37,636 bases of DNA from Anaerolineales bacterium (GTDB lineage: Bacteria > Chloroflexota > Anaerolineae > Anaerolineales > Villigracilaceae), in contig JAGVAO010000187.1 in NCBI GenBank assembly GCA_020060235.1, positions 1 through 37,636 of the forward strand. Direction: 5' to 3'. The notes below the pieces were generated by a model. The model was not told the DNA's origin, searched no databases, and worked only from the letters and a program-made list of their open reading frames with translations. The position numbers and the translations under genes were made by a program. This document shows, in pieces, positions 1-37,636 of the stretch (position 1 is the stretch's first letter; every line of letters begins with the position of its first letter).

Positions 1-72
1 AAAATCCTTGTGCTATAGTGATGCTCTAAAACAATCCTGTTTTCAATATTTTGAACCGGGAAATCCTCTGAG

Positions 73-83
73 AAGGAGGTGAT
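73..83 (+). other. Strong Shine-Dalgarno-like sequence without an obvious gene
   Basis: The 11 bases AAGGAGGTGAT match the reverse complement of the usual bacterial 16S rRNA 3' end. No start codon lies at a normal distance: the nearest ATG (102) is about 20 bases further and opens only a 9-codon frame ending before 131. The binding-protein gene starting at 165 has its own AGGAGG at 150-155. It may be a ribosome standby site or a leader-peptide signal. The rest of 1-164 is AT-rich upstream DNA with no promoter I can place securely. Confidence 0.4.
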
Positions 84-164
84 TAACGGCACGATACATT
101 CATGAACCCCCCAGTTTGTTGTATCCCATAAACCCGTTTTAAATTTCTCAGGAGGAGAAATACA

Positions 165-2753
165 ATGCTTAAGAACCGTTTGATGTTCGTTTTTGGTTTG
201 TTGATTGTCGCAAGCCTGGTTCTGGCCGCCTGCGGCCCGGCTGCCACCCCGGAGGCCCCCGCTGCGCCCGCTGAACCGGCTGCTCCTGCCGAACCGGCTG
301 CTCCTGCCGAACCGGAACCGACTGCCGTTCCGGAACCGACTGCCGTTCCGCGCACCACCCGCACCGGCGGCTGGCTCGACCAGATTACCATGGTCGCTGT
401 CACGACCGACTCGGTCATCACCCAGCTCCAGGCTGGCGAAATTGATATCTACGCTGCGACCCTTGGCCGCGCTGAAGACTATCGCGCCGCCCAGGATGCC
501 GGTCTGCAGACCATGACCGCCTATGGTGGTTACTACGAGTTGACCTTCAACCCGGTTGGCGGTGGCGACAATGGCGCGACCTTTGAATCGACCGGCAAAC
601 TCAACCCGTTTGCTATCCCGGCCATTCGCGAAGCCATGAACATGCTGGTTGACCGCGATTACATCGTCCAGGAAATCTATGGTGGCCTGGCTGTGCCGAA
701 GTTCTTCCCCATCAACAGCGCCTTCCCCGACTATGCCCTGCTGGCCGATGTTGCCCGCGAACTGGAAGCCGTATACGCTTTCGACGAAGCCAAAGCCCAG
801 GAAGTCATCGATGCTGAAATGACAGCCCTCGGTGCCGAGAAGGTCGATGGCAAGTGGAACTTCAACGGCGAACCGGTTGTTATCAGCCTGCTCATCCGTA
901 ACGATGGCGACGGCACCCGTCTGCCGATTGGTAACTATGTTGCCGACCAGCTCGAGAAGATTGGTTTCGAAACCTTCCGCGATTACAAGACCTCTTCAGA
1001 AGCCTCCCCCATCTGGATTAGTGGCAACCCGGCCGATGGCGCCTTCCACATCTACACCGGCGGTTGGATTACCACCGCTGTGAGCCGCGATGATGGCAGC
1101 AACTTCCAGTTCTTCTACACTCCCGATGGCCTGGGCTCCCCGCTGTGGGCTGCCTACAAGCCGACTGAAGAGTTTTATAACCTGTCGGTCGTTCTTGCCA
1201 ACAATGACTTCAAGACCGTTGAAGAGCGCCGCGAACTGTTTGCCGAGGCCCTGCGCCTGAGCATGGAAGACTCCACCCGCGTGTGGCTGGTTGACCAGAC
1301 CGCCTTCAGCCCTCTGCGCCCCGGCATCGAAGTCGCTGCTGACCTCGCTGGTGGTATCCAGGGCGGTTCGCTGCAAGGCTTCACCCTGCGCTACACCGGC
1401 CAGGAAGGTGGCAACCTGACTTATGCCATGTCTGACCTGCTGACCGACCCGTGGAACCCTGTTGCTGGCTCGAACTGGGTCTATGACACCGCTCCGAAGC
1501 GCATCATCAACGACTACGGTGTCATTCCTGACCCCTTCACTGGCTTGCAATGGCCCAGCCGCGTCGAATCTGCGGTCGTAACGGTCCAGACTGGCCTGCC
1601 GGTTGGCAAGACCCTCGACTGGGTCGAGCTCGAGTTTGCTGATGAAATTGTTGTTCCGGAAGACGCTTTCGTCGACTGGGATGCCGAAAACCAGGTCTTC
1701 ATCACCTCTGCTGAGAAATTCCCCGAAGGCCAGACTGCCCTGCGTAAGAGCGTTGTGACCTACCCGGCCGACTTCTACTCGAAGACCAAGTGGCACGACG
1801 GCAACAACTTCTCGCCCGCCGACTTCCTGATGCTGTGGATTATGACCTTCGACCGCGCCAATGAAGGCAGCGCCATCTATGATGAAGGAGCCGTTTCTGC
1901 CTTCAACAGCTTCATGTCCGCCTTCAAGGGTTTCCGCATCACTTCGGCTGACCCCTTCACCTTCGAGTTCTACTCTGACCTTTACCAGTTGGATGCCGAG
2001 CTGAATGTCACCACCAGCTGGCCCGAGTACGGCTTTGGTAACGGTTCCTGGTACATGATTGCAATCGGCAACCTGGCTGAAGCCAATGGTGAACTGGCCT
2101 ACTCGTCTGCCAAGGCTGACACCAACGAAGTCGAGTGGATGTCCTACATCGACGGCCCGAGCCTCGAAGTCCTGGGCAAGTACCTCGACCAGGCTATTGC
2201 CGAGCAGTACATCCCCTACGAAGCCACCCTCGGTCAGTACATCACCCCCGACCAGGCTGTTGCCGCTTACACCAACTACAAAGCCTTCTTTGACCGCCAG
2301 GGTCACTACTGGGTCGCCACCGGCCCGTACTTCCTCGACAAAGTCTTCAGCGTCGAGAAGACCCTGACCATCAAGCACAACCCCGACCATCAGGACCTGT
2401 CGGATGAGTGGTCTGGCTTTGCCTCGCCCAAGATTGCCGAAGCCGAAGTTGACGGCGAAGGCCGTGTGACCATCGGCAGCGAAGCTGTCTTCGATGTCTA
2501 CGTAACCTTCGAAGGCGAAGACTACCCGTTGGCTGAACTTGGCAACGTCAAGTACCTGCTCTTCGATGCCACCGGCGCCCTGGTGACCGTTGGCGAAGCG
2601 GAAGCGGTGGAAGATGGTTACTTCACCGTTACCCTGAGCGCGGAAGACACCGCGAAGTTGGCCGAAGGCTCGAACAAGTTGGAAGTTGTCATAGTTTCCA
2701 AACTCGTCAGCATCCCGACCTTCGTTTCCTTCGAGTTTGTGACTTCCCAATAG
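165..2753 (+). CDS. Peptide/nickel-type ABC transporter substrate-binding lipoprotein (SBP family 5), apparently permuted
   Basis: Extracytoplasmic solute receptor of the DppA/OppA type, presumably delivering peptides or similar ligands to the permeases encoded next. A lipoprotein signal ends in LAAC (Cys23), followed by an Ala/Pro/Glu repeat linker to about residue 62. At 862 residues it is much longer than the usual 500-600. The segment order is odd. The QLQAGEIDIY motif (87-96) and the IREAMNMLVDRDYIV helix (154-168), normally in the C-terminal half, come first. The WHDG...SPADF segment (from 543) and the TGPYF segment (about 719), normally N-terminal, come after them. The last 100 residues look like an Ig-like beta domain. 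The ATG at 165 is preceded by AGGAGG at 150-155. It is first in the operon and followed by a strong hairpin. Family assignment is secure; ligand is unknown. Confidence 0.88.
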   Translation: MLKNRLMFVFGLLIVASLVLAACGPAATPEAPAAPAEPAAPAEPAAPAEPEPTAVPEPTAVPRTTRTGGWLDQITMVAVTTDSVITQLQAGEIDIYAATLGRAEDYRAAQDAGLQTMTAYGGYYELTFNPVGGGDNGATFESTGKLNPFAIPAIREAMNMLVDRDYIVQEIYGGLAVPKFFPINSAFPDYALLADVARELEAVYAFDEAKAQEVIDAEMTALGAEKVDGKWNFNGEPVVISLLIRNDGDGTRLPIGNYVADQLEKIGFETFRDYKTSSEASPIWISGNPADGAFHIYTGGWITTAVSRDDGSNFQFFYTPDGLGSPLWAAYKPTEEFYNLSVVLANNDFKTVEERRELFAEALRLSMEDSTRVWLVDQTAFSPLRPGIEVAADLAGGIQGGSLQGFTLRYTGQEGGNLTYAMSDLLTDPWNPVAGSNWVYDTAPKRIINDYGVIPDPFTGLQWPSRVESAVVTVQTGLPVGKTLDWVELEFADEIVVPEDAFVDWDAENQVFITSAEKFPEGQTALRKSVVTYPADFYSKTKWHDGNNFSPADFLMLWIMTFDRANEGSAIYDEGAVSAFNSFMSAFKGFRITSADPFTFEFYSDLYQLDAELNVTTSWPEYGFGNGSWYMIAIGNLAEANGELAYSSAKADTNEVEWMSYIDGPSLEVLGKYLDQAIAEQYIPYEATLGQYITPDQAVAAYTNYKAFFDRQGHYWVATGPYFLDKVFSVEKTLTIKHNPDHQDLSDEWSGFASPKIAEAEVDGEGRVTIGSEAVFDVYVTFEGEDYPLAELGNVKYLLFDATGALVTVGEAEAVEDGYFTVTLSAEDTAKLAEGSNKLEVVIVSKLVSIPTFVSFEFVTSQ

Positions 2754-2775
2754 TCCTCCAAACGCAACAATGAAA

Positions 2776-2809
2776 ACGTCAGGGGCAAGGGTAACCTTGC
2801 CCCTGACGT
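2776..2809 (+). terminator. Intercistronic GUAA-loop hairpin between binding protein and permease genes
   Basis: A perfect 15-bp inverted repeat (arms 2776-2790 and 2795-2809) with loop GTAA, which as RNA is a GNRA tetraloop. No clean T-run follows, only CCATCTCTCTTTA. It is therefore more likely an mRNA stabiliser or partial terminator that raises the dose of the binding protein over the permeases than a full stop. Confidence 0.7.
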
Positions 2810-2862
2810 ACCATCTCTCTTTAGCGTATCCCCATTATCTTCTTATTCCAAAGAGAAGGCTC

Positions 2863-3990
2863 ATGACAGAATCTACAGCAGTTCAGTCAAACGAAGCCGC
2901 TTCATTTGCGCAGAAGTCGGCTTCTCAAACGTTTAACCGCCTGCTTAAATATACGGCAGTGCGCCTGGTCACCCTGTTTGTTACTGTTGTGATTGGCGTC
3001 TACCTGACCATCCTGATTGCTAATATGGGCGGTTATGTTGACCAAATCTTGAAAGGCGAAATTCGCCAGGGTATTTCCACCGCGGTTTCGATGGACCCGG
3101 CTTTGCGCGAACTGTCAGTTGAGCAGCGCAGTGAAATGATTGCTGACCGAATCCGTATCGAGGAAGAGCGCCTGGGTTTGAACCGGCCTTTTGCCATTCG
3201 CAGCCTGACCTATCTTTGGAATGCCCTTCGGCTGGAATTCGGACGCGCGATGAACATGACCAGCGACAGCGGCTCAAGGCTGGTCAAAAACATCATTCTT
3301 GAGCGCCTGCCTTCCACCCTGGTTTTGTTTGGGTTGTCAAACCTGGCCCTGTTTTTCACCAGCGTCTTCCTCGCGCTGGCGCTTTCACGTCATTACGGCA
3401 GTTTTATTGACAAAGCCGTTGTTGCCCTCTCGCCAACCTCGGCGGCCCCGCCCTGGTTTTATGGCATTTTCCTGATATTGATTTTTGCCGCGCTCTTGCG
3501 TTGGCTGCCTTTTGGCGGCATGGTTGCTGCCCCTCCGCCAGATAACCCGTTTGAATATGCCCTGAGCCTGATGCGCCACATGATTTTGCCTGCGTCTTCG
3601 CTCATTTTGTCCTCGATTTTCTTGAGCATTTACAACTGGCGAACCTTTTTCCTCATCTATTCCAGTGAAGATTACGTCGAGATGGCCAAAGCCAAAGGCC
3701 TGAACTCGCGCGATATTGAACGCCGCTACATCCTTCGCCCAACCCTGCCGACCATTATTACCAGTTTTGCCCTTTTGCTGATTGGCCTGTGGGGCGGCGC
3801 GATTATTACCGAGACCGTCTTCAACTGGCCTGGCCTGGGACGCACGGTTTTCCGGGCCATTGGTCAGTATGATACGCCTGTGATTGTGGCCTCGACCATT
3901 ATTTTTGCCTACCTGCTGGCTGTAACGGTTTTCCTGCTTGACTTCATCTATGCCCTGGTGGACCCCAGGGTTAAAGTAGGTGGTAACTAA
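2863..3990 (+). CDS. Peptide/nickel-type ABC transporter permease, DppB-like
   Basis: Inner-membrane permease subunit (BPD_transp_1 fold), 375 residues from the chosen start. I chose ATG 2863 (protein begins MTESTAV), preceded by AGAGAAGG. An upstream in-frame ATG at 2770 sits at the edge of the hairpin and adds an implausible 31-residue extension. An N-terminal membrane segment is followed by an extracytoplasmic region with the ERLGLNRPF sequence typical of DppB-like proteins. Several more membrane helices follow. The ATPase-contact (EAA) loop is visible as EDYVEMAKAKGLNSRDIERR with the following ILRPTLP. It lies two bases before the second permease, so the pair is probably co-translated. 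Confidence 0.9.
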   Translation: MTESTAVQSNEAASFAQKSASQTFNRLLKYTAVRLVTLFVTVVIGVYLTILIANMGGYVDQILKGEIRQGISTAVSMDPALRELSVEQRSEMIADRIRIEEERLGLNRPFAIRSLTYLWNALRLEFGRAMNMTSDSGSRLVKNIILERLPSTLVLFGLSNLALFFTSVFLALALSRHYGSFIDKAVVALSPTSAAPPWFYGIFLILIFAALLRWLPFGGMVAAPPPDNPFEYALSLMRHMILPASSLILSSIFLSIYNWRTFFLIYSSEDYVEMAKAKGLNSRDIERRYILRPTLPTIITSFALLLIGLWGGAIITETVFNWPGLGRTVFRAIGQYDTPVIVASTIIFAYLLAVTVFLLDFIYALVDPRVKVGGN

Positions 3991-3992
3991 TT

Positions 3993-5360
3993 ATGAAAAA
4001 TTTTCTAAGATTTTTGAGCGAGATAGTGCAGTACCCCTCTGCGATTGTTGGGGTTACGATTATCACCCTCATGATTGCAATTGGCGTTTATGCAATGGTG
4101 AGCATTCCTTACGATGAAGCAGTTCGTTTGTGGCGTGGTGGGGAGGATGTCTGGTATCAGAATCCCAGAAATGCTGCTCCGTCATGGTTCAATTACTTTA
4201 CCCCAAAGAAACTACCCGAAACAATCCTGATAACCAGTTTCGAGGAAGAAAACCCGGTCTTGCGGAAAGAACTTGCTGAAAAAACAATTCTGCCGCGTGA
4301 GGCTGGCGGGGATGAGATTATCCTGACCTATACTTTCGAGTACGATTACGATGAATTTCCCAAGGACCTAATCATCTACTTCCGTTCTCGCTATAACGAA
4401 AAATTGCCCTTTGTGGCTGTCCGCTGGTACACCCCCGATGAGCGGGAAATCCGGGTTGCGGATATGAGCATCCAGGCCCGCCAGACCTATCGCATTGTGC
4501 AAGACCAGCGCCTGGTGCGTCGCCTTCGCGGCCTTTCTCCTGAAATAGGCCTGTTTGCTGACCCTGAATCTGAGACGCCTGTGCCGCTCAAAGGCACTTA
4601 TAAAATGGTCATTGAAGGCCTTACCTTCGAGCAGGCATCCAACATTGATGCCGAATTTGTTTTGCACGGCCAATTGCATGGTTGGGCTGGCACCGACCAC
4701 CTGCGCCGCGACCTGACGGTTGCCTTGTTGTGGGGCATCCCGATTGCGTTGGCTTTCGGCCTGGTGGCCTCGCTGGGCACCGGTGTGGCGACCATGATTA
4801 TTGCGGCCATAGGCGTCTGGTTTGGCGGCTGGGTGGACGACCTCATCCAGCGCATCACCGAAATTAACCTGGTATTGCCCTTCCTTTCCATCCTGATTAT
4901 GGTGGGAACCTTCTATTCGCGCAGTATCTGGGTGATTCTCGGGTTTACAATTTTGCTGAGCATCTTTACCGGGGCAATTAAGAGTTATCGCGCCATCTTC
5001 ATGCAAGTGCGCGAATCGACTTATATTGAGGCGGCCCGCGCCTACGGCGCCAGCGATGGGCGCATTATTTTCCGTTACCTCATCCCGCGCATTATCCCCC
5101 TGCTCATCCCCGGCCTGGTGATTGGCATTCCGGCTTTCGTGTTCCTGGAAGCGGCGCTGGCCTTCCTCGGCTTGGGCGACCCCGTCTTGCCAACTTGGGG
5201 CAAAATTATCAATGACGCCCAGTTCAATGGCGCATTGTATAACGGCTTTTATTACTGGATTGTCCAGCCTGCCGTGCTTCTGATGCTGACAGGTTTGGCT
5301 TTCTCGTCCCTGGGCTTTGCCCTCGACCGCATCTTCAACCCCCGCTTGCGAGGTATGTAA
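3993..5360 (+). CDS. Peptide/nickel-type ABC transporter permease, DppC-like, with large extracytoplasmic insertion
   Basis: Second permease subunit, 455 residues against the usual 280-320. The excess is a region of about 190 residues (roughly 40-230) between the first membrane helix (about 16-36) and the conserved core. It is charged and beta-rich in appearance, so it is probably extracytoplasmic. The core has the EAA loop (STYIEAARAYGASDGRIIFR) and the LIPRIIPLLIPG stretch of DppC proteins, ending with GFALDRIFNPRLRGM. It follows dppB by 2 bases and precedes the ATPase gene by 3. The insertion may contact the unusually large binding protein (inference). Confidence 0.9.
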   Translation: MKNFLRFLSEIVQYPSAIVGVTIITLMIAIGVYAMVSIPYDEAVRLWRGGEDVWYQNPRNAAPSWFNYFTPKKLPETILITSFEEENPVLRKELAEKTILPREAGGDEIILTYTFEYDYDEFPKDLIIYFRSRYNEKLPFVAVRWYTPDEREIRVADMSIQARQTYRIVQDQRLVRRLRGLSPEIGLFADPESETPVPLKGTYKMVIEGLTFEQASNIDAEFVLHGQLHGWAGTDHLRRDLTVALLWGIPIALAFGLVASLGTGVATMIIAAIGVWFGGWVDDLIQRITEINLVLPFLSILIMVGTFYSRSIWVILGFTILLSIFTGAIKSYRAIFMQVRESTYIEAARAYGASDGRIIFRYLIPRIIPLLIPGLVIGIPAFVFLEAALAFLGLGDPVLPTWGKIINDAQFNGALYNGFYYWIVQPAVLLMLTGLAFSSLGFALDRIFNPRLRGM

Positions 5361-5363
5361 TTC

Positions 5364-6320
5364 ATGGCTGAAAAAAACTTACTTACCATCAAAGACCTGG
5401 TTTTGTACTTCCGCACGTCGAAGGGCGCTGTCAAAGCGGTAGACAAGGTCAATTTTGAGCTGGGTTTCCGTGAAGCGGTGGTTGTCCTGGGCGAATCTGG
5501 CTGCGGCAAAACCTCGCTGGCCAAGGCCTTGCTACGGCTCCTTCCTCGCAATGTTGAAGCCTATAGCGGCTCCATTGTTTTGGATGGGCTGGATACAATG
5601 GCTCTGAACGATGAAGAATACCGCCAGCAAATCCGCTGGGTGCGCATGTCGCTGGTGCCGCAAGCGGCGATGAATTCGCTCAACCCGGTTCTGCGGGTTG
5701 GCGACCAGGTGGCTGAACCGATGATGGTTCATCATGGCGTGAAGAAAGAAGAAGCGCTCGAGCAGGCCAAAAAGATGTTCCAGCATGTCGGCGTCCCGGC
5801 TGACTTCCTGACCCGTTACGCCTTCGAGTTAAGCGGCGGTATGCGCCAGCGAGTGGCGATTGCCATGTCGTTGGTGACGGCTCCCAGCCTGATTGTGCTC
5901 GATGAGCCGACCTCTGCCCTGGATGTGTTGACTCAGGCCAACATCTTCAACGTGCTTAAGCGCATCAAGAAGGAACTGGAAATCAGTTTCATCCTCATTA
6001 CGCACGACATTGCCACTTCGAGCGAACTGGCAGACCGTGTGGCGGTTATGTATGCCGGTCAGATTATCGAATCGAGCGATGCCATGGGTTTCTTTACCGA
6101 GCCGCTGCATCCTTATTCGCAAATGCTGATGGCCAGCGTGCCGCGTCTGCGAGGCGACAAGGAGCCGATTTTCATCACCGGCCAGCCCCCCAGCCTGTTG
6201 AATCCTCCCACAGGCTGTCGTTTTGCCGACCGCTGTCCGCAGCGATTTGGGAAATGTGACCAGGAACCGCCGGTTTTTGAAAAAGAAGGCCGCCTGGTGA
6301 AGTGCTGGTTGTACGAATAG
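5364..6320 (+). CDS. Peptide/nickel-type ABC transporter ATPase, DppD-like
   Basis: Cytoplasmic ATPase that powers import, 318 residues, normal for the family. Visible motifs are Walker [10 protein letters not shown] (43-51), Q-loop VPQAAMNSLNP, signature LSGGMRQR, Walker B LIVLDEPTSALD and switch His in ILITHD. The C-terminal oligopeptide-transporter tail has HPYSQML and the GCRFADRCPQRFGKC cysteine cluster ending in CWLYE. The ATG at 5364 lies three bases after the permease stop codon. It pairs with the next ATPase as the D/F heterodimer usual for this importer class. Confidence 0.92.
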   Translation: MAEKNLLTIKDLVLYFRTSKGAVKAVDKVNFELGFREAVVVLGESGCGKTSLAKALLRLLPRNVEAYSGSIVLDGLDTMALNDEEYRQQIRWVRMSLVPQAAMNSLNPVLRVGDQVAEPMMVHHGVKKEEALEQAKKMFQHVGVPADFLTRYAFELSGGMRQRVAIAMSLVTAPSLIVLDEPTSALDVLTQANIFNVLKRIKKELEISFILITHDIATSSELADRVAVMYAGQIIESSDAMGFFTEPLHPYSQMLMASVPRLRGDKEPIFITGQPPSLLNPPTGCRFADRCPQRFGKCDQEPPVFEKEGRLVKCWLYE

Positions 6321-6342
6321 ACGGGAACTGAGGAGCAATCGA

Positions 6343-7362
6343 ATGGCTTTGAATGAATTGAATACTGCGGCCCCTGCCGTGCAAGCTGGCGATACCTTGC
6401 TTTCTGTGGATGATTTGCATGTCTGGTTCGAACTCAAACGCTGGGGCTTCGGTCATGCCGGTTATGTCCGCGCTGTGGATGGGGTTTCCTTCAAACTAAG
6501 GTATGGCGAATCGACCGCGGTGGTTGGCGAGAGCGGCTGCGGCAAGTCCAGCCTGATGAAAACTATCCTGGGGATTAATATCCCCACCAAGGGTGACATC
6601 GTTTTCCAGGGACAGCACTTGAGCAAGATGAACCGCCGCGAACTCAAATGGTACCGTTCGCAGGTCGGTTATGTGCAGCAAGACCCCTACGGCGCGTTGG
6701 CGCCTTTCATGAACGTGGAGCGCATTCTTGAAGAGCCGCTCATCATTCATGGCGTCAGCAGCAAGACCGAGCGCATGGAGCGCATTTACAAGGTCATGGA
6801 AGAAGTTAAAATGACCCCTGCCGATGACTTCCTGCACAAATTCCCGCATATGTTGAGCGGTGGCCAGCAGCAGCGTATCGTTATTGCCCGCGCCATGATT
6901 TTGGAACCCAAACTCCTGGTTGCGGATGAACCGGTCTCGATGTTGGACGCCTCGGTGCGCGTCGAAATCCTGCGTTTGTTGCGCAACCTGCAAGAGAAGC
7001 ACAACCTGGCGGTGATTTATATCACCCATGACCTCTCGACGGTAAGATATTTCTCCGAGCGTATTTTTGTCATGTATGCTGGTAAACTGGTCGAGAGCAG
7101 CCGGATTGAGCCGTTGGTGCAGCAGCCGCGCCATCCTTATACCCAGGCCCTGCTTGAAGCCACCTCCGACCCGGATGCCAATAACGCCCTGACCTTCCGC
7201 GAACTGCCGCCCGGAGAACCACCCAGCCTGGTTAACCCGCCGGAAGGCTGCCGTTTCCACCCGCGCTGCTCGCAGATTATCAAAGGCCTGTGCGAGGTCG
7301 AGGTTCCGCCGAATTTCGAACCGGCCCCCGAGCATCTTGCCGCTTGTTGGTTATATAAATAA
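6343..7362 (+). CDS. Peptide/nickel-type ABC transporter ATPase, DppF-like
   Basis: Second ATPase of the first pair, 339 residues. Walker A GESGCGKSS, Q-loop YVQQDPYGAL, signature LSGGQQQR, Walker B LLVADEPVSMLD and H-loop YITHD are all present. The C-terminal tail has HPYTQALL and the [10 protein letters not shown] cysteine region ending in CWLYK. The Walker B surroundings read DEPVSMLDASVR, the usual DppF/OppF form, so the protein should be active. It starts 22 bases after the previous gene, with GAGGAG before the ATG. Confidence 0.92.
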   Translation: MALNELNTAAPAVQAGDTLLSVDDLHVWFELKRWGFGHAGYVRAVDGVSFKLRYGESTAVVGESGCGKSSLMKTILGINIPTKGDIVFQGQHLSKMNRRELKWYRSQVGYVQQDPYGALAPFMNVERILEEPLIIHGVSSKTERMERIYKVMEEVKMTPADDFLHKFPHMLSGGQQQRIVIARAMILEPKLLVADEPVSMLDASVRVEILRLLRNLQEKHNLAVIYITHDLSTVRYFSERIFVMYAGKLVESSRIEPLVQQPRHPYTQALLEATSDPDANNALTFRELPPGEPPSLVNPPEGCRFHPRCSQIIKGLCEVEVPPNFEPAPEHLAACWLYK

Positions 7363-7366
7363 AGCG

Positions 7367-7576
7367 ATGTCCCGTTTACGTTACTATCGATTACTGATTA
7401 TTGGTTTTTTGCTGGTTGTGGCAGGTGTTGTCATCCCCTTCTTGACGATAATGGGGACAATCCCTTCAAACCTGTTCATTTTGTTTGCTTCTTATGCAGG
7501 TTCCGTGGTTGGGGTGGCGCTGGCGCTAATCTGGTCGGCTGGCTTTGTCCGCGAACGCCGCGACCATGACAGGTAA
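7367..7576 (+). CDS. Small membrane protein, two predicted helices
   Basis: A 69-residue protein starting at the ATG at 7367, four bases after the ATPase gene. A non-ATG extension to 7337 would overlap the ATPase and is less likely. A basic N-terminus (MSRLRYYR) leads into two hydrophobic helices, with a C-terminal charged end RERRDHDR. I recognise no family. It closes the first transport transcription unit, directly before a strong terminator, so it may be a small accessory of the importer (inference). Confidence 0.6.
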   Translation: MSRLRYYRLLIIGFLLVVAGVVIPFLTIMGTIPSNLFILFASYAGSVVGVALALIWSAGFVRERRDHDR

Positions 7577-7583
7577 TTAGCAC

Positions 7584-7624
7584 AACAGGATGATGAGGCT
7601 TTCAAGGCTCATCATCCTGTTTTT
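7584..7624 (+). terminator. Rho-independent terminator
   Basis: A perfect 14-bp inverted repeat (arms 7584-7597 and 7608-7621) with a run of T at 7620-7624. It separates the first importer unit from the second ATPase pair, which therefore probably needs readthrough or its own promoter. Confidence 0.85.
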
Positions 7625-7662
7625 AATCTAAACTTGCAGCCAAAGCAGGATGGAGACAATTT

Positions 7663-8694
7663 ATGCCTGATGGCAACCAGCCTTTAATTGAAGTCCGTAA
7701 CCTTAAAACATATTTCTTTACCGAAGACGGGGTTGTCAAAGCCGTCGACGGGGTTGATTTTTACGTCAGGCCCGGTGAAGTGCTTGGACTGGTGGGCGAA
7801 TCGGGGTGTGGGAAAAGTGTCACCTCCCTTTCGATTATGCGCCTGATTGGCGCGCCGGGCAAAGTCATCGAAGGGGAAATAATTTTTGAGGGCAAAGACC
7901 TGCTCAAAACAAGCGAAGAAGAAATGATACAGGTGCGCGGCAACCGGATTTCGATGATTTTCCAGCAGCCGCAAACGGCCTTGAATCCGGTTTTCAAAGT
8001 CGGCGACCAGATTGCCGAAGTATTGGAGATTCACCAGGGCATGAACCGCGAAGCGGGACTGGCGCGCGCGATTGAACTGCTCCAGATGGTTGGTATCCCC
8101 GAACCTGAACGCCGCGCCCAGGCGTATCCGCACGAATTGTCGGGAGGCATGGCCCAGCGGGTGATGATTGCAATGGGCCTCGCCTGCGTGCCGAAGTTGC
8201 TGATTGCCGACGAGCCGACGACGGCCCTCGATGTCACCATCCAGGCCCAGATTTTGGACCTGATGCATAACCTTCGCCAGAATATCGGTACAGCCATCAT
8301 CCTGATTACGCATGACCTGGGTGTTGTGGCCGAGATGTGCGAGCGCGTGGCCGTCATGTATGCCGGGCAGATTGTCGAAGAGGCTGACGCCAAGACGATT
8401 TTTGCCAGGCCCCTGCACCCTTATACCCAGGGATTGATTGGCTCTACACCCGTGCTTGGCAATCTTAAAGACCGCCTGGAGGTCATTCCCGGTTCGGTGC
8501 CAAATCTTGTCAACCTGCCGCCGGGATGCCGCTTTGCGCCGCGTTGCCGTGCCCGCGAGGAACATGGCCTGCAAATTTGCACTATCCAGGCTCCTGAACT
8601 TGAACAGACTGAAGCGGAACATAAAGTCCGCTGCTGGTTGTATCAGGATGCCGAGGGCCATCGCGCGCCGCTTAATGTTTCCAGCGTGTTCTGA
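7663..8694 (+). CDS. Peptide/nickel-type ABC transporter ATPase, DppD/OppD-like (second pair)
   Basis: ATPase of 343 residues. Walker A GESGCGKSV, Q-loop IFQQPQTALNPV, signature LSGGMAQR, Walker B LLIADEPTTALDV and H-loop LITHDLGVV are visible. The tail carries HPYTQGLIGSTPVLG and the GCRFAPRCRAREEHG cysteine region ending in CWLYQ. It looks like a canonical OppD, closer to typical family members than the ATPase at 5364 (impression from motifs). ATG 7663 has GGATGGAGA upstream. No permease genes accompany this pair, so it may serve the importer upstream or permeases elsewhere. Confidence 0.92.
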   Translation: MPDGNQPLIEVRNLKTYFFTEDGVVKAVDGVDFYVRPGEVLGLVGESGCGKSVTSLSIMRLIGAPGKVIEGEIIFEGKDLLKTSEEEMIQVRGNRISMIFQQPQTALNPVFKVGDQIAEVLEIHQGMNREAGLARAIELLQMVGIPEPERRAQAYPHELSGGMAQRVMIAMGLACVPKLLIADEPTTALDVTIQAQILDLMHNLRQNIGTAIILITHDLGVVAEMCERVAVMYAGQIVEEADAKTIFARPLHPYTQGLIGSTPVLGNLKDRLEVIPGSVPNLVNLPPGCRFAPRCRAREEHGLQICTIQAPELEQTEAEHKVRCWLYQDAEGHRAPLNVSSVF

Positions 8695-8712
8695 TACCGA
8701 AGGGAAGAGAGC

Positions 8713-9723
<1,011 letters not shown>

Positions 9724-9725
9724 GT

Positions 9726-9759
9726 AAACGCCCTCGTTTTTCGGAGCGGGGGCGTTTTT
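9726..9759 (+). terminator. Rho-independent terminator after the second ATPase pair
   Basis: Inverted repeat with arms around AAACGCCC (9726-9733) and GGGCGTTT (about 9750-9757) followed by a T-run to 9759. It ends the ATPase transcription unit. Confidence 0.8.
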
Positions 9760-9800
9760 GATTTATAATTATCTCATCTCTCTGATTTTAGGTGGCTTTT

Positions 9801-10835
9801 ATGGCAAATCGCATCTTAATTGTGGATGACCAGCGCGACATTAGCCGTTTGTTGCGTTCTGCGCTGGAAACAATCGAACAAGGCTTGGATGTCAGCGAAG
9901 CGCCCTCGGGTGAGGAGGCCCTGCTCGAGGCCAGCCGTGTTCCGGTTGATTTGCTGGTGGTGGATTATCGCCTGCCGGGCATGAGCGGCGTCGAACTGAT
10001 TGGAAAAATGCGCGCGCGTTATCCTGAAATGAAATTTATCGTCATTTCGGGCATGACCGAGACAAAAGCCCAGGAAGAGATTGAAAAATCAGGCGCGTAT
10101 GCTTTCTTTGTCAAGCCGATTCCGATGGCCGATTTTCTTGGAACAGTCGAAGCCTGCCTGGGGCTTGCGCGCACCGTATTGCAGGAACCAAAAGAGCAAA
10201 AGCCGGAGGAAAAAGACACCCTTGTCGATTTGCTGGTTGGCCTGCGCAAGGAACTTTCAGCCGAATCGGTTTTCCTGCTCAATGGCATGGGGTATGTCGA
10301 GGCTGAGACTGGCGAAATCCTCAATGCTGATAAGCGCGCTTCGCTAATTTCATCCCTCATGGGTATGCACAACGCCGCTCAAAAAGTTGCCAGCCTGTTG
10401 GGCAAAAACAAACTGCACCTGCACGTCTTCGATGGGGACGTAACCGACCTGGTCTTTCTTCCCGTTGGCACATCGCATGTCCTGTGGGCCAGCGGACGCG
10501 GCCTGGGTGATTTGGGTTCGATTTCGGCTACTCTCGATGTTTTGAACGCCAGCAAGGCCAAAGTGCTCGAAATCCTTGAGCAACTCGAGGTGGAAGAAGC
10601 CCCCGTAGAAGAAGAGGCTGCGCCGGGCGGCACACCGGCTTACATGGAATCTGTCACCATTCCGATAGAGTTTGATGAACTCTTGAAGAAGAGCGCAGAT
10701 GTCAAAGTCGATGCCAATGCCTTCTGGGACCAGGCCATCGAACAAGGTCCGCAATATACCGAGCCGGATAAACTCACCTACGAACAGGCCGCCCAGTTGG
10801 GCCTCGCGCCGAAAAAAGACGAAGAGAAAAAATAA
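9801..10835 (+). CDS. Response regulator receiver protein with a probable roadblock/LC7-like domain
   Basis: 344 residues from ATG 9801, chosen because AGGTGG lies 5 bases upstream; a GTG at 9792 is the alternative. Residues 1-120 form a receiver domain: acidic pair D9/D10, phospho-acceptor D55 (VVDYRLPG), S83 and K105 (FVKPIP). After a Lys/Glu linker, residues about 145-270 look like a roadblock/LC7 fold (LLNGMGYVEAETGE, then LPVGTSHVLWASGRG), a domain that often modulates small GTPases. The end is acidic and then lysine-rich, with no DNA-binding output domain. No histidine kinase lies nearby. A TATAAT at 9764-9769 may be its -10 box. The receiver is certain; the second domain is a shape-based call. 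Confidence 0.82.
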   Translation: MANRILIVDDQRDISRLLRSALETIEQGLDVSEAPSGEEALLEASRVPVDLLVVDYRLPGMSGVELIGKMRARYPEMKFIVISGMTETKAQEEIEKSGAYAFFVKPIPMADFLGTVEACLGLARTVLQEPKEQKPEEKDTLVDLLVGLRKELSAESVFLLNGMGYVEAETGEILNADKRASLISSLMGMHNAAQKVASLLGKNKLHLHVFDGDVTDLVFLPVGTSHVLWASGRGLGDLGSISATLDVLNASKAKVLEILEQLEVEEAPVEEEAAPGGTPAYMESVTIPIEFDELLKKSADVKVDANAFWDQAIEQGPQYTEPDKLTYEQAAQLGLAPKKDEEKK

Positions 10836-10846
10836 GGTTGGGGTAG

Positions 10847-10875
10847 TTGCGCGCTCTAACGCCTTATGATACAAT
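10847..10875 (+). promoter_or_regulatory. Probable promoter of tRNA-Gln
   Basis: TTGCGC (10847-10852), a 17-base spacer, then TACAAT (10870-10875). This puts the start near 10882, ten bases before the tRNA. An overlapping TATGAT at 10865-10870 is an alternative -10. Confidence 0.5.
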
Positions 10876-10891
10876 ACTGCCCGCTCAACTC

Positions 10892-10962
10892 TGGGGCGTG
10901 GTGCAATGGCAGCACACCGGCCTTTGGAGCCGTGGATCTTGGTTCGAATCCAGGCGCCCCAG
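10892..10962 (+). tRNA. tRNA-Gln (anticodon UUG)
   Basis: A cloverleaf folds from the sequence. The acceptor stem pairs TGGGGCG with CGCCCCA. The D-stem is GTGC/GCAC. The anticodon loop CTTTGGA gives TTG at positions 34-36, i.e. glutamine. The T-arm is CTTGG-TTCGAAT-CCAGG. The discriminator is G, as in tRNA-Gln of other bacteria. The first anticodon-stem pair is a C-T mismatch. CCA is not encoded. Confidence 0.9.
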
Positions 10963-10973
10963 CCTCGCTTGAA

Positions 10974-11024
10974 ATGCAGAATGCAGAATGTGGAATGAAA
11001 AATTCTGCATTCTGCATTCTGCAT
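10974..11024. repeat. Short palindromic element with tandem heptamers, tRNA-glmU gap
   Basis: A 16-base inverted repeat (10974-10989 and 11002-11017) built from the unit TGCAGAA / TTCTGCA, with one further copy of TCTGCAT at 11018-11024. It could fold as a hairpin in the tRNA trailer or glmU leader. No T-run follows, so I do not call it a terminator. Confidence 0.65.
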
Positions 11025-11044
11025 TAACTCACAACGGAGTTTCT

Positions 11045-12400
11045 ATGACAACAATTACTCCTGTCATCCTTGCCGCCGGGCAGGGAACGCGCATGAAATC
11101 GAAACTGCCCAAAATGCTGCACAAAATTTGCGGCCAGCCGATGGTCTTTTATGCTCTCGATGCCGCCCGCGCCGCCAGCACCGACACGCCGGTCATGGTG
11201 GTTGGGCATGGTGCCGAAGCGGTGCGGGCCGCAGTGGGCGAAGCGGCTCGTTTTGTCGTGCAGGAAGAGCAGCTTGGCACGGGCCACGCTGTCATGCAGG
11301 CCGAAAGCCTCCTGGGCGGCCAGGACGGCCTTGTGCTGGTTACCTACGGCGATATGCCCCTCCTGCGCGCAGAAACCGTCCAGCGGCTTGTGGAAGCCCA
11401 GCAGGCCAACCCTGGCCCGCTTACCCTGCTGACCGTCATCGCCGAAGACCCGCGCGGGTTTGGGCGGATTGTTCGTAATGCAGACGGAACCGTCAAAGCG
11501 ATTGTGGAGGAAGCCCAGGCCGATACCTCCCAATTGGCGATTAAGGAACTCAACGTGGGCGCATATTGCTTCCGTTCCGAGTGGCTTTGGACGGCCCTCA
11601 AGCGTATTCCGCTTTCGCCCAAGGGAGAGTATTACCTTACCGACACGGTTGCCCTGGCTGTCGAGGAAAACCTGCCCGTGCAGGCTATCGTCATGGACGA
11701 CATGGTCGAGACGATTGGCGTCAACAGCCGCGTCCACCTGGCAGAGGCCGAAGCTGCCATGAGGAAACGCATCAACACCGCGCACATGCTCAACGGCGTA
11801 ACCATCATCCAGCCTGAGACAACCTATATCGAAGCGGGAGTCAGGATTGGGGCCGATACGGTCCTGTGGCCGAATACCTACCTGCACGGCAAAACCTCCA
11901 TCGGCGAAGACTGTACCATCGGGCCGAACACCATCATCCGAAACACGAAGATTGGTGACCGCTGCAAGGTGCTGATGGCCGACCTGGAGAGCGCGGTGCT
12001 CGAAAACGATGTCGATATGGGGCCGTTTGCGCGCCTGCGCAAGGGGGCGCATTTGGGCAACCACGTTCACATGGGTAATTTTGGCGAGGTCAAGGACTCG
12101 CACCTGGCCGAAGGCGTCAAGATGGGGCATTTCTCGTATATCGGCAATGCCGAAATTGGCGCGAATACCAACATCGGCGCCGGGACGATTACCTGCAACT
12201 ACGATGGCGCGAAAAAGCACCCGACCACGATTGGCGAGGACGTGTTCATCGGCTCGGATACCATGCTGGTTGCCCCGCTGACGATTGGCGCGGGCGCGCG
12301 CACCGGGGCCGGGGCGGTGGTGACCAAGAACGTGCCGGAGGATACGCTGGTGGTGGGTATGCCGGCGCGGGCCATACGGAAACTGGAACGAAAAAAATGA
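11045..12400 (+). CDS. glmU: Bifunctional UDP-N-acetylglucosamine pyrophosphorylase / glucosamine-1-phosphate N-acetyltransferase
   Basis: Makes UDP-GlcNAc for cell-envelope precursors: C-terminal acetylation of glucosamine-1-phosphate, then N-terminal uridylylation. The protein is 451 residues, normal for GlmU. The nucleotidyltransferase signature LAAGQGTRMKSKLPKMLH is near residue 10, and the sugar-nucleotide region GTGHAVMQA and YGDMPLL follow. From about residue 250 there are left-handed beta-helix hexapeptides, then NFGEVKDS, NYDGAKKHPT and IGSDTMLVAPL, characteristic of the acetyltransferase half. I chose ATG 11045 with CGGAG upstream; a longer frame from 10988 would read through the palindrome. 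It overlaps cdd by 4 bases. Confidence 0.97.
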   Translation: MTTITPVILAAGQGTRMKSKLPKMLHKICGQPMVFYALDAARAASTDTPVMVVGHGAEAVRAAVGEAARFVVQEEQLGTGHAVMQAESLLGGQDGLVLVTYGDMPLLRAETVQRLVEAQQANPGPLTLLTVIAEDPRGFGRIVRNADGTVKAIVEEAQADTSQLAIKELNVGAYCFRSEWLWTALKRIPLSPKGEYYLTDTVALAVEENLPVQAIVMDDMVETIGVNSRVHLAEAEAAMRKRINTAHMLNGVTIIQPETTYIEAGVRIGADTVLWPNTYLHGKTSIGEDCTIGPNTIIRNTKIGDRCKVLMADLESAVLENDVDMGPFARLRKGAHLGNHVHMGNFGEVKDSHLAEGVKMGHFSYIGNAEIGANTNIGAGTITCNYDGAKKHPTTIGEDVFIGSDTMLVAPLTIGAGARTGAGAVVTKNVPEDTLVVGMPARAIRKLERKK

Positions 12401-12807
12401 CCAACGATGAGCGTCAATATTTGATTGATTTTGCCAACGAAGCCCGCAAACGCGCCTATGTGCCGTACTCCAATTATCCGGTTGGCGCGGCGCTGCGCAC
12501 CAAAAGCGGGCGCATTTATACCGGCGTCAACGTCGAGAGCGCGGCTTACCCGACGACGATGTGCGCCGAGCGGGTGGCGGTTTTCAAGGCGGTTTCGGAA
12601 GGGGAGCGTGAGTTCGAGGTGCTGGCCCTTGTGACCGACAATGGCGGCTCTCCCTGCGGCGGCTGCCGCCAGGTGCTGGCCGAGTTTGGCCTCGATACGG
12701 TTGTCTTGATGGCCGACGGGCAGGGACGACTGGTGCTTGAAACGACGGTCGCCAAGTTGCTGCCCGAAGCCTTTACGCCCGCCCATTTGCCAAGGAAGGC
12801 GGGATAG
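12397..12807 (+). CDS. cdd: Cytidine deaminase
   Basis: Hydrolytic deamination of cytidine/deoxycytidine in pyrimidine salvage. 136 residues, the size of homotetrameric Cdd enzymes. The active site is visible: C56-A-E58 (TMCAERVAV), with E58 as the proton shuttle, and the P86-C87-G-G-C90 motif giving the other two zinc ligands. The substrate-binding FPVG-like segment reads YPVGAAL. Start ATG overlaps the glmU stop (ATGA), so translation is probably coupled. Confidence 0.95.
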   Translation: MTNDERQYLIDFANEARKRAYVPYSNYPVGAALRTKSGRIYTGVNVESAAYPTTMCAERVAVFKAVSEGEREFEVLALVTDNGGSPCGGCRQVLAEFGLDTVVLMADGQGRLVLETTVAKLLPEAFTPAHLPRKAG

Positions 12808-12880
12808 TCGAGATTCGGAAGTCGATATTTGGTACTTGCCCTTCGAATATCGAACAACCAGTATCGACTATCGAGATTCG
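12804..12880. repeat. Nested inverted/direct repeat element, cdd-recO gap
   Basis: An outer inverted repeat ATAGTCGA (12804-12811) / TCGACTAT (12864-12871) encloses an inner one, TCGATATT (12822-12829) / AATATCGA (12846-12853). The decamer TCGAGATTCG occurs at 12808-12817 and again at 12871-12880. The element begins inside the cdd stop codon and fills the gap to recO. Confidence 0.6.
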
Positions 12881-12885
12881 AACCC

Positions 12886-13653
12886 ATGAACATCCCCCGT
12901 TCTTTCCGCGCCGAAGCCGTTGTCTTGCGCCACGCCGATTGGGGCGAGGCTGACCGTATTTTGACGCTTTACACCCGCGAGCAGGGAAAAATTCGCGCAG
13001 TGGCCAAGGGGGCGCGTAAGATGCGCTCGCGCAAGGCCGGGCACCTGGAGCCGTTTACGCGCATCACCGTCCAACTGGCAAGCGCCCGCGACCTTCCGAT
13101 AATCACCCAGGTCGAGACGCTGGATGCCTACCTGCCCCTGCGCGAGGATTTGCTCTTGATGGGGTATGCTTCTTATGCGGTGGAGTTGCTCGACCGTTTC
13201 ACGTATGATGGCGAGAGCGGCAGCCCGGTTATTTTTCGTTTGTTGACCGAGACGCTGGCGCGCCTGGCCGGGCAGACCGCGCCCTGGCTGGCCCTGCGCT
13301 ACTATGAGATGCGCCTGCTCGATAGCCTGGGGTTTCGTCCGCAGTTGTTCGTGTGCAGCAATTGCGGACGCGATATTTTGCCCGAAGACCAGTTTTTCTC
13401 GCCTTCGGCGGGCGGGGTCATTTGTCCGCGCTGCGGGGCCGGGCTGCCGGGATTGTGGCAAATCAGCATGGGGTCGCTCAAATACCTGCGCCACTTCCAG
13501 CGCAGCAGTTTTAAAGACGCCTCCCGCGCCAGGCCGACGGCGGGGGAGGAAAAGGAAGTCGAAACCTTGATGCAGGCGTATTTCACTTACCTGCTTGAAA
13601 GAAGCCTGAATACCCCCGGATTTTTGAAAAGCGTCAATCGCGGGCCGAAATAG
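12886..13653 (+). CDS. recO: DNA repair protein RecO
   Basis: Recombination mediator that helps RecR load RecA on SSB-coated DNA and anneals strands. 255 residues from ATG 12886, the normal length. The N-terminal OB-fold opening is AEAVVLRHADWGEADRI, with YTREQGKIRAVAKGARK next. A C-terminal four-cysteine zinc site is visible (CSNC ... CPRC). A non-ATG extension to 12829 would run into the repeat element and is rejected. It is third in the glmU-cdd-recO unit, and the terminator overlaps its stop codon. Confidence 0.95.
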   Translation: MNIPRSFRAEAVVLRHADWGEADRILTLYTREQGKIRAVAKGARKMRSRKAGHLEPFTRITVQLASARDLPIITQVETLDAYLPLREDLLLMGYASYAVELLDRFTYDGESGSPVIFRLLTETLARLAGQTAPWLALRYYEMRLLDSLGFRPQLFVCSNCGRDILPEDQFFSPSAGGVICPRCGAGLPGLWQISMGSLKYLRHFQRSSFKDASRARPTAGEEKEVETLMQAYFTYLLERSLNTPGFLKSVNRGPK

Positions 13654-13673
13654 CAACCTCGGCCCGCTTTTTT
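13641..13673 (+). terminator. Rho-independent terminator overlapping the recO stop
   Basis: Arms CGGGCCGA (13641-13648) and TCGGCCCG (13659-13666) followed by seven T's after a C (13667-13673). The opposite-strand gene ends at 13672, so this is the meeting point of two convergent units. Confidence 0.85.
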
Positions 13674-14241
13674 AGTCGATGCTCCCGACCAGCCCCAACT
13701 CGGGGGCGATGCGGCGCATGGCGGCGATGATGTTGCCGACATGTTCGCCCCACAGGTCGACGCCAAACTCTTCGGCGGCTTTTTCCATCTCGCCCCTGTG
13801 TGTTCCGGCGGCGAAAGCCTTGTCCTTCCACTTTTTCTTGACCGCGGATGGTTCCAGGTCGAGGATGGAGCGCGATGGGCGCACCAGCGCGACGGCTGTA
13901 ATTAGCCCGGTGATTTCGTCGCAGGCGGTCAGGGCCTTTTCCATCAGGCTTTCGCGCGGGATTCCGGTATTGTCGCCGTGACTGAGGATGGCGCGCACGA
14001 TGACCTCGTCCACGCCGCGCTGGCGCAGGATGGGCGCGCCTTCAGCCGGGTGCTGCTCGGCGGTGGGGTGAATTTCCCAGTCGAAATCGTGCAGCAGGCC
14101 GGTCAGCCCCCACAGTTCGACATCCTGGCCGTATTTTTCGGCGTAGAAGCGCATGGCGGCCTCGACGCACAGCATGTGCTTGACCAGGTTTTCGTTTTTG
14201 ATATATTCACGCACAAGGGCAAGGGCTTCTTCGCGGGTCAT
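13672..14241 (-). CDS. HD-domain phosphohydrolase family protein
   Basis: 189-residue cytoplasmic protein of the HD superfamily, metal-dependent phosphohydrolases acting on nucleotides or similar substrates. Visible metal-site elements are H20 (NLVKHMLCVE), the H-D pair in GLLHDFDWE, and H58/H64 in IHPTAEQHPAEG. The downstream AILSHGDNTG and TACDEITGLITA segments are typical of this subgroup. Its ATG overlaps the sulfatase stop by 4 bases, so it is the last gene of a three-gene unit. The substrate cannot be deduced. Confidence 0.85.
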   Translation of the reverse strand: MTREEALALVREYIKNENLVKHMLCVEAAMRFYAEKYGQDVELWGLTGLLHDFDWEIHPTAEQHPAEGAPILRQRGVDEVIVRAILSHGDNTGIPRESLMEKALTACDEITGLITAVALVRPSRSILDLEPSAVKKKWKDKAFAAGTHRGEMEKAAEEFGVDLWGEHVGNIIAAMRRIAPELGLVGSID

Positions 14242-15734
14242 TCCTGTTTCAATCGCTCCAATCTTGTTTTCAATTCGGATTGAATTTGTTGATATTCTTT
14301 TTGGTTGCAGCGGTTTTCGAGTTCGTAGGGGTCGTTAACCAGGTCGTATAGTTCGCACTCGCCGGTCTCATATTCGACATATTTCCAGTCATGGGTGCGA
14401 ACGGCATAGAACTGGGGGATTAATTTGCCAACCCCTTCGATAGCGGGCCAGTGCTCGATGAGCAATTCATCCCGCCAGGGCTGGGATGAATTTTCGAGCA
14501 ACGGCACCAGGCTGCGGCCATTGACGCGTTCAGGCAGCCCAGAATATTGGGCTAGTTGCAGGAAGGTGGGCACTAGGTCAATATTGGCTACCAGGTTCAA
14601 ATCGGTGCGTGGCGCATACCGCCCTGGCGCATAGACGATGAATGGAACGCGGGAGCACTCGTCGTACGGACAGTTTTTGTCAACTCCAAAGCCGTGTTCG
14701 CCGATGGTCATACCGTTGTCAGAGAGATAGACCAGGATGGTGTGTTCTTCCAGCCCTGTCTGGCGCAGAATGTTCAATATTGATGCGATTCCGTCATCCA
14801 CGGAGAGCATCGAGCGCAAGATTTGCAGGTCGGCGGTATCGAGTACCTCAGGCGGAGTTTGAACCAGGTTTTGGACATAGACCGGCTTGTCGCGCAGGTC
14901 TTCTTCGTTGAAATTAGGTGGACGGTGGGGAGTCCACTCCCAGCCGCTGCCTGCGCGGAAGGTCTCGCGATGTCGCGGGGCGGCCACATACGGTGAATGC
15001 GGATTGTAGTACCCGAGAAACAGCAGGAAAGGCTCATCTTTGGTTCGGGAGATAAATTCGAGGCCGTGTCGGGTGATGACATCGGTGCTGTAATTGGCCT
15101 GGCTGCGGGGGTATTCGACCTCCTGTCCGTTTTCTGAGAGGGTAAAGTCAAAGAAATAGCCGAACCCGTCGGGTTTGCGGCCCAGCAGCACTCGCCAGTC
15201 GTCCCAGCCGGGCGGCACATATCCGTAGGGCTGCAAATCATTATAACCGTTGAGGTATTTGCCATAATAGGCGGTGCGGTATCCGGATTCCTGCATCCAG
15301 GTACCGAGTGTGGCGCTATCTTTGAATTTGAGTGCGCTGCCCATCGGCCATTCGTTGGTGTAGACCTCGTGATTGTGGGTATATTCCCCGCTCAGGATGC
15401 TGGCGCGACTGGGACAGCACAGTGGCGTGGTTACAAATCCGCGCTCGAAGTTGACGCTGTTGGGCAACAATTCGCTGCTTAGCACGGGCATGTATTGCAA
15501 GGTATGGTAGGGCTGGTCATCTGTCAGGATGATGATTATGTTGGGACGCGCATCTTCCAGGCGCTTTGGGGATGCGGATTCCTGAATGTCCAGGTTGAAA
15601 ACAGTTGGCGTTTGGGTCGGCGCTGGGGTGTGATTTGCGCGCGGAGTCGGGGTTGCGCTGCATCCGGCCAGGGGTGTGAATCCACCCAGGATAAGTGTAA
15701 AGGCGAGCAGGCCGAGAATCCACTTCTTAATCAT
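14238..15734 (-). CDS. Sulfatase-family lipoprotein
   Basis: Predicted arylsulfatase-type hydrolase of 498 residues. A lipoprotein signal with lipobox LAGC (Cys25) and a Thr/Pro linker put it on the outer face of the membrane. The metal-binding aspartates are at 72-73 (ILTDDQ). The formylglycine motif is C106-C-P-S-R110 within TTPLCCPSRAS. A second metal/active-site region reads YLSDNGMTIGEHG, and the DWKYVEYETGECELYDLVNDP ending is typical for sulfatases. Activity would need a formylglycine-generating enzyme, not encoded here. Substrate is unknown; sulfated polysaccharides are a reasonable guess. It overlaps the upstream SanA-like gene by 8 bases. Confidence 0.92.
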   Translation of the reverse strand: MIKKWILGLLAFTLILGGFTPLAGCSATPTPRANHTPAPTQTPTVFNLDIQESASPKRLEDARPNIIIILTDDQPYHTLQYMPVLSSELLPNSVNFERGFVTTPLCCPSRASILSGEYTHNHEVYTNEWPMGSALKFKDSATLGTWMQESGYRTAYYGKYLNGYNDLQPYGYVPPGWDDWRVLLGRKPDGFGYFFDFTLSENGQEVEYPRSQANYSTDVITRHGLEFISRTKDEPFLLFLGYYNPHSPYVAAPRHRETFRAGSGWEWTPHRPPNFNEEDLRDKPVYVQNLVQTPPEVLDTADLQILRSMLSVDDGIASILNILRQTGLEEHTILVYLSDNGMTIGEHGFGVDKNCPYDECSRVPFIVYAPGRYAPRTDLNLVANIDLVPTFLQLAQYSGLPERVNGRSLVPLLENSSQPWRDELLIEHWPAIEGVGKLIPQFYAVRTHDWKYVEYETGECELYDLVNDPYELENRCNQKEYQQIQSELKTRLERLKQE

Positions 15735-16428
15735 AAATCGTCTCGCGGCGGGTCTGTTCTTCAGGCAGCGTGGAATCGGCGTTGAAGATTGGCTCCGGCT
15801 CGCCCAGGATGGGCAGCGGGCGGGTGATGTGAACGTCTATCAGGGCAGTGACGGTGGCGGCCAGTTCGCGGGCGTTCCAGAAGAGCAGCGAGATGCGCCG
15901 GTAATTGAAGTTTTCGGCGACCACGCCAACCGCATCGACGCCGAGGTTGCTGCACAGGTACAGGGCGCGCGGCATGTGAAAGTCTTGTGTTACGAGGATG
16001 GCCTGCTCGAGGCCGAAGATTTCGCGGGCGCGGTAGCAGGTGTCGTAGGTGCGCCGCCCGGCGTAGTCGAGCACAATGGCCTCGTCGGGGATGCCCAGGC
16101 TGAGGGCATACTCGCGCATGGCGGCGGGTTCGTTGTATTCCACGGTGCTGTTATCACCGCTCATCAGCAGTGTGGAGACTTTGCCCGCAAAGTAGAGTTC
16201 GGCTGCGGTGCGGACGCGGTCGCGCAGGACGGCGGAGGCGGTTCCGCTGCGGGTCAGACCGGCCCCGAAAACGATGGCCACGCTGCGGGTGGGAACGTCC
16301 TCCGCGCTATAGGTGCGCGTCCAGCCCACCAGCCCGGTCAGCAGCCGCGAAAGGGTCACAATCCCGACTCCGCCGAGCATCAGGTACCAGATGACTTTTT
16401 TGAGATTTTGGAATTGTTTTTTGAACAT
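15727..16428 (-). CDS. SanA/YdcF-like DUF218 membrane protein
   Basis: 233 residues with one N-terminal membrane helix (about 12-32) and a DUF218 domain outside it. Typical motifs are AIVFGAGLTRSG, STLLMSGDNS and ILVTQDFHMPRAL. Members such as SanA and ElyC affect envelope permeability and peptidoglycan-related lipid metabolism in E. coli; the biochemical reaction is not settled. First gene of the unit with the sulfatase and HD protein. A TACAAT box ends only seven bases before the ATG, so the mRNA may be leaderless. Confidence 0.88.
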   Translation of the reverse strand: MFKKQFQNLKKVIWYLMLGGVGIVTLSRLLTGLVGWTRTYSAEDVPTRSVAIVFGAGLTRSGTASAVLRDRVRTAAELYFAGKVSTLLMSGDNSTVEYNEPAAMREYALSLGIPDEAIVLDYAGRRTYDTCYRAREIFGLEQAILVTQDFHMPRALYLCSNLGVDAVGVVAENFNYRRISLLFWNARELAATVTALIDVHITRPLPILGEPEPIFNADSTLPEEQTRRETIYD

Positions 16429-16435
16429 GGGCGCG

Positions 16436-16441
16436 ATTGTA
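16436..16441 (-). promoter_or_regulatory. Candidate -10 box directly upstream of the SanA-like gene
   Basis: TACAAT on the minus strand, with 7 bases before the ATG (16428). Transcription would start at or next to the start codon. The region 17 bases upstream lies in the phnE terminator and has no good -35 match. Confidence 0.45.
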
Positions 16442-16442
16442 C

Positions 16443-16471
16443 CAAAAAAAGCGCCGGGTTTTCCCGGCGCT
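16443..16471 (-). terminator. Rho-independent terminator of the phnDCE unit
   Basis: Nine-bp perfect stem (16450-16458 / 16463-16471) with a TTTT/AAAA loop. Reading the minus strand, a run of T's (16450-16444) follows. It lies 32 bases past the phnE stop. Confidence 0.9.
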
Positions 16472-16502
16472 GATGAAGTTCTAACAGGATGCGAAGAACT
16501 AT

Positions 16503-18332
16503 TTATACCACTCGCTCTCGCATTTCAGAACTAATGTAATCCATCAATGAAACGACCACGGCGATAGCCAACATTTGTGCTGCGGCGGCGCGGTAGTTGA
16601 GCAGGTTGATGTTTTGTTGCAACAGGAAGCCAATACCACCGCCACCGACAAAGCCGATGATGGTGGACATGCGCACATTGATATCCCAGCGATACATGGT
16701 GTATGAGATGTAAGGCGGAACAATCTGCGGGATGACGGCATAGATGATGGTTTGCAGGCGATTGGCGCCGGTCGCTTCGATGGCTTCAAGCGGGCCTGCG
16801 GCGATGCTTTCAACCTGCTCTGAGTAGAGTTTGGCTAGGCTGACAATCGTATGCAAACCCAGAGCCAGGACGCCGGCAAAAGGCCCGATACCCACCGCGA
16901 TGACGAAAACGATTGCCATTACCAGGGCTTCGATTGAGCGCAGACCGTTAAGCAGGGTGCGGGTGACGGTATAAATCACCATGCCAACCGGCAGCGTATC
17001 TTTGGCTTTGGTCAACATCGCCAGCAGCAGACCAAGTCCGGCACCGATTCCACCGGGAATATAGTAGGTGTATTCTGGGCGTCCAATCTGGTAGAGCCAT
17101 TCTATCAGTGCGCCAAACAGGAGAAAAATGGTTGCACCTGCGGCAGCGGCCAGAACCAGGTTCAGAACTTTTAGGGTTGCCCCGGTTAGTTTTTCTGAGA
17201 TGCGCTGTCCGAGTCGGCCCAGGAAGCTGCTCAGGGTGAAACCGGCGGCAAGTGCGCCTAAGCTGGGAACCAACAATTTCAGAATGTCACTTAATTGGTA
17301 TAAGAAGTTCCCCATAAACCCAATTGAGCCGAGTGATTGATCGGCGAGCCTGCCCAGGATAGAAGTTAGCCCCGAAAGGTGGAAGAGCCAGAAGAAGCTT
17401 GCAATGGTTGCCAGTGACAGAACCAGCATGCGCGCCATGCGCAGGCCAAGCGGCGGGACAGTCAATTCTTCGGGAGGCATGGCCCAGCGAGTGGCAAACC
17501 ATATCCCCACCGGAACGAGGCTAACGACGGCGATGTTAGTGATGAGATTGCCGGTTAATGGCGCGGCGATTTTACTAATCCAATCGACAACATAGAAACC
17601 GGTCATCATACCAACCGGCAAGCCCAGGGTCGAGAGCGAGACGCTGGTTAGCGGACTTCGTACTGGTTTCATCAGGTTGCGTGCCGCAATGAAGCTGAGC
17701 GGGATGGCCAGCAGTGTGCCAACGGTCGTGGCTAGCAGCGCCAGAAAAACGGTTTCGATGATTTTGTCCCAGGTTTCATGGGCAGTGCGGGTAAAGCGAG
17801 GCAGGCCAACGTTTTCGCGCAGTGTGGCGCGAACATACTGGACTTCTTCGCTGGGGCGTTTGGGTACTTCGAATTGCAGGCTAAAGTAGCCGCTGCCATC
17901 GGTGGTAACGGTATCGCGTCCAATACTGACCAGGTTGGTCGGGTCGCTGCCCGGTACAAAACGTACAGGCCCGGAAACATTGGCGGCGAAATTGAAGCCC
18001 TCAACTGTTACAATCTCGCCTGGCTCGGCGCAGGTTGGTGAGACTGTAATATACGCATTGGATGTGTCAAGTTCGGGCTCAATAGGCGTACCCTCAGGCG
18101 GACAGGTAACATAAAATGGAAAATTGACCACTTGTTCTGCCTGTTCATATTCAAAAATTTCTGGCTGTGCCAGTGCGCGCATCACGCGAACCAGGCTGTT
18201 TTGGCGCCTTTCGCTTTGTAATTCTTCAAGGTTGACGTTGGTAATTTCAAAACCATAGGCATAAACAACCATAATCACCAAAACACCCAGGCCAAGTTGC
18301 AACGATTTCCAGATGGATTTTTTCTTTTCCAT
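16503..18332 (-). CDS. phnE: Phosphonate-type ABC transporter permease, greatly enlarged PhnE
   Basis: Membrane subunit of a phosphonate/phosphite importer, 609 residues against about 260-290 for usual PhnE. After a membrane helix (about 11-28) comes an extracytoplasmic stretch. Residues about 92-172 look like an IPT/TIG-type beta domain (ITVSPTCAEPGEIVTVEGFNF). The conserved core is split. The first part, about 186-222, has TVGTLLAIPLSFIAARNL. The second, about 449-609, has LLNGLRSIEAL, GIGPFAGVLALGLHTI and the EAA loop EAIEATGANRLQ. Between them lies a mostly hydrophobic insertion of about 225 residues. I prefer ATG 18332 with GGTGAGG 6 bases upstream, overlapping the phnC stop; GTG 18344 is possible. 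Confidence 0.88.
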   Translation of the reverse strand: MEKKKSIWKSLQLGLGVLVIMVVYAYGFEITNVNLEELQSERRQNSLVRVMRALAQPEIFEYEQAEQVVNFPFYVTCPPEGTPIEPELDTSNAYITVSPTCAEPGEIVTVEGFNFAANVSGPVRFVPGSDPTNLVSIGRDTVTTDGSGYFSLQFEVPKRPSEEVQYVRATLRENVGLPRFTRTAHETWDKIIETVFLALLATTVGTLLAIPLSFIAARNLMKPVRSPLTSVSLSTLGLPVGMMTGFYVVDWISKIAAPLTGNLITNIAVVSLVPVGIWFATRWAMPPEELTVPPLGLRMARMLVLSLATIASFFWLFHLSGLTSILGRLADQSLGSIGFMGNFLYQLSDILKLLVPSLGALAAGFTLSSFLGRLGQRISEKLTGATLKVLNLVLAAAAGATIFLLFGALIEWLYQIGRPEYTYYIPGGIGAGLGLLLAMLTKAKDTLPVGMVIYTVTRTLLNGLRSIEALVMAIVFVIAVGIGPFAGVLALGLHTIVSLAKLYSEQVESIAAGPLEAIEATGANRLQTIIYAVIPQIVPPYISYTMYRWDINVRMSTIIGFVGGGGIGFLLQQNINLLNYRAAAAQMLAIAVVVSLMDYISSEMRERVV

Positions 18333-18340
18333 AACCAGCC

Positions 18341-19093
18341 TCACCCGACGCGCTCGGCGTCACGCCCGTAAATTTCTTTAAATTTTTTGTCGTCGATATC
18401 TTGCGGCAAGCCCTCAAAGACCAGTTCACCTTCATTTAGGGCTACCACCCTGTCAGCATACCGATGCACCAGGTCAAGGAAATGTAGGCTGCACAAAACC
18501 GTAACACCATCATTTTTGTTGATTTCTTCGAGGTGTTTCATAATACTGTGTGCCAATACCGGGTCAAGGCTGGCAACCGGCTCGTCAGCCAGGATGATTT
18601 CAGGGTCTTGCATCAATGCGCGGGCAATACCCACACGCTGCTGCTGCCCGCCGCTCAGTTCATCGGCGCGATGATTGGCTTTGTCAGCAATGCCGACGCG
18701 TTCCAATTGTTTCATGGCTTTTTTTACATCGTTGCCCGGGAAGCGGTTGAGCAAACTCCAGGCCGGGTTGACATACCCCAGCCGCCCGGCAAGCACATTT
18801 GTCAAAACTGGCGAGCGATGCACCAGGTTGAAATGTTGGAAGACCATGCCAATTTTGCGCCGAATGCGGCGCATTTCATCTGGGGTGGCGGCGGTAATAT
18901 CTTCCCCATTCCAGAAAATTTTACCGTCGGTGGGCTCGATCAGGCGATTGATGCAGCGTAAAAGGGTCGATTTCCCCGAACCGCTCAATCCAATGACGGC
19001 CAAAAATTGTCCTTTTGGAACATCAAAGGTGACGTTGTGCAACGCTTGTACGCCGCCATCATATATTTTGGTCAGGTTTTTTATCTGGAGCAT
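18341..19093 (-). CDS. phnC: Phosphonate-type ABC transporter ATPase
   Basis: ATPase of 250 residues, normal for PhnC. Walker A is GLSGSGKST, Q-loop MVFQHFNLVHR (typical of PhnC), signature LSGGQQQR, Walker B IILADEPVASLDP and H-loop CSLHFLDL. The IGMVFQHFNLVHRSPVLTN and HRADELSGG segments match phosphonate ATPases well. The start is ATG 19093 with a weak AAAGAG upstream. It precedes phnE, whose ribosome binding site overlaps this gene's stop codon. Confidence 0.94.
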   Translation of the reverse strand: MLQIKNLTKIYDGGVQALHNVTFDVPKGQFLAVIGLSGSGKSTLLRCINRLIEPTDGKIFWNGEDITAATPDEMRRIRRKIGMVFQHFNLVHRSPVLTNVLAGRLGYVNPAWSLLNRFPGNDVKKAMKQLERVGIADKANHRADELSGGQQQRVGIARALMQDPEIILADEPVASLDPVLAHSIMKHLEEINKNDGVTVLCSLHFLDLVHRYADRVVALNEGELVFEGLPQDIDDKKFKEIYGRDAERVG

Positions 19094-19151
19094 ATCTCTT
19101 TTCGCTTTCGCAAATGGAGTAAGTGGACTTGTCTGCCAATTTTAATATAAA

Positions 19152-19185
19152 ATAAGCCAGTTCACAGTACTGGGAACTGGCTTAT
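19152..19185 (-). terminator. Intercistronic hairpin between phnD and phnC (distal)
   Basis: Twelve-bp inverted repeat ATAAGCCAGTTC / GAACTGGCTTAT (19152-19163 and 19174-19185). On the minus strand it is followed by TTTTATATTAAAA. Probably a partial terminator lowering phnC-phnE expression relative to phnD. Confidence 0.65.
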
Positions 19186-19253
19186 GAAATTAGGTTGTAT
19201 CTGGCGCGAGAATAAAAGATAAATGCCATTGTGTTTATTTAGAATATTAGAAC

Positions 19254-19283
19254 ATATCGGGCAGGGATTTCCCTGCCCGATAT
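19254..19283 (-). terminator. Intercistronic hairpin directly after phnD
   Basis: A 14-base perfect inverted repeat (19254-19267 / 19270-19283), realistically 13 bp with a four-base loop. It starts 24 bases after the phnD stop. No T-run follows, so it may act as an mRNA 3' stabiliser. Confidence 0.6.
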
Positions 19284-19306
19284 GCATTTCGTGCAAAAGT
19301 GTTCGA

Positions 19307-20428
19307 TTAGTCGAGCGTCTCAAGGGTCACGCCGGCTTCAGCCACCATCAGGCGGATGAAGTCATATTCCGCATCGGTCGCAACAACCAAGCCCGACCAG
19401 CCGTAGAAGTCTTCGCTACCCAATGACTGGCCCCAGGCCTCGGTCTCAGCAAAGGCTATCAGGGCTTCTTCAATTTGGGCGCGCAGTTCAGCCGGGAATT
19501 CGGGGCCGAAGGACAGGGTGTCATTCGGGATGTCGGGAGAGAGCTGCAGGATGCGAACTTTTTGGACGACATCAGGGAACTCTTCGCGGATGTTGGCGCG
19601 GGCATCGAGGATGCGGTAGCCGTCGCAGAGCAACTGGCTGCCGTCGTCGTTCAGGGCGCAGGTGTTAACGTCAACCGGAACTTCGGGGTCCATGCCAACA
19701 GCCCAGCGGTCGGCACCTTCAGGTGCGGCCCAGGCGCTGTAGAAAGCGGTACCGAAATCGGCTTCGCCGTTATAGACAGCGCGCACCGATTGCGGGTGAC
19801 CACCCGCGGCGATGGTTTCACCGGGAGTGACGCCAGCTTCTTTCAGCATGACCGAAGGAACCAGGAAACCGGAGGTGGAACCAGCATCGGGGTAGGCCCA
19901 TTTCTTTCCTTCCAAGTCTTCGATGCTCTGGATGTCACTGTCGCGGGCAACCACAATCATGGTCCAATACACGCCCCAACCACGGCGCTCAGCTTTGAAG
20001 GCAACATCCACACCGCATAGGTCGTTCGCGAGAACATAACCGAAGGCGGGGATGAAGGCCATTGTGTCTTCGGGAGAAGCGCACATTTCTTCGATGGTGG
20101 CGGCATACGAAGTCGGAATGCTGACTTCGAAGGTCAGGCCAGTGGCTTCGTTGAGCGCCTTGGCCATCACATCACCACCGGTGACGATAACGTTGGCTTC
20201 CACCGAGGGGACGAACAGCACCTTGATAGGCCGTTCTGGCGAACCAATTTCAGGCCCGGCAGGTTCTTCGGTCGGAGCCGCAGGCTCTTCGGTCGGTTCC
20301 GGCGCGGCCGGTTCTTCAACCGGGGCAGCGGGTTCTTCGGTCGCCGGGACTTCGGCGGGGCCGCAGGCCGAAAGCACGAAGGCGAAAACGGCCAGAAGGG
20401 CAAACAACACATACAACGAGCGTTTCAT
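19307..20428 (-). CDS. phnD: Phosphonate/phosphite/phosphate-type ABC transporter substrate-binding lipoprotein
   Basis: Receptor lipoprotein of 373 residues. Lipobox LSAC (Cys21) is followed by a Pro/Glu/Ala linker to about residue 60. The mature domain has PhnD-family features: IKVLFVPSVEANVI near the start, then EMCASPEDTMAFIPAFGYVLA, the GKKWAYPDAGSTSGFLVPS segment (ligand-binding Ser/Thr region in this family), and HPQSVRAVYNGEADFGTAFYSAW. GAGGAG precedes the ATG. First gene of phnD-phnC-phnE. Whether the ligand is phosphonate, phosphite or another oxyanion cannot be told; no C-P lyase genes are in the window. Confidence 0.92.
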   Translation of the reverse strand: MKRSLYVLFALLAVFAFVLSACGPAEVPATEEPAAPVEEPAAPEPTEEPAAPTEEPAGPEIGSPERPIKVLFVPSVEANVIVTGGDVMAKALNEATGLTFEVSIPTSYAATIEEMCASPEDTMAFIPAFGYVLANDLCGVDVAFKAERRGWGVYWTMIVVARDSDIQSIEDLEGKKWAYPDAGSTSGFLVPSVMLKEAGVTPGETIAAGGHPQSVRAVYNGEADFGTAFYSAWAAPEGADRWAVGMDPEVPVDVNTCALNDDGSQLLCDGYRILDARANIREEFPDVVQKVRILQLSPDIPNDTLSFGPEFPAELRAQIEEALIAFAETEAWGQSLGSEDFYGWSGLVVATDAEYDFIRLMVAEAGVTLETLD

Positions 20429-20460
20429 TTTTTCTTCTCCTCATAGAAGAATATGGTTTT

Positions 20461-20522
20461 GCCTGCTAGCGCAGGCTTGCAGTTTTGATAATAATCTCAT
20501 TTTGCGCATCCTGCAAGGTCAA
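20461..20522 (-). promoter_or_regulatory. Weak promoter candidate and 5'UTR hairpin upstream of phnD
   Basis: On the minus strand, TTGACC (20517-20522) lies 17 bases from TGAGAT (20494-20499). The -10 is poor. Downstream, GCCTGC-TAGC-GCAGGC (20461-20476) forms a six-bp hairpin about 32 bases before the phnD start. No Pho-box repeat is recognisable. Confidence 0.3.
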
Positions 20523-20554
20523 TATGTTTTAATATGATTAAGAAACGGTAAAGG

Positions 20555-20586
20555 TTGCCCGGCCGCGGGCGGAAAGTTTGTATAAT
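20555..20586 (+). promoter_or_regulatory. TATAAT promoter placed for a leaderless transcript
   Basis: Perfect TATAAT at 20581-20586, only six bases before the ATG at 20593. The best -35 match, TTGCCC (20555-20560), has a long 20-base spacer. No Shine-Dalgarno precedes the ATG. Confidence 0.55.
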
Positions 20587-20592
20587 AAAAAC

Positions 20593-21261
20593 ATGAACAA
20601 AACATCGGTTGTATTTTTCCTTGTCTTTGTGGTTGTGCTTGTCGGCGCAGCCTACTACCTGGTCACATCCATCCAGCAGAGCGCTGAAAGCGCAATCGGC
20701 GGGGCTGTGGCCCCTTTCCAGCAGAGCAATGCCGCCCTGCAGACCCAGGTCTCGAACCTGATGAATCCCACCCCGACCATCATCCCCGACCCTGTCACCT
20801 ACATCCAGGAAGTGCGCGCATTGGCGCGGCTGGAGACCATCCAGTACAGCGTCGAGAAGGTGATTACGGCAGAAATCGGCCAGGGTAGTTTCGGCTTCCT
20901 GTTTGGCGACAAGCTGCTCTTTGTGGCGCACGGGATAGTGATTGCTGGCATTGATATGGAGAAAATCCAGCCCGGCGATATGCAGCTGGTCAATGGCGTA
21001 CTCCAGGTGCGCTTGCCCCCGGCTGAAGTATTTGTGGCCACGCTCAACAACGAGAAGTCATATGTCTATGACCGCAGTACCGGAATCCTGACCAAGAGCG
21101 TACAAGACCTCGAAACCCTGGCGCGCCAGGCGGCGGAACGCGAAATCCTGATGGCCGCCCAGGAAGACGGCATCCTGCTGCAAGCCCAGCGCAACGCTGA
21201 ACTCTTCCTGTACAAGTTCTTCCAGGCGCTTGGATATAAGGATGTAAGGTTTATCCAGTAA
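20593..21261 (+). CDS. DUF4230-family membrane-anchored protein
   Basis: 222 residues from ATG 20593; a TTG at 20578 would overlap the -10 box and is less likely. An N-terminal membrane helix (about 4-25) is followed by a short coiled segment (QSNAALQTQVSNL) and a DUF4230 domain. That domain includes the ARLETIQYSVEKVITAEIGQG segment, GDKLLFVAHGIVIAGIDMEKI and LPPAEVFVATLNNEKSYVYDRSTGI. Function of the family is not established; the topology suggests a surface-exposed domain. It stands alone and ends in a terminator shared with the opposite gene. Confidence 0.85.
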   Translation: MNKTSVVFFLVFVVVLVGAAYYLVTSIQQSAESAIGGAVAPFQQSNAALQTQVSNLMNPTPTIIPDPVTYIQEVRALARLETIQYSVEKVITAEIGQGSFGFLFGDKLLFVAHGIVIAGIDMEKIQPGDMQLVNGVLQVRLPPAEVFVATLNNEKSYVYDRSTGILTKSVQDLETLARQAAEREILMAAQEDGILLQAQRNAELFLYKFFQALGYKDVRFIQ

Positions 21262-21280
21262 AGAATACGACAAGAATCGA

Positions 21281-21317
21281 AAAGCATGGGAGCGGTTGTT
21301 GGCTCCCATGCTTTTTT
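21281..21317. terminator. Bidirectional terminator between convergent genes
   Basis: Stem AAAGCATGGGAGC (21281-21293) / GCTCCCATGCTTT (21302-21314) with T-run to 21317 on the plus strand and TTTT after the stem on the minus strand. It serves the DUF4230 gene and the lipoprotein gene ending at 21331. Confidence 0.85.
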
Positions 21318-21330
21318 GTTGACTATATTT

Positions 21331-22173
21331 TTATGGCCTGATTTCCAGGGTTTGCGTTACACAGGTTCCGCGCAGATTTTGCTCGGTGCATAACATGATG
21401 ACCGCATTCAGGCGGTTGTTGCGCGGGTCTTTATTGAACGTGGGGCTTTGGACATGTGCGCTCTTGCCGGGTGTCAGCGGCGCAACGTTGATGGCTACAA
21501 TACAGCCCTCGGTTAAATCGAAGGCATTCAGGCTTTGCTCCCTTACTTCCTGGGTTTTTGTATCGGTTACTTTGACGTAAGCGGAACGGAAATTGACATC
21601 CCCGGTATTGGTGATGCTAAACCGGACGAAATATCCGCCTTTGCAAATATCGAAGTTTTTGAAGGCCACCGTGAAGCCCGGCGCCTTGGTGGGCGAAGGA
21701 AGGGGGGTGAATTGCGGCAGCGCGGATGTGTCGCCCGCGACAGTCGCATTTTGGGCCAGCAGCCAGCAGCCTTCTTCCGGGTTTTCCGGGTTACGGATAT
21801 ACCAGTAATACCCGGCCCCAAGGTCCTGGGCGATGATTTCGACCATGGTCCCGGCGGCAATGACAGCCACAAGCCCATAATTCCCGGCCGGCCCGGTGCG
21901 GCAATTGGTTTCACGGAACACCTCCGCTACCGGGATTTGAACCGTCTGCGTGGCGGATGGTTCCGGGGTCGCCGTTTCGGTGGGTGTCAGGCTGGGGGTC
22001 GGCGTGTCGCTGGGCGCGGGTGTGTCTGTCGGCGGCGACGTCTCCGAAGGCGGGATGGGGGTGGCTTGCTCCGGGGTTGGCTCAGGCGTACTGGCTGAAG
22101 GCATATTACAGGCCAGCAAGCCGAAACATAGAAACAGGAACAGGCTGAAATGAAGGGTGCGCTTGAGCATCAT
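21331..22173 (-). CDS. Lipoprotein with SH3-like domain and C-terminal beta domain
   Basis: 280 residues starting at ATG 22173, with GGAGG four bases upstream; the adjacent ATG 22170 is equally possible. A long upstream extension to 22389 overlaps the rpoC terminator and the end of rpoC and is rejected. Lipobox LLAC is followed by a Thr/Pro/Ser linker of about 55 residues. Next comes a bacterial SH3-like domain (FRETNCRTGPAGNYGLVAVIAAGTMVEI begins it, ending GCWLLAQ). The last 110 residues look like a CARDB-type beta domain with several cysteines. Probably a cell-surface binding protein; ligand unknown. Confidence 0.78.
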   Translation of the reverse strand: MMLKRTLHFSLFLFLCFGLLACNMPSASTPEPTPEQATPIPPSETSPPTDTPAPSDTPTPSLTPTETATPEPSATQTVQIPVAEVFRETNCRTGPAGNYGLVAVIAAGTMVEIIAQDLGAGYYWYIRNPENPEEGCWLLAQNATVAGDTSALPQFTPLPSPTKAPGFTVAFKNFDICKGGYFVRFSITNTGDVNFRSAYVKVTDTKTQEVREQSLNAFDLTEGCIVAINVAPLTPGKSAHVQSPTFNKDPRNNRLNAVIMLCTEQNLRGTCVTQTLEIRP

Positions 22174-22240
22174 TTTGCCTCCGCGGTTGAGTAGGATACC
22201 ATATACAATATCATACAACGATTTGTGGGCAATTGAAAAT

Positions 22241-22279
22241 AAAAAAAACGGGAGCAGCCTGTAAAAGACTGCTCCCGTT
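22241..22279 (-). terminator. Rho-independent terminator of rpoC
   Basis: Stem AACGGGAGCAG / CTGCTCCCGTT (22247-22257 and 22269-22279) followed on the minus strand by a run of eight T's. Ten bases past the rpoC stop. Confidence 0.92.
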
Positions 22280-22288
22280 GGCATTGCG

Positions 22289-26557
<4,269 letters not shown>

Positions 26558-26603
26558 TGTAACGTCCTCCTGTGGGGAATTGGGAACGGTATTTACAAGC
26601 ATT

Positions 26604-26666
26604 TGCGCCGGGGCGCAGCAAACAGACGAACAAATGCAAGCGCAAGAGATTTCTCCAGCGCTTGCA
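26604..26666 (-). promoter_or_regulatory. Structured rpoC leader: two hairpins
   Basis: Within the predicted 5' leader, a nine-bp stem TGCAAGCGC / GCGCTTGCA (26635-26643 and 26658-26666) encloses an inner GAGA/TCTC pair. Downstream, TGCGCC / GGCGCA (26604-26609 and 26612-26617) forms a second stem before the AGGAGG. A U-rich stretch, but not a clean T-run, follows the first. Possible attenuator or autoregulatory leader. Confidence 0.45.
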
Positions 26667-26706
26667 CAGACAGGTCAAGTTTTAACTTCTTTTCATCAAT
26701 CTTACG

Positions 26707-26736
26707 ATTATACCGAATAAGGCCATACTGAGTCAA
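26707..26736 (-). promoter_or_regulatory. Promoter of rpoC
   Basis: TTGACT (26731-26736) and TATAAT (26707-26712) on the minus strand with an 18-base spacer, a near-consensus sigma-70 promoter. It gives a leader of roughly 140 bases. Confidence 0.75.
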
Positions 26737-26752
26737 GGAGTATTTTTGGCTT

Positions 26753-26780
26753 TTTCCAAAATCGCGTCATGGATTATAAT
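26753..26780 (+). promoter_or_regulatory. Promoter of the ROK kinase-clpS unit
   Basis: TATAAT at 26775-26780 with TTTCCA (26753-26758) 16 bases upstream. Leader of about 40 bases to the ATG at 26827, with GGAAGGG as ribosome binding site. Confidence 0.6.
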
Positions 26781-26826
26781 GAAGGCTTGCTACAAGAATA
26801 AACAGCCAGGAAGGGTATTTGCAGGC

Positions 26827-27858
26827 ATGACCAAAATCATTTACATCGGCACTGACGGCGGCGCGACCACGTCCAAGGTGGGGGGCGTATGGAGCGACGG
26901 CACAACCATCTCGACCAAATTGTTGCAATCTCCCACCAACTCGGCTCACGGGCCAGATGCCGTTGTGAGCGGTTGGGTCGAAGCCATCAATTCCTATCTC
27001 GAACAAAACAACCTGGAATGGGGACAGGTCGGCGGGGTGGGGTTGGCGATTCCCGGCCCCTTCCAACGCTATGGCGTTTTCGACAAATCCCCCAACCTGC
27101 CTGCCGAGTTTGCCGGTTTCGACGTTCACACGGCTTACAGCAACGCCCTGGCCGAACGCGCCGGGCGGGCTGTTCCGCTGATTGTCGGCAACGACGGCAA
27201 CATGGGCGGCGTGGCCGAAGCCCAGCATGCGCGCGGCAACAGCGCGGGGACGGTTGTCCTGCTTGCGCCCGGTTCTGGCCTGGGCTGCGCCTTTGTCGAC
27301 CAGAGCGGCCTGGCCCTCGACGGCGACACCCTGGCTGGCATGGAAGCCAGCCACATGCCCGCGCCCCTGCACCTGATGGACGCCAGGCCCTACCCCTGCG
27401 GCTGCGGCCGCACCTGGGGCTGTGTCGAAGTCTACACCAGCCTTTCGGGCCTGCCCTACCTGCTCGAAGAACGCCTGCCCAAATATCCCGACCACGACCT
27501 GGCGAAATCGTCCCAGCCCGCCAAAGAAAAAGCCTTCAGCCTGCGCGGACTGGCCCAAAAAGGCGACCCGCTCGCGCTTGAAATCTTCGACTTCCAGGCC
27601 AAAGCTCTTGGACTGCACGTTGCCATGCTGGCGATGGTGCTCGACCCGAAATTTGTCGTCATCGGCGGCGGCCTGATGGACCCCGAGGCCACCACTGTCG
27701 CTTTCCGCGAACGTTATCTCGGTATCCTGAGCGAAACGGCCCGCGCTTACCTGTGGCCGGCCCAGCGCGATACCATCAGCATCGTCCCGGCGGCCCTCGG
27801 CGATTTGTCGCAGGCCATTGGCGCGGCGCTGGCGGCCCTGTACCAGAATCGCTCATGA
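26827..27858 (+). CDS. ROK-family sugar kinase (glucokinase-like)
   Basis: 343 residues from ATG 26827; a non-ATG frame to 26746 would cover the promoter. It is an actin-like ATPase fold kinase. The phosphate-1 motif is IGTDGGATTSKVGG, the catalytic region IVGNDGNMGG supplies the general-base Asp, and LAPGSGLGCAFV is the second phosphate loop. The ROK zinc motif appears as CGCGRTWGCVE, and IGGGLMDPE is the adenosine-side motif. Family members phosphorylate glucose, N-acetylglucosamine or N-acetylmannosamine; the substrate here cannot be fixed. The stop overlaps the clpS start (ATGA). Confidence 0.88.
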   Translation: MTKIIYIGTDGGATTSKVGGVWSDGTTISTKLLQSPTNSAHGPDAVVSGWVEAINSYLEQNNLEWGQVGGVGLAIPGPFQRYGVFDKSPNLPAEFAGFDVHTAYSNALAERAGRAVPLIVGNDGNMGGVAEAQHARGNSAGTVVLLAPGSGLGCAFVDQSGLALDGDTLAGMEASHMPAPLHLMDARPYPCGCGRTWGCVEVYTSLSGLPYLLEERLPKYPDHDLAKSSQPAKEKAFSLRGLAQKGDPLALEIFDFQAKALGLHVAMLAMVLDPKFVVIGGGLMDPEATTVAFRERYLGILSETARAYLWPAQRDTISIVPAALGDLSQAIGAALAALYQNRS

Positions 27859-28157
27859 CCCAGCGCCAGGTCACGCCCGAAATCATCCCGGTTTCGGAAA
27901 CGGAACTGGAGCCGCTTTATCGGGTCATCATCCACAACGACGACGTCACCCCGATGGATTTCGTCGTGCATGTCTTGCGCACGATTTTCATGGTCAGCCC
28001 GCCCGATGCGATTAACATCATGTTCGAGGCCCATCACAGCGGCGCGGCCTACGTCCAGACCCTGCCAAAAGTCGAGGCCCAGGCGCGCATCAACAAAGCC
28101 CACTTTGCTGCCGGGCTGGAAGGCTACCCCCTGCACTTCTCGATGGAACCGGAATAA
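27855..28157 (+). CDS. clpS: ATP-dependent Clp protease adaptor ClpS
   Basis: 100-residue adaptor that delivers N-degron substrates to ClpAP/ClpCP. The family core YRVIIHNDDVTPMDFVVHVL is clear, with the acidic pair for the substrate alpha-amino group (NDD). The later AHHSGAAYVQTLPKVEAQARI corresponds to the hydrophobic pocket and C-terminal helix of ClpS. Start ATG 27855 overlaps the kinase stop, giving probable translational coupling. No clpA or clpC in the window. Link with the sugar kinase is probably only transcriptional. Confidence 0.9.
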   Translation: MTQRQVTPEIIPVSETELEPLYRVIIHNDDVTPMDFVVHVLRTIFMVSPPDAINIMFEAHHSGAAYVQTLPKVEAQARINKAHFAAGLEGYPLHFSMEPE

Positions 28158-28186
28158 CGCGAGATAATCTCTCGCGTTACTCTTTT
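28155..28186 (+). terminator. Terminator after clpS
   Basis: Ten-bp stem TAACGCGAGA / TCTCGCGTTA (28155-28164 and 28170-28179) starting in the clpS stop codon, followed by CTCTTTTAAT. The T-run is short, so termination may be partial. The opposite gene ends at 28177. Confidence 0.65.
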
Positions 28187-28398
28187 AATCCCGGAACATC
28201 CAACCCGCTGGCCGCAACCACCTTTTGGGTCGCCTCGCCATCTTCCGGCGCAATCCGCAGGCAGATGCCGCAGTCCGAACTCAAATGGCGCGGCACGGGA
28301 ACCGGCTTGCAATCCACACCCGCCGCCAGCAGCAACTTCTCAAGCCGCAGGGCCTGTCCGGTTGAATAAACCAAAATATAGGCAAAATCCGCGCTCAT
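28177..28398 (-). CDS. DUF3343 putative Se/S carrier-like protein
   Basis: 73-residue cytoplasmic protein of the DUF3343 (Se_S_carrier) type. The core AYILVYSTGQALRLEKLLLAAGVDCKPVPVPRHLSSDCGICLRI matches the family pattern: a conserved PR(x)3SSDCG segment with Cys43, and here a second Cys46 (CGIC). Start ATG 28398 overlaps the stop of the desulfurase-like gene. A longer frame to 28548 lies wholly inside the neighbour and is rejected. Last gene of the yedE operon. A role in handing on selenium or sulfur is proposed for the family, not proven. Confidence 0.85.
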   Translation of the reverse strand: MSADFAYILVYSTGQALRLEKLLLAAGVDCKPVPVPRHLSSDCGICLRIAPEDGEATQKVVAASGLDVPGLKE

Positions 28399-29573
28399 CG
28401 TCCACCTGCTAGAATCCGCACCGCCGCCAGGACGCGGGTCACATCCTGCGGCGTATTGAAAATCCCCAGCCCGAAGCGCAGCGCGCCAGCGGGGAAAGTC
28501 CCCAGCGTGCGGTGCGCGGCGGGCGCGCAGTGCAGCCCCACCCGGCACAAAATCCCAAACTCCTCATCCAGACGCAGGCCGGCCTCCGAAGTCGCCATAT
28601 CCTCAATGTTCAGGGAAATGGTGGCCGTTCGACCTTTTCCCGCGCCAGGGCCATAGACTTTCACCCCCGGCGTCTCCTGCAAACCGGCCAGGAGCGGACT
28701 CACGAGCGCCTGTTCCTCGTCTCGAATGGCCGCCACGCCCTTTTGCAAAACCCAGCGCACGGAAGCTCCCAGCCCGGCCAGCCCTACCGTGTTGGGGGTG
28801 CCGCTTTCGAGCAGGTCGGGCAGGAAGGGCGGGTGTTCGTCATGTTCCGAGTGGCTGCCCGTGCCGCCCTGCCGCAGCGGGATGAGTTCGGCCTCGTCCA
28901 CGCGTTCACCCAAGACAAGGCCTCCGGTTCCGGTTGGGCCGTAGAGCGATTTATGCCCGGTAAAGGCCAGCAGGTCGATTAAATCGGCCTGCATGTCGAT
29001 AGGCACGGCCCCGGCGCTTTGGGCGGTATCCGCGAGCAGGAGCAGGTTGTGGCGGCGGGCAATTTCTCCCAGCGGCTTGAGCGGTTGAATCGTCCCGCAG
29101 ACATTCGAAGCGTGGTTGACGACAATCATCCGCGTTTCAGGCCGGATGGCCGCCTCGACATCCGCCGGGTCGAGCGACCCGTCCGCCGCGCAGGGGAGGA
29201 CTGTCATCGCCACGCCGCGCGCTTCCAGAACCCGCAGCGGACGCATGACCGAGTTGTGTTCCATGCCGCTGGTGATGACATGCTGGCCGGGGTGCAGCAG
29301 TCCGTGCAAGGCCTGGTTGAGCGAATCGGTAACGTTCAGGCCGAAGGCCACGCGCAGCGGGTCGGGCGCGTTGAACAGTTCGGCAATCGCTTCGCGGGCC
29401 GAGTAAACCATCCGCGAAGCCGCAATCGACAGCCGATGACCGGAACGCCCAGGGTTGGCGCCTGTCTTGTCGAGAAAGCGGCGCATGGCCTCGGCCACGC
29501 AGGGCGGCTTGGGCCAGGAGGTGGCCGCATTGTCGAGGTAAACCAGTTCGGGGTCGTTGCGTTCCGTACTCAT
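28395..29573 (-). CDS. Cysteine desulfurase / selenocysteine lyase-like aminotransferase class V
   Basis: 392-residue PLP enzyme predicted to release sulfur or selenium from cysteine or selenocysteine as a persulfide/perselenide. It opens with VYLDNAATSWPKPP. PLP contacts follow: the Schiff-base lysine in FTGHKSLYGPTGTGGL, the preceding ADTAQSAGAVPID, and the SGTPNTVGLAGL loop. The catalytic Cys lies in the C-terminal RVGLHCAPAAHRTLG loop. This form, with LHCAP, is typical of the SufS/CsdB-like group found beside YedE and DUF3343. It overlaps tusA upstream and the DUF3343 gene downstream by 4 bases each. Confidence 0.9.
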   Translation of the reverse strand: MSTERNDPELVYLDNAATSWPKPPCVAEAMRRFLDKTGANPGRSGHRLSIAASRMVYSAREAIAELFNAPDPLRVAFGLNVTDSLNQALHGLLHPGQHVITSGMEHNSVMRPLRVLEARGVAMTVLPCAADGSLDPADVEAAIRPETRMIVVNHASNVCGTIQPLKPLGEIARRHNLLLLADTAQSAGAVPIDMQADLIDLLAFTGHKSLYGPTGTGGLVLGERVDEAELIPLRQGGTGSHSEHDEHPPFLPDLLESGTPNTVGLAGLGASVRWVLQKGVAAIRDEEQALVSPLLAGLQETPGVKVYGPGAGKGRTATISLNIEDMATSEAGLRLDEEFGILCRVGLHCAPAAHRTLGTFPAGALRFGLGIFNTPQDVTRVLAAVRILAGGR

Positions 29574-29779
29574 TTTGTCAGGGTCAATTTGAATTCGTCG
29601 TCGAGAGTCTCGATGGCGACCCTCCAGCCGAAGTGGCGCGACATCCGCGCGACGTTCTCGCGGGCGGTAACGGTATCGACCAGCACTTCGATGGGAGGTT
29701 GCTTCTTTTCCATGGCTTGTCGGGTTAAGACAACGGGTTGGGGGCAGGAAAGCCCGCGCGCGTCAATTTTGATGGTCAT
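29570..29779 (-). CDS. TusA/SirA/YedF-family sulfur (selenium) carrier
   Basis: 69-residue protein of the TusA fold. The signature is DARGLSCPQPVVLTRQAM with Cys12 as the presumed persulfide or perselenide carrier. Unlike full-length selenium-related YedF (about 200 residues with a C-terminal DsrE-like domain), only the TusA domain is present. The ATG at 29779 follows the yedE stop by 9 bases, with AGGAGAC upstream. Its position between a YedE transporter and a desulfurase suggests it relays the chalcogen between them (inference). Confidence 0.9.
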   Translation of the reverse strand: MTIKIDARGLSCPQPVVLTRQAMEKKQPPIEVLVDTVTARENVARMSRHFGWRVAIETLDDEFKLTLTK

Positions 29780-29788
29780 TTTGGTCTC

Positions 29789-30907
29789 CTATGCCAGTTT
29801 TTCACGCATGCCGAAACCGATGACCAGGCAGACCGCCAGGCCAAGCACGACCGCGACCATGCCCGCCGGGCTGATTCCACCGACCGTCAAGACGCCGTCG
29901 ACAAGCGCGTCGGGCCGGGCAGCCAGGCCGAAGTTGTGGGCGAAGGCCGCGCCGGTAATCATGCCCAGCACGAAGACCGCCGAATCGCTGTCGCCTTCGC
30001 CGGCCAGGAAGAGCTGCCGGCCGGGACAGCCGCCAGCCAGCGCATAGGCCAGGCCGGCCAGCAGCATACCGAGGATGTTCCAGAGCAGGTTGCTGTGGGC
30101 AATCGGCTGGGCGGCGTAACCGGGGTTGAACTGGCCGAGGGCCAGGTTGGTGACGAAGGCCGCCACCAGCAGCGCGCCCAATCCGCTAACCAGGTGGGTG
30201 TCGCGGATGAGAATCACGTCGCGGATTGCGCCCATCGTGCAGAAGCGGGTGCGCTGGGCCAGGAAGCCAATCAGCAGGCCGATGCTGAGCGAAATCGCCA
30301 GCGGGGCGAACTGCGAACCGGGGCCGCTCTCGCTCTGGAAGATTGGGCCGCCCTCGGCAAAAACCGGCTGGAAGACAGCCAGCAGCAACAGGCCGACCAT
30401 CAGGGCCGGGAAGATGTAGCCGACGATGGGGTAGGTCTTGGTACTGCGCCCCAGGCTGTAACCGTTGCGCAGGAAATAGACGCCGATGGCGATTCCGGCA
30501 GCCAGGCCGAGGAGGCCGGGGATGGCGTTCAGGTCGCCGCCCGCCAGGCGGAAATTCGCCCGCCAGGGACAGCCGAGGAAGACCAGCGCTCCAAACATGG
30601 CAAAGACGCCCAGCACGAATCGAACGATGGGCGCGGAACCGGCGCGGGCCTTGAATTCACGGAAGACGAGCGCGGCAACCAGCGAGCCCAGCACAAATCC
30701 GATGATTTCCGGGCGGATGTATTGCACAACGGCGGCGCGGTGCAGGCCGAGCGCGCCGGCAATATCTCGCTCGAAGCAGGCCACGCAGATGCCCATGTTC
30801 TTGGGGTTGCCGAGGAATTGCAGCAGCGGGCCGAGGATGCCGATGACGGCCCCGACCAGGACAATGCCAAGGCGGGAAGCAAAGAAGCGGGTAAGGCGTT
30901 CAGACAT
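29789..30907 (-). CDS. yedE: YedE/YeeE-family membrane transporter, selenium-associated type
   Basis: 372-residue polytopic membrane protein with about 10 helices. Family cysteines are visible: GICVACFERD near the N-terminus, FLGCPWRANFRLAGGD, RTRFCTMGAIRD and AGGCPGRQLFLAGEGDSD. These repeats are the pattern of YeeE/YedE permeases, thought to move thiosulfate or related sulfur and selenium species. Start ATG 30907 with GGAG nine bases upstream; the frame runs to a TTG at 30922. First gene of yedE-tusA-desulfurase-DUF3343. The linkage matches clusters described in selenium-using bacteria, but selD is not in the window. Confidence 0.88.
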   Translation of the reverse strand: MSERLTRFFASRLGIVLVGAVIGILGPLLQFLGNPKNMGICVACFERDIAGALGLHRAAVVQYIRPEIIGFVLGSLVAALVFREFKARAGSAPIVRFVLGVFAMFGALVFLGCPWRANFRLAGGDLNAIPGLLGLAAGIAIGVYFLRNGYSLGRSTKTYPIVGYIFPALMVGLLLLAVFQPVFAEGGPIFQSESGPGSQFAPLAISLSIGLLIGFLAQRTRFCTMGAIRDVILIRDTHLVSGLGALLVAAFVTNLALGQFNPGYAAQPIAHSNLLWNILGMLLAGLAYALAGGCPGRQLFLAGEGDSDSAVFVLGMITGAAFAHNFGLAARPDALVDGVLTVGGISPAGMVAVVLGLAVCLVIGFGMREKLA

Positions 30908-30938
30908 GTGAAGATTCTCCAATTCAAGAAGTTTGTGG

Positions 30939-30990
30939 CGCGGGATGCTATCCCGCGATTACAGGGTTTGGGCGGGATAGCATCCCGCCC
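30939..30990. repeat. Pair of GC-rich palindromes upstream of yedE
   Basis: Two adjacent palindromes: CGCGGGAT-gct-ATCCCGCG (30939-30946 / 30950-30957) and GGGCGGGAT-agc-ATCCCGCCC (30970-30978 / 30982-30990). The second is nearly the inverse of the first. A related copy lies at the right edge of the window (37617-37635). They look like dispersed REP-type elements and lie inside the yedE leader. Confidence 0.65.
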
Positions 30991-31049
30991 TACGAAAGAT
31001 GTTGGCGTGAGAATCTCGTTCTATTGCTGTTGGCTCCTTTCATGGAAAG

Positions 31050-31245
31050 CAAAACGCCGCCAGTTCAGGCTGGCGGCGCTCAACAGCAACAGGCGCGTTG
31101 TCTAAGCGCAGTGTCCAGGCATGAACAGGCGAACGGACGGGCGCTGACCAGCGCCCTGTCGGGTGGCTCAAAGAGAGTGGGAGAGTCGATACAGAATCAT
31201 CGCGGGTTCCTCGTCAGATATTCTGACAGAGAAGGCTTAAAAATA
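31050..31245 (-). promoter_or_regulatory. Candidate structured leader of the yedE operon, with terminator and short leader ORFs
   Basis: In this 395-base gap (30908-31302), on the minus strand, there are a small hairpin GTCAGA/TCTGAC near 31220, a strong hairpin (31139-31146 / 31149-31156), and a nine-bp terminator-like stem CGCCGCCAG / CTGGCGGCG (31055-31063 / 31070-31078) followed by TTTTGCTTT. Two tiny ORFs are present: 31168-31200 (MILYRLSHSL), with GAGG upstream, and MPGHCA near 31125. The layout resembles an attenuated leader or a small RNA. It matches no riboswitch I know. Confidence 0.4.
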
Positions 31246-31250
31246 AAAGT

Positions 31251-31284
31251 GACGGATGGCATAAACCCAATATGCCATCCGTCC
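31251..31284 (-). terminator. Terminator of the CHAT-SIR2/STAND-WD40 operon
   Basis: Twelve-bp perfect stem GACGGATGGCAT / ATGCCATCCGTC (31251-31262 and 31273-31284), followed on the minus strand by ACTTTTATTTTT. Nineteen bases past the stop of the STAND gene. Confidence 0.85.
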
Positions 31285-31302
31285 AAGGAAGTTCGCTGCA
31301 AT

Positions 31303-34287
31303 TTATTTTCCGGCAGGCCACTGCGGGCAGGTGAGCCGGTATTCATCATCGGGGAAGTATTGATGCCATTCGTTGACGGTGAAGTTGCGCCCGGCCATCT
31401 CACAGGATTTCTTGAGCCAGGATTCGGGGGATAAGTCCCACAGAACCACTTCACCACCGGAAGAAACCAGCTGTTCGCCGTCGGCGCTGAAATCAAGGCT
31501 TTGCACGCCCTGGCTGTGCCGGATGAAGGGGCGGACGAGTAACTGGCGGCTGGGGATGTCCCACAGGGTTACGTAATAGTTGTTGTGGCCCGCTGCCAGA
31601 ATTTGGTTGTCAGGGCTGAAAGCCAGCGACAAAATGCGGCCCTCGCGGTCATACAATTGGACGATAACAGCCTCGTTATAAACATCCCAGAGGGTGATAA
31701 GCCCCTCGCTGCTGCCCAGGGCCATTACGCTGGCATCCGGGTTGTAAGCCAGGCTGATAAATGCACGGACATTGGCCGGGATGGTTTGCTCTCGAACCTC
31801 GAACGTCTGTGTGTCGATAAAGGTCAGGGTGTTGTTGCTGCCATTTGCCACGGCCAGGGTTTTTGAATCCGGGCTGAAGGCGAGTTGGGAGATGCCATTT
31901 TGGGCCTCGAAACGGGCTTTTTCGGTGTAGTTTTGGGTTTCAAGCAGCAGGATGATTTCATCATTGACGGTCGCAGCCAGGGTTTGGCCGTCCGGGCTGT
32001 AGGCCAGCAGGACCTTGCGGGTGTTGAATGAGTCTGTGGCAATGACGCTTTCGCTCATCGATGTGAAAGTTGCTGCATCCCATATCACCAGTTTTTGTTC
32101 CTCGCAGCGCACGATATTATTGTAAAGATGCGCACAATAAACGGAGGCGACATGCCTGCCATCCGGGCTGAGGGTTACCGCGTCCAACATCGAAGCGCTG
32201 CTGTGAGTGGTTTGGGCTATGACAAATTCAGTGGCGGCGCGATTGTTGCTAATGGGCATTGCCTTGATTTCCCAAGACCTGAAAAAGGTCTGGCGGCAAA
32301 GGTTGTAGCCGGCATCCAGGTCACAGTTGAAGAAGTTGCCGGTGATAACTCCCTCGCGGCTGGCATCGAAGGCGACGTAAGGAATAATTCCCGCTTTGCC
32401 TGAAATGCCCGCAAACAATCGGCTTTGCCCATTCAGGGCGCTCAATAACTGGGCGCGTGTGCGCGGGTGGTCGATAATCTGGAAGGCTTCGACCGCCAGC
32501 AAGTTGGCAACGCTTATTTGTGCGCTGTTTTGCGCCAGGATGGACTGGACAGCCAATTCATTGGCGCGGGCCAGGCCTTTTTGTTCGCGGGCCAGTTGTT
32601 CCTGTTCGCTGGCCTTTTGTTTTTCGACTTCGGCCAGGGCCTGCGCGGTGGCTGCGGCCTGGGCGTTGGCAATCGCCTGGGTGCTGGCGGCCTCGGCAGT
32701 AGCCTGCTGGGAGGCTGCCCGAATGCTGGCAGCCTCTGCAGTTGATTTTTGCTCATTGGCAAGGATGCTGGCCTCGCGAGCGTTGCGCGACTCGACTTCC
32801 AGACTGCGGTTCGCGCTCAATGCGCTGACGCTAAAGAAAACCGCAGCCAGGAAAAGCAGGGAAGCAATGAGAAACCCGGCGGCGATTAAGCGGCGCTGGG
32901 TAATATCATTTTGCTCTCGCTGGCGCAGCAGTTGGCAGGCTTTTAGGAAGGCGGCTTCGTCGGGAGTCAGGCGGATGGTTTTGGCCTGTTCTTCGGCAAC
33001 ATCGAGTTCGTTGCCGCGCAGGAGCAGGCCTTCGCCGCGTCCCTGCTCGACCCACAAGTGGGCCTGGTGCTGAAAGAGATTCAGGTTGGTTTCAAACCAC
33101 GTTTTATTGTTACTGCGAACGGGTTCAATCAGGCGGTCGTGCGCCAGTTCGTACCAGGTTTGCCCGGCGCGTTTTTCCGGGCGAATCAGGTGGGTATCTT
33201 CCAGGTTGTGGACAGCCTCGTTCGGCAATCCTTCGCTTATGCCTGTGCCAATTCGAACCAGGGAGCGCGTGCCTTCGGGTGTGATAAGTTTGCGGTCGAA
33301 CCACTGGCGGATGTCGCGCTCTGAAACGCCGGTCTCTTCGGCGGCTTTCTTGACGCTCATGGCATAGTATTCGCCCAACGACTGGTTTACGTCGCCGACT
33401 TTGTCGAGGTCTTTTTCGGTGATGGTGGTTTTGCGGGCGCTTTTGTTCTCCCACATCCGATAGCAGGCCACCTGCAGTTGTACCGGCTCGATGTACAACC
33501 CCAACTGGCTTTGGACTGAACCGTCCAGCATTTGCACCTGTACGCGTCGCAGGTCATCGACCAGTTTTTGGGCGGCGGAATCGGTGAACTCGACCCCGGC
33601 GTTGCGGGCGGGCTGTTGCACGGCATCCATCGCCGCTTTGACGCCCAGCAACTCAAGGTGAAAGGTATTGGAGAAATAGGTTGGGATGCTGCGCGCATAC
33701 GGTTCCAGCGCGCCGACATAATCGGTGCGCGTAATGAACAAAGCCCAGCGGTTGCGGTTCTTGAGAACGTTTCTTAACTGGCTGAAAAAGGATACCTTGG
33801 TTGCGCGGTCGTTCGGGTCAATCGAAAGGATTTCCTCGAACTGGTCGAAAATCATGAATTCGGGGCCTTCGCGTTCCTCTTCAAGCGAGCGCAGGGCCAG
33901 ATAATCTCCCATCGACAGGCGCGCCAGGCGGTTGAGTTTTGTCCGTTTTTCGGGTTGGTAGCGTTCTTCGAGCGAGAGCAGCGCGCTGAACACAAAGCGA
34001 TTAAAACGCCGCGGGTCGCTGATGGTATCCGTCGCGCCCATCAGGTCGGTGGGATATTCCACGTTGACGCGAATCGTCGGGTGGACGAAGAATCCCTCCT
34101 CGGCCAGTTTGGGTATCAACCCGGCCTGCACCAGCGAGGTTTTCCCCGCGCCCGACGGGGCATGGAGCAGGACAATGCGCTCGGCTATCAGGCGGTCGGT
34201 CAGGGTGCGTAGCTCTCGGTCGCGTCCGTAAAGCGTTTCAGATTTTGCAAAAGCGCGCGGGCCAACATAAGGATTACCAGTAGTCAT
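31303..34287 (-). CDS. nSTAND1-type NTPase with transmembrane segment and C-terminal WD40 propeller
   Basis: 994-residue STAND switch protein. NPYVGPRAFAKSETLYGRDRE is the usual nSTAND1 opening. Walker A is APSGAGKTS (43-51), Walker B FMIFDQFEEI (144-153), and FITRTDYVG (184-192) is the sensor region. LQVACYRMWE (271-280) is a family hallmark. A winged-helix-like segment (about 305-395) follows. One membrane helix (467-489) leads into a long Ala/Gln/Glu coiled coil (490-600). WD40 blades from about 630 to 955 are marked by VIWD, LITLWDV, YVTLWDI and EVVLWDL. The end, SWLKKSCEMAGRNFT...CPQWP, is a tail also seen on other bacterial WD40-STAND proteins. It starts 16 bases after the CHAT-SIR2 gene. 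Probable role: sensing a signal through the propeller and controlling the partner effector (inference). Confidence 0.9.
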   Translation of the reverse strand: MTTGNPYVGPRAFAKSETLYGRDRELRTLTDRLIAERIVLLHAPSGAGKTSLVQAGLIPKLAEEGFFVHPTIRVNVEYPTDLMGATDTISDPRRFNRFVFSALLSLEERYQPEKRTKLNRLARLSMGDYLALRSLEEEREGPEFMIFDQFEEILSIDPNDRATKVSFFSQLRNVLKNRNRWALFITRTDYVGALEPYARSIPTYFSNTFHLELLGVKAAMDAVQQPARNAGVEFTDSAAQKLVDDLRRVQVQMLDGSVQSQLGLYIEPVQLQVACYRMWENKSARKTTITEKDLDKVGDVNQSLGEYYAMSVKKAAEETGVSERDIRQWFDRKLITPEGTRSLVRIGTGISEGLPNEAVHNLEDTHLIRPEKRAGQTWYELAHDRLIEPVRSNNKTWFETNLNLFQHQAHLWVEQGRGEGLLLRGNELDVAEEQAKTIRLTPDEAAFLKACQLLRQREQNDITQRRLIAAGFLIASLLFLAAVFFSVSALSANRSLEVESRNAREASILANEQKSTAEAASIRAASQQATAEAASTQAIANAQAAATAQALAEVEKQKASEQEQLAREQKGLARANELAVQSILAQNSAQISVANLLAVEAFQIIDHPRTRAQLLSALNGQSRLFAGISGKAGIIPYVAFDASREGVITGNFFNCDLDAGYNLCRQTFFRSWEIKAMPISNNRAATEFVIAQTTHSSASMLDAVTLSPDGRHVASVYCAHLYNNIVRCEEQKLVIWDAATFTSMSESVIATDSFNTRKVLLAYSPDGQTLAATVNDEIILLLETQNYTEKARFEAQNGISQLAFSPDSKTLAVANGSNNTLTFIDTQTFEVREQTIPANVRAFISLAYNPDASVMALGSSEGLITLWDVYNEAVIVQLYDREGRILSLAFSPDNQILAAGHNNYYVTLWDIPSRQLLVRPFIRHSQGVQSLDFSADGEQLVSSGGEVVLWDLSPESWLKKSCEMAGRNFTVNEWHQYFPDDEYRLTCPQWPAGK

Positions 34288-34303
34288 TTTTTTGCCTGCC
34301 TTG

Positions 34304-36361
34304 TCATCGTTGCGCTGAAAGCCGCGTCGAGAGTTCTTTCATAAACTCGCGCGCCGTTCCCCAGAAAATACTGATTTCAATATCCGAACTACGGCCAAAA
34401 TAAGTCTCGATATAGCGGCGGGCGCGCCCGGGGTCGAGCAGGCGGGCTTCATCCGGCTCGATTTGGGCGGCAATATGGGCGTGCCGCCGAAGCAGGTTAT
34501 TGCCTTCTTTTGCCAGCAACGATTGCATGACCACCCTGAAATTCCACTCTTCGGCCTGGAAACCCAGGAAGAGCAGCGCCGAATCGGCCAGGGCGCGCCC
34601 GACCTGGCTGGGAATGTTCTTCATGTGGCGGGTGATGCCGATTAAGTACCTGAAGGTGTCGTCCTCGGTCAGCACCAGCGATTCGGGTTGGCTCAACAGG
34701 CCGAACAAGTGATAGACCAGGGGCTGCTCGTCGGTGGGTTCGTAGTCGTTGTCGTACAGTCCGGGGTCGGCATCTTCGCTGAACTCGCGCCAGGGGCAGA
34801 CCATGGTGGTCGGATTTTTCCCGGCTTCGCGCAGCGCCATTTCGAGCAGTTCATCGGTATTGGCGGTGATGAAGACCCGCGCCGGAATTTGCGCCAGGAT
34901 TTTATAAGGCTCGAAATCGTCTTTTTCCACCAAACCCTGGCGGGCGGCTTCGAGCATTTTTTGCACCGGGGCGTTGGGGCCGCCCAAATCGGCGGGCAGT
35001 TGGGCGCGTTTGCGGATGGCGGCGCGCAACTGCGCCAGCCACTCATCTTCGGCAGTGAAGCGTGATTGGTCCACCGCGCGGTACTGGGCCACTTGCGGCA
35101 GGGACTCGCGTTCGTGCGCCGCTAGCGGGTATTGCAACTCGTCGGCCCAGCGCTGGGCCAGGTCGCGCAGCGGGCCGACCAGGGCATCGTTCAGGCCGGG
35201 GCCGAGGATGGGCGTACAGCGCCCGGACTGAATTCCGCGCAGCAGAGAAGGCCATTTCTCGAATTCGCCGCGCGGGCCGCCAAAGCCGGGGGTGTACCAC
35301 AGTCGTCCGCTTTTCAGGCGCATGAAGAGCGCCGGAACCCACCAGTCGGTCTGGTCGCGCACCAGTCCGCGCGCGGCGGAGAGGGCGCGGTCAATCTGCC
35401 CGTCCTTTTGTAACTCGCTAAAGAAAACCGGCATCAATTTTGCGCTGGTTGCCATCGTCAGGTTGTCTTGCATGGCCAGCACTGCCGGGATGCCAGCCGC
35501 CGCCAGACGGGGGCCGAGCGCCGAAAGCACATCACCCTTGCCGCGTCCCGCGCTCTGGCAGGACGCCAGCACCACCAGGCGAGGGCGGTTTTCCAGTTCG
35601 CGCAGGCGGGTAACCAGTTCGCCGCCGGGCTGCCGGTCGACCGCGCCATCCTCGTTTTCGAGCCATAAAAGTGTCTCGCCGTTGGCAAAAGTGCCGTGCG
35701 CGACAATGTAAAGGATGTCGAACTCGTCGGCTTGCAGGGCAGAAACCAGACCATTCAGGGTCGCTTTTTCAAGGATGGTGGCCGGGATTTCGCCCAACCC
35801 GCCGGTGACGGATTCGACCTCGGCGGGTTTGTCCACGCTGGCGAGTTTGTAGGCGTCCAACCCCTGGGGCGCGGCCACCATGACGAGGGCTTTGAGTTCC
35901 CCTTTTGCGCGCAACCGCACCGGACGCCAGTCCATGCTGGCGAGGTAACGCGAGAAGTGAATGTTCTGGTCAGTCGAGAAGCAAATTCCGCTTTGGGGGT
36001 CGAGCAGGGTTTCCCAGCGCAGGCTGTTAAGTTCCCCTGCCGCAGGATGAATGTTAAGACGAATCCGCAGGCTGCCGCGCATTTGTTCGACAGATGCCCG
36101 CGCCTGGGCCAGGGCGGTGCGCAACTCTTCGCTCTGGAAGAGGCTGTCGGTCAGGGCCTGGCCGTATGCTTTTGCATCCCCCAGTTCGCGCAGTTCATCG
36201 AGCGATTCAAAATCGAAGGCCGCATAAGCGGCCTGTCCGGCCCCCAGGCGTACTTCCGATTGACTGTATGGGTCGTTGTCTGAGTAACGAAAATCGACCG
36301 CATAGTTCTGCTGGTCGTGGCGATGGATGGTTAGTTCGATGTCGGCGATTGTGCCTGTCAT
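34304..36361 (-). CDS. CHAT (caspase-like) protease domain fused to a SIR2-like domain
   Basis: 685-residue two-domain effector candidate. Residues about 1-355 form a CHAT domain: the preamble LRIRLNIHPAAGELNSLRWETLL, His222 in YIVAHGTFANGE, Cys268 in VVLASCQSAGRG, and WVPALFMRL at the end, so the caspase-like His/Cys dyad is intact. Residues about 370-670 look SIR2-like: CTPILGPGLND (384-392), FITANTDELLE (498-507; Asn501), VYHLFG (His551) and ALLFLGFQAEEWNFR (595-609). These correspond to the G-x-G, TTNYD, LHG and LFLGYS elements of SIR2_2-type proteins, with some divergence. No signal or membrane segment. First gene of the operon with the STAND-WD40 protein. Protease targets are unknown; NAD hydrolysis by the second domain is plausible but unproven. 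Confidence 0.88.
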   Translation of the reverse strand: MTGTIADIELTIHRHDQQNYAVDFRYSDNDPYSQSEVRLGAGQAAYAAFDFESLDELRELGDAKAYGQALTDSLFQSEELRTALAQARASVEQMRGSLRIRLNIHPAAGELNSLRWETLLDPQSGICFSTDQNIHFSRYLASMDWRPVRLRAKGELKALVMVAAPQGLDAYKLASVDKPAEVESVTGGLGEIPATILEKATLNGLVSALQADEFDILYIVAHGTFANGETLLWLENEDGAVDRQPGGELVTRLRELENRPRLVVLASCQSAGRGKGDVLSALGPRLAAAGIPAVLAMQDNLTMATSAKLMPVFFSELQKDGQIDRALSAARGLVRDQTDWWVPALFMRLKSGRLWYTPGFGGPRGEFEKWPSLLRGIQSGRCTPILGPGLNDALVGPLRDLAQRWADELQYPLAAHERESLPQVAQYRAVDQSRFTAEDEWLAQLRAAIRKRAQLPADLGGPNAPVQKMLEAARQGLVEKDDFEPYKILAQIPARVFITANTDELLEMALREAGKNPTTMVCPWREFSEDADPGLYDNDYEPTDEQPLVYHLFGLLSQPESLVLTEDDTFRYLIGITRHMKNIPSQVGRALADSALLFLGFQAEEWNFRVVMQSLLAKEGNNLLRRHAHIAAQIEPDEARLLDPGRARRYIETYFGRSSDIEISIFWGTAREFMKELSTRLSAQR

Positions 36362-36414
36362 GCGCTCATCTCGATTCGAAAAATTACGACATAGATTGCC
36401 CGGATAATAAGATT

Positions 36415-36443
36415 ATTATACGAAAATGGCAGGCTAAATGCAA
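36415..36443 (-). promoter_or_regulatory. Promoter of the CHAT-SIR2/STAND-WD40 operon
   Basis: TTGCAT (36438-36443), 17-base spacer, perfect TATAAT (36415-36420) on the minus strand. The predicted start near 36408 gives a leader of about 47 bases. Confidence 0.7.
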
Positions 36444-36478
36444 TTAGTCTGCCATGGATTGGCAATTCTACGTTGCCA
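36426..36478. promoter_or_regulatory. Two operator-like dyads around the CHAT-SIR2 promoter
   Basis: Dyad 1: ATGGCAGGCTAA (36426-36437) and TTAGTCTGCCAT (36444-36455), 11 of 12 positions paired, whose six-base centre (36438-36443) is exactly the -35 hexamer. Dyad 2: TGGCAA (36460-36465) and TTGCCA (36473-36478). Both share the half-site TGGCA. No regulator gene is adjacent. Confidence 0.55.
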
Positions 36479-36531
36479 GCATAGACCGCCTGAGCCCTTC
36501 GGGGATGCTTTGTAAAAGGCGGCGCTGCGGG

Positions 36532-37602
36532 TTAGTCCCCACTTTCATCTTGCGTGGTCAGGGATTGCATTGCCTGCGGAATGGAGGCCAGCATGACCAG
36601 GGTAATCAGGATGGCTGAGGTGACGCACCAGATGCAAACGGCTTTGATGACAAACGGCTCGAGGTAGGTCAGGTAAGTCGAGAAAATTGTCCCGAAGAAG
36701 GCCATGCCGAACAGAGCCAGCGGGGCGTAGGCCGAGAGAATGCCCCATTTTTGGCGTCCCGCCCACCAGGCGGCAAGGATGGCAATGTAGCCGAGGCCGC
36801 CCAATACGCCGACCGGTAAAACCCCGAACAGGCGCGCATAAGGGCTGGATTGGACTGCATTGCAGTCACCAACCGGGCCGCAGAAGGCTTGCTCGAGAGT
36901 GATTTCGATGTAGGAGAGATAGCCCGCCACGAGAATCCCGGCGATGGAGATGAGCGGGATGCCCCAGACCGTCACCCAACCGGGGGCGGGGGAGGGAGCT
37001 TGGGCCGTGAACATGGCCGCCAGCAAACGAAAAACGGCATAGAGCAGGGACAAAATCATCCCGACCATGACGACAATCGCCAGCGTGAAGCCGTTGTCGC
37101 GCATTTCTGCCGGGGCGTCGGGGAAGTCCATCGGCGCGGGAGCAGGCGTCGGGGCGTCCGAATCTGGGGCGGCGACCAGCAAGGGTTGCAGTTCTGGACG
37201 TTCGGGCAGGGCCACGCCGCCAGCCGCCAGGTGACTCTCGATTAACCCCGGCAATTTAAGCCGAATCTGGTCGTAGCCGACCAGTGGTTCGTCGCCAATG
37301 ACCAGGAAGGGCACGCCGATCAGGTGTTTGGGGATGCCGTAACTTTCGCCCAAGGCGTAGAGCGCGTCGATGTGTTCGAGACTGTAGATTTGGATGAGTT
37401 GCAGGTCGAGTTGTGAACCGTATTGCTCGCGGATGGGAGGCAAGGTGAGGCTGATGGTTTGTTCACAGTGCTTGCAGCCAGACATCCAGAACATGACGGC
37501 GTGTACGATGGGCGCTTCCTCGGTCTGGGCCTGGGCGGGGGTGGCGAAGACGGCAAGTAGGATGATTAGGACGAGTGGCGTGAGAAGGATTTTTCTGGTC
37601 AT
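36532..37602 (-). CDS. Thioredoxin-like domain fused to vitamin K epoxide reductase (VKOR) domain
   Basis: 356-residue membrane protein for oxidative protein folding outside the cytoplasm. A signal sequence (about 1-25, ending AQA) leads to a thioredoxin-like domain with CxxC in WMSGCKHCEQ (43-46) and VPFLVIGDEPLVGYDQ, which includes the cis-Pro. After a Pro/Ala linker, about five helices make a VKOR domain: CGPVGDCNAVQSSPYARLFGVLPVG holds the loop cysteines and Ser, and CIWC is the quinone-side active site. This predicts quinone-coupled disulfide formation. The thioredoxin domain comes first, the reverse of the common VKOR-Trx order. ATG 37602 with GAGG six bases upstream. It ends 170 bases before the CHAT-SIR2 start, on the same strand. 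Confidence 0.9.
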   Translation of the reverse strand: MTRKILLTPLVLIILLAVFATPAQAQTEEAPIVHAVMFWMSGCKHCEQTISLTLPPIREQYGSQLDLQLIQIYSLEHIDALYALGESYGIPKHLIGVPFLVIGDEPLVGYDQIRLKLPGLIESHLAAGGVALPERPELQPLLVAAPDSDAPTPAPAPMDFPDAPAEMRDNGFTLAIVVMVGMILSLLYAVFRLLAAMFTAQAPSPAPGWVTVWGIPLISIAGILVAGYLSYIEITLEQAFCGPVGDCNAVQSSPYARLFGVLPVGVLGGLGYIAILAAWWAGRQKWGILSAYAPLALFGMAFFGTIFSTYLTYLEPFVIKAVCIWCVTSAILITLVMLASIPQAMQSLTTQDESGD

Positions 37603-37616
37603 GAGGGGCCTCGTAG

Positions 37617-37635
37617 CGCGGGCTAGTATCCCGCG
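37617..37635. repeat. GC-rich palindrome at the right edge
   Basis: CGCGGG (37617-37622) and CCCGCG (37630-37635) around CTAGTAT. It closely resembles the palindrome at 30939-30957 and lies just upstream of the VKOR gene. It may continue beyond the window. Confidence 0.5.
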
Positions 37636-37636
37636 T

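Follow-up and report, generated by a model that had tools for sequence, protein, structure and literature searches.

A PhnE-type permease from Anaerolineales with a predicted six-helix insert inside its core: a lineage-specific elaboration found in Chloroflexota

Introduction

Importer cores of the MetI-like fold are usually regarded as compact, with extra helices added at their ends. The phnE-like gene considered here raises the question of what a long hydrophobic stretch is doing inside such a core, and whether it represents a second core, a new module or a fault of the assembly. The gene lies in what we call the window, that is, the whole 37,636-nucleotide stretch of DNA from an Anaerolineales bacterium that was analysed. 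In its product, the first core helix is separated from the second by an insert 1.4 times as long as TM3–TM6, a ratio that rises to about two in some relatives. We found it to be a real, conserved and lineage-specific elaboration of a known permease, seen in Chloroflexota only in the searches that we ran. Among the titles and abstract openings of the CC-licensed PMC literature, no paper on such an insert-in-core architecture of PhnE was found.

Results

The permease gene and its operon

The initial annotation had read a frame at 16503–18332 as a PhnE permease, and both parts of this statement proved sound. The annotation named no strand; the frame is real and is encoded on the minus strand, while the plus strand, read in frame 1 over the same positions, has many stops. 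Its end at 18332 is an internal ATG (M5, 609 aa), which is preceded by a GGTGAGG stretch and, judging from the nucleotide sequence, is likelier to be the start of PhnE than GTG 18344. The protein matches NCBIfam TIGR01097 in two stretches with 238.6 bits against a cut-off of 216.7 (the C-terminal stretch by itself scores 215.3 bits, slightly below the cut-off), as well as Pfam PF00528 (E 3.8e-12). Its translation also includes GPLEAIEATGANRLQTIIYAVIPQIVP, which we take to be the EAA coupling motif. The window's own genome has a single copy of this type of gene. A PhnE-like core is present in a phage-linked family, too: PHROG phrog_6743 (582 positions, unknown function) matches residues 433–611 with E 1.1e-24.

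Head to tail on the minus strand, the genes follow the order PhnD, PhnC, PhnE, SanA-like DUF218 protein, sulfatase-fold protein and HD protein (Table 1), where PhnD and PhnE are followed by gaps of 213 and 74 bases, respectively, while the remaining neighbours overlap. Of 52 insert-type loci, 50 were found to have PhnC and 45 PhnD; where PhnD is missing, little or no upstream sequence is available in six cases, the seventh being L040. SanA and HD neighbours also follow some insert-free relatives, and their presence behind both types means that the transport task is probably unchanged. Several side features of these loci deserve a comment. Some genomes have two adjacent PhnE genes, each with an insert; seven loci (L131, L149, L153, L154, L155, L172 and L176) have a further PhnC-like ABC ATPase gene after the insert-bearing phnE; and in one (L011) an 89-aa frame at G012:C1:467907-468146, directly after the insert-bearing phnE, duplicates the PhnE C-terminus, with 88% identity to the window. 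In the window itself, a divergent protein of 227 aa whose start resembles a signal anchor is encoded on the plus strand at 20578–21261, having a homologue in 13 of the 52 loci and no NCBIfam match.

As for the substrate, PhnJ is absent from the window's own genome (96.9% complete), so that transport of phosphonate is unsupported; across 41 genomes, PhnJ is present in one. No phosphonatase (TIGR01422) passed the cut-off in the window's genome, and none of the control genomes passed either. The binding protein fails the PhnD equivalog TIGR03431 (95.9 vs 261.1 bits), its nearest solved chain by sequence being HtxB, followed by a PhnD-type chain and PtxB. According to a title cited within PMC10574752, PhnCDE can carry phosphate too. 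From this we infer phosphite, hypophosphite, phosphate or a phosphate ester as candidate substrates. In these genomes, the label "phosphonate permease" given by automatic annotation masks an altered protein whose substrate may be a different one.

Table 1. Features of the permease gene and its neighbours in the window.
Feature	Residues	Positions	Strand	Basis or remark
phnE-like permease gene		16503..18344	minus	613 aa from GTG 18344; TIGR01097
TM1	11-34	18243..18314	minus	AF2 helix; hydropathy over 76 homologues
Extracytoplasmic Ig-like (IPT/TIG-like) domain, predicted	64-184	17793..18155	minus	sub-threshold Pfam, fold match, AF2 model
TM2 to ARNLM, first MetI-like core helix	186-225	17670..17789	minus	AF2 model and superposition
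Insert, six predicted transmembrane helices	226-446	17007..17669	minus	homologue alignment, hydropathy, AF2 model
Remaining MetI-like core, EAA coupling region 517-544	453-612	16509..16988	minus	Pfam/NCBIfam, AF2 model, superposition
PhnC ATPase		18341..19093	minus	TIGR02315, 337.9 bits, cut-off 266.1
PhnD-type binding protein		19307..20428	minus	TIGR01098, 149.5 bits, cut-off 112.05
SanA-like DUF218 protein, next gene downstream		15727..16428	minus	homologue in 15/52 insert-type loci
Sulfatase-fold protein, overlaps SanA-like gene		14238..15734	minus	homologue in 3/52 insert-type loci
HD/HDIG-domain protein, overlaps sulfatase-fold gene		13672..14241	minus	homologue in 14/52 insert-type loci

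A core split in sequence and predicted to be intact in space

An AlphaFold2 model of PhnE reached a mean pLDDT of 94.7 and a pTM of 0.81. It was built from a 136-row alignment comprising 76 of the 78 insert rows (two with X were dropped) and a random draw of 60 of the 78 insert-free rows, and superseded an earlier 12-row model with a poor core. The model predicts a helix at 11–34, strands within 64–184, a helix at 186–219, the insert helices and then the remaining core. Its best Foldseek matches were ABC importer permeases; no PhnE chain was found among PDB sequences in a sequence search with two queries. When MetI chain 3tuj_B was superposed on the model (VIA-align), 205 of its 215 residues were aligned over the range 184..613, with Z 21.4 and 2.4 Å. 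Of the 430 residues spanned, about 225 were thus passed over, which is the size of the insert. The model confidently predicts a core that is split in sequence and intact in three dimensions, and this superposition lends no support to the earlier proposal that the insertion would alter the geometry of the subunit core.

The Ig-like domain

A beta domain lying before the core and outside the cell had been proposed from the outset, and the model agrees, placing the strands at 64–184 between TM1 and TM2, in the outside loop directly ahead of the first core helix. The more specific IPT/TIG-like label stands in part: a beta-sandwich is predicted over 64–184, whereas the match to Pfam PF01833 at 101–169 (E 0.017, 15.5 bits) falls short of the cut-off of 20.9. 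Residues 96–176 of the first, 12-row model superposed on neocarzinostatin-type Ig-like chains with Z 7.8–8.4 over 81–82 residues, a match sufficient for an Ig-like fold to be predicted for the sandwich, yet a modest one with Z near 8 alone.

What could such a domain do? In MalF, the large P2 domain also lies outside, in the loop that leads into the first core helix. Of the two roles initially suggested for the domain, docking of PhnD is plausible by analogy with this arrangement, while ligand binding is unsupported. A passage of one article describes the P2 region of MalF as directly contacting MalE (PMC3150292).

We sorted 170 distinct proteins into 153 complete single PhnE, five fused and 12 cut ones. 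Among the complete single proteins, 77 combine the Ig-like domain with the insert, 27 have the domain only, nine the insert only and 40 neither, a count made with an Ig-like profile drawn from insert-bearing rows, so that "no Ig" includes PhnE1 proteins with a possibly diverged domain. Since each occurs without the other, the domain and the insert are two independent modules, a point missed by the initial annotation; the domain is common to insert-free relatives as well. All five fused proteins (L114, L115, L116, L117 and L118; 846, 874, 872, 903 and 713 aa) contain two complete PhnE cores in one frame, four of them matching the Ig-like domain, and have an N-terminal membrane stretch of the PGLGQ type. 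Derivation of the insert from the PGLGQ-type N-terminal domain of PhnE1 was considered and rejected (profile Prob 0.2%).

Place and topology of the insert

Residues 226–451 separate ARNLM (221–225) from the TM3 part of the core. The initial annotation had described about 225 mostly hydrophobic residues with additional helices at this place, and this description was borne out. Mean hydropathy over 76 insert-bearing homologues peaks at 17–31 and ~202–219, then six times in the insert (~237–255, 267–283, 306–326, 346–370, 395–412 and 432–448) and then in the core; the model has six helices in the insert, at 232–264, 267–288, 299–337, 339–385, 388–418 and 423–444. The insert spans 220–237 residues, mostly 226, in 78 distinct homologues measured alike, and in insert-free relatives residue 226 is joined straight to ~452. 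Such a near-constant length and clean join indicate that the insert is due neither to chance nor to an assembly fault.

Loop charges, counted in 76 homologues with helix limits set by hand, are consistent with six crossings. Mean K+R in the loops expected inside is 2.57 before the first insert helix (a), 1.79 in b–c, 2.53 in d–e and 3.05 before TM3, against 0.20, 1.05 and 0.55 in the three loops expected outside; the weak case is the inside b–c loop, with a net charge of -0.29. The insert is confidently predicted to leave from, and return to, the cytoplasmic TM2–TM3 loop.

No Pfam or NCBIfam family was found for the window's insert. Scans of 12 inserts against both collections gave only scattered matches, each confined to one or two of the inserts (best E 0.0028 and 0.0016), which we read as chance. 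When the whole model was compared, structure matches covering the insert region were weak, namely pentameric channel or unrelated transporter chains. A search for an internal repeat returned a weak 87-column self-match (Prob 0.6%), and we claim no repeat.

Distribution, size variants and origin

A search of 396 genomes of the window's class with the insert profile gave matches in 59, part of which are known by their search-table row alone; one of the 59 is probably a chance match (G630, E 5.4e-4, in frame L169, which lacks a PhnE core). In the phylum, 13 of 400 genomes match and all 13 belong to the window's class; judging from what appears to be the same draw of genomes, 345 of the 400 lie outside it. 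A peptide pattern taken from the start of the insert was found in 53 contigs among the genomes of 84,980 species, and all 53 are titled as Chloroflexota taxa, including Anaerolineales, Anaerolineae, Caldilineales and plain Chloroflexi, many titles giving no class; divergent inserts in other phyla would escape a single pattern of this kind. One contig, with Herpetosiphon in its title, breaks off 36 residues into the insert. No match of the window's insert was found in plasmids (tblastn). Confinement of the homologues to Chloroflexota, which the initial annotation had proposed to check, therefore agrees with all searches run and, for the sampled genomes, narrows to the window's class.

Inserts fall into size groups of about 145–170, 226 and 290–345 residues; measured from ARNLM to the core, distances of 144–169 occur in five distinct insert rows, 190–270 in 80 and 292–344 in eight. 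Hydropathy suggests that these sizes correspond to four, six and eight helices, with the proviso that a simple threshold miscounts them (two to four regions in short inserts, four to seven in middle ones and seven, one of double length, in long ones). The short type includes L126, L167 and L168, which carry a 144-residue insert in this same position, do not match the Ig-like domain and have an additional N-terminal membrane stretch that we would presume to be RDD-like; Pfam on L126 gave the permease domain alone. At the other extreme, L159–L166 (691–746 aa) have inserts of 292–344 residues, probably of eight helices.

We then placed the insert on a tree of the core. Insert columns were excluded, rows with X, fewer than 185 letters, cut cores or no ARNLM-type motif were dropped, and thinning of the 171 distinct rows at 90% identity left 112; the result is a quick tree with several long branches. 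On it, two changes suffice to explain the insert state, compared with 37.5 in shuffles, and a single clade of the 54 insert rows was not rejected (p-AU 0.43). The exception is L099, an insert-free row that is placed with three 4-helix rows. Such a topology suggests that the insert was probably gained once within Chloroflexota, followed by gains or losses of helix pairs (four, six or eight helices).

The insert is under purifying selection, retained but loosely. Mean pairwise identity is 0.37 for the insert, 0.41 for the Ig-like domain and 0.80 for the TM3–6 core; dN/dS of the insert is 0.07–0.30 in the 14 closest of 79 pairs, that of the core being at most 0.09. G245, F343 and Y418 are identical in 76 of 76 insert rows. 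Conserved motifs expected outside comprise F343, F347, D353, W416 and Y418, while conserved charged positions are few (R286, R305 and D353).

Discussion

What does the insert do?

Taking these observations together, we lean towards the following scenario, which we consider rather probable. PhnE would serve as permease in a type I ABC importer of the composition PhnC2-PhnE2-PhnD and work as a homodimer in an ordinary alternating-access cycle, although some relatives have two PhnE genes. Each subunit is confidently predicted to have one MetI-like core, TM2 and then TM3–TM6, with the EAA region for coupling to PhnC. The Ig-like domain might serve as a docking post for PhnD at the place taken by the P2 loop in MalF. 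The insert is most likely an accessory bundle at the periphery: because the core is complete without it, it would lie at the core edge, away from both the pathway and the ATPase contact, and brace or anchor the assembly. This bundle was probably gained once in Chloroflexota. The low conservation of the insert fits a brace, and also other roles.

One such role would be that of a captured membrane protein keeping a function beyond bracing, as a regulator, a sensor, or a second transport or lipid path. Purifying selection, the conserved motifs expected outside and the lack of a Pfam or NCBIfam family all speak for this option, and the motifs could mean a more specific job. However, no homologue was recognised outside PhnE (apart from the weak, probably chance match in L169), charged conserved positions are scarce and helix pairs come and go; hence, we regard capture as unlikely, if worth keeping in mind. 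A related scenario, to which we give a somewhat lower probability, sees a PhnD-fed transporter of a non-phosphonate substrate in which the size-variable module of four, six or eight helices, nested in the core, adds a function of its own in gating, sensing or lateral access.

It could also be supposed that the insert substitutes for a second permease, with a single insert-bearing PhnE standing in for a PhnE1/PhnE2 pair. In 41 genomes, the window's own and 40 relatives, the insert type occurs in 12 and the insert-free type of the same clade in 15, and the two are together in none (10 genomes have neither, two are undecidable owing to contig ends and two have weak matches alone). This separation speaks for substitution, but genomes from at least two families of the class (f20 and f128) carry paired PhnE genes that both contain an insert, and single insert-free PhnEs of the same clade exist (L014 and L017), so we find substitution improbable.

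A tandem fusion was the alternative named in advance in the initial annotation. The insert would be a degenerate second PhnE core, made of TM3'–TM6' from one copy followed by TM1'' and TM2'' from the next. Six helices running from inside to inside are the topology one would expect of such a remnant, true PhnE1-PhnE2 fusions (713–903 aa) occur in the class, the last insert helix sits at the place of TM2 and PhnE profiles extend slightly into it. Nevertheless, the insert profile (78 rows) reached a Prob of only 0.8% at best against the core profile (78 rows), and the 4- and 8-helix variants at most 0.7%, whereas the same method linked the 6-helix insert to its 4- and 8-helix variants with 99.2, 99.1 and 81.8%. 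Moreover, the five fused proteins retain two full cores and none of them matches the insert profile, and the model has one MetI-like core over 184–613 with the insert skipped. On sequence grounds, the insert is not recognisably a second PhnE core; a duplicated core is disfavoured, and we deem a fusion origin very improbable. Finally, an assembly artefact, frameshift or relic is practically inconceivable, for even though the members stem almost entirely from draft genomes or MAGs, there are 93 distinct insert-bearing rows of nearly constant insert length, no internal stops among the matches listed and dN/dS values under 0.31 for the 14 listed pairs.

With the peripheral bundle as our preferred reading, we have an insert that is kept under selection in a bacterial class while changing size by apparent helix pairs, and natural versions of the same permease with zero, four, six and eight helices make the role of accessory helices testable.

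Comparison with known systems

Among the systems compared, the core fold is shared with MetI of MetNI (3tuj, 3tui and 3dhw), where the loop at the insert site is short, and which has neither an Ig-like domain nor an insert. MalF of MalFGK2 likewise has a large outside domain before its first core helix, by way of which it contacts the binding protein in the passage cited above; its likeness to the window's Ig-like domain is one of position. In contrast to the window's protein, MalF is not known to have helices inserted within its core.

PhnE of the PhnCDE importers (TIGR01097) is alike in its score over the curated cut-off, its EAA region and its phnD-phnC-phnE operon. The window's protein differs in having 613 aa against a model of 252 positions, with an Ig-like domain and a six-helix insert in addition, and in belonging to a genome without PhnJ. 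Finally, the phylum also has PhnE1/PhnE2 pairs and fusions; they form neighbouring clades of the same core tree, and many of them have the Ig-like domain; they differ in that their TM2 is joined directly to TM3, with no insert in between.
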